From Pseudothermotoga hypogea DSM 11164 = NBRC 106472 (GTDB taxonomy: Bacteria > Thermotogota > Thermotogae > Thermotogales > DSM-5069): 64,000 nucleotides of DNA. Within the stretch, counting starts at the first letter, position 1. Each line of letters begins with the position of its first letter. Both the position numbers and the translations under genes were made by a program. Of the stretch, positions 1 to 64,000 are shown one piece after another. The notes below the pieces were generated by a model. The model searched no databases. It worked only from the letters and a program-made list of their open reading frames with translations, and was not told where the DNA came from. The stretch spans positions 124,001-188,000 of the forward strand of contig NZ_CP007141.1 in the NCBI RefSeq assembly GCF_000816145.1, given 5' to 3'.

Positions 1-1
1 T

Positions 2-541
2 ACCATCTATTCCGTGGCGGAACAGACGAACCTTCTGGCTCTGAACGCAGCGATAGAGGCAGCGAGGGCGGGTGAGGCTGGCAGAGGATTCGCCGTTGTC
101 GCTGAAGAGATAAGAAAGCTCGCGGAACAGAGCAGGGTTTCTACGAAGCAGATCGGAGATTTTCTGGTCGGTATAAAGTCGCACGCTCAGCTCATGCTCG
201 AACAGGAAGAAGAGATTGCCAGGAGAACTGAGGAGAGCAACAAGGCGATCAACGAGAGTCTGAAGACACTCGAAGGCATGATGGAGGAAATCGAAAAAGT
301 CGCGAGTATGTCGAACGATCTTGCAGCGATCAGCCAGGAACAAACTGCGGCAGTTGAAGAAATCAACGCTGCTATAGAGAGGATTGTTAAAGAGATCGAT
401 AAAGTTTCCAGCAGTATTGACAAACTTTCGAAAGGTGTGACGGATCAAGCCGAGAGGGTCGAGGGACTATCGCAGAGTCTGGAAGAAGTCATGAAGGTTT
501 TCGAGGAACTGACGATGACGTTCGCCAAGTACAAGGTATGA
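2..541 (+). CDS. Methyl-accepting chemotaxis protein, C-terminal part (5' truncated by window edge)
   Basis: This is the cytoplasmic signalling end of a chemoreceptor. The reading frame is open from base 2, so the gene starts before the window. The first residues hold the hairpin tip found in nearly all receptors of this family ([20 protein letters not shown], then [18 protein letters not shown]), which contacts CheA and CheW. The rest is a long heptad-rich helix with many Glu and Gln residues, as expected for the descending arm with methylation sites. The last ~15 residues contain no recognisable CheR-binding pentapeptide. Its ligand domain lies outside the window. The cheA, cheW, cheY, cheC and cheD genes lie further along the same strand and probably supply its partners. 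The family call is very secure; the ligand cannot be read. Confidence 0.97.
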
Positions 542-547
542 TTCAAC

Positions 548-1102
548 GTGAGATCAAAGCTTTTACTGATCGCTTTTCTGACTTTTCTTGCCCTTGCGAT
601 TGTCATATTTCGTACATCGAGACAGAGACTGAAGCTTTACTGCGAAGATGATCTAAAAAGCATCGTCGTGAACGTCTTGAGAGAGCAAGGCATGAAATAC
701 GAATTCAGCGAGCGTGAGAAGGCAGTTTTGATCGTTGAGAGATCAAAGATCATATACAAAGGTGTGGAATACAATCTCGCTTGGGAAAAAAGACTGAACG
801 AGAGAATCGAAGAGATTCTGTCCGTCTACTTCAAAGGCGCACGTATCGAGGCTCTGTCTTCGGGGTTTCTGAGTGAGCGTTACAGAGTGATGGTTCAAGG
901 TTCCGTACGTATCGTCGAAGTAAGAGTCGCTGGCAAAGACGCTCTGAGCGATGTGATAGAATCGATTTTGAGTGAACGTGGAGATTATTTTGAGAATGGG
1001 TTCATACTCGCACCGATCGAAGCAATTATGGAAGGAAAGAGGATATTCTTTTACGACCCAAGAACCGAACAGGTCCTCTTCGAAGATGCGGGAGGGAGCT
1101 GA
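548..1102 (+). CDS. Unknown single-pass anchored protein, 184 aa
   Basis: I do not recognise this protein. It begins with a short basic start followed by a hydrophobic segment at about residues 4-21, so it is probably anchored in the membrane by an uncleaved signal with the rest outside or in the periplasm. The remaining part is soluble and charged, of mixed alpha/beta character, with no cysteine pair or catalytic motif that stands out; only one Cys is seen (about residue 32). The start is GTG at 548, 6 bases after the chemoreceptor stop, with only a weak ribosome-binding site. Its stop directly abuts the GTG of the ABC ATPase gene, so it is probably co-transcribed with the transporter. It could be an accessory protein of the receptor or of the transporter; nothing in the sequence decides between these. 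Confidence 0.75.
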   Translation: MRSKLLLIAFLTFLALAIVIFRTSRQRLKLYCEDDLKSIVVNVLREQGMKYEFSEREKAVLIVERSKIIYKGVEYNLAWEKRLNERIEEILSVYFKGARIEALSSGFLSERYRVMVQGSVRIVEVRVAGKDALSDVIESILSERGDYFENGFILAPIEAIMEGKRIFFYDPRTEQVLFEDAGGS

Positions 1103-2077
1103 GTGGAAAGCATCTTGACTGTAAAGAATCTATCGACGTACTTCTACATGGAAGAAGGTGTCGTCGCTGCGGTTGACGACGTGAGCTTTGAACTGAAACC
1201 GCAAGAAGTGCTCGGCATAGTCGGAGAAACCGGTTCAGGCAAGAGTGTCACCGTCAAATCGATCATGCGTTTGATAAAGCCACCGGGAAAGATCGTAAGA
1301 GGAGAGGTGATTTACAAAGGCCAAGACATACTCAAGCTCGATGAAAAAGAGATGTACAACATACGCGGTAAAGAGATCAGCATGGTCTTCCAAGATCCCA
1401 TGACGTCTTTGAACCCACTGTTCACCATAGGGAATCAGTTGATGGAGACCATCATGCAGCACCAAAAGGTATCAAAGGAAGAGGCTTACAAGAGAGCCAT
1501 CGAGATGCTCAAGCTCGTACAGATACCGGAACCAGAGAAAAGGATGAAGTCCTATCCGTTCGAATTCAGTGGTGGTATGAGACAGCGTGTCGTCATAGCC
1601 ATAGCGCTCAGTTGCAACCCGAGCGTGCTCATAGCCGACGAGCCGACGACAGCTTTGGACGTCACGATACAAGCACAGATACTCGAGTTGATGAAACAAC
1701 TGCAGGAAACTCTGAAGATGGCGATGATCTTCATCACGCATGATCTGGGTGTGATCGCCTCGATGGCGCACAGGATCATCGTCATGTACGGTGGAAAACA
1801 GATGGAAGAAGGATCGGCAGAGGATATCTTTTACAATCCCGTGCATCCTTACACGAACATGCTCTTGAAAAGCATTCCAAGGGTGGACAAGAAAGTGGAA
1901 AGACTCGAACCAATACCAGGTCAACCCCCTCGTATGATCGACATACCCAAGGTCTGTCCTTTCTTGCCGCGTTGTCCAAGGTCAGTCGATGAGTGTTCCA
2001 AAAGTGTTCCAGACATGGTGGAAGTGTCGCCCGGTCATCGCGTGAGATGTTTCAACCCGGTCGAAGGTGGTGTATGA
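1103..2077 (+). CDS. Peptide/oligosaccharide ABC transporter ATP-binding protein (DppD/OppD type)
   Basis: One of two ATPase subunits that power a family-5 binding-protein importer at the inner face of the membrane. Visible motifs: Walker A GETGSGKS at residues 41-48, Q-loop [12 protein letters not shown] near 94-105, signature FSGGMRQR at 155-162, Walker B VLIADEP at 175-181, and the His-loop ITHDLG. The C-terminal extension carries the Cys-rich stretch (CPFLPRCP, later C residues) typical of the oligopeptide subgroup, where it can bind an Fe-S cluster. At 324 aa it has the normal length. The GTG start at 1103 follows a strong GGGAGGGAG site and directly abuts the previous stop. It is followed by its partner ATPase and then the binding protein and two permeases. 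In Thermotogota such systems often carry oligosaccharides rather than peptides, so the substrate is open. Confidence 0.95.
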
Positions 2078-2078
2078 C

Positions 2079-3065
2079 GTGAGCGAGAAAGACGTGCTCG
2101 TGAAAGTGGTCGGACTGAAGAAACACTTTCCCATAAAACAGGGATTCTTCATAAAGAGAACAGTCGCCCACGTGAAAGCGGTCGACGGTGTGGATTTTGA
2201 AATCAAGAAAGGCGAAACCTTTGCGCTGGTTGGAGAATCGGGTTGTGGTAAGACCACGGTCGGGCGTACCATACTCAGGCTCATCGATCCCACCGAGGGA
2301 CAGATCTTCTTCGACGGCACCGACATATCGAAACTGGGCTACAAACAGTTGCTCCCTTTCAGAAGGAGGATGCAGATCGTTTTCCAAGATCCGATGAGCT
2401 CGTTGAATCCGAGAATGACGGTCGGACAGATCGTGACTGAGCCGATGATTTTCCACAACGTTGTGAAAACGAAGCAGGAAGCGTACGAAAGGGCAAAAGA
2501 ATTGATGGAAATGGTGGGTTTGAAGACGTTTCATCTGGACAGATACCCGCACCAGTTCAGCGGAGGTCAACGTCAGAGGGTCGCCATAGCGAGGGCGATC
2601 GCAATACAGCCCGAGTTCATCGTTCTGGACGAGCCGACCTCTGCGCTCGATGTGTCTGTTCAAGCGCAAATCATAAACATGTTCCTCGACTTTCAAGAGA
2701 GGTTTCATTTCAGCTATTTGTTCATCTCGCACAACCTTGGTTTGGTGAGGTTCATCAGTCAAAGAGTTGCTATAATGTATCTTGGTAGGATCGTGGAAAT
2801 GGGCGATTCGGAAGAGATATTCTCGCAACCTTTACATCCTTACAGTAAGGCCTTGCTCTCAGCCACACCCGTGCCGGATCCAAAGGTCGAGAAAGCAAGA
2901 AAGAGGATTATACTCACGGGGGGTGTACCGAGCCCCATAAACAGACCGAGTGGTTGTTTCTTCAACCCGAGATGTCCCTTCAAGGTCGAAATCTGTGAAA
3001 AAGAATATCCTCAGATGATACAGGTTTCAAACAACCACTGGGTGGCGTGCCACCTGGTGAAGTAA
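2079..3065 (+). CDS. Peptide/oligosaccharide ABC transporter ATP-binding protein (DppF/OppF type)
   Basis: Second ATPase of the importer, expected to form a heterodimer with the product of the preceding gene. Motifs: Walker A GESGCGKT at residues 52-59, Q-loop [11 protein letters not shown] near 101-111, SGGQRQR at 161-167, Walker B VLDEP at 182-186, and the C-terminal [10 protein letters not shown] cysteine region. I chose the GTG at 2079 because a GGTGG element sits upstream at suitable distance; it starts one base after the previous stop. Two in-frame GTGs at 2067 and 2070 would overlap the previous gene and lack a binding site. With the later start the protein is 328 aa, normal for the family. 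Confidence 0.95.
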
Positions 3066-3077
3066 GGGGGTGTTGGT

Positions 3078-4841
3078 GTGAGGAAAGCTTTAGTAGTCTT
3101 AATGCTACTCGCGGTGGTGGCAATCTTCGCGGCAGAAAAGTACGTGTGGTTTGACGAAAACACACCGTACCTGGGTTCGGACGCCACGGGAAAGTACGGC
3201 GGAAGGATCGTTGTGGCAGCGTTGGGCGGCCCAAGGACGATGAACTACACGGTCGCAAAAGAGACGAGCTCGACAGATGTCATCGCACTGTTCATGGGCT
3301 ACGGTGGAACTTTGGTGGAACTTGACAACTACGCGAGATTGCATCCATGCATTGCAAAGCGGTGCGAAGTCGAACTCACAGACGAGGGTAAGATGATCAT
3401 CACGTTCTGGTTGAGAGAAGGCATCAAGTGGTCGGATGGTCAACCGTTCACCGCAGATGACTTCGTCTTCACAGTCAACGATGTTTACTGCAATCCCGAT
3501 ATCCCGAGCAGCACTCAGGACGTCATCAAAGATTCTCAGGGTAGGTTGCCGAGAGCCGAAAAAATCGACGATTACACGGTCAGGGTGATCTACGAAGAAC
3601 CAAACCGCTTGGCCGTGAGGTACATCGGTGGTCTGTACATCTGGCCCAAGCACATCGCCGAGCAGTGGGTCAAGGATGGCACGTTCCGAGAGAAGTGGAC
3701 CGTCGAAGCGATCAACAACAAAGAATTGGTTGGCCTTGGACCGTTCATACCTGTGGAGTACGTGCCGGATCAGTACATCAGGGCAGTGAGAAACCCGTAC
3801 TACTGGAAGAAGGATGCGAACGGAAATCAACTGCCTTACTTGGACGAGTTCGTCTTCAAGATTCTGCCGGATCTCAACGCGATCAAACTCGCTTTCGAGA
3901 ACGGCGAAATCGATATCTACGGTGTGACCGCACAGTTCTATCCAGAGATCAAGGCGAAGGCGAAGGAGAAGAACTGGATCGTCGGAACTGGCGGACCGAC
4001 GTACGGAACGACGTTCATCACCTTCAACTGGAACCACGACGATCCCGTGAAGAGATCCTGGTTCAGGAACGAATACTTCAGAAAAGCCGTTGCATACGCC
4101 ATGGACAAAGAGGCCATGATCGACACACTCCTGGCGGGCCTTGGTATCGCACAGTGGGGTCCCGTGTCTGTGCTGTCACCCTTCTACAACGAAGATGCTC
4201 TGAGGAAGTATCCGTACGATCTGGATTATGCGCGCATGATGCTGCAACTGGGAGGCTTCAGCTGGGATAAGGATGGCAACTTGATCGATGCCGATGGTAA
4301 CAAGGTCGAGTTCATCCTCTCCACGAACGCTGGAAACATCGTCCGAGAGGGTATGTGCAACATCATCAGAGAAGAGCTCGGAAAACTTGGGATCAAAGTC
4401 ACTTTTGTGCCGCTCGACTTCAACCTGTTGGTCAACAAGATGCTGAACACCACCGACTGGGAAGCGATCGTCATAGGCTTGACCGGTTCGGACGAGCCAC
4501 AGGGTGGAAGGAACGTCTGGGCACAGAAAGGAACACTCCACTTCTGGAATTACCATCCGGAAGCGGCACCCGGAGGTCAGATCAAGCCCGAGATCTACGA
4601 AGCACCAGATTGGGAATTGGAGATCGACAGAATCTTCGCAGAGAACATCAAGATTCTCGATCAGAAGAAGGTCTACGAAATGTTCTCGAGATTCCAAGAA
4701 CTCGTCTCCGAGCATTTGCCACTCATTTACACGGTGCAGCAACTGTACCTCTACGCTCACAAGGCCGATCTGAACATCATCGATCCAAATGCCTTCGGTG
4801 GAATGCTCTGGACGTTGCCTTGGATCTACTGGAAGAAGTGA
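3078..4841 (+). CDS. ABC transporter extracellular solute-binding protein, family 5
   Basis: The substrate-capturing protein of the importer. It opens with a signal peptide (basic start, hydrophobic residues about 4-16, cleavage probably near the AIFAAEKY region); there is no lipobox cysteine, so it is probably released into the periplasm or held by other means. The family-5 hallmark region, with LREGIKWSDGQPFTADDFVF near residue 115-135, is clear. At 587 aa it falls in the usual 500-650 range. GTG start at 3078 is preceded by AAGGGGGTG. It lies between the two ATPases and the two permeases in one operon and is followed at once by a GC-rich hairpin, which may raise its mRNA level above that of the permeases. 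Ligand (peptide or oligosaccharide) is not determined. Confidence 0.95.
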   Translation: MRKALVVLMLLAVVAIFAAEKYVWFDENTPYLGSDATGKYGGRIVVAALGGPRTMNYTVAKETSSTDVIALFMGYGGTLVELDNYARLHPCIAKRCEVELTDEGKMIITFWLREGIKWSDGQPFTADDFVFTVNDVYCNPDIPSSTQDVIKDSQGRLPRAEKIDDYTVRVIYEEPNRLAVRYIGGLYIWPKHIAEQWVKDGTFREKWTVEAINNKELVGLGPFIPVEYVPDQYIRAVRNPYYWKKDANGNQLPYLDEFVFKILPDLNAIKLAFENGEIDIYGVTAQFYPEIKAKAKEKNWIVGTGGPTYGTTFITFNWNHDDPVKRSWFRNEYFRKAVAYAMDKEAMIDTLLAGLGIAQWGPVSVLSPFYNEDALRKYPYDLDYARMMLQLGGFSWDKDGNLIDADGNKVEFILSTNAGNIVREGMCNIIREELGKLGIKVTFVPLDFNLLVNKMLNTTDWEAIVIGLTGSDEPQGGRNVWAQKGTLHFWNYHPEAAPGGQIKPEIYEAPDWELEIDRIFAENIKILDQKKVYEMFSRFQELVSEHLPLIYTVQQLYLYAHKADLNIIDPNAFGGMLWTLPWIYWKK

Positions 4842-4847
4842 ACTTTC

Positions 4848-4865
4848 GGGGGGCTCTTGCCCCCC
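4848..4865 (+). promoter_or_regulatory. Intercistronic GC hairpin after the binding-protein gene
   Basis: Seven perfect G-C pairs (GGGGGGC / GCCCCCC) close a TCTT loop, starting 7 bases after the binding-protein stop and ending well before the permease ribosome-binding site. There is no T-run behind it, so it is more likely a partial block or a 3' end stabiliser than a full terminator. In such operons this arrangement typically gives more binding protein than permease; that role is inferred here. Confidence 0.7.
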
Positions 4866-4888
4866 ATTGACCAATGAGGTGATGAGTT

Positions 4889-5854
4889 GTGCTGAAATAC
4901 ATCGCAAGGAGATTGATCATAGCGATACCTGAGTTGTTAATCATCTCCTTTATGGTCTTCATGATCATGGAAGCAGCTCCAGGAGATTTCTTGGATCAGT
5001 ACAAGCTCGATCCATCGATGTCGAAAGAAACGCTTGAGGCGATGAGGAAAGAGCTGGGATTGGATCAACATCCACTTGTCAGATACTTCAAGTGGCTGTC
5101 GGGAGCCGTCAGAGGTAATTTCGGATATTCTTTCTACTACAGACGGCCGGTCTCGAAGCTCATCTGGGAGCGCGTGGCGGCAACACTCACCTTGTCGCTC
5201 ACTTCGCTCGCTGGTTCATGGATCTTGGGTGTTGCGCTCGGTACGTTTGCGGCACTGAAGAAGTACTCGCTCGCAGACAAGATACTCACCGTCTTCGCGT
5301 TCAGTTTCATCGCAGTTCCATCTTTCTTTCTGGGTCTGCTGCTCTTGTACCTTGCAGCTCGCACGGGATGGTTCCCCATCGGTGGCATGATCTCGATTGA
5401 TCACAACACCATGACCACGTGGCAGAGATTCAAAGATCTTCTGTGGCACATGACGTTGCCAGCGACGGCTCTGACGCTCGGTTCGATGGCGGGCCTCATG
5501 AGATACATGCGCGGTTCGCTTTTGGACGTTCTGAACGAAGATTATGTGACCTTCGCACGTGCGAAAGGGATGCCCGAGCGAATAGTCGTGTTCAAGCACG
5601 CGATGAGAAACGCGATCAACCCGATGATCACCTTCCTTGGTTTCAGTATATCTGGTATCCTCGGAGGTTCACTGTTCATAGAAAACATATTCGCTTGGCC
5701 TGGGATGGGCAGGCTCATATACCAGGCCTTGATACAGAAAGACCTTTATCTGGTGATCACCAGCGGTCTCATAAGCGCCGTGCTCTTGGTCGTGGGTAAT
5801 CTGGTGGCAGACATCCTCTTGGCGCTCGTCGATCCGCGAGTTCGTCTGACTTGA
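4889..5854 (+). CDS. ABC transporter permease, DppB/OppB type
   Basis: First membrane subunit of the importer. It starts with the LKYIARRLIIAIPELLIISFMVF first helix typical of DppB, followed by the PGDFLDQYKLDP region and five further hydrophobic helices (about residues 100-125, 135-160, 185-205, 250-275 and 295-315). The coupling loop with EDYVTFARAKGMPERIV is the EAA motif that contacts the ATPase. Length 321 aa is standard. GTG start at 4889 has GAGGTGAT upstream. The gene is separated from the binding-protein gene by 47 bases that hold a GC hairpin, and lies 13 bases before the second permease gene. Confidence 0.95.
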   Translation: MLKYIARRLIIAIPELLIISFMVFMIMEAAPGDFLDQYKLDPSMSKETLEAMRKELGLDQHPLVRYFKWLSGAVRGNFGYSFYYRRPVSKLIWERVAATLTLSLTSLAGSWILGVALGTFAALKKYSLADKILTVFAFSFIAVPSFFLGLLLLYLAARTGWFPIGGMISIDHNTMTTWQRFKDLLWHMTLPATALTLGSMAGLMRYMRGSLLDVLNEDYVTFARAKGMPERIVVFKHAMRNAINPMITFLGFSISGILGGSLFIENIFAWPGMGRLIYQALIQKDLYLVITSGLISAVLLVVGNLVADILLALVDPRVRLT

Positions 5855-5867
5855 GGAGGTAGCGGCG

Positions 5868-7382
5868 GTGGCTCAGAACAACAATCAGATGGATTTTCAA
5901 GAAAAGTATCTCAGCAGAGGTCAACTCATCTGGAGAGCATTTCTCAAACATAAGCTCGGTGTTGGAGCGCTCGTGGTGCTGATAGTTCTCTACCTCATGG
6001 CCTTGTTCGCAGATTTCTTGTCTCCCTACAATCCCGCAGAACAATCTTTGAGACATACGTACTCGCCCCCAACGAAGGTTTACAGGACTTACAAAGGTCA
6101 GAGGACGAAACCTTACGTGCTTCCGTCGATGAGTTACGTCGACAAGATCACATACGAAAGGACGTACAAGGAAATGCTCTTTCCGCGAAGGCTCGTCATT
6201 GAAAAGGCTGATGGTACGAGAATGACGTACGAACTTGGAAAAGACGGCGTCGAATCGTTCAAATTCTCTGTGAACAGAGTTGAGAGCATAAAGGTGAACG
6301 GTCAGTGGTACGACGTCAAAAAGAGTCCTGCCATCACCGATTACTTCCTGTTCAACTACAACGAAAACGTTTTGAACAAAGGTGTTTCGCGTTTCGAGAC
6401 GACTTCCGCCGTGGCACAGGAAATGTTTTTCAAGACATACAAGGATAGGTTCGGTTTGACGAGCGAGTACGATGTGGAAGCCGTAGCGGTGACGGAAATT
6501 CTCGACAGCATCGTTATCAAGAAAGATGGAAAGTTCGAAATGATCAAGGGTAAGGTGGTCGACTACGATTACAAAACCTACCCGATCAAATGGTTCATCA
6601 AAAGCTGGACAGGAAAGTTGCTTTGGCTCTTTCCATCGAAGTTGCACCTTTTCGGTGTCGACAATTACGACAACAATCAATTCGTGAAGTTTTACATAAT
6701 GGGTGCCGATCTGTTCGGGAGGGACGTCTTTTCGAGGATAGTCTTCGCCTCAAGGATCTCCCTATCCATCGGCTTGATAGGTGTCTTCATCACGATCGCG
6801 TTCGCCTTGGTGTTCGGAGGTATATCCGGTTACTACGGTGGTCTGGTGGACGAGGCGTTCATGAGGTTCGCCGAGATCATCATGTCGATACCAGGTTTCT
6901 ATCTCATGATCATGCTGAGAGCCGTCTTACCGCTCGATCTACCATCCACGCAAATCTATTTGCTCATCGTGTTCATCCTCTCGTTCATAGGTTGGGCTGG
7001 GACTTCCCGTGTCATAAGAGGTTTGGTGCTCTCGATAAGAGAAAGAGAATTCGTGGAGGCAGCCGTCGCGATAGGATTATCCAACTGGAAAGTACTCACA
7101 AGACATGTGCTTCCCAACACGACAACGTACCTGATCGTCAACGCAACGTTGAGGATACCTGGTTACATACTCGGTGAAGCGGGCTTGAGCTTTTTGGGAT
7201 TGGGTATAAGAGAACCACAGGCGTCTTGGGGATTGATGCTCGCTCAGGCGCAGGACGTGTACGTGATAACGAGAGCATCCTGGCTTTTGATACCAGGTGT
7301 GTTCATCTTCGTGACGGTTCTCGCGTTCAACTTTGTGGGAGACGCTCTGAGAGACGCATTGGATCCAAGGTCCTTAGGTTGA
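5868..7382 (+). CDS. ABC transporter permease, DppC/OppC type, with a large extracytoplasmic insert
   Basis: Second membrane subunit. The first helix is at about residues 30-52 (LGVGALVVLIVLYLMALFAD), followed by the LSPYNP motif. The conserved GADLFGRDVFSR element, which usually follows within some 40-50 residues, appears only at about 279-290. About 180 extra residues therefore lie between helix 1 and helix 2 on the outer side. The rest is regular: helices from about 297 on, and EAA loop REREFVEAAVAIGLSNWKVL. Total 504 aa against about 300 for ordinary DppC. GTG start at 5868 has GAGGAGGT upstream. The insert may help dock the binding protein or a large substrate; this is inference. The stop overlaps the convergent murC gene by 9 bases. 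Confidence 0.93.
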   Translation: MAQNNNQMDFQEKYLSRGQLIWRAFLKHKLGVGALVVLIVLYLMALFADFLSPYNPAEQSLRHTYSPPTKVYRTYKGQRTKPYVLPSMSYVDKITYERTYKEMLFPRRLVIEKADGTRMTYELGKDGVESFKFSVNRVESIKVNGQWYDVKKSPAITDYFLFNYNENVLNKGVSRFETTSAVAQEMFFKTYKDRFGLTSEYDVEAVAVTEILDSIVIKKDGKFEMIKGKVVDYDYKTYPIKWFIKSWTGKLLWLFPSKLHLFGVDNYDNNQFVKFYIMGADLFGRDVFSRIVFASRISLSIGLIGVFITIAFALVFGGISGYYGGLVDEAFMRFAEIIMSIPGFYLMIMLRAVLPLDLPSTQIYLLIVFILSFIGWAGTSRVIRGLVLSIREREFVEAAVAIGLSNWKVLTRHVLPNTTTYLIVNATLRIPGYILGEAGLSFLGLGIREPQASWGLMLAQAQDVYVITRASWLLIPGVFIFVTVLAFNFVGDALRDALDPRSLG

Positions 7383-8702
7383 GATACTTTCCCGAACAAA
7401 CTTTTTCGAATAGTCTATTATGTCGCCCGCACCAACGAACAGATACACTGTGTTCGGTGCGGGTTTTACTTTCATCAGTAGCTCTTCAGGTGATGGAACA
7501 TACTCAGCCTTCTTGCCGTGATTTTTCAGGCCATCCACGATCATTCGTGCGGAAACGTTCGGAAGAACCTGCTCAAATGCGCCGTAGACCTCTGTAACAT
7601 AAATTTCATCTGCGTCCATCAAAGCCTTGGCGAAGTTTCCGTCCTCTCTGGCGAGCCTCGTGTAGCGATGGGGTTGAAAGATCATCACCTGCTTCAATCC
7701 GGTGAAAACTTCACGCGATGTTCGAATCAACCAAGCGATCTCGTCAGGTGTGTGCGCATAGTCATCCACCACGTATATGTTCTTCGACTCATCGATCGTT
7801 GTGACGCTGAACCTTCTGTATGTGCCAACGAAGCTCGACAACGCCTTGACCGCGTCTGCGGGGTTGAACCCTGCAGCCCACAGCAAAGTCACAACCGCCA
7901 TTGCGTTCAAGACGTTGTGAAGACCGGGAACTCTCAATCTCAACTTGTGAGTCTTCCCATCCAGTCTGATCGTTGCAAGTTGTTCAAACCGTTCGACCTT
8001 TCTGTCCAGAAGAACACAAGTTCCCTCGTTCAAACCAAACGTGTGATGACCCAGATGCGAAGTCAACCGATCCTCACGAAAGGTGACAACGTTCTGCGCA
8101 GATTCTGCCAATTTTTCGAAGCACGACATATAGTAAGATTCATCGCCATGGAAGTTCTCCAGATGGTCTCTTCTGGCATTCGTGATTATGAGGTGCGTTG
8201 GATGGAAGGAAGAAAAACTCGGTTGACTCTCATCCAGTTCGTAAACGAAGGGCCCGCTTCCCTTCCTGTAGTTTCCAAACTCGAGCGAGGGGTTCATGCC
8301 ACCTAAGAACACCGTCGGATCTGCACCAATCGCCTTCAGGACGTGTGCGAGCATTGCGGTGGTCGTGGTCTTACCGTCAGAGCCTGTTACCGCAAACTGA
8401 GTTGAGCTTTCAACGAGCTGTCTGAGCAGTTCGAAACGCGTGACGATACGAACGTTCTCTTCCTGTGCTCTCAACAATTCAGGGTTGTTCGCACTGACCG
8501 CGGGTGTGTGGACTAAGAGTTCTGGATTGAGCCAGTTCTCACGAGTGTGTCCCAAGAAAATCTTCACACCGAGTCTCTCAAGAACCTCTGTGTGCTCGTT
8601 TCTGCTTATATCCGAACCGTACACATCATGTCCCATCAAATGACAATGTATCGCCAAAGAACTCATTCCCACACCGCCAATTCCAACGAAGTGAATTCTC
8701 AT
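7374..8702 (-). CDS. murC: UDP-N-acetylmuramate--L-alanine ligase MurC
   Basis: Cytoplasmic ATP-dependent ligase that adds the first amino acid to UDP-MurNAc in peptidoglycan synthesis. The N-terminal Rossmann motif HFVGIGGVGMS (residues 4-14) binds the nucleotide sugar, and the P-loop is GSDGKTTTT (107-115), where GTHGKTTTT is the common form. Later landmarks are ITNARRDHLE, the IYVVDDYAHTPDEI stretch and FQPHRYTR. I place the start at ATG 8702, since it lies 7 bases after GGAGGA and overlaps the murG stop as ATGA; an ATG at 8708 sits against the ribosome-binding site. Protein 442 aa. Last gene of murD-ftsW-murG-murC; its end overlaps the convergent permease gene. Confidence 0.96.
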   Translation of the reverse strand: MRIHFVGIGGVGMSSLAIHCHLMGHDVYGSDISRNEHTEVLERLGVKIFLGHTRENWLNPELLVHTPAVSANNPELLRAQEENVRIVTRFELLRQLVESSTQFAVTGSDGKTTTTAMLAHVLKAIGADPTVFLGGMNPSLEFGNYRKGSGPFVYELDESQPSFSSFHPTHLIITNARRDHLENFHGDESYYMSCFEKLAESAQNVVTFREDRLTSHLGHHTFGLNEGTCVLLDRKVERFEQLATIRLDGKTHKLRLRVPGLHNVLNAMAVVTLLWAAGFNPADAVKALSSFVGTYRRFSVTTIDESKNIYVVDDYAHTPDEIAWLIRTSREVFTGLKQVMIFQPHRYTRLAREDGNFAKALMDADEIYVTEVYGAFEQVLPNVSARMIVDGLKNHGKKAEYVPSPEELLMKVKPAPNTVYLFVGAGDIIDYSKKFVRESIST

Positions 8703-9718
8703 AGGCATTCCTCCAAAATAATTTTTGCGATCGTATCGGCAGGATTCGTTTCCTTTTCGGGCAATTTTCCTAACCCGATGGCCACCTCAATGGCTTCGAG
8801 AACCCTCCTTGGTGTTGCCTCGCTCTCTCTCACGATCACACCACGACCAATCTTCGCAACGAACTCTGCGTTTCGAACTTGATGGCCCTCAGCGGCTCCT
8901 TCCCAAGGTATGAGAACCGCTGGAACACCGTAATGGAGCAACTCGCTGATCGTCAGGGCACCCGCACGGCAAACAACGGCGATTGCGCCTCGCCAGGCCG
9001 AGGGCATGTCGTAGATGTAGTCTAAGGCAAGAACGTTGTCGAAGATCGAAAGCCTCTTGGTCCAGACAGGATCACCCGTACCATGAACAAACTTCAGGTT
9101 TTTCTCTTCTCGGTAGATCTTCTCCATGACCGTGTTGATCAGATCACTCCCCCTGCTTCCCCCGAACACCAGCACGTAACCTTCTCCAAAAACGCCACGG
9201 TTCACGTTGCTGACTCTTATCGGGTTTCCCGTAACAACTATTCTGTTTCTCACAGACCTTGGAAAGTTGATGATCGCCTCTTCGAAGCCAACAAATATTT
9301 TCTTCGCGTACCTGCTGAGCGACCTGTTCGCCAGACCTGGCACAACGTTCTGTTCCTGGATGTAAAGAGGTATTCTTTTCTTTCCGCAAACCAAACCGAG
9401 CGGGTACGACACATAACCGCCCGTGACGAGACAACAGTTCGATCCGTCGGTTTCCGAAGCTATGATACTCTTAGTCCTGAGAATTTTCAATACCCTTTTC
9501 ACGTTCGTTGGCTTGAAGATAGGTCTTTCGAGCCCTTGCACATCCAACTTCACGAGCTTGTACTCCGGATGTTCAGCAGGAACTATCTTGTTCTCGATAC
9601 CCCTCGGTGTACAGAAGTAAACCACTTTCAGCTTCACGTGTTTCGAAAGCTCCTCCAAGATGGCCAACGCAGGATACAGATGCCCACCCGTACCACCACC
9701 AGCAGCCAGAACCTTCAC
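8699..9718 (-). CDS. murG: UDP-GlcNAc:lipid I GlcNAc transferase MurG
   Basis: Peripheral membrane glycosyltransferase (GT28) that converts lipid I to lipid II on the inner face of the membrane. The first glycine-rich loop GGGTGGHLYPALA spans residues 7-19, a second (GGSRGSDLIN) is mid-protein, and the donor-binding signature CRAGALTISELLHYGVPAVLIPW is near 250-275. 339 aa is slightly shorter than the usual 350-360. GTG start at 9718 overlaps the ftsW stop as GTGA, which suggests translational coupling. It works between FtsW and MurC in both gene order and pathway. Confidence 0.96.
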   Translation of the reverse strand: MKVLAAGGGTGGHLYPALAILEELSKHVKLKVVYFCTPRGIENKIVPAEHPEYKLVKLDVQGLERPIFKPTNVKRVLKILRTKSIIASETDGSNCCLVTGGYVSYPLGLVCGKKRIPLYIQEQNVVPGLANRSLSRYAKKIFVGFEEAIINFPRSVRNRIVVTGNPIRVSNVNRGVFGEGYVLVFGGSRGSDLINTVMEKIYREEKNLKFVHGTGDPVWTKRLSIFDNVLALDYIYDMPSAWRGAIAVVCRAGALTISELLHYGVPAVLIPWEGAAEGHQVRNAEFVAKIGRGVIVRESEATPRRVLEAIEVAIGLGKLPEKETNPADTIAKIILEECL

Positions 9719-10797
9719 TTGGTCTCACTCCCGCTGGTTGCCATGTTGATCACAACACCGAGACTCGCCATCATCATAGCTAAAGAACTGCCGCCGTAAC
9801 TGACGAACGGCAGCGTCACGCCCGTGACAGGAAGCGTGCCCGAAGTTACCCCGAGGTTCACCAAGACCTGGACCATGATGAGTAAAGCGAGGCCAGAAAC
9901 GAACGCCGTGACAAACGTGTCGCTCGACGACTCCACCAGCTTGAGCATCGTCCAAACGAGCAAGAAGAACAGCAGTACCACACCCACAATGCCAATCAAG
10001 CCGAGTTCTTCGCCTATGGCAGCGAATATGAAATCAGTGACAACGGCCGGTACGGACAGCTTCACCTCGCCAAGTCCTACACCTTTGCCGAGGAAACCAC
10101 CTTCTCTGAAAGCCCTCACAGCCTGCAGAACCTGTTCGGGTAGATCCCCCGAGAAGAACGCCTTCAGTCGCGACAGTTGATAACCCTTAAGCAGAATTCC
10201 AAACTTCTCCGCTATGAAGAAGAGGAGTGCCATCGAACCGAATGTCGAAAGAAGATAGAGAAGCCTACCACCGTGCGAGTACAACATCAAAAGCACGACC
10301 AGAAGGATGATGAGTGAACTGCTCAGGTCCGGTTCGAAGGCTATCAAAAGCAGTACAGGTAATACGAGAAGCAGAGGTTTCAAAAAGCCATGGATGAAAC
10401 TGTTCAACTTCTCCCTGCGCTTTTTCATGTAAGCTGCGCAGCAAACGATCGTTGCGAACTTGGCGAACTCGGAAGGTTGAAAACTGAAACCTGGTAGCAA
10501 AATCCATCTGCGCGAGCCGGCCACGGGCGGAAGGGTGTACGGGATCAAAAGAAGAAACAACGCCAACACGTAATAGAACCAAGCGTACCTTTCGTGGTAT
10601 CTATAATCAACAAAACACGTAATGATCATCAGGACAACACCTATGGAGAGTTTTGTCACATGCGAACGAAAGATGTCGCGTGCGACACCACCGTACAGGT
10701 TCATTTGCGCGGAAACTTCAAGACTTGAGATGACTATCAACCCCACGGCGATCAGAACGGCCGTGATGATCAAAAGCGCCAAGGCGTGGCTTGGCAC
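9715..10797 (-). CDS. ftsW: SEDS-family lipid II polymerase/divisome protein FtsW
   Basis: Polytopic membrane protein of the SEDS family that polymerises glycan strands. Hydrophobic helices run through the whole 360 aa. Family marks include WILLPGFSFQPSEFAKFA, the FEPDLSSSLIILLVV segment, VTDFIFAAIGEELGLIG and, at the end, GTLPVTGVTLPFVSYGGSSL. RodA has similar motifs; the position between murD and murG is what favours FtsW. GTG start at 10797 shares one base with the murD stop (TAGTG). Confidence in the family is very high, in FtsW over RodA fairly high. Confidence 0.93.
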   Translation of the reverse strand: MPSHALALLIITAVLIAVGLIVISSLEVSAQMNLYGGVARDIFRSHVTKLSIGVVLMIITCFVDYRYHERYAWFYYVLALFLLLIPYTLPPVAGSRRWILLPGFSFQPSEFAKFATIVCCAAYMKKRREKLNSFIHGFLKPLLLVLPVLLLIAFEPDLSSSLIILLVVLLMLYSHGGRLLYLLSTFGSMALLFFIAEKFGILLKGYQLSRLKAFFSGDLPEQVLQAVRAFREGGFLGKGVGLGEVKLSVPAVVTDFIFAAIGEELGLIGIVGVVLLFFLLVWTMLKLVESSSDTFVTAFVSGLALLIMVQVLVNLGVTSGTLPVTGVTLPFVSYGGSSLAMMMASLGVVINMATSGSETK

Positions 10798-12089
10798 TAT
10801 GCGCCCTCCTTCAAAGATTCTACCACCCGGACAAAGTGTTCCCCACGCTCAGCGTAGTTCGCGTACAGATCAAAACTTGCCGCGGCAGGACTCAGCAGAA
10901 CAATATCGCCTCGACTGGCCCTCCTAAAGGCTTCGAAGACAGCTTCTTCCATGTTCTCGACGACGCGAAATGGTACGTTCGACGCCCGCAGAAGTGGGGT
11001 GATGAGGGCAGTAATTTCACCGAAGACCACAACGAACTTGACCTTTTTTTTGACCTGACCAACGAGGGCGTCGTAGTTTTCGTTCTTGCCTCTGCCCGTG
11101 AGGATCAGCACAACCTTACCGTCCTGGTAATTCTGGAGTGCGGCGATCGTCGCGGCAGCGCTCGTCGATTTGGAGTCGTCCACGAAGTGAACTTCGTCTA
11201 TGATTGCAACCAGCTGCATCCTGTGCTGCGGCGGCGTGAAGTCTTCGAGCGCTTCAAGAACCATTCTTGGTTCAAAACCGAGTGATTCCAGCACCGTGAG
11301 AACCGCCGAAAGGTTCTGCAGGTTCTGGTGGGTCTTGAGAAACCCATTTCGCAATGGATAGATCTGGCCGTGAAATTCCACTTGATGCTCGTTAACAAGA
11401 TGCATTGTGGAAAAACCGACCACGTCCGTCCATCTTTTATTGATGAATTTTCGACAGCTTTCGTGCGAGAACCTTTTTCCGGCGAACGTGAACAGTTTGA
11501 GCTTGCTTTCGACGTAGTGCTCAAAACTCGGGTGCCAATCCAGATGGTTCGGCTCTATGTTCAGGATAACTCCAACATCGATCGGCAAACTCTTTGACCA
11601 AAACAATTGGAAACTGCTGATTTCCAGCACGAGATAGTCGAGCTGTTCGTCACGAACGTTGGCGATAGGGTTTCCAATGTTACCGGCAACGATTATTCTC
11701 TTGCCAAGCTTCGTCAACACGTGCTCAAACATGTGACAGGTGGTCGTCTTGCCGTTCGTGCCTGTGACAGCCACGATGAAACCAGGCTTCTTGATATTCA
11801 ATACAACATCGAGATCTGTCAAGGTTTTCTCACGTGCCCTTGAAACGATGGGATGATCGGGCTTGACAGAAGGACTGACCACGATCCAGTCGGCTTTCAG
11901 AACACGTTCGGTGTTTCCGTTGTCTTCAAATTCAACGTGCATTTCATCAAGATCTCGCCTGTCCTGTTCGCTCAAAGCCTTTGCTTCACTAACGAAGACT
12001 CTGTGTCCCATTTCAACCAGCATTTTGCAGAGAGATCTGTTGCTGACACCGTAACCCATGAGCGCGTAGAACAGTCGTGACACCTCCAC
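10797..12089 (-). CDS. murD: UDP-N-acetylmuramoylalanine--D-glutamate ligase MurD
   Basis: Cytoplasmic ligase adding D-glutamate to UDP-MurNAc-Ala. N-terminal GYGVSNRSL binds the UDP moiety. The P-loop VTGTNGKTTTC is near residues 108-118, followed by LEISSFQL, LNIEPNHLDWH and PPQHRMQLV. The end SPAAASFDLYANYAERGEHF is characteristic. First gene of the murD-ftsW-murG-murC operon. The start is unusual: the open frame reaches GTG 12089, but that GTG is part of the GGAGGTG binding site itself. A CTG at 12074 lies 6 bases after this site and its product would align with the N-terminus of the T. maritima enzyme as I remember it. The extent given is the longer one; the shorter protein would be 425 aa. 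Confidence 0.95.
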   Translation of the reverse strand: MEVSRLFYALMGYGVSNRSLCKMLVEMGHRVFVSEAKALSEQDRRDLDEMHVEFEDNGNTERVLKADWIVVSPSVKPDHPIVSRAREKTLTDLDVVLNIKKPGFIVAVTGTNGKTTTCHMFEHVLTKLGKRIIVAGNIGNPIANVRDEQLDYLVLEISSFQLFWSKSLPIDVGVILNIEPNHLDWHPSFEHYVESKLKLFTFAGKRFSHESCRKFINKRWTDVVGFSTMHLVNEHQVEFHGQIYPLRNGFLKTHQNLQNLSAVLTVLESLGFEPRMVLEALEDFTPPQHRMQLVAIIDEVHFVDDSKSTSAAATIAALQNYQDGKVVLILTGRGKNENYDALVGQVKKKVKFVVVFGEITALITPLLRASNVPFRVVENMEEAVFEAFRRASRGDIVLLSPAAASFDLYANYAERGEHFVRVVESLKEGA

Positions 12090-12094
12090 GTTGA

Positions 12095-12100
12095 ATTATA
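12095..12100 (-). promoter_or_regulatory. Probable -10 box of the murD operon
   Basis: A perfect TATAAT reads on the minus strand just upstream of murD. The matching -35 position (17-base spacing, 12118-12123) reads TCGATT and is poor. Transcription would start near 12091-12089, giving a very short leader that consists of little more than the GGAGGTG binding site. Confidence 0.55.
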
Positions 12101-12166
12101 CTTCTCAGCTGGCAAAAAATCGAGACTTTGCGCTGGAAAGCAATAATTTACCACTGATTAATCTTT

Positions 12167-12196
12167 TTGCCAGATCTTAAACGCTGCGTCTATAAT
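12167..12196 (+). promoter_or_regulatory. Promoter of the eda-tctCBA unit
   Basis: TTGCCA at 12167-12172 and TATAAT at 12191-12196 are separated by 18 bases, close to the vegetative sigma consensus. The expected start is near 12203, about 20 bases ahead of the aldolase start codon. It faces away from the murD promoter in the same 133-base gap. I saw no clear palindromic operator. Confidence 0.75.
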
Positions 12197-12222
12197 ATTC
12201 GTTGTGGAGAGGAGGGTGCGTT

Positions 12223-12858
12223 ATGAACAGTATCGTTGAGAAAATCATCGAGAGTGGTATAGTAGCGGTCATCAGGGTGGACAGTCCTGCCAGGGCGATC
12301 GAAGTTTGCAGAGCGTGCAAGGAAGGCGGAATCGTTGCCATCGAAGTGACCTTCAGTGTTCCCAGAGCCGTTGAAGTCATCAGTCAGCTTTCGAAAGAGT
12401 TGGGTGATGAGATCTTGCTCGGTGCAGGTACGGTCCTCGATCCTTACACTGCAAAGATCGCGATCGAGGCTGGTGCAAGGTACATCGTGGCTCCCAACCT
12501 GTCCGAAGAAACTGCGTTGTTGTGCAACAAACATCGCATACCTTATATCCCGGGTGCACTCACACCGACTGAGATCGTCAAGGCACTCGAGGTCGGCTGT
12601 GAGTTGATCAAATTGTTCCCAGCTTCCGCAGTCGGACCGAGTTACATCAAGGCCATTCATGGTCCTCTCCCACAGGCGAAACTCATGCCAACAGGTGGTG
12701 TAGAGCTTGAAAACGTCAAGGAATGGATCAAAGCAGGAGCAGCTGCAGTTGGTGTGGGCGGAGGATTGACGAAGGGAAGTAAGGAAGAGATCACAGACAG
12801 GGCGAGACGTTTTGTGGAACTCATCAAGCAAGCCAGAAGTGAAATAGCCGGGAGGTGA
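12223..12858 (+). CDS. eda: 2-keto-3-deoxy-6-phosphogluconate (KDPG) aldolase
   Basis: Class I aldolase that splits KDPG into pyruvate and glyceraldehyde 3-phosphate, the last step of the Entner-Doudoroff route and of hexuronate breakdown. The Schiff-base lysine is K129 in ELIKLFPAS, the catalytic glutamate is E41 in AIEVTFS, and the phosphate-binding GAGTVLD and PTGGV motifs are present. ATG 12223 is chosen because GAGAGGAGGG lies 7-8 bases upstream; a GTG at 12202 would precede the binding site. The protein is 211 aa, normal length. It heads an operon with a tripartite tricarboxylate transporter, with a 4-base to few-base junction, which links the imported compound to KDPG or a related keto-deoxy acid (for example 2-keto-4-hydroxyglutarate). 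Confidence 0.93.
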   Translation: MNSIVEKIIESGIVAVIRVDSPARAIEVCRACKEGGIVAIEVTFSVPRAVEVISQLSKELGDEILLGAGTVLDPYTAKIAIEAGARYIVAPNLSEETALLCNKHRIPYIPGALTPTEIVKALEVGCELIKLFPASAVGPSYIKAIHGPLPQAKLMPTGGVELENVKEWIKAGAAAVGVGGGLTKGSKEEITDRARRFVELIKQARSEIAGR

Positions 12859-12863
12859 GTGTG

Positions 12864-13820
12864 GTGAGAAGAGCGCTGCTTTTGGTGTTGCTGACAGCCG
12901 TTATGCTCTCAGTCTTCGCAGCGAATTATCCACGAAAACCTGTCACGATAATCTGTCCATGGGGTGCTGGTGGAGGAACTGACAGATTGGCGAGGTTCCT
13001 CGCAGATGAACTATCGAAGAAACTTAGTCAACCCTTCACCGTTGTGAACAGAACCGGTGGGGGAGGAGCTGTGGGTCATGCCGCAGGTGCCTACGCCGCA
13101 CCGGATGGTTACACTCTGACACTGGTGACACTCGAGATTGCAACGATGCACTGGATGGGTCTGACCGAGCTGACCTTCGAAGCCTTCGATTACATCGCAC
13201 AGGTGAATGAAGATCCTGCGGGAGTCATCGTCAAGGCCGACGCACCATGGAAAACGTTGCACGATCTGTTGAAGGATATCAAGGCGAACCCTGGCAAGTA
13301 TCTCTTCTCCGGTACCGCGGCTGGAGGCATATGGGACCTCGCCAGGATAGGCATGCTCGACGCCGCTGGAATCTCTCCGGACGCAGTCACGTGGGTACCG
13401 ACGACGGGAGCCGCGCAAGGTTTGGTTGAACTGCTCGGAGGACACGTACACGTTGTGACGTGTTCCATAGCCGAGGCAGTGTCTCAAATTCAGAGCGGTC
13501 AAGCTCGGGCGCTTGCCGTGATGGCGGACGAGCGTCACCCCATGTTCCCAGATGTACCAACTTTGAAAGAACTCGGCATAAACTGGACCGCCGGTACGTG
13601 GAGAGGCATCGCGGTACCGAAAGGAACACCCAGCGAGATCAAGAAAATTCTTGAAGATGCCATAATCGAGATAGCGAACAGCGAATCTTTCAAAAATTTC
13701 ATGCAGACGAACGGGTTCGGCATAAAGATCAGAAGAGGCCAGGAGTTCTACGAATTCGTCAAACAGCAGGACCAAGCCTGGAAAAAAGTGCTCGAACTTG
13801 GAGGGTACTTGCAAAAATGA
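12864..13820 (+). CDS. Tripartite tricarboxylate transporter substrate-binding protein, TctC family
   Basis: Periplasmic binding protein of the TTT (Tct) secondary transporter. Signal peptide at about residues 1-20 (RRALLLVLLTAVMLSVFA). The mature start has the family hallmark YPRKPVTIICPWGAGGGTD with the glycine loop that binds a carboxylate. The central region GHAAGAYAAPDGYTL and ALAVMADERHPMFPDVPTL are typical Bug/TctC signatures. Three in-frame GTGs (12855, 12861, 12864) follow GGGAGGTG; 12864 has the best spacing and gives 318 aa. The gene follows eda nearly without gap and is followed by a hairpin and then the two membrane subunits. The ligand is an organic or sugar acid, exact identity not readable. 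Confidence 0.94.
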   Translation: MRRALLLVLLTAVMLSVFAANYPRKPVTIICPWGAGGGTDRLARFLADELSKKLSQPFTVVNRTGGGGAVGHAAGAYAAPDGYTLTLVTLEIATMHWMGLTELTFEAFDYIAQVNEDPAGVIVKADAPWKTLHDLLKDIKANPGKYLFSGTAAGGIWDLARIGMLDAAGISPDAVTWVPTTGAAQGLVELLGGHVHVVTCSIAEAVSQIQSGQARALAVMADERHPMFPDVPTLKELGINWTAGTWRGIAVPKGTPSEIKKILEDAIIEIANSESFKNFMQTNGFGIKIRRGQEFYEFVKQQDQAWKKVLELGGYLQK

Positions 13821-13821
13821 C

Positions 13822-13847
13822 AGCGATGGCCCTCAAGGGCCATCGCT
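13822..13847 (+). promoter_or_regulatory. Intercistronic hairpin between tctC and tctB
   Basis: An 11-base-pair perfect stem (arms 13822-13832 and 13837-13847, AGCGATGGCCC and its complement) closes a TCAA loop two bases after the tctC stop. The bases after it, TCTTTGAGG, contain only a short T-run. It may be a leaky terminator or an RNA stabiliser giving more binding protein than membrane subunits. Confidence 0.75.
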
Positions 13848-13867
13848 TCTTTGAGGGGTAGGTGAAG

Positions 13868-14344
13868 ATGTCGATCGCCGATTTGATCTTGGGATTCGTG
13901 TTGGTCTTCATCTCTTTCTTCGTGCTGTTGTACAGTCGAAAGTTCCCGCGTTTCGTGGTGAGAGGGGTTCGCTTACCTGGTCCCAGTTTTTTTCCACGCA
14001 TTCTTGCGGTGCTGTTGTTGATCTTCGCTGCCTACATGTTCGTGGAGTATTTCCTTCTCCGAAAGAGGAAAACCTCCGACGAGAAATATCCTGTTGATGC
14101 AAAGAGCCTTTTGAACCTTCTTTGGATTTCTCTCATGGTTCTTTTCTTCTTTCCGCTGGCCAACTTGATAGGAACGTTCGTTGCCTTGATCACGCTGTCG
14201 TTCCTTTTGATGGTCGTGTTGAAATCGAAATGGTATGAGGCTTTGGTCTTCTCACTCAGCGTGTCTTTGATCGTTCATCTCGTTTTCAGTGTCGTCTTCA
14301 AGATCCCATTGCCTGTGGGAGTTCTTTTCGCAAAGCTGAGGTGA
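13868..14344 (+). CDS. Tripartite tricarboxylate transporter small membrane subunit, TctB family
   Basis: Small subunit of the transporter, about 158 aa with four predicted membrane helices (about residues 5-25, 38-60, 78-100 and 110-150). The pattern of an N-terminal helix followed by FPRFVVRGVRLPGPSFFPRILAVLL is typical of TctB. The start is ATG 13868 with GAGGGGTAGG upstream; GTG 13862 is an alternative two codons earlier. Sequence conservation in this family is low, so the position between tctC and tctA is a large part of the evidence. Confidence 0.88.
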   Translation: MSIADLILGFVLVFISFFVLLYSRKFPRFVVRGVRLPGPSFFPRILAVLLLIFAAYMFVEYFLLRKRKTSDEKYPVDAKSLLNLLWISLMVLFFFPLANLIGTFVALITLSFLLMVVLKSKWYEALVFSLSVSLIVHLVFSVVFKIPLPVGVLFAKLR

Positions 14345-14349
14345 AACAG

Positions 14350-15819
14350 ATGCAGCTCTTCACCGTGTTGAAACCAGATGTGTTGTTTCCTCTGTTGCTG
14401 TCCATGTTCTTCGGGATCTTCGTTGGAGCCATACCAGGCCTGACCGCAACGATGGCCGTGGCTCTCATCATACCCGTAACCTACTACATGAAGCCGATCG
14501 CGGGGCTCGCCATGGTCTTGGGAGTTTCCTTCACCGCCATCTTCGCCGGTGACATACCCGCCACCTTCTTGAGGATTCCGGGCACTCCTGCGTCCGGTGC
14601 GGCGATCCTCGATGGTTTTGAACTGAGTAAGAAGGGGAAAGGATCGCTGGCGCTCATGCTCGATCTTTTTTGTTCCGCACTTGGGGGTTTGATAGGTGTT
14701 ATCATACTCATAACGGTTTCGCCACCACTGGCGAAATTCGCTTTGAAGTTCACGCACTTCGAGTACTTTTGGCTCGGTATCTTCGGACTCAGCATGGCTG
14801 CCGTTTTGAGCAGGGGCAACACCGTCAAGGGATTGATGTCGGCCACACTCGGTTTGTTGATCTCCACGATCGGCATAGACGTGACCACAGGTTATCCGAG
14901 GTTCACCTTCGGTGTCACGGATTTGATGGACGGTGTGAGTTTCATACCTGCGATGATCGGTTTGTTTGGACTTTCAGAAGTCTTCAAGAGAGTCACCGAA
15001 AAGAGTCAGCTCCAACTGTCCGCGGTCTCGGAAGTGGTGAAGCCGAATCTAAAAGAGACATTCAAACACATATGGAAGCACAAGTTCACACTCATCCGTG
15101 GTGCTCTGATAGGCACCTTCATAGGCGCCTTACCGGGTGCCGGTGCGGACGTTGCGGCGTGGGTTTCGTACGGCGTCGAAAAGAACGTGTCGAAAGACGA
15201 AGAACTGGGTATGGGCAGCGTGCGCGGTGTCATCGCTCCTACGAGCGCAAACAACGCAGCAATTGGAGGAACCTGGATTCCTGCACTCGTGTTTGGTCTG
15301 CCCGGTGACTCGATCACCGCGATCGTTCTTGGTGCGATGCTCATGTACGGTCTCAGGCCAGGTCCGATGATCTTCACCCAGTCCAAAGACCTCGTCACAC
15401 AGCTTTTCACAGTCGCAGTCTTGATACAGATTCTGTTGCTACCGATAGGCTGGCTTGGGATAAAAGCTTTTTCACTCTTCGTGAAGCTCAAAACCAGCCT
15501 CGTGATGGTCGCGGTGACGGTTTTCTGCATCATAGGTTCTTACGCTCTGAGGAACAGCGTCTTCGACGTTTATGTGATGTTCGTCTTCGGTCTCATAGGT
15601 TATGCCTTCGAAAAGTTGAGAATCCCCCTTGCGCCAATGATTTTGGGTTTGATCCTTGGCAGGACAGTCGAAGACAATCTGAGGGTTGGTCTGATCAAGA
15701 CGAAGGGAAGCTTCCTTCCGTTCTTGAGTCGCCCCATATCACTAATGCTGTTCGTGATGATAGTTCTGGTGTTGATCGTTCCACCGTTGACAAAAATCCT
15801 TTCGAGGAAGAAAGTATAA
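14350..15819 (+). CDS. Tripartite tricarboxylate transporter large membrane subunit, TctA family
   Basis: The main permease of the TTT system, with 10-12 helices over 489 aa. Diagnostic motifs are FFGIFVGAIPGLTATMAVALIIPVTY near the start, and the second copy GTFIGALPGAGADVAAWVSYG near residue 260, which reflects the internal duplication known in this family. Others are GDIPATFLRIPGTPASGAAILDG and WIPALVFGLPGDSITAIVLGAML. ATG 14350 is well spaced from GAGGTG, which overlaps the tctB stop; GTG 14341 would overlap that stop by 4 bases. Import is driven by an ion gradient, not ATP (family knowledge). Confidence 0.95.
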   Translation: MQLFTVLKPDVLFPLLLSMFFGIFVGAIPGLTATMAVALIIPVTYYMKPIAGLAMVLGVSFTAIFAGDIPATFLRIPGTPASGAAILDGFELSKKGKGSLALMLDLFCSALGGLIGVIILITVSPPLAKFALKFTHFEYFWLGIFGLSMAAVLSRGNTVKGLMSATLGLLISTIGIDVTTGYPRFTFGVTDLMDGVSFIPAMIGLFGLSEVFKRVTEKSQLQLSAVSEVVKPNLKETFKHIWKHKFTLIRGALIGTFIGALPGAGADVAAWVSYGVEKNVSKDEELGMGSVRGVIAPTSANNAAIGGTWIPALVFGLPGDSITAIVLGAMLMYGLRPGPMIFTQSKDLVTQLFTVAVLIQILLLPIGWLGIKAFSLFVKLKTSLVMVAVTVFCIIGSYALRNSVFDVYVMFVFGLIGYAFEKLRIPLAPMILGLILGRTVEDNLRVGLIKTKGSFLPFLSRPISLMLFVMIVLVLIVPPLTKILSRKKV

Positions 15820-15840
15820 TTTTTAGCGGAGGGAGATTTG

Positions 15841-17061
15841 TTGAAGACGGCCGCCGTCTTGACGATAGGCAGCGAAATCGTTGAAGGCATCATTCTCAAC
15901 ACGAATGCCCAGTACATCTGTCAAAGGCTTGCTGAGAACGGTTACAGGGTGAACAGAGTGGTCAGCGTGGACGACGAGGAAGATTCCATCAAAGGAGAGG
16001 TTCAACGTTTGCTTGCTTCTTGCGATGTGCTCGTGTTGTGCGGAGGTCTGGGGCCGACCGAAGACGACAAGACGCGTGAGGCGGTTGCCAAGGCGTTGTC
16101 ACGAAGGTTGATTCTGGACGAGAGTATCAGAGAGAAAATCCACGAAAGAGTTTCACGATATTACAATAATCTTCCCAGGAACTTGGACAAGCAAGCTTTT
16201 GTCATCGAGAACGCGCAGATCGTTCCAAACCCTGTAGGCACGGCACCCGGTCAGTTGATCGATTTTGAAGGCAAGAAGATCGTGCTCTTGCCGGGACCTC
16301 CACAAGAGATGAGGCCGATGTTGGACAGCGTGCTTGAGAAGCTGAAAACAGAACAAGATTTCAAAACTATCAAGATGCTCTTCTTCGCCGTGCCTGAGTC
16401 AGTTTTGGACCAGTTCATGACAGACACCTCGGTGAAGGGTTGTGTGAAGATCGCCACACAGGCATCTTTCAGTGAAGGCGTGTGGGTGAGGCTCACGGCG
16501 CCTCTGGATTGTTTTGCTGAAGCTGAGAATCTTGCGCAGAGACTCGTTGAGAAGTTCCAACGTAACTTCGTAGGTTACGGTGACACGAGTGTTGAAAGGG
16601 CGCTGTTCGAGGAACTGGAAAAAAGGAACCTCACGTTCTCAGTTGCAGAATCTTGTACCGGTGGGCTTGTCAGCGCCAAGATCGTGTCGGTTTCTGGGGC
16701 TTCGAGAGTCTTCGTTGGGGGTGTCGTTGCGTACGACAACAGTGTGAAAATGAGGATACTCAACGTTCGAGAGGAAACGCTGAAACGCTTTGGAGCGGTG
16801 AGCGAGCAGTGTGTTGTTGAAATGGCTCATGGAATCAAGGAGCTGACCCGCAGCGATTTAGCTGTTTCCGTTTCCGGTATCGCTGGACCAACGGGGGGCA
16901 CTCAGGAAAAGCCCGTTGGCACGGCGTACTTCTGCGTCACGGACGGTAAGAGAGACAGCGTCGAAAAAATCTTCTATCCACAAGAAAGAAACATCTTCAG
17001 ATCGAGGATCGCCACGCACGCTTTGTATTTGTTGTTGATCCGCTTGCGTGGTATGATATAG
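15841..17061 (+). CDS. cinA: CinA-like protein (MoCF domain plus nicotinamide-nucleotide amidase domain)
   Basis: Two-domain enzyme. The N-terminal competence/damage-inducible (MoCF) domain opens with KTAAVLTIGSEIVEG and has LVLCGGLGPTEDDKTREAVA, the ADP-ribose pyrophosphatase part. The C-terminal PncC domain, from about residue 250, has SVAESCTGGLVSAKIVSVSGASRVF and SGIAGPTGGTQEKPVGTAYF and deamidates nicotinamide mononucleotide for NAD salvage. TTG 15841 is preferred as start: GGAGGGAG ends 5 bases before it, and the product begins like its homologues; TTG 15838 is one codon earlier. 406 aa, normal. It follows tctA by 21 bases but is probably functionally separate, and the cheA promoter lies at its 3' end. 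Confidence 0.95.
   Translation: MKTAAVLTIGSEIVEGIILNTNAQYICQRLAENGYRVNRVVSVDDEEDSIKGEVQRLLASCDVLVLCGGLGPTEDDKTREAVAKALSRRLILDESIREKIHERVSRYYNNLPRNLDKQAFVIENAQIVPNPVGTAPGQLIDFEGKKIVLLPGPPQEMRPMLDSVLEKLKTEQDFKTIKMLFFAVPESVLDQFMTDTSVKGCVKIATQASFSEGVWVRLTAPLDCFAEAENLAQRLVEKFQRNFVGYGDTSVERALFEELEKRNLTFSVAESCTGGLVSAKIVSVSGASRVFVGGVVAYDNSVKMRILNVREETLKRFGAVSEQCVVEMAHGIKELTRSDLAVSVSGIAGPTGGTQEKPVGTAYFCVTDGKRDSVEKIFYPQERNIFRSRIATHALYLLLIRLRGMI
17029..17057 (+). promoter_or_regulatory. Possible promoter ahead of cheA
   Basis: TATGAT at 17052-17057 with TTGTTG 17 bases before it (17029-17034), inside the last codons of cinA. The -35 matches only in TTG. Transcription would start about 26 bases before the cheA ATG. 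No flagellar (sigma-28) box was clear here. Confidence 0.4.
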
Positions 17062-17090
17062 TTTGACAAAGCCAGCCAGGAGGAATCCGT

Positions 17091-19097
17091 ATGAACGAAC
17101 AATATCTCAGCATTTTCATCGATGAGAGTAGAGAGTACGTCCAGAGTTTGAATGAATCGTTGTTGAAACTCGAGAAGAATCCTCGTGATGAAGAGACGGT
17201 GAACGAAACTTTCAGGATCCTTCACACCCTCAAAGGCATGGCGGGCACCATGGGCTTCGAACGCATGGCCAAGCTCACCCACAGGATGGAACAACTTCTG
17301 GACAAGGTGAGATCGAAAAAGATCGCACTGACGAGCGACCTGCTCGATCGGTTGTTTGCTGGTGTTGACATGGTAGATAAGATGGTCAACAACATCGCCT
17401 CGGGTGGGAACGACCAAGTGAACGAGGAGGATCTGAAAAGTTTGATGGACGCGTTCGAAGTGGTACAAGAGGAGAAGGTTGAAGAACAAAAGGTTCAGTC
17501 GGAAACGAAGAAGGAATCTGTCGATGTTGAAGATTCAGTGATGAAGGTCATCCAGGAAGCCTCGAAGGAAGGTTACAGTGCCTTCAAAGTCAGGGTTACA
17601 CTCGCCGAGGGAACGATCATGAAGGCCGTGAGGATGTACATGGTGTTCAAGGCGATAGAGGATTCCGGTGGTCAGATCTTGAGCAGCGTTCCACCCGTCG
17701 AGGATATAGAACAGGAGAAGTTTGACAGGGAAGTCGAGCTCGTGGTCATCGCGAAGCAGGATGCAGAATCGTTGCACAAGATGATTGCTTCCATATCTGA
17801 AATAGAGAAGGTCACGGTGATGACCATAGCGAAAGTTCAGGAGAGGTTGAAGGAAGAAGAAAAAGAAAGAGAAGTAGAGAAGAAAGAAGTGCATGAGGAA
17901 GCAAAGATCGCGGAAGAGAAGGCGCAAGAACAAAAGATCTCCCAGAAGAGGAGACTCGTTCAAACGGTTCGCGTGGACATCGACAAGCTCGACACGTTGA
18001 TGAACCTCATGGGGGAACTCGTCATATCGAGGAGCAGGATCTCCGACATTCTCAGAAAGTACAACATAAAGGAAGTCGACGAGAGCCTCTCGCAACTGAA
18101 TCGAATAACGCTCGATCTGCAGAACGTTGTGATGAAGATCAGGATGGTTCCCATCGCCTTCGTCTTCAACAGGTTCCCCAGGATGGTCAGAGATCTTGCA
18201 AAACAGCTTTCGAAAGAGATAAACTTCGTCATCGAGGGTGAAGACACCGAACTCGACAGAACGTTCGTCGAGGATATCGGAGAACCTCTCGTGCACTTAC
18301 TGAGGAACGCGATAGATCATGGTATAGAGACGAAGGAAGAACGCATCGCAAAGGGTAAACCTCCCGTTGGTACGGTTGTGCTCTCCGCCAGACACGAAGG
18401 TAACAACGTCGTGATCGAAGTGAAGGATGATGGTAGGGGTATCGACAGAGCAACGGTGCTCAAGAAGGCGATAGAAAAAGGGCTCATCAGTGAAGCTCAA
18501 GCCGAGAACCTCTCGGATGAGAAAGTTTACGAATTTCTGTTCCTGCCAGGTTTCTCAACGCGGTCCAACGCCACGGAGTTGTCTGGCAGGGGCGTGGGCA
18601 TGGATGTTGTCAAGAACGTGGTCGAATCTCTGAACGGAACGGTAAAGATAGAGAGCGTCAAAGACAGAGGAACAACTGTCACGATAAGACTACCGTTGAC
18701 ACTCGCGATAATCCAGGCGCTTTTGGTCACGGTGAACAAGCACGTTTACGCCATTCCGATCGCCAACATAGACAGCACGTTGAACGTTCCTGCCAACAAG
18801 ATACAGAAGCTCCAAGACAAGCTCGTTACGGTCATACGTGGCGAGATAGTTCCACTGGTGAAACTGTGGGAAGTGTTTGGACTCAATGGGCACAAGGAAG
18901 AGCAGTATTACAACACGGTCATCGTTCGCATGGGAAACAGGAAGTACGGTTTGGTCGTTGACTCGTTGATAGGTCAGGAAGACATAGTGATAAAGTCGCT
19001 CGGAAAGATCTTCAACGACGTGAGAATATTCAGTGGTGGTGCAATACTCGGTGATGGAAGCATAGCCTTGATACTCGATGTTTCAAACATCGTCTGA
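17091..19097 (+). CDS. cheA: Chemotaxis histidine kinase CheA
   Basis: Soluble kinase that joins chemoreceptors to CheY. Domains in order: P1 histidine phosphotransfer with the phosphorylated His45 ([16 protein letters not shown]); a CheY-binding P2 region near residues 160-250; a Lys/Glu-rich linker near 250-285; P3 dimerisation helix starting [26 protein letters not shown]4 ATP-binding kinase domain with N box [13 protein letters not shown]1 DDGRGID and G2 GRGVGMD; and P5, the CheW-like regulatory domain at the end. 668 aa, close to the T. maritima enzyme, whose active His is also residue 45. GGAGGA precedes the ATG. It leads a run with cheW and cheY and then export-gate genes. Confidence 0.98.
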
Positions 19098-19108
19098 GGA
19101 GGGAGACC

Positions 19109-19546
19109 ATGGCTGAGCTTTCAGAATTCGAAGTCTTCGTCTTCGGTGTGGGTGGTCAGGAGATGGCTTTCGATGTGGAACACGTGAGCATCGTCATAGA
19201 GAAGACTGACATCACCCCCGTACCTCGTGCGAAGAAGAATGTGCTTGGGGTGATGAACCTGAGGGGTCGCATCGTTCCGGTTATCGATCTCGCTTCCATG
19301 CTCGGTCTGTCCTGCAAGGACAGTGCGGAGGGAAAGATCGTGGTGGTGAACTATGAAGACATCGAGACGGGTTTTCTTGTAGAGAAGGTCAGAGGTGTGA
19401 TGAGGGTCAAAAGCGAGGATGTCGAAAAGATGCACAAATTCGACAGTTTTGGTGAGAAGTCGAAGGGAATCATAAAGAAGCAAGAAGAGTTGATAATTCA
19501 TCTGAGCGTGGGCAAAATACTTGAGGAGTTGACAATGTCTTCGTAA
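19109..19546 (+). CDS. cheW: Chemotaxis coupling protein CheW
   Basis: Adapter that links chemoreceptors to CheA. 145 aa of the SH3-like CheW fold: GQEMAFDVEHVSIVIEKTDITPVPRAKKNVLGVMNLRGRIVPVIDL is the typical core, with the NLRGRIVPVIDL strand being the most conserved. GAGGAGGGAG precedes ATG 19109, 11 bases after cheA. Downstream by 24 bases is cheY. Confidence 0.97.
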   Translation: MAELSEFEVFVFGVGGQEMAFDVEHVSIVIEKTDITPVPRAKKNVLGVMNLRGRIVPVIDLASMLGLSCKDSAEGKIVVVNYEDIETGFLVEKVRGVMRVKSEDVEKMHKFDSFGEKSKGIIKKQEELIIHLSVGKILEELTMSS

Positions 19547-19570
19547 GAACGTTTTGGGGAGGTAAACGGA

Positions 19571-19930
19571 ATGGCGAAGAGAGTGCTCATAGTGGATGAC
19601 GCCGCTTTCATGCGGATGCTCCTGAAAGACATAATCACGAAGGCCGGATACGAGGTGGCGGGGGAAGCGGCGAACGGTGTCGAGGCCGTGGAAAAGTACA
19701 AGGAATTGAAGCCAGACGTGGTCACGATGGACATAACGATGCCCGAGATGGACGGTATCACGGCGATCAAGAAGATCAGAGAGATCGATCCAAACGCCAA
19801 GATCATCGTGTGCAGTGCGATGGGTCAGCAAGCCATGGTGATCGAAGCGATACAAGCGGGTGCAAAGGACTTCATCGTGAAACCTTTCCAGCACAGCAGG
19901 GTGATCGAGGCTCTACAGAAATTGAGCTGA
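19571..19930 (+). CDS. cheY: Chemotaxis response regulator CheY
   Basis: Single-domain receiver, 119 aa, that carries phosphate from CheA to the motor switch. The acidic pocket is D9 and D10, the phosphorylated residue is D54 (VTMDITMPEMDGI), the switch Ser is S82 (CSAMG) and the conserved lysine is K104 (IVKPF). These positions equal those in T. maritima CheY. ATG start follows GGGGAGGTAA. The CheC-type phosphatase encoded at 27822 is its probable dephosphorylating partner. Confidence 0.97.
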   Translation: MAKRVLIVDDAAFMRMLLKDIITKAGYEVAGEAANGVEAVEKYKELKPDVVTMDITMPEMDGITAIKKIREIDPNAKIIVCSAMGQQAMVIEAIQAGAKDFIVKPFQHSRVIEALQKLS

Positions 19931-19934
19931 GGAT

Positions 19935-20279
19935 GTGAGAAGCATAAGCAAGTTGATAGTGCAGTTTCTCCTCGCCCTTGGCATTCTGATAGGTTTGCTG
20001 TATGTGATGTACATCTTTGTGAGAAAGCGTGTTCCTTTCGTCGCCTCAAGGGATGTACAGGTGCTTCAGAGGCACTACATAGATAGGAACACTTCTATAG
20101 TCTTGGTCAAGGTCCTTGATGAATATTATTATCTGCTCCTTTCACATTCCAGCTCCAGTGTCTTGAAGAAGCTCTCAGAGCAAGAGGTAGCTCACTTGGA
20201 AGTCAGGGAACCTTTTTCGAAGATCCTTTTCAAGAGGCTCTCCAAGATGCGAGGTCAGGATAAGGAAGAGAAAGAATGA
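19935..20279 (+). CDS. fliO: Flagellar biosynthesis protein FliO
   Basis: Small membrane protein that helps assemble the FliP ring of the flagellar export gate. One helix at about residues 8-28 is followed by a cytoplasmic part with the FliO-like pattern RDVQVLQRHYIDRNTSIVLVKVLDEYYYLLLS, resembling the 'sl..k..l.l.ev.g...llgv' core. 114 aa. GTG 19935 begins 4 bases after the cheY stop, and the end overlaps fliP as ATGA. FliO varies strongly in sequence, so position directly ahead of fliP is the main support. Confidence 0.88.
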   Translation: MRSISKLIVQFLLALGILIGLLYVMYIFVRKRVPFVASRDVQVLQRHYIDRNTSIVLVKVLDEYYYLLLSHSSSSVLKKLSEQEVAHLEVREPFSKILFKRLSKMRGQDKEEKE

Positions 20280-21031
20280 AAAAGAGATGGCTCGTTTTGG
20301 CGTTGCTTCTGCTCGTGAGCCTATCTTTCGCACAAGAGGAGGTCCCTTTCCCTTCCATAAGCATAAGAGTGAACCCACCACAGAACCAGCGCGATCTGGT
20401 CGTCACTTTGGAGATTCTTCTCATACTGACCGTCCTCACACTCGCACCGAGCATACTGGTTTTGTTCACGTCCTTCACACGTATCATAGTGGTTTTCTCT
20501 TTTTTGAGAAACGCGCTCGGCACCAGACAGACCCCACCCAACCAGGTGCTTGTGGGTCTTGCGCTGTTTCTCACCTTCTTCATTATGCAGCCGGTCTGGA
20601 ACGACATATACAACGATGCGCTCACGCCCTATCTGAACGGGAAGATAGGCTATCAAGAGATGTTCGATCGAACGATGAACCGCGTGAGGCAGTTCATGAT
20701 CAACGAGCTGAAAAACCACCACAACGAAGACAACGTTTTTTTGCTGGCCTCGAGTGTTGGAAGCAAGTTCGATAAAGTCGAGGATGCTCCAAACAGTGTG
20801 ATCATACCTGCATTTGTCCTCGGAGAGCTGGAGATTGGCTTCAAGATGGGCATCTTGCTCTACGTACCGTTCATCGTGATCGACATGGTCGTCGCCAGCG
20901 TCCTACTGTCGATGGGTATGATCATGATACCTCCGGTGCTGGTCTCTTTACCTTTCAAGGTCTTGCTCTTCATAGCGGTGAACGGTTGGGACCTCTTGGT
21001 CAGTGGTTTGATCAAGAGTTTCGCGAGGTGA
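20276..21031 (+). CDS. fliP: Flagellar export gate protein FliP
   Basis: Core channel subunit of the flagellar type III export apparatus. It has a cleavable signal (residues 1-20, ending SLSFAQ), then ILLILTVLTLAPSILVLFTSFTRIIVVFSFLRNALGTRQTPPNQVLVGLALFLTFFIMQPVW, the most conserved part of the family (seen in pieces along residues 45-105), and the C-terminal pair with SMGMIMIPPVLVSLPFKVLLFI. 251 aa. ATG overlaps the fliO stop by 4 bases. Confidence 0.97.
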   Translation: MKKRWLVLALLLLVSLSFAQEEVPFPSISIRVNPPQNQRDLVVTLEILLILTVLTLAPSILVLFTSFTRIIVVFSFLRNALGTRQTPPNQVLVGLALFLTFFIMQPVWNDIYNDALTPYLNGKIGYQEMFDRTMNRVRQFMINELKNHHNEDNVFLLASSVGSKFDKVEDAPNSVIIPAFVLGELEIGFKMGILLYVPFIVIDMVVASVLLSMGMIMIPPVLVSLPFKVLLFIAVNGWDLLVSGLIKSFAR

Positions 21032-21036
21032 TCGAC

Positions 21037-21303
21037 TTGACCGTGGATGTCTTCGTGGATGTCATGAAGGAGGGCATCGAACTCATCCTTATCTTGATAA
21101 CTCCACCGCTGTTGGTGAGTCTGATCGCTGGGCTCATCATAGGAGTCTTGCAAGCCGCCACGCAGATTCATGAGCAAACCTTGACCTTCGCTCCAAAGAT
21201 CATTTTGACCTTCCTTACGATCATGCTGCTTGGATCTTGGATGCTGCAAAAACTGGTCGAGTACATGCAACAGATCCTTGAGAAGTTCATGGGGATGATC
21301 TGA
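21037..21303 (+). CDS. fliQ: Flagellar export gate protein FliQ
   Basis: Two-helix subunit of the export gate, 88 aa, the standard size. Conserved ITPPLLVSLIAGLIIGVLQA and TQIHEQTLTFAPKI are clear. I start it at TTG 21037, which follows GAGGTGAT by about 4-6 bases and gives MTVDVF, matching the usual N-terminus; GTG 21028 overlaps the fliP stop and has no binding site, and the frame stays open further upstream inside fliP. Confidence 0.93.
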   Translation: MTVDVFVDVMKEGIELILILITPPLLVSLIAGLIIGVLQAATQIHEQTLTFAPKIILTFLTIMLLGSWMLQKLVEYMQQILEKFMGMI

Positions 21304-21304
21304 C

Positions 21305-22072
21305 CTGAATCTGTACGAGTTCGTCCAAGAAAAGTTCTTGGTGTGGGCCTTGGCGTTGACCAGAATCGCAGGCATGTTCACAGTGGCACCTTTTTTTGGG
21401 GATTGGTTCTTGCCGTTGCAGGCAAAAGTGTCGCTCACGGTACTGTTGAGTTGGTTGATTAGCCCCATCCTGCAGCAGAGTATACCTTTGGACACACCTG
21501 TTCTGACCTTGGTGCTCAGCATGCTGAACAACTATCTGTACGGCCTCGTGATAGGTTTCTTGGCACTCTTACCGCTCGCGGGGCTCAGTTTGGCTGGTGA
21601 AGTCTTCGGCACTCAGATGGGATTCGCCATGTCTTCGCTGTTCGATCCACAGCGCGAGGAAGTTCCACTGCATGGAGAACTGCTGTACACCATAGGTTTG
21701 TTCGTTCTTGTGACCATAAAAGGACACTTGCTGGTCTATCAAGCAATCGTTGATTCCTTCAAACATTTTTCACTCACGGCTTCGCTCTCAGGACTGAGCT
21801 TCATGGACGTGCTCATCGATAAAGCCTCGGAGAGCTTGGTTGTTGCACTCAAGTTTGGTATGCCGCTGATCGGCTTCATGCTGATAGTTTCGGTGGCGCT
21901 CGGTATCCTTTCTCGCTTGGTTCCACAGATGAACGTGTTCATGGTGGGCTTGCCTTTGAAGGTGCTCGTTGGTATGCTCTTGATGGCGGGAATGATAGGT
22001 GTATGGGCACAGATGAGCGCAAGTTTGGCCGAAAAGACCGTCAATTTCATAGAGTTCTTCCTGAGTCGCTGA
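21305..22072 (+). CDS. fliR: Flagellar export gate protein FliR (probable CTG start)
   Basis: Export-gate subunit with about six helices; ALTRIAGMFTVAPFFGDWFLP, GEVFGTQMGFAMSSLFDP, and near the end VPQMNVFMVGLPLKVLVGMLLMAG are family landmarks. No ATG gives a full N-terminus. GTG 21338 and TTG 21335 would delete about 10 residues ahead of the first helix and have no binding site. A CTG at 21305, one base after the fliQ stop and 6 bases after GGGGATGA, gives 255 aa, the usual FliR length. An in-frame stop at 21296 limits the start to this short region. Start confidence is moderate; product confidence is very high. Confidence 0.93.
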   Translation: MNLYEFVQEKFLVWALALTRIAGMFTVAPFFGDWFLPLQAKVSLTVLLSWLISPILQQSIPLDTPVLTLVLSMLNNYLYGLVIGFLALLPLAGLSLAGEVFGTQMGFAMSSLFDPQREEVPLHGELLYTIGLFVLVTIKGHLLVYQAIVDSFKHFSLTASLSGLSFMDVLIDKASESLVVALKFGMPLIGFMLIVSVALGILSRLVPQMNVFMVGLPLKVLVGMLLMAGMIGVWAQMSASLAEKTVNFIEFFLSR

Positions 22073-23127
22073 GGATCGACCTACAGCTCTTCGCCGATCC
22101 AGACAGAACCGAGAAACCCACTCCCAGACGGAGAAGGAAGGCCAGAGAAGAAGGACAAGTTGCCGTATCACGCGAGCTCAACATGGCCTTGAGTTTCTTT
22201 GCGGCGGCGATCATTCTGAGACTGATCCTGCCTCAACTCAGCAGGTCCTTGGCGAACACGTCCACGTTTTTTCTGGCACTCGATCCGATGGATTCAGAAA
22301 CGCTCTTGAGTCACATTTTCCAGCTCTTCAAAGATCCTTTGATTCTCTTGATCCTTCTCATGGGTCTCGTCGCTTTGGTTGGAATAATTGCGGGCGCTCT
22401 GCAGACCAAGTTCTTGTTCTCCTTCAAACCTCTGAAGTTGGACTTGAACAGGATCAATCCGATCGAAGGACTCAAAAGGATGTTCTCTTTGCGGAATCTC
22501 TTTGAACTCTTCAAGGCGTTCGTCAAACTTGTGATCGTGGGTTACGTGTCTTACGTCGTGATCAGACAGCGCTACAGGGAGTTGCCTAATCTCACGGACC
22601 TCGAGCCAAGCGAGTCCATCCGGTACCTTGCTGATTTGATCTACGCCTTGCTGCTTCGATGTGCGATAGCGATTCTGGCCTTAGCCTTGCTGGACTATCT
22701 CTTTCAAAGATGGGAGTTCGAAAAAAGCTTGCGCATGACCAGACAGGAACTTAAGGAAGAGTTCAAAGAGGTTGAAGGCAATCCCGAGGTGAAGAGACGA
22801 CAGCGCGAGATCATGATGAGGCTCGCGCGGGGAAGGATGCTTCAGAAGGTCCCGGAGGCCGACGTCGTCATAACAAACCCAACGCACATCGCTGTCGCTC
22901 TGCAGTACGATTCTGAACAGATGGAAGCTCCCGAGGTCGTGGCGAAGGGAGCGGATGAACTCGCCAGAAGGATCGTCGAGATCGCTACTAACAACAACGT
23001 GCCCATCGTTCGTAACCCGCAGGTTGCTTGGGAACTCTACAGAACCTGTGAGGTCGGAGATCAGATCCCACCGACTCTTTACAGGGCCGTCGCAGAAATC
23101 CTCGCGTACGTGTACTCGCTGAGATGA
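22069..23127 (+). CDS. flhB: Flagellar export switch protein FlhB (probable CTG start)
   Basis: Membrane protein that switches export substrate specificity. It begins with the typical IDLQLFADPDRTEKPTPRRR cytoplasmic lead, has four helices (about residues 30-50, 80-105, 135-160 and 180-205), and the self-cleaving NPTH in VVITNPTHIAVAL near residue 265. CTG 22069 overlaps the fliR stop as CTGA and gives 352 aa. The only other in-frame standard start upstream is ATG 22003, which would add 22 residues copied from the fliR region in another frame. Binding-site support for CTG is weak, so translational coupling with fliR is likely. Confidence 0.94.
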   Translation: MRIDLQLFADPDRTEKPTPRRRRKAREEGQVAVSRELNMALSFFAAAIILRLILPQLSRSLANTSTFFLALDPMDSETLLSHIFQLFKDPLILLILLMGLVALVGIIAGALQTKFLFSFKPLKLDLNRINPIEGLKRMFSLRNLFELFKAFVKLVIVGYVSYVVIRQRYRELPNLTDLEPSESIRYLADLIYALLLRCAIAILALALLDYLFQRWEFEKSLRMTRQELKEEFKEVEGNPEVKRRQREIMMRLARGRMLQKVPEADVVITNPTHIAVALQYDSEQMEAPEVVAKGADELARRIVEIATNNNVPIVRNPQVAWELYRTCEVGDQIPPTLYRAVAEILAYVYSLR

Positions 23128-23133
23128 AATGCT

Positions 23134-23142
23134 TGCTATAAT
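23134..23142 (+). promoter_or_regulatory. Extended -10 promoter ahead of flhA
   Basis: TGCTATAAT at 23134-23142 is a TGn-extended, otherwise perfect -10 box lying just after the flhB stop. The -35 position has no good match. Transcription would start near 23149, about 16 bases before the flhA GTG, giving flhA and the later regulatory genes an extra internal promoter. Confidence 0.55.
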
Positions 23143-23164
23143 TTGATGTTAAGGGAGCGAAAGT

Positions 23165-25210
23165 GTGAAGGGCTTAGATGTTTTTGTTGCCGTCGCGGTC
23201 GTTGCGATCGTTCTTTTGATGATCATTCCGATACCGGATTTCGCGCTGGACTTTTTCCAGCTGCTCAACATCGCACTGTCGATGATCGTTCTGCTCTCGT
23301 CGATGTACGTCAGACATGCGCTCGACATGTCGTCCTTCCCCACGCTCTTGCTCATAATCACCCTGTTCAGGTTGGCGTTGAACGTGGCCTCGACGAGGCT
23401 GATACTCCTTGAAGGAGAGAAGTTCGGCGGTAGGGTCATAAGGACGTTCGGAGAGTTCGTCGTCAAGGGCGACTACATCGTTGGGCTCGTGATCTTCCTC
23501 ATACTGGTTATCATTCAGTTCATCGTGATAACGCGCGGTGCCGAGCGCATAGCGGAAGTCGCGGCAAGGTTCACGCTGGACGCAATGCCCGGAAAGCAAA
23601 TGAGTGTTGATGCGGATCTGAACGCGGGTCTGATCACCGAGGAAGAGGCACGAAAACGAAGAGAGCTCATAAGGCGCGAGGCGGACTTTTACGGCGCGAT
23701 GGACGGTGCTTCGAAGTTCGTGAGGGGAGACGCCATCGCGAGCATCATAATCGTGCTTGTGAACATAATCGGAGGAATCCTGATAGGTGTTTTGAAGCAC
23801 AATTTGAGCTTTGCGCAGGCGGCACAGGTTTACGCATTACTCACCGTGGGAGACGGCCTCGTGACACAGATTCCAGCCTTGCTCGTTTCAACTGCCACGG
23901 GCATATTGGTCTCGCGTGCCGCTGCCAAGGAGAACCTCGGCCAAGACCTTGTGAAGGAACTTTCGAGCGAAAGAAAGGTGATAACCATAACTGGGTTCAT
24001 ACTCTTGTTCTTAGGATTGGCCACACCGTTGCCAATCACCGCCTCGATCATAGGTGCTGCGTTCCTTGCTCTGGCTTTCTATTCCTCGAGGGTCGCGCCG
24101 AAACAAGTTGCACCGGCTCCAGCCGGTGCACCCGCTGCTCCTGCGCCGTCGAAGCCGATCTTGACGACACCTCAGGAGATCGCCGAAGTGATCCAGAGTG
24201 ACACCGTGGAAGTCGAGATAGGTTACGGACTGATCCCCTTGGCAGATCCATCTCAGGGTGGAGATCTCTTGGAGAGGATCGCGATGGTTCGAAAACAGAT
24301 CGCGTACGATTTGGGATTGGTCGTGTCGCCCATCAGAGTTCGAGACAGCGTGCTTTTGAAACCCAACGAGTATCTCATAAGAATCAGGGGCGCGGAGGTG
24401 GCACGCTACGAACTGATACCCAACAGGTTGCTCGCGATCAATCCAGGCACTGCGACCGAGAAGGTGACGGGCATCGCGGTGAAGGAACCTGCCTTCGGTC
24501 TTCAAGCCTTCTGGATAGACTCCTCGCGCAAGGAGGAGGCAACGAGGTTAGGTTACACGGTGGTCGACCCACCAACGGTTTTCATAACTCATTTGACGGA
24601 GACTTTGAAGCGAAACGCAGCTGATCTGCTCGGTTCGAGAGAGTTCAACATGCTGCTCGACGGTTTGAGAGAGAAGTTCCCACAGTTGGTGAACGATCTG
24701 ATACCCTCTATCCTAAAGGCCACCGATGTGAAGAAGATCTTGCAGCGACTACTCAACGAGGGTGTGAGCATCAGGAACCTGCCGTTGATATTCGAAACGT
24801 TACTCGAGTACGCAGAGAAATCCACAGACTTGGTCTATCTGACTGAACAGGTGAGAAGGGCTTTGAAGAGACAGATCGTTCAGTCTCTGACCAGTGAGGA
24901 TGGTAAACTCCACGCTGTGGCGCTCGACGGGGAACTCGAAAAAAGGCTTGTCGAATCTCTTCAAGACGTCGCTGGCGAGAAAAGGATCGTGCTGAACCCG
25001 CAGATACTGAGAGAGATCATGGAGAACCTATCGAAACAGCTTGAAACACTTATGAAAAAAAGGTTTTTCCCCCTCGTTGTTTGTTCTGGTGCGATAAGGC
25101 CGTACTTAGCCCAACTTGTCAAAAGATTCCTGCCGAATGTGCCCGTCATCGCCTATGAAGAGGTTCCTGAAGATCGTGTGCTTCAAGTTGAGGGTGTGGT
25201 GAGGCTGTGA
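23165..25210 (+). CDS. flhA: Flagellar export protein FlhA
   Basis: Large export-gate component, 681 aa. The N-terminal half has about eight helices starting VFVAVAVVAIVLLMIIPIPDFALDF. The loop FTLDAMPGKQMSVDADLNAGLI, near residues 138-160, is the FHIPEP-type signature of this family. A Pro/Ala-rich linker near residues 310-330 joins the cytoplasmic domain that docks chaperone-substrate complexes (from about residue 335, with VARYELIPNRLLAINPG). GTG 23165 follows AGGGAGCG. It is followed two bases later by flhF. Confidence 0.97.
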   Translation: MKGLDVFVAVAVVAIVLLMIIPIPDFALDFFQLLNIALSMIVLLSSMYVRHALDMSSFPTLLLIITLFRLALNVASTRLILLEGEKFGGRVIRTFGEFVVKGDYIVGLVIFLILVIIQFIVITRGAERIAEVAARFTLDAMPGKQMSVDADLNAGLITEEEARKRRELIRREADFYGAMDGASKFVRGDAIASIIIVLVNIIGGILIGVLKHNLSFAQAAQVYALLTVGDGLVTQIPALLVSTATGILVSRAAAKENLGQDLVKELSSERKVITITGFILLFLGLATPLPITASIIGAAFLALAFYSSRVAPKQVAPAPAGAPAAPAPSKPILTTPQEIAEVIQSDTVEVEIGYGLIPLADPSQGGDLLERIAMVRKQIAYDLGLVVSPIRVRDSVLLKPNEYLIRIRGAEVARYELIPNRLLAINPGTATEKVTGIAVKEPAFGLQAFWIDSSRKEEATRLGYTVVDPPTVFITHLTETLKRNAADLLGSREFNMLLDGLREKFPQLVNDLIPSILKATDVKKILQRLLNEGVSIRNLPLIFETLLEYAEKSTDLVYLTEQVRRALKRQIVQSLTSEDGKLHAVALDGELEKRLVESLQDVAGEKRIVLNPQILREIMENLSKQLETLMKKRFFPLVVCSGAIRPYLAQLVKRFLPNVPVIAYEEVPEDRVLQVEGVVRL

Positions 25211-25212
25211 AG

Positions 25213-26316
25213 ATGAAGAAGTACATCGTCAACGATATAAAGGAAGCGCTCGAGCAAATAAAGAAAGATCTTGGTGAGGACGCCATCATACTCAGTACGC
25301 GCAGCGTCAAGAAGGGTGGCTTCCTCGGAATAGGTGCCAAAAGATACCTCGAAGTGACCGCCGTCTGTGAAGACAAAGAACAGGAGAAGACTGAGAGCAG
25401 TGAAGTTTATAAGCTGCAAGAACTGCTCGTGAAGAACAGAGAAAAAAGGCAGGAGGAAGAGATCAGGGAACTCAAGCAGATGTTGCAAGAGATGAAGCAG
25501 ATGCTCGGTATGCAGAGGTTGAGCGACCTGCCGCAGAACCTTCAAAGGATACTGAAGGGCTTACAGGCTCAAGAGGTGGATCAAACGATTGCGGGCAAAA
25601 TAGTTGAATATTTGAGGATAAGTTATGGGGACGTGAGCTTGGACGATTCTTTGCGACGGTCTTTGGCAGAGCATCTTTTGGCTTTCGTCAAAACCGAAGT
25701 ACCAGCCTTGGAAGGCACAGTCCTCTTCAGTGGGCCAACGGGTGTCGGCAAGACCACGACGCTCGCAAAACTCGCTGCGAGATTGAAGATCGTTGAGAAG
25801 AAGCAGCTGGCCATCCTCACGCTGGACACCTACAGGATCGCGGCGACGGACCAGCTGAAAACCTACGCAACTATCATGGACATACCCATGAGGGTCGCTT
25901 ACACGCCGAAAGAAGCAAAGATGGAACTCGATGCGATGAAGTCTTTCGACGTCGTGCTGATCGATACGGCTGGTAGGAGTCAGAACAACGATATGCAAAT
26001 GAGCGAACTCAAAGCTCTGTTCGAGGTGATACAGCCAAACCTGGCTTTCTTGGTGATCAGTATGAATTCGAGGTTTTCAGACCTTAAGGACGTACTCGAG
26101 AGGTTCCAAGTCGCCAGACACACACATCTGATCCTCACGAAGATGGATGAGACACGAACCTTTGGACATCTCATCAACGCTCCGCTCATAGGTGGGATAC
26201 CTGTCGCTTTCATCACCAACGGCCAGAGGGTACCTGAAGACATCGTGGAAGCGAACGCGAAGGACATCGCTCATCTTCTCTCGAGAGAGGTGTTGAGAAT
26301 TGCCCAATCAAGCTGA
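25213..26316 (+). CDS. flhF: Flagellar SRP-type GTPase FlhF
   Basis: GTPase of the SRP family that controls flagellar placement and number. N-terminal B domain (KKYIVNDIKEALEQIKKDLG, then IILSTRSVKKGG) with a coiled, charged middle (residues about 60-110). The NG domain has G1 GPTGVGKTTTLAKLAA near 175, G2/G3 DTYRIAATDQLK and LIDTAGRSQ, and G4 LTKMDET. ATG 25213 is preferred, since GAGG lies 8 bases before; GTG 25207 would overlap the flhA stop. Overlaps flhG by 17 bases. Confidence 0.95.
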   Translation: MKKYIVNDIKEALEQIKKDLGEDAIILSTRSVKKGGFLGIGAKRYLEVTAVCEDKEQEKTESSEVYKLQELLVKNREKRQEEEIRELKQMLQEMKQMLGMQRLSDLPQNLQRILKGLQAQEVDQTIAGKIVEYLRISYGDVSLDDSLRRSLAEHLLAFVKTEVPALEGTVLFSGPTGVGKTTTLAKLAARLKIVEKKQLAILTLDTYRIAATDQLKTYATIMDIPMRVAYTPKEAKMELDAMKSFDVVLIDTAGRSQNNDMQMSELKALFEVIQPNLAFLVISMNSRFSDLKDVLERFQVARHTHLILTKMDETRTFGHLINAPLIGGIPVAFITNGQRVPEDIVEANAKDIAHLLSREVLRIAQSS

Positions 26317-27130
26317 GGGGCTTTACGGTTCTCGCGCAAGGATGGTGAGCGTCGCCAGTGGTAAGGGTGGAGTCGGCAAGACACTGGTTGCCGTCAACCT
26401 GTCCGTAGTTTTGCAGGAGCGTGGGCACAGGGTACTCCTCTTCGACACCGATGCAGGTTTTGCCAATGCGGAAATACTCATGGGTGTCACACCCAAGTTC
26501 ACGCTGAAAGATTTTCTCAAAAAGAAGGTTGGTATAGAAGAGGTGATCTTCAGAACTCCGTACGGTGTGGACCTCATAAGCACGGGTATGGACGTGGAAG
26601 ACCTCATCACTTTCAACGTGGAAGACAAAGGTAGGGTGGTGAACGAACTGAGAAAGATCGGAGAAGATTACGATTACATCATCTTCGACTTTCCGCCTGG
26701 CTTCAACGAACAGCTGGAGAGGTTTTACTTGAGCAGTGATCATGTGCTCGTCCTCACGGCGACTGAGCCAACTGCGCTGGTCAACGCTTACACCTTCGTC
26801 AAGATACTGGTCTTGAAAGGGCTCGAACCTGTCAGTTTCCACGTTGTGATGAACATGGTGAAGGATTTGAGGGAAGGCAGGAAAGTCGTCGAGAAGTTCA
26901 GCTCGGTGGTGAGCAAATTCGTCGGTGTGAACTTCGATTCGACGCATTTGATGAAGTTCGAACCTTTAGTCAGAGAAAGTGTCGCAAGGCAGATTCCTTT
27001 CGTGGTCCTCAAGAAGACCTCTCAACCATCGCTGGCTATACATGGTATCGCCGATAGGATAACGAACAAGATCGTTGCAAAGAAACTATCGTTCATAGAG
27101 AGAGTCAAACTCTTGTTCGGCATGGGATGA
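26300..27130 (+). CDS. flhG: MinD/ParA-type ATPase FlhG (FleN/YlxH)
   Basis: ATPase that limits flagellar number and activates FlhF. The deviant Walker A SGKGGVGKT is near residues 19-27, the second motif DTDAGFANAEIL near 50, and Walker B IIFDFPPGF near 130. 276 aa. TTG 26300 lies inside the end of flhF behind GAGAGGTG; ATG 26342 is a shorter alternative that would start just before the ATPase core. FlhF-FlhG adjacency is the standard order. Confidence 0.94.
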   Translation: MPNQAEGLYGSRARMVSVASGKGGVGKTLVAVNLSVVLQERGHRVLLFDTDAGFANAEILMGVTPKFTLKDFLKKKVGIEEVIFRTPYGVDLISTGMDVEDLITFNVEDKGRVVNELRKIGEDYDYIIFDFPPGFNEQLERFYLSSDHVLVLTATEPTALVNAYTFVKILVLKGLEPVSFHVVMNMVKDLREGRKVVEKFSSVVSKFVGVNFDSTHLMKFEPLVRESVARQIPFVVLKKTSQPSLAIHGIADRITNKIVAKKLSFIERVKLLFGMG

Positions 27131-27136
27131 AGGTCA

Positions 27137-27820
27137 ATGGCGGAATACGTGGTGAAGGTCAACGCAAAAGATGTGATCAAACCTGGCATGCCACTTGCGA
27201 TAGACTTCGAAGACAAGAAGGGTGAGAAGTTGAAACTGAAGAGTAGTGTGCACGACACCTACTTCGACAGGGGTATACTCAAGATCGCGATGCCGAGTTA
27301 CCAAGGCAGGTTCTTGCCACTGCCTCGTGGCGAATTCATTCGTGTGACGGTGATCGCTGACAAGGTAGTTTACGCGTTCAGCAGCCGCGTGCTAGATTAT
27401 GGGAGAGATCAGGAATCGAACCTTCTGATCATGTACATCACTGTTCCAGAACAAGTGAACAGAGTTCAAAGGAGAAGATACGTTCGCATACCTTTAGTTT
27501 TGAGCGGAAGTTTCACGATCGAGAATGAAGAAGGAAAATATTCTTTCTTAACGAGGGATTTCAGCGCCGGTGGAATGTTGATGTGCACCTCGAAGTTTTT
27601 AAAGGTGGGACAGATCATCTATGTCGAACTGGATTTGACGGACTTGAGGCTTTCCAACCAAAGGTCGCAGATCGTTCGTTACGCTGGTCTGAACCAGACG
27701 ACGGGCTTTCACGAGTACGGTGTACAGTTTTTGGATGTACCAGCCGAGCTTGAAAAAGCCTTAGTTTCTTACGTCTTCCAGCAAGAGATCAAACTGAGGA
27801 AGTTACGGGAGGAGGTGTAG
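27137..27820 (+). CDS. PilZ-domain flagellar brake protein (YcgR-like)
   Basis: c-di-GMP receptor that probably adjusts motor function. The N-terminal half (about 1-105) looks like the YcgR-N beta barrel, and the PilZ domain follows. The two ligand-binding motifs are R113xxxR117 in QRRRYVRIPL and D141xSxxG146 in RDFSAGGMLM. 227 aa is normal for the two-domain type. It starts 6 bases after flhG and ends 1 base before cheC. That it sits with flagellar control genes supports a motility role. No cyclase or phosphodiesterase gene is in the window. Confidence 0.92.
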   Translation: MAEYVVKVNAKDVIKPGMPLAIDFEDKKGEKLKLKSSVHDTYFDRGILKIAMPSYQGRFLPLPRGEFIRVTVIADKVVYAFSSRVLDYGRDQESNLLIMYITVPEQVNRVQRRRYVRIPLVLSGSFTIENEEGKYSFLTRDFSAGGMLMCTSKFLKVGQIIYVELDLTDLRLSNQRSQIVRYAGLNQTTGFHEYGVQFLDVPAELEKALVSYVFQQEIKLRKLREEV

Positions 27821-27821
27821 A

Positions 27822-28427
27822 ATGATCCTTTCAGAGAAGGAGCTCGATTTGCTCAAAGAAATTGGAAACATTGGGACTGGCAACGCAGCGACGGCTCTGT
27901 CGCAGCTGACGAACAAAAAGGTTGAGATCACTGTGCCCAAAGCCGAGGTTGTTCCGATATCTAAGATACCTTTCATATTCCCAGAACCTGAGGATCTCGT
28001 CGTGGGCGTGAGAATGTCGGTGCACGGTGATATCAACTTCGATGTCTTGCTCGTGTTGAACAGGTTGGCGGCGAAGAGGATCCTCCAAGATCTGTTAGGT
28101 TCACCCTGCGAGGATGTGACTCAGCTCGATGAACTTTCGCAGTCTGCGCTGAAGGAAGTCGGAAACATAATGTGTGGTTCTTACATAACCGCCCTCGCGG
28201 AATTCACGGGCTTGTACCTCGATCCTTTGCCACCAGATCTCATTGTGGATATGCTCGCGGCAATCATTTCTGAGGCTTTGTTGCCCACCGCATCTTACGA
28301 GGACAGTGCGATATACGTTGAGACCGAACTGAGCATAGAGGGTTTGCAAACCATCACCTCGTACATGTTGCTGATACCCGGAGAAAACAGCTTGGAAATA
28401 GTCTTCAAGAAGGTGGGACTCAGATGA
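27822..28427 (+). CDS. cheC: CheY-P phosphatase CheC
   Basis: Soluble protein of the CheC/FliY/CheX family. Two active-site copies are present: E13xxN16 in LLKEIGNIGTGNAAT and E112xxN115 in ALKEVGNIMCGS, as in two-site CheC. It dephosphorylates CheY-P and binds CheD. 201 aa, close to the T. maritima protein. GGGAGGAGG precedes the ATG. The ATG of cheD overlaps its stop. Confidence 0.96.
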   Translation: MILSEKELDLLKEIGNIGTGNAATALSQLTNKKVEITVPKAEVVPISKIPFIFPEPEDLVVGVRMSVHGDINFDVLLVLNRLAAKRILQDLLGSPCEDVTQLDELSQSALKEVGNIMCGSYITALAEFTGLYLDPLPPDLIVDMLAAIISEALLPTASYEDSAIYVETELSIEGLQTITSYMLLIPGENSLEIVFKKVGLR

Positions 28428-28906
28428 ACAAGAAGGTTGTCATCGGTATAGGAGAGCTCGCGGTCGAGCGCAATCCCGCCGTGATCATCACGCTCGGGCT
28501 TGGCTCTTGTGTCGGTGTGTGCATGAGAGATCCCGTTGCCAAGGTGGGAGGAATGGCACACGTGATGCTGCCCGACAGCGGTGGAAGAGACGTTCAGTTG
28601 CCTGGCAAGTACGCGGACACCGCGATCGCGGCGTTGATAGAAGGACTTCTTTCCTTGGGTGGATCCAAATCGAGACTCGAGGCAAAGATAGCCGGTGGAG
28701 CTTCGATGTTTGAAACTTCTGGGATGAACGTCGGTGCGAGGAACGTTGAGGCTGTGCGATACTGGTTGAAGTACCATCAAGTTCCGCTCAAGGCTGAAGA
28801 CGTGGGAGGAAACAGAGCCAGAAGCATAGAATACAACATAGAGACTGGAAAACTGCTCGTGAGAAAAGTGGGAGGCGGAGAAACGATACAGGTGCTCGAA
28901 ATCTGA
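28424..28906 (+). CDS. cheD: Chemoreceptor glutamine deamidase CheD
   Basis: Deamidates specific glutamines on chemoreceptors and is held in check by CheC. The catalytic Cys29 (GLGSCVGVCM) and His46 (GGMAHVMLP) are visible, two residues further than in T. maritima. GGAS and VGGNRARSIEYNIETG match the family. 160 aa. ATGA overlap with cheC suggests production in fixed proportion. Confidence 0.97.
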   Translation: MNKKVVIGIGELAVERNPAVIITLGLGSCVGVCMRDPVAKVGGMAHVMLPDSGGRDVQLPGKYADTAIAALIEGLLSLGGSKSRLEAKIAGGASMFETSGMNVGARNVEAVRYWLKYHQVPLKAEDVGGNRARSIEYNIETGKLLVRKVGGGETIQVLEI

Positions 28907-28921
28907 GTGAGGCGGTGCAAC

Positions 28922-29632
28922 GTGTACGACATGGACGAAGAGCAGATCGTGAAAGAACTGTTGCCCACGGTGAAGAGGATCGCGAACGATCTGGTGCAGC
29001 ATTTGCCGAAGAACGTCGAAGTTGAGGATCTCATACAAGAAGGTGTTCTCGCGCTCATCTCGGCTGTTCGTAGGTACGATCCGAGAAGAGGAGTGAATTT
29101 GAAAACATTCCTTATAAAGAGGATCAAAGGTGCCATGTACGACTATCTGAGGAACATAGATTGGATGCCGAGAAATCTGAGGAAGAACATCAAAGAGGTT
29201 GAGAAGGCGATCTACGAGCTTGAATCTAAGCTGGGTAGGCACCCGACGAACGAAGAGATAAGCCTTTACACAAACTTGAGCAACGAAGAAGTGATGCGCG
29301 CCAAGAACGAAATGGTACGAAAACAGTTTTTGAGGTTGGACGAATATCTTTACGATACCTACGATTCGTATGGCTTGGATGTGGAGGACAGCATGGAACC
29401 ACTGCAGGTTGCTTACAGAGAGATACTGCTCGAACAGGTGACTGAAGCGATAAAGCAGTTGTCCGAGCGTGAACAGTTGGTTTTGTCGCTGAGGTTCGAA
29501 CAAGAACTTTCCTTGAAGGAAATAGGTCTCATCCTTGGAGTGAGCGAATCGAGAGTCTCTCAGATACTCTCCAGTGCCCTGATCAAGATTAAGAAACACG
29601 TGCTGGGGGAGGAAGATGGTAAATCCAGTTGA
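28922..29632 (+). CDS. fliA: Flagellar sigma factor FliA (sigma-28)
   Basis: Alternative sigma factor for late flagellar and chemotaxis genes. Region 2 is seen in VEDLIQEGVLALISAVRRYDPRRGVNLKTFLIKRIKGAMYDYLR (in pieces, about residues 35-80), region 3 in LGRHPTNEEIS, and region 4 in LSEREQLVLSLRFEQELSLKEIGLILGVSESRVSQI. 236 aa. GTG 28922 is chosen because GAGG lies 9 bases before; GTG 28907 is five codons earlier and abuts the cheD stop. Its position at the end of the recognised genes suggests a switch to later operons located elsewhere. Confidence 0.95.
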   Translation: MYDMDEEQIVKELLPTVKRIANDLVQHLPKNVEVEDLIQEGVLALISAVRRYDPRRGVNLKTFLIKRIKGAMYDYLRNIDWMPRNLRKNIKEVEKAIYELESKLGRHPTNEEISLYTNLSNEEVMRAKNEMVRKQFLRLDEYLYDTYDSYGLDVEDSMEPLQVAYREILLEQVTEAIKQLSEREQLVLSLRFEQELSLKEIGLILGVSESRVSQILSSALIKIKKHVLGEEDGKSS

Positions 29633-29918
29633 TCTGCAAACGATGATCGTGAGAGGTGTGGATGTTTCATCCAGCGCCTCTCAACAAGTGAATGCCCAGA
29701 TCGCATTGGCTCAAATGACGAACGCGCAGATGATCCAAAAATCTGCTCAGCATTCACGAATGGTCAATCCACGCGAGGCTGTGGAGCAAAAAATGGTCGG
29801 CTCTTCCACCGAAGAGAGGAGTTCTTCCAGCTTTTACAGACCCTCAAGCCGTCGAAACGTTCCTGTGAATGAAGCGCACGAATCCGAAAAAGGAACAATA
29901 CTGGATGTGAGATTGTGA
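29616..29918 (+). CDS. Unknown 100-aa protein after fliA
   Basis: Not recognised. It begins MVNPVDLQTMIVRGVDVSS, followed by a Gln-, Met- and Ala-rich helical stretch (residues about 20-50), and ends in a Ser/Arg/Glu-rich, probably disordered tail. No membrane segment. ATG 29616 overlaps the end of fliA by 17 bases and follows GGGGGAGGAAG. Its stop overlaps the next gene as GTGA. Position corresponds to the small genes often found after the motility sigma gene in other bacteria (swrB in Bacillus), but I see no sequence likeness to SwrB. Coding is supported by tight packing and codon pattern. Confidence 0.8.
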   Translation: MVNPVDLQTMIVRGVDVSSSASQQVNAQIALAQMTNAQMIQKSAQHSRMVNPREAVEQKMVGSSTEERSSSSFYRPSSRRNVPVNEAHESEKGTILDVRL

Positions 29919-30403
29919 AGATCGGCTATGTGAGCGTTAGAAAGATAGACGAAAAATATGTTGGTGCGGTTCTGATAGTCGATGAGTTTGGAATCCCTCA
30001 GGAGTTCAAGTACACAGAGCCTGTATCACCCACGCCACTCCAGAAGATACTGTACGGCAAATCTTTGGACCTGTACCTGACGGTCGAGATCATCGCCAAG
30101 AGCCTTCTGAAGAACGTCGAGCAGAAACCTGAGATCTTTCTGACCGACAACGTATCGCTCGTGGAATCCTCCGACCAAGTCTATTATGTATCGTCCTATC
30201 CGGCAACCAAGTCCGAACAGGATCACGATTCGGAACCGAACGAGTGCGTTATTTCCTCGCAAACAGAAAGTCTGAAGTTCATAGCCAAGTCCAACTTCAG
30301 CCAAGACAAGGTAGAAAAGCTCAAGAAGATTGTGGAAGAATTCGACGTGATGGAACCCTTTCAAAGGTTGGCTAAAGCACTCGAGTTCGTATGTCGTTCC
30401 TGA
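29915..30403 (+). CDS. Unknown 162-aa protein in the flagellar run
   Basis: Not recognised. A compact N-terminal part of about 75 residues (KIGYVSVRKIDEKYVGAVLI, then DEFGIPQEFKYTEPV) looks like a folded alpha/beta domain. It is followed by an acidic and Ser-rich middle (about 90-118) and a C-terminal amphipathic helix (about 128-160, EKLKKIVEEFDVMEPFQRLAKALEF in part). No signal peptide or membrane helix is seen, so it is probably cytoplasmic. It overlaps the previous gene by 4 bases and the next by 13, so all three are likely made together. Confidence 0.8.
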   Translation: MKIGYVSVRKIDEKYVGAVLIVDEFGIPQEFKYTEPVSPTPLQKILYGKSLDLYLTVEIIAKSLLKNVEQKPEIFLTDNVSLVESSDQVYYVSSYPATKSEQDHDSEPNECVISSQTESLKFIAKSNFSQDKVEKLKKIVEEFDVMEPFQRLAKALEFVCRS

Positions 30404-31071
30404 AACAGATCGTTGATACTCTGAAACTTGAACTCGGCTTCATAAAAGTTCATGCGCTCGATCCCTCCCTTCCGAGCCTCAACGTGAAAGAAGAACGATC
30501 GATGGTGAAGCCGAGGCTTTCGAGTGCGACTCTGAGCTGCGAACTGAAACGATTATCCTTGCACACTTCCGCTCGGGTTTTGTCACATCTCATTGAAAGT
30601 TCCTCTGTGAAGATGGTCGACCAGACCTTGAAAGTGAAAGAACCGTTGATGGAGAGAATGAAATTTGAGGAGACATCGAGCAAAGTCCATTCCACCGTTC
30701 TCAAAGTCACACCTTCGTTGAAAAAGGTCGTGTTGGAACTTGCGCTCGACTTGAGAAAGAGTCTGTTCAGAGTGAACGTGCGCAGCAGAAATGTTCCTTT
30801 GCTTCGAACGGTCCGCTTCAAGCCGTCCAGCATGAGCGAGGAGCAAAGGAACAGGGTTTTAAAAGCGATCCAGACCTTTCTCGCACAAGAAAAGATCGAT
30901 TCGTTCAAATTCGTTGGTTTCTACAGGAACGTCCCGAGCGATTGTGCGAAGAAAATGATCGTGCTCGACAGACAGCTCATAGTCGAACTGAAAGAGGGAG
31001 CAAAGGGTATGAAGAAGGACCTGGCAGTGTTGCTCACCGAGGAAGGTTACGTTTTTCTGTCAGTCCCTTAG
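30391..31071 (+). CDS. Unknown 226-aa basic protein at the end of the flagellar run
   Basis: Not recognised. Rich in Lys, Arg, Ser, Leu and Val; no signal peptide or membrane segment. The first half is Ser-rich and of alternating pattern (SSATLSCELKRLSLHTSARV), the second half looks more globular (PLLRTVRFKPSSMSEEQRNRVLKAIQTFL, then FKFVGFYRNVPSD and VIVLDRQLIVELKEG-like strands). ATG 30391 lies inside the end of the previous gene. The stop at 31069-31071 overlaps the convergent mfd gene by 12 bases. It may function with the two genes before it; nothing shows a known activity. Confidence 0.78.
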   Translation: MSFLKQIVDTLKLELGFIKVHALDPSLPSLNVKEERSMVKPRLSSATLSCELKRLSLHTSARVLSHLIESSSVKMVDQTLKVKEPLMERMKFEETSSKVHSTVLKVTPSLKKVVLELALDLRKSLFRVNVRSRNVPLLRTVRFKPSSMSEEQRNRVLKAIQTFLAQEKIDSFKFVGFYRNVPSDCAKKMIVLDRQLIVELKEGAKGMKKDLAVLLTEEGYVFLSVP

Positions 31072-33861
31072 GAAGATCTTTTTGAGCAATAAAAGACATC
31101 TTTCCGCGGGAACATTGTAGAGCAGATACACCTTCTCTTTCTCGTTGTAGATGAACTTTCCAGGCAGTTTTAGTGAACCGTTTTCGGTGTAAACCTTCAA
31201 AGTCGTTTCGTCGAAAGCGATCTTTTTGATCTTCTTTTGGATCGCCACGAGCCTTATCTTGAACAGATCGATCAGTTGTTCCACCTGTTCGGGCAGTTCA
31301 CCGAATCTGTCTCTCAACTCGGCCTTCAGCTCGTCGAGCGATTTCAGACTTTCACAAGAAGCCATTCTTCGGTACGTCCTGAGCCTCTCCATCTCGTTTT
31401 CGATGAAATCTTCAGGTATGTAGAATGAACCTGGAACACCTTCGATCTCAACGTCCACACGTTCGAGAGGTTCGGCGTGCATCGTATGTTTGAGTTCTTC
31501 GTTGAGTATCTGCAAGTACATGTTCAAGCCGACAGCGTTCACGTTGCCGTGCTGTTCAAAACCAAAGATAGTTCCTATGCCTCTTATTTCCATGTCTTTG
31601 AGTGCAATCTTCAAGCCGCTCCCAGGGCCAGAGAATTCCCTTATGACTTGAAGCCTCTTCAACGCGGAAAGGTTAAGTTCGGAATCGAATAGGAAGTACG
31701 CGAAGGCCCTTTTGTCACTCCTTCCCACCCTTCCTCTGAGCTGGTAAAGTTGGGCCAAACCATAGCGGTGCGCATCGTCGACGATGATCGTGTTCGCTGA
31801 AGGCACGTCTATCCCGTTTTGCATGATCGAAGTGCAAACGATCACGTCCGAGTTTCTCTCGTAAAAGCTTCTGACCGCCTCCATCAACTTCCTCGTGGGC
31901 ATCTGACCGTGTGCCATGACGATACGCGCTTCGGGTACCAGTCTACAGATCTTTTCGTAGACCTCGCGCAAATCTTCAACACGGTTGTGCACGTAGATCA
32001 CCTGTCCCCCCCTGTTGATCTCCCTCAGTATCGCACCTCTGACGAGTCTGTCATCGTAACGGGCAACGTACGTCACCACGGGCAATCTTCCCAAAGGAGG
32101 AGTCGTCAAGACACTCATGTCTCTCATACCGTTCATCGCCATGTGCAAGGTTCTCGGTATGGGTGTGGCACTCATGGACAGAACGTTCACGTTCAGCCTG
32201 ATCTTCTTGAAGCTCTCTTTCTGTTCCACACCGAAGTTCTGTTCCTCGTCGATGATGACAAGCCCAAGGTCAGAAAATTTGACGTTGTCGGACAGCAACG
32301 CACTCGTTCCTATCAGCACGTCTATTTTCCCTGCTCTGAGATCTTCGACTATCTTGTTTCGCTCAGACTTTGGAACCGATCTGTCCAGCAGGGCTACAGA
32401 CACACCGAATGGTTCCATCCTCTGTTTGAAGATCCTGTAGTGCTGTTTTGCCAGCACCGTCGTAGGGACGAGCAAGGCAACTTGTTTTCCACTCACGACA
32501 CATCTGAACGCTGCCCTCAGAGCTACCTCGGTCTTGCCGTAACCGGCATCACCACAGAGAAGCCTGTCCATCGGACGATCGCTCGCAAGGTCTTCCAGAA
32601 CATCCTGGATGGCAACAGATTGATCGTGGGTTTCAACGTACGGGAAGGTCTCGGCGAACCTTCGTTCCAAGTCGAAATCGCCTACAAGTCCAAGTCCCTT
32701 AGCTTCTTGCCTCCTCATGTAGATGTCTACGAGTTCGGCTATCTTCCTCCTCAAATCCTCTTTGACCTTGTCGAGCCTTCTCTTCCACGTTCCTCCGTGG
32801 AGCCGATCGATCTTCACATCTGGATCGCCAATGTACTTGTGGATCTTGTCCAATCTTTCGACGGGCACATAGATGGTTGCATCTTCGTACCTTATCACGA
32901 TGTACTCCTTCGTACCGAGGGCGTTCGTCACCGGCTTGACGGCCTCGAAGACTCCCACGCCATAGTTTTCGTGTACCACGAAATCGCCCACGTTGAGTTC
33001 TTCCTCATCGATGATGGGAACTTGGAGCAAACTACCCTTCTTTTCGGAGTATTCGAGCCCTTGAAGGTCGAGTTGCACCTCTTTCGCAACCTGGAGCCTT
33101 CGCTGAAGTTCAGCGAGGTTCAATCTAGAATATTTTCTGTACTCTTCGTACTGTTCGTCCGAAAGAAATTCCCTGATCTGTCTTTCCAGCTTTGCGAACT
33201 CTTCGAAGCATCTATCTGCATCCACCAGAAGAATTTCGAAGTCTGCGTAATCGAATATCGTGCCGTTCGAGCCGGCTTTTCCGACGATCGTATCGTAGTC
33301 GTGACTCTCACACGCGTACTCTCGTGCGGGCAAAAGAACGAATTCCTCCAACTTCTCAACTGAAGTCTGGCTGATGACATCGAAACTTCTGATGTCTTCA
33401 ATCGAATTTCCGAATAACTCAATCCGTACGGGTCTTTCGTAGACCGGTGGGAACACATCGATGATGTCGCCTCTGATGGCGAACTCGCCACCCGACCTCA
33501 CCAAGTAAGCTCTCTCGTAGCCAAGCCTCTGGAGCCAATCTGCATCGACGAACCTTTCGTTCCGCTTGAACCTCATCGAAAGACTCTTCAAAGACTCAAC
33601 ACTCATCGTGTAGCGGCTCGCAGAATGCACACTCGTCACGACGAGCTTGCACTCTTTGTTCAAGAGGCTCCAGAGCGTTTCGATACGACCTTTGCGAACA
33701 AAAAAAGAGACGGGCACTTCCTCGAAGGGGAAAACGTCTGGACCTGGGAAGTATCGAGCGTTCAAGGTTGAAGCGATCTGTGATGCTTCTTTCTCGGTGG
33801 GGACTATCAAGAGGATCGGTTTTTCAGAGGGACGATTCAAAAGATCTTTCAAGCTACTCAT
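31060..33861 (-). CDS. mfd: Transcription-repair coupling factor Mfd (short form)
   Basis: ATP-driven translocase that pushes stalled RNA polymerase off damaged DNA and recruits UvrA. An N-terminal UvrB-like module (about 1-280) precedes the polymerase-interaction domain starting near residue 290 (VGDFVVHENYGVGVF), then the helicase motor with Walker A GDAGYGKTE near 434, DEEQNFGVEQKE, SATPIPRTLH, and the RecG-like TRG region with HNRVEDL. The C-terminal domain is present. 933 aa against about 1150 in E. coli; the loss is in the N-terminal module, as I recall for T. maritima Mfd. ATG 33861 follows GGTGG; an ATG six codons upstream has no site. It overlaps the upstream gene by 8 bases. Confidence 0.96.
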   Translation of the reverse strand: MSSLKDLLNRPSEKPILLIVPTEKEASQIASTLNARYFPGPDVFPFEEVPVSFFVRKGRIETLWSLLNKECKLVVTSVHSASRYTMSVESLKSLSMRFKRNERFVDADWLQRLGYERAYLVRSGGEFAIRGDIIDVFPPVYERPVRIELFGNSIEDIRSFDVISQTSVEKLEEFVLLPAREYACESHDYDTIVGKAGSNGTIFDYADFEILLVDADRCFEEFAKLERQIREFLSDEQYEEYRKYSRLNLAELQRRLQVAKEVQLDLQGLEYSEKKGSLLQVPIIDEEELNVGDFVVHENYGVGVFEAVKPVTNALGTKEYIVIRYEDATIYVPVERLDKIHKYIGDPDVKIDRLHGGTWKRRLDKVKEDLRRKIAELVDIYMRRQEAKGLGLVGDFDLERRFAETFPYVETHDQSVAIQDVLEDLASDRPMDRLLCGDAGYGKTEVALRAAFRCVVSGKQVALLVPTTVLAKQHYRIFKQRMEPFGVSVALLDRSVPKSERNKIVEDLRAGKIDVLIGTSALLSDNVKFSDLGLVIIDEEQNFGVEQKESFKKIRLNVNVLSMSATPIPRTLHMAMNGMRDMSVLTTPPLGRLPVVTYVARYDDRLVRGAILREINRGGQVIYVHNRVEDLREVYEKICRLVPEARIVMAHGQMPTRKLMEAVRSFYERNSDVIVCTSIMQNGIDVPSANTIIVDDAHRYGLAQLYQLRGRVGRSDKRAFAYFLFDSELNLSALKRLQVIREFSGPGSGLKIALKDMEIRGIGTIFGFEQHGNVNAVGLNMYLQILNEELKHTMHAEPLERVDVEIEGVPGSFYIPEDFIENEMERLRTYRRMASCESLKSLDELKAELRDRFGELPEQVEQLIDLFKIRLVAIQKKIKKIAFDETTLKVYTENGSLKLPGKFIYNEKEKVYLLYNVPAERCLLLLKKIFLRD

Positions 33862-34834
33862 ATTCGAAGTCCACCACATGAAAGGTTCTCAAGCGATTGT
33901 TTCGAGCCTTGATCCAAACGGGCGTCACGGAAACGGCGAAATCCCTCTCGATGAATCCTCTGAAGACGTCCTCGCGTGCACTTGGATCGTTGTACAGGCC
34001 AGGATTCGCAAGAATTTTGAGTCTCACAGGTTTATCGAGTATGTAGGCTTCATCGATCGTGTCAACGTTTTTGAGCAACGAGAGTAGTTCTTGCTTTTCT
34101 TCGTCGCTGAGCTGTGGGTGCACGTTGACGAGAGCAACGTTCTTCGAGAGCGGTCCGATGATCTTCACGTTGGCGAGCTGTGCGTTTTTGTTGTTCCTTT
34201 GGAGGAACTCGAGCAAGACTTCGTTTGCTTCCGCGACGGCCCTACCATGGTAGGCAGGGTTTATCAACATCTTCATCAAATGTTTCAGTTTACAACCTTC
34301 GCGAATTGAGGACTCACCGACCTTCACAGGCTGGATCTGAAAAAGCTTCAGCAGTTGTCTGATCGAATCTTTCGTGAGTTCCTTCAACGGTGAATAAAAG
34401 TTGTCGTGGACTTTGGGTCCAATCCTTCCCCAACTGTCAAATTGGTTCGAACCGGTGACGATCACACTGTCTGGGAAAGTGGTTCGGATGGTGAGCAGTT
34501 TTGCAAACCTCGTACACTCGTTGCAGTTTGGACCGTACCTCCACACTTTCCTCTGTCTTTCGGTGCCGTCCAAGACGATGTGTCTCAGGCCAAGTCTCAG
34601 CGCCGAAGCAGCCACATTTTCCTTGATCGTTCTGTAGGTGAACTGTCCCCAATCGACGGTGGAAAGGATCACGCGTTCTGGTCCGAGTGCGAGCTTACAG
34701 AGGAAAGCCGCAAGACTGCTGTCTTCACCACCAGAGAAAGCCACAATGACGTTCTTGTCCCAAACGACGCTTCTTATCTCTTGGATCAAACGATGGGCAG
34801 TTTCTTGAAGTTCACTTTCAGCTGCGAATCGCAT
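33854..34834 (-). CDS. PP-loop ATP-pyrophosphatase family protein of unknown substrate
   Basis: An adenine-nucleotide alpha-hydrolase fold enzyme. The PP-loop is SGGEDSS at residues 34-40, ahead of a DWGQFTYRTI region. A cysteine pair C104xxC107 (GPNCNECTRF) and VTGSNQFDSWGRIG follow. Such enzymes activate a substrate with AMP, often for sulfur or nitrogen insertion (TtcA, LarE, QueC, NadE are relatives). The general layout is nearest LarE or TtcA to my eye, but I cannot assign it. The C-terminal ~90 residues are an extra domain. ATG 34834 overlaps the phosphoesterase gene by 49 bases; a TTG at 34789 forms a TTGA overlap and may be the true start, leaving the PP-loop intact. Confidence 0.8.
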   Translation of the reverse strand: MRFAAESELQETAHRLIQEIRSVVWDKNVIVAFSGGEDSSLAAFLCKLALGPERVILSTVDWGQFTYRTIKENVAASALRLGLRHIVLDGTERQRKVWRYGPNCNECTRFAKLLTIRTTFPDSVIVTGSNQFDSWGRIGPKVHDNFYSPLKELTKDSIRQLLKLFQIQPVKVGESSIREGCKLKHLMKMLINPAYHGRAVAEANEVLLEFLQRNNKNAQLANVKIIGPLSKNVALVNVHPQLSDEEKQELLSLLKNVDTIDEAYILDKPVRLKILANPGLYNDPSAREDVFRGFIERDFAVSVTPVWIKARNNRLRTFHVVDFEYE

Positions 34835-35268
34835 ATCTCAACAATGGCAACACTGCCGTTTTCACCGAAGCTTCCGGGATTGATGAAACGTGTTCCTTCG
34901 AGCTGTGAGTCGTCAGGAAAATGTGTGTGTCCATAGAAGATAACGTGTGGTTTCTCTTCAAAAAGCTTCAATATCCTTTCTCTTATCTGCTGAGGTGGAC
35001 CCCAACCGTGGCACAAACCCACGTTCAACCCACCAATGTGAACTGTGAGCACTTGCGGCAAAGTGTCTTTGACGTCTACTTCGTCCATGTTGCCGTGAAC
35101 CGCATAGAGGTTCCGAGAAGCGGATTTCAGTTCGAGCACCGTGTTCAAATCCACATAGTCGCCCAGACCCACCACGATGTCTACTTGTTTTGCGAGCTCG
35201 ATCAAACCAGCCGGTAGGCATTTCAAATAAACGGGCACGTGCGTGTCGCTCACCAAGAGCAGTTTCAT
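34786..35268 (-). CDS. YfcE/MJ0936-type metallophosphoesterase
   Basis: Small calcineurin-like phosphoesterase, 160 aa. All five metal-site blocks are visible: D8xH10 (VSDTH), D37 (GLGDYVD), N60 (HGNMD), H87 (CHGWG) and H114xH116 (YGHTH). Bacterial members of this size (YfcE type) cleave phosphodiesters in vitro; the physiological substrate is uncertain. ATG overlaps the glucokinase stop as ATGA. The same neighbour order is, as I remember, found in T. maritima next to rho. Confidence 0.92.
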   Translation of the reverse strand: MKLLLVSDTHVPVYLKCLPAGLIELAKQVDIVVGLGDYVDLNTVLELKSASRNLYAVHGNMDEVDVKDTLPQVLTVHIGGLNVGLCHGWGPPQQIRERILKLFEEKPHVIFYGHTHFPDDSQLEGTRFINPGSFGENGSVAIVEICDSQLKVNFKKLPIV

Positions 35269-36209
35269 TTTTTGCCCAACCTTTCGTAAACGATGGAAGC
35301 GGCTCCCAGTATGCCCGCATCCTTGCCGAGTCGACTCAAGGCAATGCGATAGGTGCCCAACATGGTCGGCAAGACGTAGTTTTTGACGCGCTCTTCGATC
35401 GGTGCGAGCAAGAATTCACCGGCGTTCGCCATACCTCCACCGAGGACAACGATCTGTGGATTGAAGATGTTTATCAGACTTCCCACTGCCGCAGCCAACG
35501 CATCGACGACGATGTTGAAGATCTCGAGCGCGAACTGATCGCCCTTCTTAGCGTGATCGAACACATCCTTCGGTGTCACCGCTTCTGCGCTCTTGTTTCG
35601 AAACAGCGATGAATCTTTGTGCCTTTCGAAACCATCCTTCACGAAATTCTTTATGGCCGTTGCCGACGCTAAAGCTTCGAGACATCCACGTGCGCCACAG
35701 CCACACTTTGGACCGTTGGGCATCACGTTCATGTGTCCGAGTTCGGCGCCGATACCTGTGCTCCCCCTCAGCAAAACTCCATGCGTTATAACGCCTCCGC
35801 CTATGCCAGTTCCGAGCGTGAGACAAACTACGTGGTCCAATCCTTTCGCAACTCCGAACGTTCGCTCGCCAAGCGCATAAGCGTTGGCATCGTTTTCGAC
35901 GAAGACTTTCAGCGATGTGAGCTTTTCTATCTTTTCACCCAGCGGAAAATCTGTCCAGCCTGGAAAGTTCGGTGAGAACTTCACAGTGCCGGTGAGATGA
36001 TCGATGCTTCCAGGAGAGCCGATCCCCACAGCCAAGACTGACTTGCCCTCACTCAGACTCATGATCGAACTTGCGAGCCTTTCGACGACCGCGTCTGGTC
36101 CTTCGTGAACCTTCGTTTCTCCATCGATCCTTGCCAGGATCTTACCATTCTCATCGACGAGACCGACCGCGTAGTTGGTTCCACCCAGATCGACGCCTAC
36201 GATGTTCAA
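35265..36209 (-). CDS. glk: ROK-family glucokinase
   Basis: ATP-dependent sugar kinase that phosphorylates glucose in the cytoplasm. Phosphate-1 loop DLGGT is at residues 7-11. ENDANAYALGE, LTLGTGIGGGVITHG and GAELGHMNV form the ROK active site, and GPKCGCGARGCLEALAS holds the ROK zinc cysteines. 314 aa. Closely similar to the T. maritima glucokinase as I recall it. It lies 19 bases after rho and overlaps the phosphoesterase gene. Other ROK sugar kinases remain possible, since sugar specificity is not readable with certainty. Confidence 0.92.
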   Translation of the reverse strand: MNIVGVDLGGTNYAVGLVDENGKILARIDGETKVHEGPDAVVERLASSIMSLSEGKSVLAVGIGSPGSIDHLTGTVKFSPNFPGWTDFPLGEKIEKLTSLKVFVENDANAYALGERTFGVAKGLDHVVCLTLGTGIGGGVITHGVLLRGSTGIGAELGHMNVMPNGPKCGCGARGCLEALASATAIKNFVKDGFERHKDSSLFRNKSAEAVTPKDVFDHAKKGDQFALEIFNIVVDALAAAVGSLINIFNPQIVVLGGGMANAGEFLLAPIEERVKNYVLPTMLGTYRIALSRLGKDAGILGAASIVYERLGKK

Positions 36210-36228
36210 CGTGGACTACCTCCCATCA

Positions 36229-37524
36229 TCAGTACTTTACCTTCTGCTGGTCTATCAGCGCGAGGAAGTCTTCGTTCGTCTCAGTTTCTTGAAGCTTCTT
36301 CAAAATCAATGTCAGACCTTCCTCTTCCGTCATTCCGGAGAGCATCCTTCTCAAGATCCACACCTTCTTGAGCGTGTCCTCGTTCAACAGGAGTTCTTCC
36401 TTCCTCGTTCCAGAGAGCTGCAGGTTTATGGCGGGGAAGATGCGTTTATTGGCGAGCTGCCTCGACAAAACCAATTCCATGTTACCCGTACCTTTGAATT
36501 CCTCGAATATGACCTCGTCCATCTTCGAACCGGTTTCTATGAGGGCGGTGGCTATTATCGTGAGGCTGCCACCTTCGCGAGTGTTCCTCGCTGCACCGAA
36601 GAAATGCTTCGGTTTGTACAGGGCAGCGGGGTCCACACCTCCGCTCAGAAGTTTGCCACTCGGTGGAACTTGGATGTTGTAAACGCGCGCCAACCTGGTT
36701 AAGCTGTCGAGCAGTATGACCACATCGTAACCGTACTCAACGAGTCTTTTCGACATCTCGAGAGTGAGTTCTGCGACTTTGATCTGCTTGTCTGGGGCCA
36801 TATCGAACGGAGCTGCGATCACCTTCGCGTTCACGGACTCTTTGATGTCGGTGACCTCTTCGGGTCTCTCGTCGATCAAGAGTACGATCCTGATCGTGTC
36901 TGGATGGTTTATCGCTATGCCGTTGGCGATCTCTTTCAGGAGTGTCGTCTTTCCCGCCTTGGGTGGTGCCACGATGAGGCCTCTCTGTCCCTTACCCATG
37001 GGGGCAAACAGGTCTATCAGTCGTGTGGAAAGCACGTCGCGACTCGTCTCGAGTATGAAGCGTTCTTTGGGATAGTCGGGCGTCAGGTTCTCGAAGTTGA
37101 CCCTCTCGTTGCTTAGCTCGGGCGATTTGTAGTTGACCGCCTCGATCTTGATCATCGCAAAGTAGCGCTCACCCTCTTTTGGAGGCCTTATGACACCAGA
37201 TATGATGTCACCCGTGTTGAGGTTGAACTTCTTTATCTGCGACTGCGAGATGTAGATATCGTTGTTGCCAGGGAGCAGGTTGTCGCTGCTTCTCAGAAAA
37301 CCGTATCCGTCCGGTAGGATCTCGAGGACACCTTCTCCAAAGATCAAACCGTGAGACTTGGCCTGAGCCTCCAAGATAGCGAATATGATGTCTCTCTTGC
37401 GCATGCTCGTGTAACGAGGAATATCGTACTGCTTTGCCAGTTCGTACAGCTGTTTGATCGTCATCTGCTCTAAGTCGTTGATCTTCACGGTGATTGGTTC
37501 GTTCTTTTCCTGTCCGTTGCCCAT
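36229..37524 (-). CDS. rho: Transcription termination factor Rho
   Basis: Hexameric RNA translocase that ends transcription. An N-terminal Rho helix-bundle part (QMTIKQLYELAKQYDIPRY), the RNA-binding cold-shock-like domain (EGVLEILPDGYGFLRSSDNNL-type stretch, with DIYISQSQIKKFNL), Walker A VAPPKAGKTTLL and VVILLDSLTRLARVYN are seen. R-loop and Q-loop regions are intact. ATG 37524 follows GGAGGTGTT; the frame remains open 20 codons upstream but without a binding site. 431 aa, close to T. maritima Rho. It heads a unit that ends with mfd and has a leader of about 125 bases. Confidence 0.97.
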   Translation of the reverse strand: MGNGQEKNEPITVKINDLEQMTIKQLYELAKQYDIPRYTSMRKRDIIFAILEAQAKSHGLIFGEGVLEILPDGYGFLRSSDNLLPGNNDIYISQSQIKKFNLNTGDIISGVIRPPKEGERYFAMIKIEAVNYKSPELSNERVNFENLTPDYPKERFILETSRDVLSTRLIDLFAPMGKGQRGLIVAPPKAGKTTLLKEIANGIAINHPDTIRIVLLIDERPEEVTDIKESVNAKVIAAPFDMAPDKQIKVAELTLEMSKRLVEYGYDVVILLDSLTRLARVYNIQVPPSGKLLSGGVDPAALYKPKHFFGAARNTREGGSLTIIATALIETGSKMDEVIFEEFKGTGNMELVLSRQLANKRIFPAINLQLSGTRKEELLLNEDTLKKVWILRRMLSGMTEEEGLTLILKKLQETETNEDFLALIDQQKVKY

Positions 37525-37650
37525 CAGTTCGAACACCTCCGGATGTAATTGGATGATCACAGACCAGCAAATCTGAAAAAACATTCAGTATGTTTGTCCT
37601 TAGGATTGAAATGTACGTTGTGGAAGGCAAGTCAGCGGAAGTTCACTGTT
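37525..37650 (-). promoter_or_regulatory. Rho leader (5' UTR) with a weak hairpin
   Basis: About 125 bases separate the predicted start point from the rho ATG. The transcript strand holds a C-rich, G-poor stretch (about 37600-37635) of the kind Rho itself can bind, then a 6-bp stem (arms 37590-37595 and 37579-37584) followed by four T. Autogenous control is known for rho in E. coli; here it is inferred. I saw no convincing leader peptide. Confidence 0.4.
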
Positions 37651-37657
37651 CGACAAT

Positions 37658-37686
37658 ATTTTACCAAACATCGACGTCTTTGGCAA
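37658..37686 (-). promoter_or_regulatory. Promoter of the rho operon
   Basis: On the minus strand TTGCCA (37681-37686) and TAAAAT (37658-37663) are 17 bases apart, and TGG immediately before the -10 forms an extended -10. The -35 begins only five bases after the stem of the ribosomal operon terminator. The start point is expected near 37651. Confidence 0.75.
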
Positions 37687-37691
37687 GAGGA

Positions 37692-37717
37692 AAGCCTCTC
37701 CCGGCGGGGAGAGGCTT
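37692..37717 (-). terminator. Terminator hairpin of the ribosomal superoperon
   Basis: An 11-bp perfect stem (arms 37707-37717 and 37692-37702) closes a 4-base loop and begins in the rplQ stop codon itself. On the transcript strand it is followed by TTTCCTCTTG, a modest T-rich tail. It is the only strong hairpin near the end of the rpsL-to-rplQ run. Confidence 0.75.
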
Positions 37718-38106
37718 CACTCGTTGGTCTTCTCAACTATCTGGAGAAGCACCATTTCAGCTCCGTCGCCTCTCCTCTGGCCGATCCTGACGATTCTTGA
37801 AAACCCACTGTTTCTGTCGCCGATGTTCTTAGCGATCTCGTCCACCAATTTGTTCGTGAGCTTTCTATCGCACAAATACCGGTTGATCTGTCTCCTCAAA
37901 GCCACACTTTCGGCCCTGTCGTTGCTCTTCGAGGCTTTCACAGCCTTAACCATGAGCTTGTCAAAGAAACGCTTCACGACCTTTGCCTTTGCCACTGTTG
38001 TTACGATGCTTCGATGCTCAACGAGCTCTCGAAGTTGGTTTTTGATCAGCGCACGGCTGTGGCTACCGTACGAGCCCACTTTGCTCCTGACCATTCGATG
38101 TCTCAC
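37717..38106 (-). CDS. rplQ: Ribosomal protein L17
   Basis: Large-subunit protein, 129 aa. The start MRHRMVRSKVGSYGSHSRALIKNQL and the motif ELVEHRSIVTTVAKAKVVKRFFDKL are typical. The bacterial minimal length is about 115-130. It is the last gene of the run, 4 bases after rpoA, and its stop codon forms part of the terminator stem. Confidence 0.97.
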   Translation of the reverse strand: MRHRMVRSKVGSYGSHSRALIKNQLRELVEHRSIVTTVAKAKVVKRFFDKLMVKAVKASKSNDRAESVALRRQINRYLCDRKLTNKLVDEIAKNIGDRNSGFSRIVRIGQRRGDGAEMVLLQIVEKTNE

Positions 38107-38110
38107 AAGT

Positions 38111-39112
38111 TCATCCTCCCTTCCTGATCGTCAAACCGAACTTTTCCATCAGTTTCTGCTTAACTTCTTCGAGGGATTTCGGTCCAAAATTCTTGATCTT
38201 CAAAAGATCTTCCTCTGTGCGCTTCAAAAGATCACCTATCGTCTCGATCTTGTCCCTTCTCAGGCAGTTCAAAGACCTTATAGACAGTTCGAGCTCGTCT
38301 ATCTTCTTAGAATAGATGGATTCCTCCTCAACATGTGGCATCTGTTCGGCGACTGTCTCTTCCTGTGCCGTCACTGTGACGAACTCCGCAGACAGCGGTG
38401 CCATAGTCGATGGTAGACTTTCGTCTATGACCTTGAAGTGGTTCATAAGGGTATCAATCGCTCGCTTCAGTGCCTCATGCGGAAAGATGGATTTCTTCGT
38501 CCAGACCTCGAGCACGAGTTTGTCATAGTCGGTACGTTTGGCCACCCTCGCGCTCTCAACTTTGAAGTTCACCCGCAGGACCGGCGAAAAGACCCCATCG
38601 ATCGGTATGGAACCTATCTCCGGGTGTTCTTCTATATCCTGAGCCGGCACGAAGCCTTTTCCTGCCTGAACGTAGAGTTCGAACAACAGATCTGCTTCTT
38701 CGTCCAGTGTGGCTATTTTCAATCCTGGGTTGACGACCTCGATACCCGCGGGTGTCTTTATGTCTCCGGCCAGCAACAGGCCCGGCCCTTTCTTTTCAAC
38801 CATTATCTTGATTCTCTCTCTGACGGGGACTTCCGCTCTCAATTGGACCTTCTTCAAATTGAGGATGATCTCCAAGATATCTTCTTTGACACCCGGTAGC
38901 GTGTCGAATTCGTGGTATCTTTCGGGCTTTATGAACCTCAGACCCACGATGGCTATGGAAGGTATCGACGACAGAAGCACTCTTCTCAGTGCGTTGCCTA
39001 TGGTGATACCGTATCCCTTCTCGAGTGGCGAGAAAACATATCTGGCGTAGTAGCAATCCGCCTCCGATCGTTCTTCTTCCACTTTCAACCTCTTGGGTAT
39101 CATGAATTCCAT
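38111..39112 (-). CDS. rpoA: RNA polymerase alpha subunit
   Basis: Assembles the polymerase and contacts promoter upstream elements. The N-terminal dimerisation domain has FSPLEKGYGITIGNALRRVLLSSIPS, and the C-terminal domain has LELSIRSLNCLRRDKIETIGDLLKRTEEDLLKIKNFGPKSLEEVKQKL in pieces, the DNA-binding fold. 333 aa. ATG 39112 follows GAGGTGAT. Position between rpsD and rplQ is the classic alpha-operon order. Confidence 0.98.
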   Translation of the reverse strand: MEFMIPKRLKVEEERSEADCYYARYVFSPLEKGYGITIGNALRRVLLSSIPSIAIVGLRFIKPERYHEFDTLPGVKEDILEIILNLKKVQLRAEVPVRERIKIMVEKKGPGLLLAGDIKTPAGIEVVNPGLKIATLDEEADLLFELYVQAGKGFVPAQDIEEHPEIGSIPIDGVFSPVLRVNFKVESARVAKRTDYDKLVLEVWTKKSIFPHEALKRAIDTLMNHFKVIDESLPSTMAPLSAEFVTVTAQEETVAEQMPHVEEESIYSKKIDELELSIRSLNCLRRDKIETIGDLLKRTEEDLLKIKNFGPKSLEEVKQKLMEKFGLTIRKGG

Positions 39113-39117
39113 TCACA

Positions 39118-39747
39118 TCACCTCGAGTAGAGCTCGACGATCGCCTGAACATCGACGGGCAGATCGGTGAGCTCTTCGAGCTTCGGCGCCCTCTCAAAGG
39201 TACCACGGTACGCGTCGAAGTCCACTTGTATCCATGGAGCGATCGTTCTACCTTTGGCGAGTTCCACGGATCTCTTTATGACCTCGATCGATCTGCTCGA
39301 TTCCTTGACCTCAACGATGTCTCCTGGCTTCAACAGGTAAGAAGGTATGTTGACTCTCTTGCCGTTGACCAGGAAGTGTCCATGCGTGACAAGCTGTCTT
39401 GCTTGTCTACGATTGATGGCAAAACCCATCCTGAAGACGACGTTGTCCAAGCGCGATTCCACAAGTCTAACGAGGTTCTCTCGCGTATCGCCAGTCATTC
39501 TCAACGCTCGATCGAAATACCTTCTGAACTGTCGTTCCAGAATTCCATAGATTCTCTTCATCACCTGTTTTGATCTCAGCTGAAATGCGTATTGTGACGT
39601 CTTGCCTCTGCTTCTGCCATGATCTCCCGGTGCAAAAGGTCTGCGGTCGAACGCACACTTTTCCGTGAAACACCTTTCGCCTTTCAGATACAGCTTCATA
39701 CCTTCTCGCCTGCAGAGACGACAGACAGGTCCCGTGTATCTGGCCAT
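39118..39747 (-). CDS. rpsD: Ribosomal protein S4 (zinc form)
   Basis: Primary 16S rRNA-binding protein, 209 aa. The four-cysteine zinc site C9, C12, C26, C31 (GPVCRLCRR and [14 protein letters not shown]) is intact, the thermophile-type form. The S4 RNA-binding motif [30 protein letters not shown] follows near residue 100. Five bases before rpoA. In many bacteria S4 represses the alpha operon; a target site was not looked for in structure. Confidence 0.97.
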
Positions 39748-39762
39748 CCAATTTCCCTCCTC

Positions 39763-40149
39763 TTACACTCTCCGTTTCTTCTTCGGTCTGCAACCGTTGA
39801 ACGGTATCGGAGTGACATCCTTGATCGAATCCACTTCCAGACCGGCAGCCTGCAGGGTTCTGATCGCCGCTTCTCGACCAGGGCCTGGTCCCTTAACCAG
39901 CACGTCGACTCTCTTTATGCCCATCCTCAAAGCTTCCTTCGCCACTTTGTCAGCTGCAAGCTGTGCAGCATACGGGGTTCCTTTCCTGGTTCCCTCGAAA
40001 CCGACCGTTCCTCCGCTTGCCCATGTCAAAACGGCACCATCCTGGTCCGTCAGGGTCACGATGGTGTTGTTGAACGTGGACTTTATGTGAACGATCGCCC
40101 GATCGATCAGTACTTTTCTTCTCTTCTTGCTCTCGGATCTTCTTGCCAT
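39763..40149 (-). CDS. rpsK: Ribosomal protein S11
   Basis: Small-subunit platform protein, 128 aa. [45 protein letters not shown] (in parts) and the C-terminal [26 protein letters not shown] are conserved. The Asn-Gly at NGCRPKK is the usual isoaspartate site of S11. Lies between rpsM and rpsD. Confidence 0.97.
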
Positions 40150-40168
40150 TCTTTATCCCTCCTCAAGA

Positions 40169-40555
40169 TCAAACGGCTTGTTCCTTCTTCTTCTTGGTCT
40201 TGATCCTGCTTGGTCTTGGACCCTTCCTCGTTCGAGCGTTGTGACGTGTGCTCTGACCACGCACCGGCAGGCCGAGCTTGTGACGAATACCCCTGTAGCA
40301 GCCTATGTCAATCAAGCGTTTGATGTTCCTGTTCACCTCGGCCCTCAATTCTCCCTCTACTTTGAAATGATCCTGGATGTACTTCGTTATCCTGTTGACT
40401 TCTTCGTCAGTGAGATCTTTCACTCGTTTGTCCATGTTGACGCCAGTGTTCTTGAGTATCTCCATTGCCCGCGTCTTGCCGATACCGTATATGTACGTGA
40501 GAGCAACGAAGCATTTCTTGTTCGCGGGCAACTCGACTCCCATGATGCGCGCCAT
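40169..40555 (-). CDS. rpsM: Ribosomal protein S13
   Basis: Small-subunit head protein contacting tRNA, 128 aa. [26 protein letters not shown], the helix-two-turn-helix region and the C-terminal [20 protein letters not shown] are typical. It ends in a short basic tail. It follows rpmJ, the usual order. Confidence 0.97.
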
Positions 40556-40567
40556 TCGTTTCCCTCC

Positions 40568-40684
40568 TCAACCCTGCTTCTGATTGTGTTTGGGGTTCGC
40601 TTTGCATATCACCAATACTCTGCCTTTTCTCCTCACGATTTGACAGTACTCGCACCTCTTTTTGACGGAGGATCTAACCTTCAC
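40568..40684 (-). CDS. rpmJ: Ribosomal protein L36 (zinc form)
   Basis: Smallest ribosomal protein, 38 aa, read directly from the gap between infA and rpsM. It starts with GTG at 40684 ([20 protein letters not shown]) and ends HNQKQG. The zinc ligands C11, C14, C27 and H33 are all present. AAAGGAG lies upstream. Gene order infA-rpmJ-rpsM is standard. Confidence 0.96.
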
Positions 40685-40705
40685 AGTCGATCAGCTCCTT
40701 TCTTT

Positions 40706-40948
40706 CTAATCCACATCTGATTTCTTGTCAAGTTTTTTCCTGTACACGATTCTTCCCTTGGTGAGATCGTATATGGAAAGTTCCACAACGACCCTGTCCC
40801 CAGGAAGGAGTTTGATGAAGTTCTTCCTCATCCTCCCGGAGATCTGGGCCAGAACCTTGTGACCGTTGTCAAGTTCAACGAGGAACGTCGCGTTTCTCCG
40901 AGCTTCAACGATGGTACCTTCCATTTTGATCACGTCTTCCTTGGGCAT
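40706..40948 (-). CDS. infA: Translation initiation factor IF-1
   Basis: S1-fold factor that binds the ribosomal A site during initiation, 80 aa. [48 protein letters not shown] (in parts) is the family core. ATG 40948 is chosen, with AAGGAGTG upstream; the frame is open six codons further. The C-terminal tail (LDKKSDVD) is slightly longer than in E. coli. Confidence 0.97.
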
Positions 40949-40952
40949 TGCA

Positions 40953-41708
40953 TCACTCCTTGTCAACCGTTAGAACTTCGGCTCCATCCTCTTGCACGAG
41001 CACTGTGTGTTCAAAATGTGCGCTCCTCTTTCGGTCGGCCATGATCACGGTCCAGCCATCGTCGAGCAGCATGGTTTTCCAATCTCCTTCGCACGCCATC
41101 ACTTCTATCGCCAACGTCATACCTGGAATGAGCGAGACACCCGTTCCAGGCCTGCCGTAATTGGGTATCTCGGGCTCCTCGTGTAACTGTCTGCCGACCC
41201 CATGACCGACGTAGTCCCTGATCACGTTGAAACCGGCAGCTTCCACAGCGCTTTGAATGGCGTACGATATGTCTCCAACCTTATACCCCTTCTTCGCGAA
41301 GCGGATGGCATTTTCGAGAGCCAACCTCGTAGCATCGACCAGTTTCTTCGCGATTTCGTCGACTTCACCGACACAGTAAGTCGTCGCTCCGTCCCCATAG
41401 TAACCTTCGTAGATGGCACCCACGTCCACTGAGACGATATCTCCCTTTTTAAAGACCTTCTTTTTCAGAGGAGCACCGTGCAGTATCTCCTCGTTGACCG
41501 ACACACAGGTTGCGTACTTGTATCCCTTGTAGCCTTTGAAAGCCGGTTTCACTTTCAACTCTTTGAACCTCTTCTCAACGAAATGTTCCACGTCCGCAGC
41601 TGTGGCGCCTTCCACAACGATCGCTTCGATTTCCTTGAGAACGACCGCCACAGATCTACAGGCGATCCTCATCCTCTCTATCTCCTGAGGTGATTTCACT
41701 CTGATCAA
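40953..41708 (-). CDS. map: Methionine aminopeptidase, type I
   Basis: Removes the N-terminal methionine of new proteins. Pita-bread fold of M24A, 251 aa, with metal ligands in [23 protein letters not shown] (two Asp), [18 protein letters not shown] (His), [12 protein letters not shown] (Glu) and the last [16 protein letters not shown] (Glu). ATG overlaps the adk stop by 4 bases. secY-adk-map-infA is the usual order. Confidence 0.97.
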
Positions 41709-42358
41709 GCTATCACCTTTTTCAACGCTTCGACAGCCTTCTGAACGGTGTTCTGGTGATCCGCTTCGGCGTCGACCTCGACCAATGTGCCCTTCTTTTT
41801 ATAGTAATCTATCAGAGGAGCCGTCATCTCGTTGTAAACCTTGAATCTGTTTCTGACGACTTCCTCTTTGTCGTCATCGCGTTGAACGAGCCTGATTCCA
41901 CAGTCATCACAGAGCTCATCGTTCTTTGGTGGCATGGACAACAAGTTATAGATTCTACCACACTTTGGACAGACTCTTCTGTTCGTCAGTCGCTTGACTA
42001 CAACGTCCTCGCTCACCCTTAAATAAAGCACCGCATCGAGTTTCTGACCCGTCTCCTTCAGCATTTCGTCGAGCGCAGAAGCTTGCTGCACGGTGCGGGG
42101 ATACCCATCGAGGATGAAACCATCCTTGCAATCGGGCCTGGAAATCCTTTCCCTCACCAGTTTGTTCACTATTTCGTCTGGTACGAGCGCACCGGAGCTC
42201 AATATGTGTTGAACCTGCTTACCGAGCTCAGAACCAGATGCTACCGCCTCTCTGAACATGTCTCCAGTGGAAATGTGAGGCACGTTGAACAAACCGACCA
42301 AGTCTTTTGCAAGGGTGCCTTTCCCCGCTCCCGGTGCTCCAAGCAGGACGATCCTCAT
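41705..42358 (-). CDS. adk: Adenylate kinase (zinc-LID form)
   Basis: Interconverts ATP, ADP and AMP. P-loop GAPGAGKGT at residues 7-15, DGYPRTVQQA, and a LID domain with four cysteines (CPKCGRIYN and LCDDCG), which bind zinc in Gram-positive and thermophile forms. 217 aa. It lies 1 base from secY and overlaps map by 4 bases. Confidence 0.97.
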   Translation of the reverse strand: MRIVLLGAPGAGKGTLAKDLVGLFNVPHISTGDMFREAVASGSELGKQVQHILSSGALVPDEIVNKLVRERISRPDCKDGFILDGYPRTVQQASALDEMLKETGQKLDAVLYLRVSEDVVVKRLTNRRVCPKCGRIYNLLSMPPKNDELCDDCGIRLVQRDDDKEEVVRNRFKVYNEMTAPLIDYYKKKGTLVEVDAEADHQNTVQKAVEALKKVIA

Positions 42359-42359
42359 T

Positions 42360-43640
42360 TCACTTCAGCCCTTTCTTCACGAATCCTTCGTAATGTCTCA
42401 TGATCATGTGCGCTTCCATCTGCTGTAACACGTCGAGCGCCACACCGACGGCTATCAGCGTTGAAGTACCACCTATAACGATGTTGACCCTGGTGACTGC
42501 CTCGACGAAGTGTGGCAGCAACGCTATGACTACCAGGAACACGGCACCGAGGAACGTGACTCTGCTCAAGACGCGTTGGATGTATTCCTCCGTGGGTTTG
42601 CCAGGTCTTATTCCGGGTATGAATCCACCATATTTTCTCACATTTTCTGATACTTCGTGCGGATCAAAGACAACGACACTGTAAAAGTATGTGAAGAAGA
42701 ACACCAACAGACCGTAAAGTATTATATACAAGGCGTTACCCGGTGAAAAGATGGCACGTAACCATTGAAGTCCAGTCATTTCGGCGATGGCCGCGGGGAT
42801 CATAACTATGGCGCTGGCGAATATGATCGGTATCACGCCTCCCTGGTTCACCTTGATCGGGATGTACGTGGACGCACCGCCGTACACACGCCTTCCAACG
42901 ACGCGTGTGGCATACTGTATCGTGATCCTACGCTCTGCTTGCTGAACGTATATGATGCCCGCAACTGTTACCACGGCGATCGCGATCAGGAAGATCCAGC
43001 CGAACAGGTTCAAGTTACCCAGTAACACGCTTCCGAAGTAGCTTGGATATCTTGCAACGATACCTGCAAAGATCAAGATAGAAATCCCGTTGCCTATACC
43101 CTTCTCGGTGATCCGATCTCCCAACCAGAGGAGGAACATCGTGCCTGCGAGCATCGAAATGGTGGAGATCAATACGAAGACCATGGGGTTGAGACCGTAA
43201 GCGACTATGTCTGGGCTCTGCCTCACTAAACTGAAGGACACGATGAAAGACTGAAAGGCACCGAGCACGATCGTCAGGTTGCGTGTGTATTTGGCAAACT
43301 TCTTCCTGCCCTCTTCACCCTCTCTGAGCATCTCACGAAGCTTGGTTATCACGGAGGAGAGCAACTGCAAGACTATGGACGCATTTATGTAGGGTGTGAC
43401 GCTCATGGCGAAGATCGAGAAGTTCTCCAGGGCCCCACCGGTGAACACATCGTAAAAGCTTATGATACCGCCGGCTGCCGCTCCGGCGAAACGTTTGAAC
43501 GCTTCGGCCCAGGCCTGGATATTTATGCCCGGTACGGGAATGTACACGCCCAACCTGAAGACGATCAGCGTTAGGACGGTGAAAACTATCCTGTCACGTA
43601 GTTCAGGTATTTTGAAAGCGTTTCGAAGGGCTTTCCACAC
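42360..43640 (-). CDS. secY: Protein translocase subunit SecY
   Basis: Channel subunit of the Sec translocon, ten helices over 426 aa. FKIPELRDRIVFTVLTLIVFRLGVYIPVPG at the start, GGALENFSIFAMSVTPYINASIVLQLL as the plug/helix-2 region, and PGIRPGKPTEEYI near residue 345 are diagnostic. It begins one base after rplO. Confidence 0.98.
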   Translation of the reverse strand: MWKALRNAFKIPELRDRIVFTVLTLIVFRLGVYIPVPGINIQAWAEAFKRFAGAAAGGIISFYDVFTGGALENFSIFAMSVTPYINASIVLQLLSSVITKLREMLREGEEGRKKFAKYTRNLTIVLGAFQSFIVSFSLVRQSPDIVAYGLNPMVFVLISTISMLAGTMFLLWLGDRITEKGIGNGISILIFAGIVARYPSYFGSVLLGNLNLFGWIFLIAIAVVTVAGIIYVQQAERRITIQYATRVVGRRVYGGASTYIPIKVNQGGVIPIIFASAIVMIPAAIAEMTGLQWLRAIFSPGNALYIILYGLLVFFFTYFYSVVVFDPHEVSENVRKYGGFIPGIRPGKPTEEYIQRVLSRVTFLGAVFLVVIALLPHFVEAVTRVNIVIGGTSTLIAVGVALDVLQQMEAHMIMRHYEGFVKKGLK

Positions 43641-43641
43641 G

Positions 43642-44091
43642 TCATATCACCTCTGCCCTTCCCCCGACCGTTTCGATGGCCTTCTTTGCTGTCTCGCTGA
43701 AGGCGTGGGCCTTCACGATCAAGGGTTTGGTCAACTCACCGTCCCCCAGAATCTTCACACCATCTTTGAGCTTTTTCACTATCCCAAGCTTTATCAGTTT
43801 CTCGGGTGTGACTTCTTCGCCCGATTCGAACCTCTCTTCGAGTGTTCTGAGGTTGACGATCGCATAATCTTTGTGAACGAAGCTCTTGAAACCCACTTTG
43901 GGCAATCTTCTGTGCAGGGGAGTCTGACCACCCTCGTGCCACGGATGGACTTTTCCAGTGCCTCGCGACTTCTGACCTTTGTGACCTTTGCCAGAGGTCT
44001 TGCCAAGACCAGAGCCTATGCCTCTACCCACCCTCTTTGGTTCTTTGACCGAACCGGGTGTGGGTTTGAGATCTTCGAGTCTCAACGCCAT
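43642..44091 (-). CDS. rplO: Ribosomal protein L15
   Basis: Large-subunit protein, 149 aa. The glycine- and basic-rich N-terminus ([24 protein letters not shown]) and the C-terminal globular part with [18 protein letters not shown] are characteristic. Located between rpmD and secY, as expected in the spc part. Confidence 0.97.
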
Positions 44092-44094
44092 AGC

Positions 44095-44286
44095 TCATTC
44101 CTCCTCCGATACATCTTCGACTTTGACGAGGTGTCTGACTTTCTCAATCATGCCGAGTATCTGAGGCGTTTTGGGTTTGACCACTCTGTCGTGCAGTTTT
44201 TTCAGACCAAGTGCCTTTAGAGTTGCTCTCTGATCGTACTTGTAACCTATGGGACTCTTCACGAGTTCCACGATGATCTTCGCCAC
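44095..44286 (-). CDS. rpmD: Ribosomal protein L30
   Basis: Small large-subunit protein, 63 aa. [29 protein letters not shown] is the conserved core. 3 bases each side from rpsE and rplO. The C-terminus is acidic. Confidence 0.96.
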
Positions 44287-44289
44287 AGC

Positions 44290-44829
44290 TCAAGCCCCCT
44301 TCTTCGCTCCGCGAATAACTTGTCCTACACTCAAGTCTCTCAATCTTGCAGCTTTATCGGGTGGAACTAAACCCTTGAGAGCCTTAAGAGTAGCGAGAGC
44401 CAAGTTCACTGGGTTCGTTGAACCTAAAGATTTGGTGAGCACGTTCTGAACCCCCGCAAGCTCTACAACGGCTCTGACGACCGATCCAGCTATGATTCCC
44501 GTACCGGGTGCTGCGGGCTTCAGCAGAACGACGGATGCGTCTTGCTTTGCAGTGACCTCGTGGGGTATGGTTCCCCTGTAAAGAGGAACATCGATCAGAG
44601 CCGCACGCGCCGCACTCAACGCTTTTCTTATCGCATCTGGGACCTCTCTGGCTTTTCCTATACCAACGCCCACCTTGCCTTTTCTATTTCCAACAACCGC
44701 CAGAACTCTGAAGCTGAGGGTTTTTCCACCCTTCGTGACCTTTGCCGTCCTTCTTATCTCAACGATACGCTCCTCAAATTCTTCAGACTCTCTCTTGATA
44801 ACTTCTTCCTCCAGTATTTCATCCACCAT
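44290..44829 (-). CDS. rpsE: Ribosomal protein S5
   Basis: Decoding-fidelity protein, 179 aa. [39 protein letters not shown]-type N-terminal double-stranded RNA-binding fold and the C-terminal [16 protein letters not shown] are clear. The N-terminus (first ~20 residues) is rich in Glu. 17 bases after rplR. Confidence 0.97.
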
Positions 44830-44846
44830 TTTTTACACACACCTCC

Positions 44847-45215
44847 TCAGAATTGCAAGCCTGCTTCTCTCGCGGCGTCGGCCAGCGCTTTGATTCTACC
44901 GTGGTACTTGAACCCTCCGCGATCGAACACGACCGTTTTGATTCCCAGACTCAGAGCGCGCTGAGCAATCAATTTGCCAACCTCTCTTGCTGCCTCGGTG
45001 TTGTACGTCTTTGACAATCTTTGTCGCAACTCCTTGTCCAGTGTGGAAGCCGAGACAAGCGTATGACCCTTAGTATCGTCGATTATTTGAGCATATATGT
45101 GCTTTTCGCTCCTGAACACGGCCAGACGAGGCTTTTCTGGTGTACCTTTCACTTTCTTTCTGATTCTCAGATGTCTCTTGATCCTCTTCAGGTTTCGATC
45201 CTCTTTCTTTATCAC
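44847..45215 (-). CDS. rplR: Ribosomal protein L18
   Basis: 5S rRNA-binding protein, 122 aa. [29 protein letters not shown] and the end [26 protein letters not shown] are typical. Normal position between rplF and rpsE. Confidence 0.97.
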
Positions 45216-45229
45216 GTCAAATGCCCCCT

Positions 45230-45784
45230 TTACGCCTTCTTACCTTCTTTTCTTCTCACCACTTCGTCCCTGTACTTGATACCTTTGCCTGTGTAGACGT
45301 TGACCTCTCTGTAAGATCTGATGTTAGCAGCAAACTGACCAACCTTCTGCTTGTCCGCTCCCCTGACGACGATGAGGTTGGGTGAGGGTGTCTCAACACT
45401 CACGCCCGCTGGAGCTTCGAGCACCACGGGATGCGTGTAACCCACCTGAAGTGTCAGTTTGTTGCCCTGTGCCTGCGCTCTGTAGCCAATTCCAACGATC
45501 TCGAGCTGTTTCTCGAAACCCTTCGTCACACCGTGTATCATGTTCCTTATCAACGACCAGTAGGTGCCTTGGAACATCCTCAAGATGCGCCTGAAAGACT
45601 TCCTGATCATCCTCTCTTCGTTCTGTCTCACCCAGATCTTACCGTCTTCTATTTCAATCTTCACGTACGGAGATAGCTTCTGTGAAAGCGTCCCCTTGGG
45701 TCCTTTCACCGTTATCGTATCAGACTCGAGCTTTACATCGACACCGGTGGGGATGACTATGGGTTTCTTTCCAAGCTTGGACAT
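45230..45784 (-). CDS. rplF: Ribosomal protein L6
   Basis: Large-subunit protein near the factor-binding centre, 184 aa, with the two-domain repeat of the family. [28 protein letters not shown] and the end [23 protein letters not shown] are conserved. ATG preceded by GAGGTGAG. Confidence 0.97.
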
Positions 45785-45796
45785 GTTCTCACCTCC

Positions 45797-46201
45797 TCAC
45801 CAAATGTAGGCGATGACTTCTCCACCGACTCCGAGTTCCCTGGCTTCCTTGTCGGTCACGATACCTTTCGAAGTCGTCAGTATCGCTATGCCGAGACCGT
45901 TCTTGACTTTCGGTAGTTCGTCTTTCGTAACGTAAACCCTTCTTCCAGGCTTTGATACTCTCACGATTCCGTGAATCACTCTCTCACGATTTCTCCTCAA
46001 ACCTTTGTACTTCATGTGTATTCTCAGTATGCCTTGCTTGCCATCCTCGATGTATTTGTAATCTTGAATGAATCCTTCGCGCTTGAGTATCTCGCAAATC
46101 GCACGCTTCATGTTCGAGGCTGGCACGTCCACGTACTCTTTGAACGCGACGTTGGCGTTCCTGATTCGCGTGAGCATATCAGCTATCGGGTCGCTCCACA
46201 T
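45797..46201 (-). CDS. rpsH: Ribosomal protein S8
   Basis: Small-subunit central-domain protein, 134 aa. [14 protein letters not shown] at the start and [35 protein letters not shown] at the end are characteristic. In E. coli S8 represses spc translation; not examined here. Confidence 0.97.
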
Positions 46202-46216
46202 CGTTCTCCCTCCTCT

Positions 46217-46402
46217 TCACCAACTTGCCTTCCTGACTCCGGGGAGCTTGCCCTCCAACGCCATCTTTCTGAAACAGACTCTGCAGAGACCGAATTCCCT
46301 GTACACAGACTTGGCTCTACCGCACATGACGCACCTTGTGTACTCGCGGACTTTGAACTTCTTTGGTCTCTTCCATCTCTCTATCAAACCTTTTCTTGGC
46401 AT
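46217..46402 (-). CDS. rpsN: Ribosomal protein S14, type Z (zinc form)
   Basis: Short zinc-binding S14, 61 aa, with C24, C27, C40 and C43 in [20 protein letters not shown]. The ending [11 protein letters not shown] is diagnostic. Lies between rplE and rpsH. Confidence 0.97.
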
Positions 46403-46416
46403 TCTCTATCTCCTCC

Positions 46417-46965
46417 TCATTTTCTGAAAGGCAATCCCAGCAGTTCCAACAGCCTCTTCGCTTCCCTGTCGTTCTTGGCCGTGGTAACTATGATGATGTC
46501 CATGCCCTGTACCCTCGTGGCCTGGTCCGGTGTGATCTCGGGAAATACGAACTGTTCGCTCAGGCCGAAACTGTAGTTACCCCTTCCATCGAAAGAGTCC
46601 GGGTTCAAGCCACGGAAGTCCCTCACCTTCGGTAGAGCGATGTTCGCAAGTTTGTATAGAAAGTTCCACATCCTGAGACCACGAAGCGTCACCTTCAAGC
46701 CGACGTTCATCCCTTTTCTTATCTTGAAGTTCGAGATGCTCTTCTTGGCTTTCGTGATCACAGGCCTTTGTCCAGTGATGGCCGCGAGTTCGTTCGAATG
46801 TTTCGTGAGTAGATCGGCATTCCGTGCCCCTTCGCCGATCCCCATGTTTATGACTATCTTTTCGAGTTTCGGAACTTGATGAATGTTCTTGTATCCAAAT
46901 TCTTTCATCATTATCGGTACTATCTCTTTTTCGTACTTCTCCTTCAAAGGCACGTACTGAGCCAT
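46417..46965 (-). CDS. rplE: Ribosomal protein L5
   Basis: 5S rRNA-associated protein, 182 aa. [41 protein letters not shown] in parts and the [30 protein letters not shown] stretch are typical. ATG 46965 is chosen because GGAGGAAT lies 6-8 bases upstream; six further open codons precede it. Confidence 0.97.
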
Positions 46966-46979
46966 CTTAGGATTCCTCC

Positions 46980-47297
46980 TCACGCTTTATCGATGATCTC
47001 GCCGCATTTTTTGCAAAATCTGACCTTCGTGCCGTCTTCCAGAAACTTCATACCGACACGCGTTGGTTTATCACAGCTTGGGCACACAACCATGACTTTG
47101 CAGGCATAGATCGGAGCTTCCCTTTCTATGATGCCTCCCTCTCTCAGCTGTGGTATGGGTCTTTGGTGCCTCTTAACCATGTTCACTCCCTGTACTACGA
47201 CCTTGTCCTCCTTCGGTATCACCTTGAGAACCTTGCCTCTCTTGCCCTTGTCTTTGCCTGAGATGACTTGGACCAGATCGTCACGTTTTATGCGCAT
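46980..47297 (-). CDS. rplX: Ribosomal protein L24, with C-terminal zinc motif
   Basis: Assembly-initiating large-subunit protein, 105 aa. The KOW motif is at the start ([21 protein letters not shown]). The C-terminal part carries CPSC and CKKC, a likely zinc site absent from E. coli L24. ATG 47297 has GAGGTGAGGAAG upstream; a second Met three codons earlier lies within that site. Confidence 0.96.
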
Positions 47298-47309
47298 CTT
47301 CCTCACCTC

Positions 47310-47678
47310 TCACAGGACCTCTGGCGCCAGAGACACGATTTTCATGTAACCTTTCTCACGGATCTCTCTGGCCACCGGTCCAAAAACGCGTGTACCCCTT
47401 GGTTCATTGAACTTGTCGAGAACGACAGCGGCATTGTCATCGAACCTTATGTAGGTTCCATCCGGTCTTCTTATTGGCTTCCTCGTCCGAACGATGACTG
47501 CCTTGACAACCTCACCTTTCTTGATTCCGGTATTCGGTATGACGTCCCTGACGGAACACACAACGATGTCTCCAACCCTGCCGTACTTCTTGTGGTGCCC
47601 TCCTAAGACCCTGATGACCCTCAAGACTTTCGCACCCGAATTATCCGCGACGTTGAGATAGCTTTCCGTCTGGATCAT
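47310..47678 (-). CDS. rplN: Ribosomal protein L14
   Basis: Large-subunit protein, 122 aa. [27 protein letters not shown] and the end [24 protein letters not shown] are conserved. ATG overlaps the rpsQ stop by 4 bases, suggesting coupling. Confidence 0.97.
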
Positions 47679-47962
47679 GCTTCCTCACTCTCCTCAACCG
47701 CGGGTATATTTTCAGCTTGATACGCACGCTGGAGTATTTCGACGACCCTCCATCTCTTGGTCCTGCTCAAAGGCCGCGTTTCCTCTATGACAACGACGTC
47801 GCCAACCTTGCATTCGTTGTGCTCGTCGTGTGCGTGGTACTTCTTGGATCGCTTGATGTGCTTTTTGTAAACAGGGTGCTCGAGCCATCTTGCGACGCTG
47901 ACGACCACGGTCTTGTCCATTTTGTCACTGACCACGACGCCTACCAATCTCCTTCTCGGCAT
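47675..47962 (-). CDS. rpsQ: Ribosomal protein S17
   Basis: Primary binding small-subunit protein of OB fold, 95 aa. [42 protein letters not shown] in parts is the core. The acidic C-terminal tail ([13 protein letters not shown]) makes it a little longer than the E. coli form. Confidence 0.96.
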
Positions 47963-47968
47963 TGTCGA

Positions 47969-48169
47969 TTACCTCCTTATTCCAAGTTCTCGTTCACGGA
48001 GTATTGTTTTGACCCTTGCTATGTCCCTCTTCGTTTCTTCTATGAGAGATGTGTTCCTCAACTGTCCCAAAGCATGTTGAAACCTGAGCTCCATGAGCTG
48101 TCTCTTCTTCTCTTCCAGTAGCTTTTTCAGTTCGTCATCAGTGTAGTTCCTGAGCTCTGTCACTTTCAT
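47969..48169 (-). CDS. rpmC: Ribosomal protein L29
   Basis: Two-helix large-subunit protein near the exit tunnel, 66 aa. [28 protein letters not shown] is characteristic. ATG overlaps the rplP stop by 4 bases. Confidence 0.96.
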
Positions 48170-48594
48170 ACGGCTTCACCCCCGAAAGAGGATCTCGAGA
48201 CTATCTTGGTTGGTATCGGCAACTTGCTTGCGGCGTATTCGAGGGCTTCTTTAGCCGTTTCTTCGTCGACACCGGCGATCTCGTATATGATCTTCCCAGG
48301 TTTCACCGGACAAACCCAACCTTCCACGTTACCTTTTCCCTTACCCATCCTGGACTCAGCAGGCTTCTTCGTGTAAGGCTTATCGGGGAAGACCCTGATC
48401 CAGAGTTTTCCACCTTTCTTCAGCACCCTCATGATGGCGATCCTGCCGGCCTCTATCTGTTGGGCCGTGATCCAGTACGGAGCGAGTGCCTTCAAACCCC
48501 ATTCGCCAAAAGCGACGGTTGTTCCACCTTTTGCCTCGCCCTTGAGTCTTCCTCGTTGCTGCTTTCTGTATTTGACCCTCTTGGGCATCAACAT
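48166..48594 (-). CDS. rplP: Ribosomal protein L16
   Basis: Large-subunit protein near the A site, 142 aa. [22 protein letters not shown] and [25 protein letters not shown] are typical. The start may be the ATG at 48594 or the second Met two codons later (48588); both are close to the GGGAGGGAAAC site. Confidence 0.97.
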
Positions 48595-48612
48595 CGTGTT
48601 TCCCTCCCTACT

Positions 48613-49242
48613 TCAAATCTGCGCATCACCCTTGTAAATCCAGACTTTTACACCGATCGTACCGTACTTCGTTTCAGCCTTGGCGGTTCCGTAATCTATG
48701 ACTGCTCTGACTTTCTGAAGTGGCAATCTGCCTCTGAGGTACCATTCCCGTCTTGCGATCTCTGCCCCTGCGAGTCGGCCTGAAACCATCGTCTTTATTC
48801 CTACGGCTCCCTTTCGAATCGCGTCTGAAATGGCTCGCTTCATTGCGCGCTTGTATGAGGCTCTCTTCTCTATTCTTGTCGCTATGCTCTCGGCAACCAG
48901 TTGTGCATCAAGCTCGGGCGTTTTTACTTCCTCCACATTCACGAGAACGCGTCTGTTGAGCCTCTTCTCAAGCTCTTCCCTCAACTTGCCGATCTCGGCA
49001 CCCTTCTTGCCTATTATGACCCCGGGCCTCGCAGTTTTGACGATCACTGTCACGGTTTCGTTGTCAGGTCTTTCTATGAAAACTTCACTGATACCGGCCT
49101 GGCTGTACATGGACTTGACCAGTTTGCGTATCTCTTCGTCTTCTTTCAGCCATGGTCCGTAGTTCTTCTCGTTGAACCAACGCGCCTGCCATTCCGACGT
49201 TACGCCCAGTCTGAATCCTCTTGGATGTACTTTCTGACCCAC
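48613..49242 (-). CDS. rpsC: Ribosomal protein S3
   Basis: Small-subunit mRNA-entry protein, 209 aa. [23 protein letters not shown], the KH domain with [20 protein letters not shown] and the C-terminal [26 protein letters not shown] region are conserved. Located between rplV and rplP. Confidence 0.97.
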
Positions 49243-49261
49243 CGTATCACCTCTCCAAAGT

Positions 49262-49669
49262 TTAGTCTTTACTCCGCACCACTACAGTAATGTGGCACAT
49301 TCGCCGCTGAATTATGTCTGCCCTTCCTCTTCCACGCATCCAGATTCTCTTCATTCTTGGCCCATCGTCGACAACGCAGTGAGAAACGTAAAGGTTCTCC
49401 CTGGAGAGTTTAGCGTTGTTCTCGGCGTTGGCCACAGCAGATGCTAAAACTTTCTCCACGAGCCGTGCGGCTTTCTTCGGTGACATCTGAAGAATCTGGA
49501 ACGCTTCGTCCACACTCTTGCCTCTGATCGCGTTCACGACACAACGGGCCTTTCGCGGTGATATCCTCACGTATCGAGCGACAGCTCGCGCTTCTTTTAC
49601 TTGAATTTCTTCTTGCTGTTTGTACTGGACGGATCTTTTGGGTCTCTTGGTCTGGTTCTCAGTAGCCAT
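49262..49669 (-). CDS. rplV: Ribosomal protein L22
   Basis: Exit-tunnel protein, 135 aa. The core [31 protein letters not shown] and [20 protein letters not shown] is clear. About 25 extra basic and Gln-rich residues precede the usual start of E. coli L22. ATG 49669 follows GGAGGGAGC. Confidence 0.96.
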
Positions 49670-49683
49670 ACGCTGCTCCCTCC

Positions 49684-49971
49684 TCACTTGACTTGACCCT
49701 TAGAGGCAGCCTTCTTGTCGGCATGACCTCCGAACCTTCTGGTGAGAGCAAACTCGCCCAATCTATGACCGACCATGTTCTCGGTTATGTAAATGGGGAT
49801 ATGCTTCAATCCGTTGTGAACAGCTATGGTATGGCCGACCATTTCTGGGACTATCGTCGATGCCCTGCTCCACGTCTTGATGATTTTCTTTTCTCCCGTC
49901 TCGTTCAGCATCCTTATCTTCTTCAAAAGTTTCGGGTCAACGTACGGACCTTTCTTCTTAGATCGAGACAC
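49684..49971 (-). CDS. rpsS: Ribosomal protein S19
   Basis: Small-subunit head protein, 95 aa. [40 protein letters not shown] and [18 protein letters not shown] are all conserved. ATG has GGAGGTG upstream. Confidence 0.97.
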
Positions 49972-49984
49972 ACGAACACCTCCT

Positions 49985-50812
49985 TCAGACTTCGTTGCGT
50001 CTGCGGACTATGAACCTATCCGATGGTCTTCTGCCTCTTCTGGTCTTGTATCCTTTGCATGGTACTCCCCATGGCGTCACGGGATGCTGACCTTTACCTC
50101 TTCCTTCTCCACCACCCATCGGATGGTCGACTGGGTTCATGACCATGCCTCTCACATGTGGCCTTCTACCCTTCCAGCGCACCCTACCCGCCTTGCCATC
50201 GACTTCGTTCTTGTGGTCCTCGTTACCAACGACACCGATGGTTGCGTAACACTTTATGTGAATCTTTCTTAGTTCACCGGAAGGCATCCTCAACAGAGCA
50301 TAGTCGCCTTCCTTTGCCATGAGCTGGCACGCGACGCCCGCAGAACGCGCGATCTTTCCACCGGAACCAGGTCTTATCTCAACATTGTGTATCATCGTTC
50401 CAAGGGGTATCTTTTCCAGCGGCAACGCATTCCCGACCTTTATCTCTGCCTCTGGTCCAGCCATCAGAGTGTCGCCAACCTGAAGACCGTTGGGTGCAAG
50501 AATGTACCTCTTCTCACCGTCTGCGTATACCAACAGTGCGATCCTCGCGGTTCTGTTTGGATCGTACTCGATCGATACGACCTTCGCAGGTATGCCTATC
50601 TTGTCGCGCTTGAAGTCGATGATTCTGTATCTGCGCTTGTGACCTCCTCCACGAAACCTAACCGTCGTGCGTCCGTAGTGGTTCCTTCCGCCCGTCTTCT
50701 TGATGGGTACCAGCAAGGACTTCTCGGGCTCTTCTTTCGTTATCTCGGAGAAGTCTGGTATCACCATGAACCTTCGACCTGGTGTGATCGGTTTGAATTT
50801 CTTCAGACCCAT
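49985..50812 (-). CDS. rplB: Ribosomal protein L2
   Basis: Core large-subunit protein near the peptidyl transferase centre, 275 aa. [44 protein letters not shown] and [16 protein letters not shown] with its functional histidine are present. Confidence 0.98.
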
Positions 50813-50825
50813 CGGAATTCACCTC

Positions 50826-51128
50826 TCATTGCTGGACTTCCAGCTCTTTGATCGTGTAGCCTTCCTTCAAGGTGACGATGGCCTTCTTCCACTGCCGGGT
50901 TTTTCCCTCAAACAGGCCCCTGCGCTTCGGTTTCGGCTTTACCAAGAGCACATTGACCTTCTCAACTTTCACGTTGAACAACTTTTCGATCGCCATCTTG
51001 ACTTGATGCTTGTTTGCCAGAAGGTTCACTTCGAAGATGTACTTTCTATCTTCCCTCGCAGCCGTAGACTTTTCCGTCACGATTGGTCTAACAATCACAT
51101 CGTATGGTGTGAGTTTTTGCTGGTTCAT
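50826..51128 (-). CDS. rplW: Ribosomal protein L23
   Basis: Exit-site protein that docks trigger factor and SRP, 100 aa. [26 protein letters not shown] and [18 protein letters not shown] are typical. ATG overlaps the rplD stop by 4 bases. Confidence 0.97.
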
Positions 51129-51799
51129 TTGAGCACCTCCTCGATCTTAGCTACCACGTCTTTGGTCAGGACAAGTTTCTCGTGGTTTAAGATGTCATAA
51201 ACGTTCAGGCCGTCTACCCTTACTTCACCGTTCTGGGATGCACCTGTGTTGTCTGCAATTATAGCCTTGACACCGGATATGTTTCGGCATGCGAGCTTCA
51301 CGTTCTCATACTCGGTCTTCTTCCACGGTAAGACGAAAAGAACCTTCTTACCGGTGAGCTGAAGATCGCTCAAGACCTGCCTCATGTTCTTAGTCTTTGG
51401 TTCATCGAACTTCATGTCATCCAAAACGATCAAGTTTCCCTCTCTGAACCTCTGAGAAAGTGCTGACTTTATGGCTAACCTCTTCATCTTTTTCGGCAGT
51501 TTCTTGCTCCAATCCCTTGGCTTGGGACCGTGTGCGACACCACCGTGCCTCCAGATGGGAGATCTTATCGATCCGTGCCTGGCCCTACCGGTATGTTTCT
51601 GTGGCCAAGGTTTTCTTCCTCCACCGCTCACCTCTGCTCGAGTCTTGGTCGAAGCGGTTCCTGCGCGCCTTCTGGATAGCTGATAGTCAACGTAGCGCCA
51701 CATAACATCAAGGTTGGGTTCGATGTTGAATATCTCGTCCTTCAACTCCTGTTCACCGATCTTCTGCCCTTTCATGTTGTACAGGTCTACGATAGCCAT
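51125..51799 (-). CDS. rplD: Ribosomal protein L4
   Basis: Tunnel protein, 224 aa. [42 protein letters not shown] in parts is the extended tunnel loop. In many bacteria L4 regulates the S10 operon; no leader was assessed. Confidence 0.97.
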
Positions 51800-51820
51800 A
51801 CGCTTGATTCCTCCTCAGCC

Positions 51821-52453
51821 TCATTTTCGGGTCTTCTTGGGGCTCCTGATGAGCACCAAGCCACCCCTCGCACCAGGGACAGAACCTTTGACCGCTATGA
51901 GGTTGTTTTCTACATCCAGCTTCACGACCTCGAGGTTGTGGATCGTTACCCTCTCGTTCCCGTAATGTCCTGGCATCTTTTTCCCTTTGAAAATCTTTGC
52001 TGGCTCTGTGTGCTGACCGAGAGAGCCGAGTTCTCTGTGGAATTTCGATCCGTGGGTCTTTGGGCCTCCGGAAAATCCCCATCTCTTGACGCCACCTGCG
52101 AAGCCTCTACCTTTCGTCCAGCCGACGACGTCTACCAACTCTCCAGGTTGGAATATGTCGACCTTTATGGTCTGTCCCACTTCGTACTTGCTCAGCTCCT
52201 CTTCGCTTTCAAGTCTCATCTCTCTCAGAACCCTCAGAGCCTTCAAATTGGCCTTTTTGAAGTGTCCCTCGAGAGGCTTGTTGGTTTTTTTGATCTCCTC
52301 AAAACCCAACTGAACTGCGCAGTATCCATCGACCTGAGGGGTTTTTTTCTGCACAACGTAACATGGGCCAGCCTTTATCACCGTTACTGGCACGACCTCG
52401 TTACCCTCAAACAGCTGGGTCATCCCCATTTTTCTGCCTATGATCATCTTCAT
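51821..52453 (-). CDS. rplC: Ribosomal protein L3
   Basis: Large-subunit assembly protein, 210 aa. [29 protein letters not shown], the [32 protein letters not shown] loop and [11 protein letters not shown] are conserved. A second Met two residues in is possible as a start. Confidence 0.97.
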
Positions 52454-52473
52454 GCTCCAACACCTCCGAAGGT

Positions 52474-52782
52474 TCAGAGTTTGATCTCTACGTCGACACC
52501 TGCTGGGAGGTTTATCTTCATCAGTGCGTCGATCGTCTTCGGCGAAGGTTCTATTATATCGATCAGTCTCTTGTGGACCCTCTTTTCGAACTGCTCACGC
52601 GAATCCTTGTGCTTGTGTGGGGATCGAAGCACCACATAGAGAGTCCTCTCCGTCGGCAATGGTATGGGACCGGATATTCTCGCGTTCGTGGACTTCGCGA
52701 CCTCCACGATCTTCTTCGCGGATTCATCGAGAAGTTCGTGATCGTAAGCTTTCAACTTTATCCTGATCTTCTGTCCAGGCAT
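52474..52782 (-). CDS. rpsJ: Ribosomal protein S10
   Basis: Small-subunit protein also known as NusE, an antitermination partner, 102 aa. [23 protein letters not shown] and [29 protein letters not shown] are typical. ATG 52782 follows GAGGAGGGAAC; nine open codons before it fall inside that site. It lies 55 bases after tuf, behind a GC hairpin. Confidence 0.97.
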
Positions 52783-52812
52783 GAGTCTCGTTCCCTCCTC
52801 TTCGTCCAAAGG

Positions 52813-52831
52813 GTGGGGGCCGAGCCCCCAC
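52813..52831 (-). promoter_or_regulatory. Intercistronic GC hairpin between tuf and rpsJ
   Basis: An 8-bp perfect stem (GTGGGGGC and its complement, arms 52824-52831 and 52813-52820) with a 3-base loop lies 6 bases after the tuf stop. The transcript continues CCTTTGG, so there is no T-run. It may stop or stabilise part of the transcripts so that EF-Tu message exceeds that of the ribosomal genes behind it. Confidence 0.7.
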
Positions 52832-52837
52832 TCGAGA

Positions 52838-54037
52838 TCACTCTACGATCTCCGCGACGACTCCTGCTCCAACGGTTCTTCCGCCTTCTCTTATAGCGAA
52901 GCGCATTCCTTTTTCTATGGCAACCGGATAGATCAACTTGATGGTCAGTATCGCATTGTCGCCGGGCATGACCATTTCTGCGTTGTTTCCGAGTTCGAGA
53001 ATTTCACCGGTGACATCCGCCGTTCTTATGTAGAACTGAGGTCTGTAACCCTTCATGAACGGTGTGTGCCTTCCACCTTCCTCTTTCTTGAGCACGTACA
53101 CGTTCGCCTTGAAGGTGGTGTGAGGCGTGATCGAACCGGGTGCAGCGAGCACCTGACCACGCTCGACCTCATCCTTGTCGATACCCCTCAACAGACATCC
53201 AACGTTGTCTCCTGCTATTCCTTCCTCGAGCTCTTTCCTGAACATTTCAACGCTCGTCACGACCGTCTTCCTGGTCTCGTAGCTCAGACCGACGATCTCC
53301 ACTTCGTCGCCCGGCCTGATGCGTCCACGTTCGATCCTTCCAGTGACGACCGTACCTCTTCCCGTGATGGAGAACACGTCCTCTATGGCCATCAGGAACG
53401 GTTTGTCAACATCACGGACAGGCTCGGGAATGTAGTTGTCCAGCGCATCCAGGAGTTCCTGAATGGCTTTGTATGCTGGATCGTTTGGATCGTTAGCCTC
53501 AAGGGCTTTGAGAGCAGAACCCCTGATCACGGGAACCTCATCGCCAGGGAATTCGTACTTCGACAGCAACTCTCTAACTTCCATTTCGACGAGGTCGATC
53601 AACTCTGGATCGTCAACGGCATCGACCTTGTTCAAAAAGACCACGATGTATGGCACGTTGACTTGTCTTGCAAGTAGCACGTGCTCGCGCGTCTGCGGCA
53701 TCGGTCCATCCGTTGCGGCAACGACCAGAATGGCTCCATCCATCTGTGCGGCACCAGTGATCATGTTCTTTATGTAGTCAGCGTGACCCGGGCAGTCGAT
53801 ATGGGCATAGTGTCTTTTTTCAGTCTGATACTCAACGTGCGTGATGTTGATCGTGATTCCTCTGGCCTTTTCTTCCGGTGCCTTGTCGATCTGCTCGAAA
53901 GGCACATAGTTTGCCAAACCCTTGAAAGACAAATACTTAGTGATCGCTGCTGTGAGTGTCGTCTTACCATGGTCGATGTGACCTATGGTTCCAACATTGA
54001 CGTGTGGTTTGGTTCTCACAAATTTTTCCTTAGCCAT
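52838..54037 (-). CDS. tuf: Elongation factor Tu
   Basis: GTPase that brings aminoacyl-tRNA to the ribosome, 399 aa. G1 GHIDHGKT at residues 19-26, G3 [14 protein letters not shown]4 NKVD and the C-terminal domains 2 and 3 are intact. It lies 20 bases after fusA; no second tuf copy is in the window. Confidence 0.98.
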
Positions 54038-54057
54038 TCAAACTCCCTCCTTCACCT

Positions 54058-56142
54058 TTAAACAGCTTTCAAGATCCTTTCCAGTATCCTGTCCGGTATC
54101 TCTTGATAGTGTGAGAACTGAGCTGTGTAAGCAGCCCTGCCCTGACTCAACGACCTCAGGACCGTGGCGTAACCGAAAAGCTCAGACATGGGAGCTGTCG
54201 CCCTGATGATCTTCGTGTTCCCTTTCGTTTCCAGACCCTGAATGTTGGCCCTTCGAGAACTCAGATCGGCTATGATCGAGCCCAGGTATTCTTCGGGTGT
54301 GACGATTTCCAGTTTCATGACCGGTTCTAACAAGACTGGTTCACATTCTTTCATCGCGTTCTTGAAGGCCAAACTGGCCGCAATCTTGAAAGCGATCTCC
54401 GAAGAATCTACCTCGTGGTAAGAGCCGTCCACGAGTACCGCTCGTACCCCAATCATTGGATAACCTGCCACGTAACCCGTTTCCATGGCCTCGCGTATGC
54501 CTTGCTCTATTGCGGGAATGTACTCTTTCGGTATTGTACCACCAACGATGTTGTTCACGAATTCGAAATGCTTTCCTTTTTCGTACGGGATAGGCTCAAA
54601 CCTCACCACGACGTGTCCGTACTGACCCCTACCACCTGTTTGTCTTATGTACTTGCCTTCGGCAACGGCAGCCTTGGTGATGGTCTCTCTATAGGAAACT
54701 TGGGGTCTTCCCACCCTCACGTTCACGTTGAATTCTCTCTTCAATCTGTCCGTCACGATCTCCAGGTGCAACTCACCCATTCCAGACAGAATGATCTGAC
54801 CTGTTTCTTTGTCGACACCAACTTTGAGTGTGGGATCCTCTTCACTGAGTGCCGTCACGGCTCGGACCATCTTTTCTTCCTCTTCTTTCGTTGGCGCCTC
54901 GATAGCGACGGATATAACAGGTTCTGGAAAGTTGAACCTCTCTATGAGCACCGGACGATTCTCATCGCACAGCGTATCTCCGGTCGTCGTGTTCTTCAAT
55001 CCAACAACAGCGACTATGTCACCAGGCCTTGCAAACTCCACCTCTTCCCTCTTGTCCGCGTGCATGAACATCAACCTTGCGACGCGTTCCTTAATGTTCT
55101 TCGTCGAATTGTAGACGTAGGAACCTTTGTTCAGTCTACCAGAATAAACGCGCAGATAAGTTAGCTTACCGACGTATGGATCAACCTGTATCTTGAAAGC
55201 GAGTGCCGTGAAACCAGCCTCTTCGGAAGGAACGATTTCCACAGCTTCGCCATCTGGAGTCTGAGCCCTCAACGGCGGCAGATCTAAGGGTGATGGAAGA
55301 TAGTCGATGACCGCATCGAGCAACGGTTGAATACCCCTGTTCCTCGCAGCAGCTCCGCAGAGAACCGGCACTATCTTGTTCTCTATAGTTAACCTTCTGA
55401 TCGCTGCTTTCAACTTTTCGATGGGTATGTCCTCATCCTCGAGGTAGAGGTTCAGGATCTCCTCGTCTTCTTCCGCGAGCGCCGATATCAACTCTTCGCG
55501 CCTGTCTTCAGCTTCGCTGACAAGGTGAGCAGGTATCTCTTCCTCCACGTACTGCGAACCATCCTCGCTGATCCAGTATATCGCTTTCATCTTCAGAAGA
55601 TCTATGACACCAGCAAAATCTTTCTCAGAACCGATCGGCATCTGTATCGCAACGGGTTTCGCGTGAAGCTTATCGATCATCGTCTTGATCGCCATGTCGA
55701 AATCTGCACCCGTTTTGTCCATCTTGTTCATGAATGCCAGCCTTGGCACACCGTACTTGTTAGCTTGACGCCAAACCGTTTCGCTCTGTGGTTCTACGCC
55801 AGCGGTAGCATCGAACACTGCGATCGCACCATCCAGGACCATGAGGGAGCGCTCGACCTCTATAGTGAAATCCACATGCCCGGGCGTATCTATCAGGTTT
55901 ATTCTGTGGCCTTTCCAAAAACACGTCGTTGCCGCCGCCTGTATCGTTATGCCCCTCTCCTTTTCTTGCTCCATCCAATCCAACGTTGCGGTTCCCTCAT
56001 CCACACTGCCGAGCATGTGCTTGCGGCCGGTGTAATAGAGTATGCGCTCAGACGTCGTCGTCTTGCCGGCGTCTATGTGGGCCATTATTCCGATGTTACG
56101 AAGCTTCTCGAGAGGGACGTACAGGGCTTGAACTTCTAACAT
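54058..56142 (-). CDS. fusA: Elongation factor G
   Basis: Translocation GTPase, 694 aa. G1 [10 protein letters not shown] at residues 21-30, G2 [11 protein letters not shown]3 DTPGHVDFT and G4 [10 protein letters not shown], then domains II-V with [14 protein letters not shown] 56142 is preferred, since AAAGGA lies 7 bases before; GTG/ATG codons upstream overlap the rpsG stop region. Usual str-operon position. Confidence 0.97.
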
Positions 56143-56153
56143 AAGTTTTCCTT

Positions 56154-56621
56154 TCACCACCGCAGATGGGCAAACGCTCTGTTCGCCTCCGCCATCTTGT
56201 GGACATCTTCCCTCTTCTTGACAGCGGCTCCCGTTCCTTGATACGAAGCTATCAGCTCTTCGGCGAGTTTCAAATACATGGGACGTCCTTTCTTTGCTCG
56301 CGCCGCGTTGACTATCCAGCGCAAGGCAAGCGAGGTTTTCCTCGGTTCCTGCACCTCGATCGGTACCTGGTACGTTGCACCACCAACTCGTCTTGGTCGA
56401 ACCTCGAGCACCGGTCTGACGTTATCGAGGGCTTTTTGGAAGACCTCGAGCGGATCTTTACCTGTCTTTTCCCTAATGTAGTCGAAAGCCTTGTAGACGA
56501 TCTTCTGCGCAACAGTCTTTTTGCCATCCCACATGATCCTGTTTATCAACTTCGCCACCAACACATCACCATAAACAGGGTCTGGCGCTATTTTTCTGAC
56601 CTCTGCTCTCCTTCTTCTCAC
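56154..56621 (-). CDS. rpsG: Ribosomal protein S7
   Basis: Small-subunit head assembly protein, 155 aa. [29 protein letters not shown] at the start and [13 protein letters not shown] at the end are typical. GTG 56621 is the start: GGAGGT lies 7 bases before. The upstream TTG at 56636 is inside that site. Confidence 0.97.
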
Positions 56622-56639
56622 GCTACCAACCTCCAAACA

Positions 56640-57014
56640 TCACTTCTTCGGTCTCTTGGCACCGTACTTGCTCCTGGACTGTCTTCTGTTCTCAACGCCT
56701 GCCGCGTCCAAAGTTCCACGGATGATCTTGTACCTAATTCCGGGAAGGTCCTTGACCCTTCCACCCCTGACGAGGACAACAGAGTGTTCCTGCAGGTTGT
56801 GCCCGATTCCGGGTATGTATGCCGTTACCTCGATACCGTTGGACAACCTGACCCTCGCGATCTTCCTCAAGGCTGAGTTCGGCTTCTTTGGCGTCATCGT
56901 GGTGACACGAATACAAACACCGCGTTTCTGAGGGTTCCCCATCAGGGCTGGTGCCTTCGATTTTTCTACCTTCCTCTCGCGACCAAATCGGATTAACTGG
57001 TTTATGGTCGGCAT
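56640..57014 (-). CDS. rpsL: Ribosomal protein S12
   Basis: Decoding-centre protein and first gene of the superoperon, 124 aa. [48 protein letters not shown] and [22 protein letters not shown] are conserved. ATG 57014 follows GGGAGGTTT. The frame extends 21 codons upstream into the promoter region, which is not translated. Confidence 0.98.
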
Positions 57015-57048
57015 GAAAAACCTCCCTTCAACGACACACCGACTCGTC

Positions 57049-57077
57049 ATTTTATTACAAAACGCATGTTCTGTCAA
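57049..57077 (-). promoter_or_regulatory. Main promoter of the rpsL-to-rplQ superoperon
   Basis: On the minus strand a perfect TTGACA (57072-57077) and TAAAAT (57049-57054) are 17 bases apart. Expected start near 57042, about 28 bases before the rpsL ATG. It is the best-matching vegetative promoter in the window, fitting the high demand for these genes. Confidence 0.85.
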
Positions 57078-57103
57078 TCATGCAAAAAGCGTTCGCGAGA
57101 CTC

Positions 57104-57109
57104 ATTATA
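57104..57109 (-). promoter_or_regulatory. Possible second -10 box upstream of rpsL
   Basis: A perfect TATAAT reads on the minus strand 27 bases behind the main -35. A TTGTAT at 57129-57134 lies 19 bases before it, a long spacing. It could be a tandem promoter for the ribosomal operon. Confidence 0.4.
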
Positions 57110-57170
57110 CTACCCGGCAACGCAGAAAATACAACAACGGTTTGAAATTATCTTTAACGCTCATTTGAAC

Positions 57171-57680
57171 TCAGTACTCTATACCCTTTCTCGCTTGGAT
57201 TCCCCTCGAATAATAATGTTTCACCTCTACCATCTCTGTCACCAGATCCGCTACGTCTATCAACTCTGGAGGAGCGTACCTTCCCGTGATGATGAGCTCG
57301 GTTCTTTCGTGCCTGTTCGAAACGACGTCGAGTAAATCTTGCACGTTGAACAAACCAAGATAGACGGCCACGTTGGCTTCGTCCATCACGACGATGTCGT
57401 ACTCACCGCTGCTGACCACTTCACGACAACGATTTAATCCCTGCTTGGCCAACTTCGTGTCTTCCTCGTCGGGTTCTCCGTGGATGAACTTCGGCCTTCC
57501 GAACCTCTCCAAGGTGACGTTCTCGAAGCACTGCAATGAGTGTAGTTCGCCGTAGTCCATTCCTTTCAGGAACTGTGCGACGTACACCTTCATCTTGTGC
57601 CCGAGCGCCCTCAGTACCAGACCGAGTGCCGCGGTCGTTTTACCCTTTCCGTTCCCCGTGTAGACGTGGACGTATCCCAT
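57171..57680 (-). CDS. Cob(I)alamin adenosyltransferase, CobA/CobO type
   Basis: Transfers adenosyl from ATP to cob(I)alamin to make coenzyme B12 or its precursors. P-loop GNGKGKTT at residues 9-16, VYVAQFLKGMDYGEL, IVVMDEANVAVYLGL and LIITGRYAPPELI match the family. 169 aa. It lies 11 bases after tmcAL. No other B12 gene and no B12 riboswitch is seen nearby. A gap of about 150 bases to rpsL holds the ribosomal promoters but no clear terminator. Confidence 0.93.
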   Translation of the reverse strand: MGYVHVYTGNGKGKTTAALGLVLRALGHKMKVYVAQFLKGMDYGELHSLQCFENVTLERFGRPKFIHGEPDEEDTKLAKQGLNRCREVVSSGEYDIVVMDEANVAVYLGLFNVQDLLDVVSNRHERTELIITGRYAPPELIDVADLVTEMVEVKHYYSRGIQARKGIEY

Positions 57681-57691
57681 AACTTCGCCTC

Positions 57692-58978
57692 CTATCCAAT
57701 CACGATCGGTGGAATTTTGAAATCCTTGTCACCGATCCTTTCTGAGTGCTTTGGAAACAGTAGCGCGTGCAACGAGGTGGCCTTGATGTCGTAGAGCAGT
57801 TGTTGCTCGAACAGTTGAGGATCGAGTTGGAACCTTTCAGGTTTCTTCATCGCTTGCTCTAACACCTTTCTGTACAGTGAACAGAGAGAAATGATCGGCA
57901 CGCGCGAAACTCGCTTCATCTTCGAGAGCAGTTCTCTGCCTCTGGATGAGAACCCCAGAACTCTTAGATACTGTGGTCCGAGTGAATTTGATCTTTCGAC
58001 AAACTCGCCTGTGATATCGAACAGCGCATAGAGACAGAGTCGCCTGATCTTACTGAGGGTGAAGCGCTTACTCTTCACGCAGGAAAAGAAATCTTCCAAG
58101 TTCGTCGTTTTCACTGCGCAGTCGACGAAACGTTTGTCCAAACCCTCATCGAACCCGTGCAATCTTTGAAGCTGCGATCTGTCCATAAGTCTCAACTTGG
58201 ACAGGATCATCGTTTCCATGTGTTGTAGAAACACGGGGCCTCTTCCTTCGTTCAGCTCGCGCGAGATGATCCTGAGGCTGCTCGTTGGCAAGGCTTTGCT
58301 TATCTTGTCCCATTCTCCATTGGAAATGCACTTTCTTATCGCAGTGGCGCTTGAGAACTTCCCCTGGAACCTTTCATCCCTGTCTTCTGCTCCAACCCTC
58401 CTCACGACGTGTGGTTTTATCGGACTGTTCAAGAGCATGATTGACCTGATATACTCGATGCCGAGTATATCGTTAGATTTTTCGATCTTCAGCACTTCCT
58501 TCGGTTCCATCGCTTTGGTGATTTCGAAGTACTTCATCAAGGCGTACTTTCTCGCGTTTGGAAAAGAGTGTCCCTTCTTCAACTCCTCTCTCATCAGCTC
58601 GGGGAAAGGATCGGGTTGTCTCACCATAACCTCCGCGATCGTTTGAAGAAAACTCAAATCTGCCGATTCGCTCCCGAAAACTATGTCGGTCACGACGCCA
58701 GTGTTGTGGAGTGACCACACCGCACCGCGTGCAAAACCGCCGGCATCCTGAACCGCGTAGATGAACGGAAGTTCCAGAACAACGTCCACACCGTTCAAAA
58801 GAGCTATCTCAGCACGTGAGAACTTGTCTATTATGGCCGGCTCGCCCCTCTGGCAGAAACTGCCACTCATCACAGCCACAACGTAGTCTGGATTGATGAG
58901 CTCCTTGGCCTTCGTCAAATGGTAAAGATGACCGTTGTGAAAGGGGTTGTACTCCACTATCACGCCGAGTACTCTCAT
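57692..58978 (-). CDS. tmcAL: tRNA(Met) cytidine acetate ligase TmcAL (YlbM family)
   Basis: HIGH-type nucleotidyltransferase family; the Bacillus member uses ATP and acetate to acetylate C34 of elongator tRNA-Met. GVIVEYNPFHNGHLYHL with H14xxH17 is the nucleotide-binding motif, and MSGSFCQRGEPAI, DVVLELPFIYAVQ and LGIEYIRSIM are diagnostic. 428 aa. ATG overlaps the membrane-protein stop as ATGA. Family assignment is secure; the reaction is inferred from the Bacillus enzyme. Confidence 0.93.
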   Translation of the reverse strand: MRVLGVIVEYNPFHNGHLYHLTKAKELINPDYVVAVMSGSFCQRGEPAIIDKFSRAEIALLNGVDVVLELPFIYAVQDAGGFARGAVWSLHNTGVVTDIVFGSESADLSFLQTIAEVMVRQPDPFPELMREELKKGHSFPNARKYALMKYFEITKAMEPKEVLKIEKSNDILGIEYIRSIMLLNSPIKPHVVRRVGAEDRDERFQGKFSSATAIRKCISNGEWDKISKALPTSSLRIISRELNEGRGPVFLQHMETMILSKLRLMDRSQLQRLHGFDEGLDKRFVDCAVKTTNLEDFFSCVKSKRFTLSKIRRLCLYALFDITGEFVERSNSLGPQYLRVLGFSSRGRELLSKMKRVSRVPIISLCSLYRKVLEQAMKKPERFQLDPQLFEQQLLYDIKATSLHALLFPKHSERIGDKDFKIPPIVIG

Positions 58979-59427
58979 GAGCTGTACCTCTCCATCCTGA
59001 TCAAACTGAACTGGAAAGAGAAGAAGATCAACGATAACGCCAGCAAACCAACCGACACGAGTTTCACCAGGCCGATCTCACCGTAAGATCCAAGTAGATC
59101 ATAGGCAAACCATCCGAAACCGCTCACAACCATTCTGTAGATCTGAATAGCTATCGAGAGCGCACTCGAAGAAAACGCGAAGGAGAGAAAAACAACATGG
59201 TTGTCCCCATTCGCTTTCGCCAGCGAATAAAGACAAATGCACATTCCTGAAGCCAAGAAAGACAATGCGAAGGCCAAGAACCACCTCGAACTCTTCACTG
59301 TAACGTTCAAAATGTCGTTCAGGAAGGGTGAAGCGTAGCTCAAGAGTGAATAGCCGATGAGCATGACAAGACCGAACGTACTCCACAGTACGCCTATGAT
59401 GAGGGCCAAATAGAGCACGGTTTTCAC
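58975..59427 (-). CDS. Unknown four-helix membrane protein
   Basis: Not recognised. Four hydrophobic segments at about residues 1-28, 45-68, 78-100 and 118-143 of 150 aa. No charged catalytic motif; the helices contain many Ser and aromatic residues. GTG 59427 is chosen because GAGGTGG lies 5 bases before; two in-frame GTGs at 59433 and 59436 fall in that site. It is packed between uvrC (15 bases) and tmcAL (4-base overlap), so it is co-transcribed with a DNA repair and a tRNA modification gene. Confidence 0.8.
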   Translation of the reverse strand: MKTVLYLALIIGVLWSTFGLVMLIGYSLLSYASPFLNDILNVTVKSSRWFLAFALSFLASGMCICLYSLAKANGDNHVVFLSFAFSSSALSIAIQIYRMVVSGFGWFAYDLLGSYGEIGLVKLVSVGLLALSLIFFSFQFSLIRMERYSS

Positions 59428-59442
59428 AGACACCACCTCGCT

Positions 59443-61116
59443 TCATACTTTCGATACGAGCAATTTTGCCAGTCGTTCACTTCCCAAGATTTTTGCCAGT
59501 TCCTCGATCGAAGCTTCCCTGATCTGCTGAAGACTGCTGAATTTCTGCAACAACTTTTTCCTCCTCTTCGGACCTATCATTGGTATTGTCTCTATGATCG
59601 ACTCGAGCAGATACTTGTCTCTCAATTTTTGATGGAAAGTGTTGGCGAACCTGTGTGCTTCATCTCTTATCACCACGAGTAAGCGTATCACGGGATGATC
59701 CTTTGGCAGAGACATTTCACCTTCGTTCGTGCAAACTGTCTCTTCTGCCTTGGCCAAACCGACAACGGCACACTCTTTCTTGATCTCACGCAGACCGTCG
59801 AATGCTGCCCGAACCTGTGCAATTCCTCCATCCACGAAGACCAGATCGGGGGTTTGATGCTTTGAGTATCTACGTTTCACCACTTCCCGAATGGCGGCCG
59901 GATCGTCGTTAGCCACGCTTTGGAGTTTGTAATGCCTGTACAACGATTTAATGGGCAGGCCGTCTTTGAACACGACGAGGGAAGCCACCGTGAGTTGGCC
60001 TTGCAGGTGTGCCACATCGATACCATCTATGGTCCTCGGAACGTTCTGAAGTTTAAGCAGTTCTTTGAGCTGTTCAAGCGCTTTGATGCTGAGTTCCAGT
60101 TTCTGTGCGCTCAGCTGAGCGTTCTCCAAAGCCTTCCTGAGCAGTTCTGCCTCCGTTTCATCTGCCGGAGGCCTTATTTGTGCTTGGAGCTTCAACTTTA
60201 CAGGTCTTCTTGTCAGAACCAGCTCCGGAAGTTCGTTTCTGTTGACTACGTAGTAGTGAAACAGAAAATTTTCGATCCTGGTTGAATCCAGGCTGTAGTT
60301 GAGTTTCGCTACGATGTTTCCACCTCTCACGCGCAGCACGACATAACATCTGCCATTGTTTCCGATGACGTCCAAATTTCGCCACGGTTCGAGCACCACG
60401 CCCTGGTTTTCCAGAAGTCGCTGCAGATTCAGAAGAAGATCTCTGTACTTGGCGGCGTTTTCGAAGTCAAGCATGGAGGCGTGCTTTTTCATCTTCTCTT
60501 CAAGAAGTTTGAAAGTTTCCCGTGTCTCACCCTTCAAAAACCTTCTCAGCGGTTCGATGCTCAAATTGACGTACGTTTCTGGATCTATCCCTGAAGAACA
60601 GGGTGCAAGGCATCTGTGTAGGTGGTACTCCGCGCACGGTTTCTTCACCCTCTTCAAATCTCTCTCACACGTTCTGAACTGGTACACCTGTTGCAAATAG
60701 TCCAGCAAGTTTCTCAACAACGTGATGTTCGTGTATGGACCGTGGTATTCTCCTTCGAGACTTCGCTTTCTCACTATTCTCACCAAGGGGAAGTCTTCCT
60801 TCGTGATCTCAACGTAGGGATAATACTCGCTCTCTTTGAGCATGACGTTGTACTTGGGCTTGTGCTGAAAGATCAAACTGGCTTCCAACAAGAGTGCCTC
60901 TTTTTCGTTGGAAACCACCAGATAGTCCAGTTCGAGGGCTTCCTTCATCAGTGCCTGCACCTTCGCATTCTTTCTATGCGACGAATCGCTGAAGTAAGTC
61001 ATCAATCTGCGGCGCAGATCCTTGGCTTTACCTATGTAAAGATACTCTTTGTCTCCATAAAAGATGTACACACCTGGTTTATTCGGAGCGAGCTCTGCCT
61101 TCCTTCGAAGATCCAC
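59443..61116 (-). CDS. uvrC: Excinuclease ABC subunit C (UvrC)
   Basis: Makes both cuts in nucleotide-excision repair. The GIY-YIG nuclease is at the start (PGVYIFYGDKEYLYIGKAKDLRRRL), the UvrB-binding UVR motif near residue 205 (FENAAKYRDLLLNLQRL), the RNase H-like nuclease with DGIDVAHLQGQLTVASLVVFKDG and FVDGGIAQVRAA, and a C-terminal helix-hairpin-helix (IPMIGPKRRKKLLQKF). 557 aa, slightly shorter than the E. coli enzyme. GTG 61116 follows GGAGGT by 6 bases. mfd, its pathway partner, is in another unit of this window. Confidence 0.97.
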   Translation of the reverse strand: MDLRRKAELAPNKPGVYIFYGDKEYLYIGKAKDLRRRLMTYFSDSSHRKNAKVQALMKEALELDYLVVSNEKEALLLEASLIFQHKPKYNVMLKESEYYPYVEITKEDFPLVRIVRKRSLEGEYHGPYTNITLLRNLLDYLQQVYQFRTCERDLKRVKKPCAEYHLHRCLAPCSSGIDPETYVNLSIEPLRRFLKGETRETFKLLEEKMKKHASMLDFENAAKYRDLLLNLQRLLENQGVVLEPWRNLDVIGNNGRCYVVLRVRGGNIVAKLNYSLDSTRIENFLFHYYVVNRNELPELVLTRRPVKLKLQAQIRPPADETEAELLRKALENAQLSAQKLELSIKALEQLKELLKLQNVPRTIDGIDVAHLQGQLTVASLVVFKDGLPIKSLYRHYKLQSVANDDPAAIREVVKRRYSKHQTPDLVFVDGGIAQVRAAFDGLREIKKECAVVGLAKAEETVCTNEGEMSLPKDHPVIRLLVVIRDEAHRFANTFHQKLRDKYLLESIIETIPMIGPKRRKKLLQKFSSLQQIREASIEELAKILGSERLAKLLVSKV

Positions 61117-61136
61117 AGTTTGACCTCCAACCTCTT

Positions 61137-61164
61137 ATTTTACTCTGTCGTTCTTCACTGGCAA
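61137..61164 (-). promoter_or_regulatory. Promoter of the uvrC operon
   Basis: TTGCCA (61159-61164) and TAAAAT (61137-61142) on the minus strand, spaced 16 bases. The start point is expected near 61130, about 14 bases before the uvrC GTG. Its -35 stands 9 bases from the -35 of the divergent feo promoter. Confidence 0.7.
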
Positions 61165-61173
61165 GAAAAGTCC

Positions 61174-61202
61174 TTGACGTTCCCAAGGGGTGGTGGTAAT
61201 AT
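61174..61202 (+). promoter_or_regulatory. Promoter of feoAB
   Basis: TTGACG at 61174-61179 and TAATAT at 61197-61202, 17 bases apart. The start point, near 61209, falls inside the palindromic operator that follows, a layout suited to repression. Confidence 0.75.
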
Positions 61203-61206
61203 TATT

Positions 61207-61225
61207 ATTGAGAATGAATCTCAAT
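61207..61225 (+). promoter_or_regulatory. Palindromic operator, probable iron-regulator (Fur/DtxR-type) site
   Basis: ATTGAGA and TCTCAAT form a perfect 7-base inverted repeat around ATGAA. It covers the predicted transcription start of feoAB. The core TGAGAATGAATCTCA resembles Fur-type sites in size and AT-rich symmetry but differs from the classic box, so Fur, DtxR or another metal repressor could bind. The regulator gene is not in the window. Confidence 0.65.
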
Positions 61226-61246
61226 AAGAAGAGGGGAGATGGCACC

Positions 61247-61684
61247 ATGTCGCTCTCGGATGTTCCCGTAGGCTTTGAGGCAAAGATAATTTCCGTACCG
61301 GATGATGACGTGGGCAGCAGGCTGTTATCCATAGGTTTTGTTCCGGGCAACAGCGTGAAGGTGATCAGCTGTGCTCCCTTAGGCGATCCGAGAGTCTACA
61401 TGGTCATGGGTAAGATGGTGACGCTGAGAAACGATGAGGCCAAGCGAATCCAAGTGTCTATGGAGGATGAAATAGAACAACTCTCGAACGTTACCGAGGG
61501 AAGCTGGCGGGTTATTCATCTGGTCGGAGGGCGGAATTTTCGTGACAAGCTCAGATCCATGGGCATCGACATCGGCAGCACCGTGAAAGTCATTTCGAAG
61601 GGTGTCGTCGAAACGAACAGAGGAGTGTTCAGGATAGGCTTGGGGATGGCCAGAAGGATCTACCTCAGGAGGGATGATGTTTGA
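61247..61684 (+). CDS. feoA: FeoA protein with two tandem FeoA domains
   Basis: Small SH3-like cytoplasmic partner of the FeoB iron transporter. Usual FeoA has about 75-85 aa; this one has 145 aa and two copies. The first is about residues 1-73 (LSDVPVGFEAKIISV, GSRLLSIGFVPGNSVKVIS) and the second about 74-145 (LSNVTEGSWRVIHLVGG, RDKLRSMGIDIGSTVKVIS). ATG 61247 follows GAGGGGAGAT; other in-frame starts (61214, 61190) fall in the operator and promoter. Its stop overlaps the feoB TTG as TTGA. Confidence 0.93.
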   Translation: MSLSDVPVGFEAKIISVPDDDVGSRLLSIGFVPGNSVKVISCAPLGDPRVYMVMGKMVTLRNDEAKRIQVSMEDEIEQLSNVTEGSWRVIHLVGGRNFRDKLRSMGIDIGSTVKVISKGVVETNRGVFRIGLGMARRIYLRRDDV

Positions 61685-63612
61685 CAATCCGGGTCGCACT
61701 CTGCGGAAATCCCAACGTTGGAAAGACCAGTTTGTTCAACGCACTCACTGGCATGAGACAGTACGTTGCCAACTGGCCGGGTGTAACAGTCGAGGTCAAA
61801 GAAGGTGTGAGGAGTTGGAAGGGTCATCAGCTCATCATCACAGATTTACCGGGTACTTACAGCTTGTTCGCCACTTCGTTGGACGAAAAGATAGCGAGAG
61901 ATTTTCTCCTCTACAACACCCCTGACGTTGTCGTGGTGGTCGCTGATGCACTTTCGATGGAACAGGGATTGTACCTTCTTTTGGAAATACTCGAACTCGA
62001 GGCCAGAGCCATTTTGGTTGTGAATGCAATAGACGAGGCCAAAAAGAAAGGATTGATCATAGATAAGCAAGAACTTTCGAAACATCTGAAGGTGCCCGTC
62101 GTGCTCACGAGCGCGCTGACCGGCGAGGGCATACATGAGCTGCTGGATTGCATAGTCTCAACGGCCTCCACGGAACAGAAGAAGGTGCTCTTCAACTTCA
62201 GCGACGAAACCGAGAAAATGATCCAACAACTGGCCACGTTGATAAAAACCCAGGTTGGTGAATCGGCTTCACGTTGGTTCGCTATAAAGTACCTCGAGGG
62301 AGATCCGCACACGGTGGAACAACTCTCGCGTTTCGATCTTCAATCAAGCGTCAAGCCAGGGAGTTTGAAGAGCCAAATCGCTCGAGAACGTTACGATCAC
62401 ATCCAGCTCATCGTCAAGGAATCGGTCGCGGCAATTTCCAAGGAACTTTCCATGAGCGAAGCCATCGATCACGTTCTGACCCACAAATTCATTGGCATAC
62501 CAGTGTTCCTCGCACTGATGTATCTGGCGTTCAAGTTTGCTTTTGAAACGGTCCAACCGCTGAGCGATCTACTCGAGAACACGTTCAGTCGTTTGGCAGA
62601 CCTCGTGACGGCTCACTTGGGTGATGGAATGATCGCCTCGATGCTCGCCGATGGAGTCTTAGGTGGCGTGGGTGCCGTACTCGTTTTCGTTCCGAACATT
62701 TTCGCGCTCTTTTTCTTGCTTGGAATAATGGAAGATTCAGGCTATCTACCACGAGCCGCTTTCGTCATGGATAGAGTCATGTACAGTCTGAAACTGTCAG
62801 GCAGGTCTTTCATGTCCTTCCTCCTCGGTTTCGGATGCTCTGTACCCGCGGTGCTTTCAACCAGGGGCATGCCGGACACACGGGAGAGGATTGTGTCCGT
62901 GCTGTCTGTTCCCTTCATCTCCTGCAGTGCTCGATTGCCGGTTTATCTTCTGATCGCATCGATCTTCTTCAGCCGAAACCAAGGTATGGTGGTTTTCTCA
63001 ATCTATCTGCTGAGCATGTTCGCCGCCATGATCAGCTCACTCGTCTTGAACAAGGTCATTTTCAAAGGTCAACGCAGCGTTTTCATTCTCGAACTTCCAA
63101 GGTACAGACTGCCGTCTTTCAAGAATCTTACGCTGTACACGTGGCTGAGGGGTAAACATTTCCTTGTCAAGGCAGGCACGATCATCTTCGTATCCTCGCT
63201 CGTCCTCTGGGCGCTGATGTACTTTCCAAATCCAAACGATGTGACACAGTCGTTCGCTGCACAGATTGGTAGAGCGGTCTCGTTCGTTCTCAAGCCTTTG
63301 AAGTTCGACTGGCGTGCTTCTACGGCCCTGTTCTTCGGTGTCGCGGCGAAGGAGATCATAGTTTCGACGTTCGGCATGCTGTTCAACACGACGGACGAAG
63401 GCCTGGCGGCACAACTTTCACAGTTGTTTGACCCCGTGACGGCGTTCAGTTTCATCGTCTTCGTCATGGCGTACATTCCGTGCTTCGCAACGCTCGCGAC
63501 CATCAAGTCGGAGATCGGTACCAAGTACGTAGTCATCACAATCTTCTACAGTCTCTTCATCGCTTACGTGTTGGCACTCGCTGTGAGAATGATGGGAGGT
63601 ATCTTCGTATGA
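61681..63612 (+). CDS. feoB: Ferrous iron transport protein FeoB
   Basis: Membrane Fe(II) transporter with a cytoplasmic GTPase domain, 643 aa. G1 GNPNVGKT at residues 9-16, G3 DLPG at 55-58, G4 NAID at 115-118. The membrane part starts near residue 270 with two gate halves; GCSVPAVLSTRGMPDTRERI and FISCSARLPVYLLI hold the conserved cysteines, and FFGVAAKEIIVSTFG is in the second half. TTG 61681 follows AGGAGGGATGATG. It overlaps feoA and the next gene by 4 bases each. Confidence 0.97.
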   Translation: MTIRVALCGNPNVGKTSLFNALTGMRQYVANWPGVTVEVKEGVRSWKGHQLIITDLPGTYSLFATSLDEKIARDFLLYNTPDVVVVVADALSMEQGLYLLLEILELEARAILVVNAIDEAKKKGLIIDKQELSKHLKVPVVLTSALTGEGIHELLDCIVSTASTEQKKVLFNFSDETEKMIQQLATLIKTQVGESASRWFAIKYLEGDPHTVEQLSRFDLQSSVKPGSLKSQIARERYDHIQLIVKESVAAISKELSMSEAIDHVLTHKFIGIPVFLALMYLAFKFAFETVQPLSDLLENTFSRLADLVTAHLGDGMIASMLADGVLGGVGAVLVFVPNIFALFFLLGIMEDSGYLPRAAFVMDRVMYSLKLSGRSFMSFLLGFGCSVPAVLSTRGMPDTRERIVSVLSVPFISCSARLPVYLLIASIFFSRNQGMVVFSIYLLSMFAAMISSLVLNKVIFKGQRSVFILELPRYRLPSFKNLTLYTWLRGKHFLVKAGTIIFVSSLVLWALMYFPNPNDVTQSFAAQIGRAVSFVLKPLKFDWRASTALFFGVAAKEIIVSTFGMLFNTTDEGLAAQLSQLFDPVTAFSFIVFVMAYIPCFATLATIKSEIGTKYVVITIFYSLFIAYVLALAVRMMGGIFV

Positions 63613-63932
63613 AGTTCCTTCTCTTGATTGAATGGCTGGCAGCGTTCTTGCTGTTTTTCTTGATGCTGAAAGACGACGCCATGCTTGCCTTTTGTGTGCT
63701 CATCTTTTCGCTCATCTATTTGTTCGGTCTCTTGGAATCAAGGAAAGATCCTCAGAGGATACACGCACACGGCATGGTTGGGGGCATCATGTTCTTCGTT
63801 GCCGCAGTTTTGACCTTTCTGAACGATCTGGCGAGGTTTGAGTTGAAGTTCAACCTGTCCAGGACTCTTTTGATTCTACTTGGTCTGGTGGGCCTGATCC
63901 AGGCACGTGCGGTGAGAAAGCAGTTCAAATGA
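63609..63932 (+). CDS. Small membrane protein after feoB
   Basis: Not recognised. 107 aa with three or four hydrophobic segments (about residues 3-20, 25-43, 55-72 and 83-98). There is a short basic loop with RKDPQRIHAHGMVGG. ATG 63609 overlaps the feoB stop as ATGA, so it is made with the iron transporter. It does not look like the winged-helix FeoC. It could be an accessory of FeoB or a general small membrane protein. Its end overlaps the convergent permease by 8 bases. Confidence 0.82.
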   Translation: MKFLLLIEWLAAFLLFFLMLKDDAMLAFCVLIFSLIYLFGLLESRKDPQRIHAHGMVGGIMFFVAAVLTFLNDLARFELKFNLSRTLLILLGLVGLIQARAVRKQFK

Positions 63933-64000
63933 ATCGAAGGATGAGCAGGTAGAATCCGGCCGAGACAAGTGCACTCACAGGAACAGTCGCGAACCATGAG
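63925..64000 (-). CDS. C-terminal end of a probable inorganic phosphate (PiT) permease, cut by window edge
   Basis: Reading the minus strand from the window end gives SWFATVPVSALVSAGFYLLI and then LRFI and a stop. The W..TVPVSAL pattern followed by a final hydrophobic helix is typical of the end of PiT-family phosphate permeases. Only 24 residues are visible, so the assignment is tentative. The gene is convergent with the small membrane gene after feoB. Confidence 0.45.
   Translation of the reverse strand, partial: SWFATVPVSALVSAGFYLLILRFI

Follow-up and report, generated by a model that had tools for sequence, protein, structure and literature searches.

A predicted Fur operator at the feoAB promoter of Pseudothermotoga hypogea and its conservation among Thermotogota relatives

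Introduction

The Fur boxes of E. coli and Vibrio read GATAATGATAATCATTATC and AATGATAATAATTATCATT in the available text of PMC7536154, and classic Fur boxes are given also in a part of PMC11353095. In the delta-proteobacteria, for which the available part of PMC545781 states that no sites were found with the E. coli Fur profile, a sequence termed the dFUR-box, WTGAAAATNATTTTCAW, lies before feoAB, and the smallest published Fur regulons of this group consist of feoAB and a few genes (PMC545781). The Fur-feoAB1 operator of Magnetospirillum gryphiswaldense was proven by footprint and structure, as described in the accessible sections of PMC4506495; it was crystallised with three engineered changes from native (TTAATTGCAAATCATTTGCAATTGC), the recognition arginine of the repressor (MgFur) contacts a conserved guanine of the operator through two hydrogen bonds, and the mutant is without DNA binding (PMC4506495). 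No paper on a Thermotoga Fur box was among the matches listed from the open-licence PMC literature, and a subscription paper might hold one. RegPrecise, we presume, may hold such a box as well.

Here, the region between uvrC and feoA of Pseudothermotoga hypogea is compared with these systems. The analysed stretch of 64,000 nucleotides, referred to as the window, corresponds to G000:C1:124001-188000, with G000 denoting the single-contig genome of 2,165,416 bp.

Materials and methods

FeoB was sought in 61 genomes (that of P. hypogea and 60 relatives), and the sequence upstream of feo was readable in 57. The genomes dropped as unreadable were G011, G053, and G054, which are without a FeoB-grade match, and G048, in which the contig stops at feoA. 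The upstream stretch comprised the 400 nt before feo, less in G031 (229 nt) and G033 (358 nt), and was measured upstream of FeoB in G045 and G057, where FeoA was not found. G046, G009, and G035 each have another feoB locus (L094, L092, and L093, respectively) that differs from the first and is devoid of the site; these three were left uncounted, and contig L033, which came from the contig search for relatives and is apparently the contig of G003 (both 16803 bp, L095), was counted once.

Mismatch searches listed only part of their matches and were hence not used for claims of absence, for which R1, a model of the site built from sequence alone, was used. With R1, 150 first-look candidates were scored per genome (150 of 1713 in G000). 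The search covered nine of the 11 family genomes, with G003 (81% complete) and G005 (71% complete) left out, and 20 further genomes, which yielded 32 distinct non-feo sites at E ≤0.3, all of them inspected.

The Fur-family tree was built from 71 fetched Thermotogota proteins (34 Fur, 19 PerR-like, three beside them, and 15 Zur-like) and three references. Residue counts per clade refer to these 71 proteins rather than to every Fur-family match, and genomes whose proteins were not fetched were assigned a Fur-clade protein at a score of at least 103 bits to the G000 Fur.

Results

The genes uvrC (59443..61116, minus strand; 557 aa, GTG at 61116) and feoA (61247..61684, plus strand; 145 aa, ATG at 61247) are divergent neighbours, back to back; their start codons are 130 bp apart. 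The name uvrC is taken from a preliminary description of this DNA and presumably fits. FeoA carries a tandem pair of FeoA domains (two stretches matching Pfam FeoA, 1.3e-26), and a purine-rich GAGGGGAG upstream of its ATG is the likely ribosome site. The feoA gene overlaps by 4 bases with feoB (61681..63612, plus strand), which encodes a ferrous iron transporter of 643 aa (TIGR00437, 618.3 bits against a cut-off of 315.65). Matches across most of the tandem-domain FeoA were found in the feo operons of many relatives.

The back-to-back promoters of the preliminary description are borne out as sigma-70-like consensus matches. The putative feo promoter (61174..61202, plus strand) consists of TTGACG (61174-61179), a spacer of 17 bp, and TAATAT (61197-61202), extended by a TG one base ahead of the -10 box, while the putative uvrC promoter (61137..61164, minus strand) consists of TTGCCA (61164-61159), a spacer of 16 bp, and TAAAAT (61142-61137); the two -35 boxes are parted by nine bases (61165-61173). 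Two further, overlapping plus-strand readings, TTGACG-18-AATATT and TTCCCA-17-TATTAT, were given by the promoter scan. With the distance of 7 bp between -10 box and start stated for T. maritima in the available text of PMC3636130, transcription of feo would start at about 61209.

The predicted operator (61205..61227, no strand assigned) is an inverted repeat of 23 bp, TTATTGAGA-ATGAA-TCTCAATAA, which spans the predicted feo start, as had been proposed. The perfect ATTGAGA-5-TCTCAAT repeat reported earlier is real, but it had been stated too short, in that exact complementarity extends two bases further on each side of 61207-61225, to arms of nine bases around a loop of five. The 19-bp core, ATTGAGAATGAATCTCAAT (61207-61225), starts 4 bp past the -10 box TAATAT, within the promoter of an iron-uptake gene. 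This is the sole exact copy in the window, and looser matches there are meaningless, because three places with at most three mismatches were found where shuffling gives an expectation of 4.56. Dinucleotide shuffling of the 130-bp uvrC-feoA gap produced arms of at least seven bases in 1613 of 20000 cases and of at least nine in 106 of 20000, so that a 7-base arm alone is weak evidence. The feo palindrome by itself is suggestive, not conclusive, and could be due to chance; conservation decides.

The preliminary description had held that absence of the palindrome before feoA in relatives would speak against the operator, a check that the operator withstood. The site was found before feo in 46 of the 57 readable genomes, with at most three mismatches to ATTGAGAATNATTCTCAAT in 45 and with five in G022, and the other 11 show at least six mismatches within the upstream 400 nt or the shorter stretch. 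Among shuffles of 59 upstream stretches (172 nt), at most three mismatches were reached in 4 of 5900 and at most five in 230 of 5900. Five mismatches alone therefore prove nothing, and the G022 site, at -106, was counted only because it lies immediately past a -10-like box. By kinship, the site is present in all 11 genomes of the window's own family (as the exact 19-mer in seven), in 38 of 44 in the order, and in 8 of 13 from other families of the class.

A -10-like hexamer (at least 5/6) lies no more than 30 nt upstream of the site in 43 of the 46 site-bearing genomes. It ends 3–4 nt before the site in 21 of these and 2 nt before it in one, overlaps the first two bases in seven, and ends 9–15 nt before it in 14. 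For the window, the automatic pick was the overlapping TATTAT; TAATAT, which comes with TG and TTGACG and lies 4 nt ahead of the site, is the better reading. With a start placed 7 bp past the -10 box, the site would cover the start in 29 of the 43 genomes and begin 2–8 nt beyond it in 14. The alignment of 45 sites has eight invariant columns and a consensus, TTATTGAGAATGATTCTCAATAA, that is symmetric about a central G, from which the window site departs in a single base of the right half (AATCTCAAT). The site has its inverted repeat in a 7-1-7 or 9-1-9 arrangement, with a single base at the centre.

G000 encodes two members of the Fur family that score well against Pfam, a Fur and a PerR-like protein, together with one MntR-like protein of the DtxR family; a third Fur-family match is marginal (23.9 bits, cut-off 23.1), and its ORF is presumably ArsR-like. 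The likely cognate Fur has 153 aa (G000:C1:1350428-1350886) and matches the Pfam FUR domain with 113.1 bits (cut-off 23.1). Its gene lies downstream of what we take to be a nusA-like gene, and that of the PerR-like paralogue beside one assumed to be infB-like. The protein carries H35, Y58, R59, E83, H93, H95, C98, C101, C138, and C141, and belongs with Fur regulators by its FUR domain, Glu/His metal ligands, two CxxC pairs, and Tyr-Arg recognition pair; which of these residues serve as metal ligands follows an assignment that we presume. Its best solved match is the Fur chain 9ire (7e-34) and its best NCBIfam model a Bacillus-type Fur, although no NCBIfam Fur equivalog cut-off was reached (NF051892, 137.6 bits against 220).

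In the tree, the Fur clade of 34 rows has a support of 97/90 and joins the Fur chain 9ire weakly (83/54). The 19 PerR-like proteins group with 2fe3, a peroxide operon regulator, at 94/74, with three proteins of family f5 beside them, and the third clade of 15 proteins, to which we attach the label Zur-like by assumption, has no member in G000. In the recognition helix, Arg is found in 34/34 of the Fur clade and Asn in 18/19 of the PerR-like clade, and Tyr-Arg in 15/15 Zur-like proteins; the guanine matching the arginine contact of MgFur is invariant in 45/45 sites. The metal site holds Glu in 34/34 of the Fur clade and Asp in 19/19 of the PerR-like clade, a contrast that does not settle the matter, because Asp is present in the Fur reference 9ire as well.

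A Fur-clade protein and the site occur together in 45 genomes, the protein only in four, the site only in one, and neither in seven (Fisher p 9e-6, ignoring kinship). The protein occurs without the feo site in G045, G051, and G057 of family f4 and in G050, whose Fur sits on a long branch, and the site occurs without the protein in G043, the assembly of which is 81% complete. No Fur-family match at E 0.001 was obtained in G013, G029, G031, G033, G035, and G037, all of which are without the site. Since these six Fur-less genomes group as a single clade in the tree of FeoB, the co-absence represents about two independent events, not seven. G060 keeps PerR-like and Zur-like proteins and is missing both the Fur-clade protein and the site, which separates Fur from its paralogues.

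Upstream of feo in G060 (L215 / L083) stands TTAAGGTTTGCCTAACTT, and this genome has one DtxR-family match. The sequence resembles, as we take it, a DtxR/IdeR box, which suggests a change of regulator. In the second feo locus of G035 (L218:2301-2954, minus strand), DtxR and FeoA parts are joined in one 217-aa ORF before feoB, and in that of G009 (L257:1312-3186), DtxR, FeoA, and FeoB are consecutive genes; both second loci are without a Fur-type site.

The search before other iron genes that had been proposed for the motif found none in G000 among the candidates scored, and four sites before genes of the iron-uptake type in three relatives of other families. Across the nine family genomes searched, feo was the only site under E 0.01 among the 150 first-look candidates scored per genome. 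The 11 weaker family sites that were inspected (one in G000, at 2092715, and ten elsewhere) all lie inside ORFs, that of L169 overlapping a likely start codon. The four weaker model matches of G000 (2092715, 1938254, 1406462, and 1236072, the last in an ORF of only 90 aa) and its six pattern matches (L100-L103, L212, and L213) are likewise all within ORFs. With feo as the only strong site among these 150 candidates per genome, Fur looks like a one-operon switch in the family.

Among the 32 non-feo sites of the further genomes, four precede iron-uptake-type genes in G024 (two), G056, and G028, at moderate E values of 0.009–0.045 per genome. One of them lies before a Peripla_BP_2/FecCD ABC operon (L250, E 0.009), of which other chelates could be the cargo, and the others before FTR1 permease genes (L251, E 0.016; L252, 0.029; L256, 0.045). 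Two sites precede cation-efflux genes in genus g6 (L255:2164-2185 in G042 and L280:2046-2065 in G022), assigned by Pfam Cation_efflux in L255 and by sequence likeness only in L280, and these genes are perhaps a metal-efflux target. A further site belongs to a peroxiredoxin-nitroreductase fusion (L244:2312-3313, G019), where it lies in the longest ORF just before the likely ATG. A kinase-like gene has one site at its edge (L289), three sites are without a clear target (L245, L247, and L248), and 18 fall inside ORFs of at least 100 aa, probably by chance.

The remaining three sites lie in a shared repeat-rich gap (L242:1912-2825, L249:1928-2602, and L254:1934-2687, from three genomes of genera g6 and g14 in family f3), which is long, holds only short ORFs, and has similar neighbours in each genome. 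The feo-type site scores E 7.5e-4, 3.7e-4, and 0.02 in L242, L249, and L254, respectively, and TTACCA/TGGTAA repeats number 18, 9, and 11 against shuffle means of 1.45, 0.75, and 1.19. An Rfam search of this gap gave no match. The gap is possibly the gene of a non-coding RNA under Fur control.

Discussion

The palindrome is very probably the operator of a Fur repressor, from which Fe(II)-Fur would repress feo at the start site; of the two paralogues, the 153-aa Fur and not the PerR-like protein is the most likely regulator. With plentiful Fe(II), a metal-loaded Fur dimer would bind the inverted repeat of 19–23 bp over the predicted feo start and prevent transcription of the feoA-feoB operon from starting; on a drop in iron, Fur would release the operator and ferrous iron uptake would be turned on. 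The metal-dependent repression suggested in the preliminary description is thereby retained as the likeliest model, with the palindrome kept in most of the readable genomes.

A PerR-like protein, as a sensor of peroxide or manganese, might be thought to own the operator, as G000 has both paralogues and the Fur-less genomes are without both, and the site before the peroxiredoxin-nitroreductase gene of L244 would suit PerR. This reading is highly improbable: G060 has kept its PerR-like protein yet has no site, the PerR-like clade carries Asn where Fur has the guanine-reading Arg, and in relatives four of the sites lie before genes of the iron-uptake type. Alternatively, the feo mRNA might carry the palindrome as a 5'-terminal hairpin that acts in stability or translation. 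The exact 9-5-9 complementarity of the repeat would suit this role, a start a few bases further upstream would let the whole hairpin be transcribed, as predicted for the 14 genomes in which the site begins past the start, and the arms pair in register at 86.9% against 37.7–52.8% with slid partners, as for any palindrome. In the window, however, the predicted feo start lies inside the left arm. Arm covariation (0.122) is no better than in shuffles (0.108, with 76 of 500 as high; 45 sites, 36 distinct), and arm pairs changed on both sides number 3 against 3.7 in shuffles. Given the eight invariant columns and covariation at shuffle level, the sequence is kept rather than the pairing, and on these grounds the hairpin was set aside as extremely improbable. 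Further against it, an Rfam search of L034 at gathering thresholds gave no match, and the palindrome is missing together with Fur.

Beyond a Fur operator at feo, it had been proposed that the back-to-back promoters compete for polymerase and so tie uvrC to iron, in which case iron starvation, with feo on, would lower uvrC. Two -35 boxes 9 bp apart are hardly able to both hold polymerase, and the divergent uvrC-feoA order is kept in 11/11 family genomes with gaps of 108–149 bp (searched with the first 250 aa of uvrC). The 9-bp spacing with a clear TTGCCA-16-TAAAAT, however, is found in only two of the 11, G000 and G003, which have the same uvrC promoter boxes, and the remaining nine have altered or displaced boxes: the best uvrC -35 box of G004 overlaps the feo -35 box, a gap of 22 comes from a second-ranked reading in G009, and the promoter scan of the seven others gave nothing comparable for uvrC at this position. 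A divergent uvrC was not found in the examined flank of the other 46 readable genomes, and in five genomes of family f3 (L060, L061, L063, L050, and L052) uvrC shares the strand of feoB and is located downstream of it. The two are neighbours in two families, in different layouts. Fur is unlikely to block uvrC directly, since about 40 bp separate the uvrC -35 box from the operator upstream of it. Competition between the promoters, and with it a lowering of uvrC on iron starvation, is very unlikely, and a coupling of repair to iron found no support. It is quite improbable that the Fur of this family is a near single-operon switch for feo that also passes an iron signal to uvrC by promoter occlusion; if true, nucleotide excision repair would rise with plentiful iron, when oxidative DNA damage is likeliest.

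A Fur box is now predicted for most of the Thermotogota relatives examined and is tied to one of three Fur-family clades. Through this tie, which comes from joint absence, the iron regulons of deep-branching thermophiles become predictable, and the Fur-less clade offers a natural control. The picture of Fur itself is unchanged by this site.

The motif had been considered to differ from the classic Fur box and perhaps to mark the site of a Thermotogota metal regulator; that it stands apart from the Fur box and marks another regulator is not sustained, as it has the published 7-1-7/9-1-9 Fur frame and tracks a Fur protein. The dFUR-box, as given in the available part of PMC545781, shares with the Thermotogota site the 17-bp palindrome frame with one central base and the feoAB target; the Thermotogota consensus, TTGAGAATNATTCTCAA, is changed from it at one symmetric base, and the window site at one more, in the right half. 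The MgFur operator, in the form of the crystal oligonucleotide described in the accessible sections of PMC4506495, has the same 9-1-9 layout (ATTGCAAAT-C-ATTTGCAAT) and is likewise a feo operator, and it is reported to be without the three GATAAT hexamers, as is the Thermotogota site. As engineered for the crystal, it contains ATTGCAAATCATTTGCAAT, in the frame of the Thermotogota site, and differs from the latter at two bases per arm; Fur binding is proven in M. gryphiswaldense and inferred in Thermotogota. With the E. coli and Vibrio boxes, as far as presented in PMC7536154, the site has in common an A+T-rich inverted repeat about one base, and the Vibrio box differs from the Thermotogota consensus at two symmetric positions. 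The site lies outside the classic GATAAT form of the Fur box, with GAGAAT in place of the GATAAT hexamers, and is placed at or next to the predicted start site, not over the -35 and -10 boxes. Judged by these comparisons, the putative Thermotogota operator is a lineage variant of the Fur box and not a new class.
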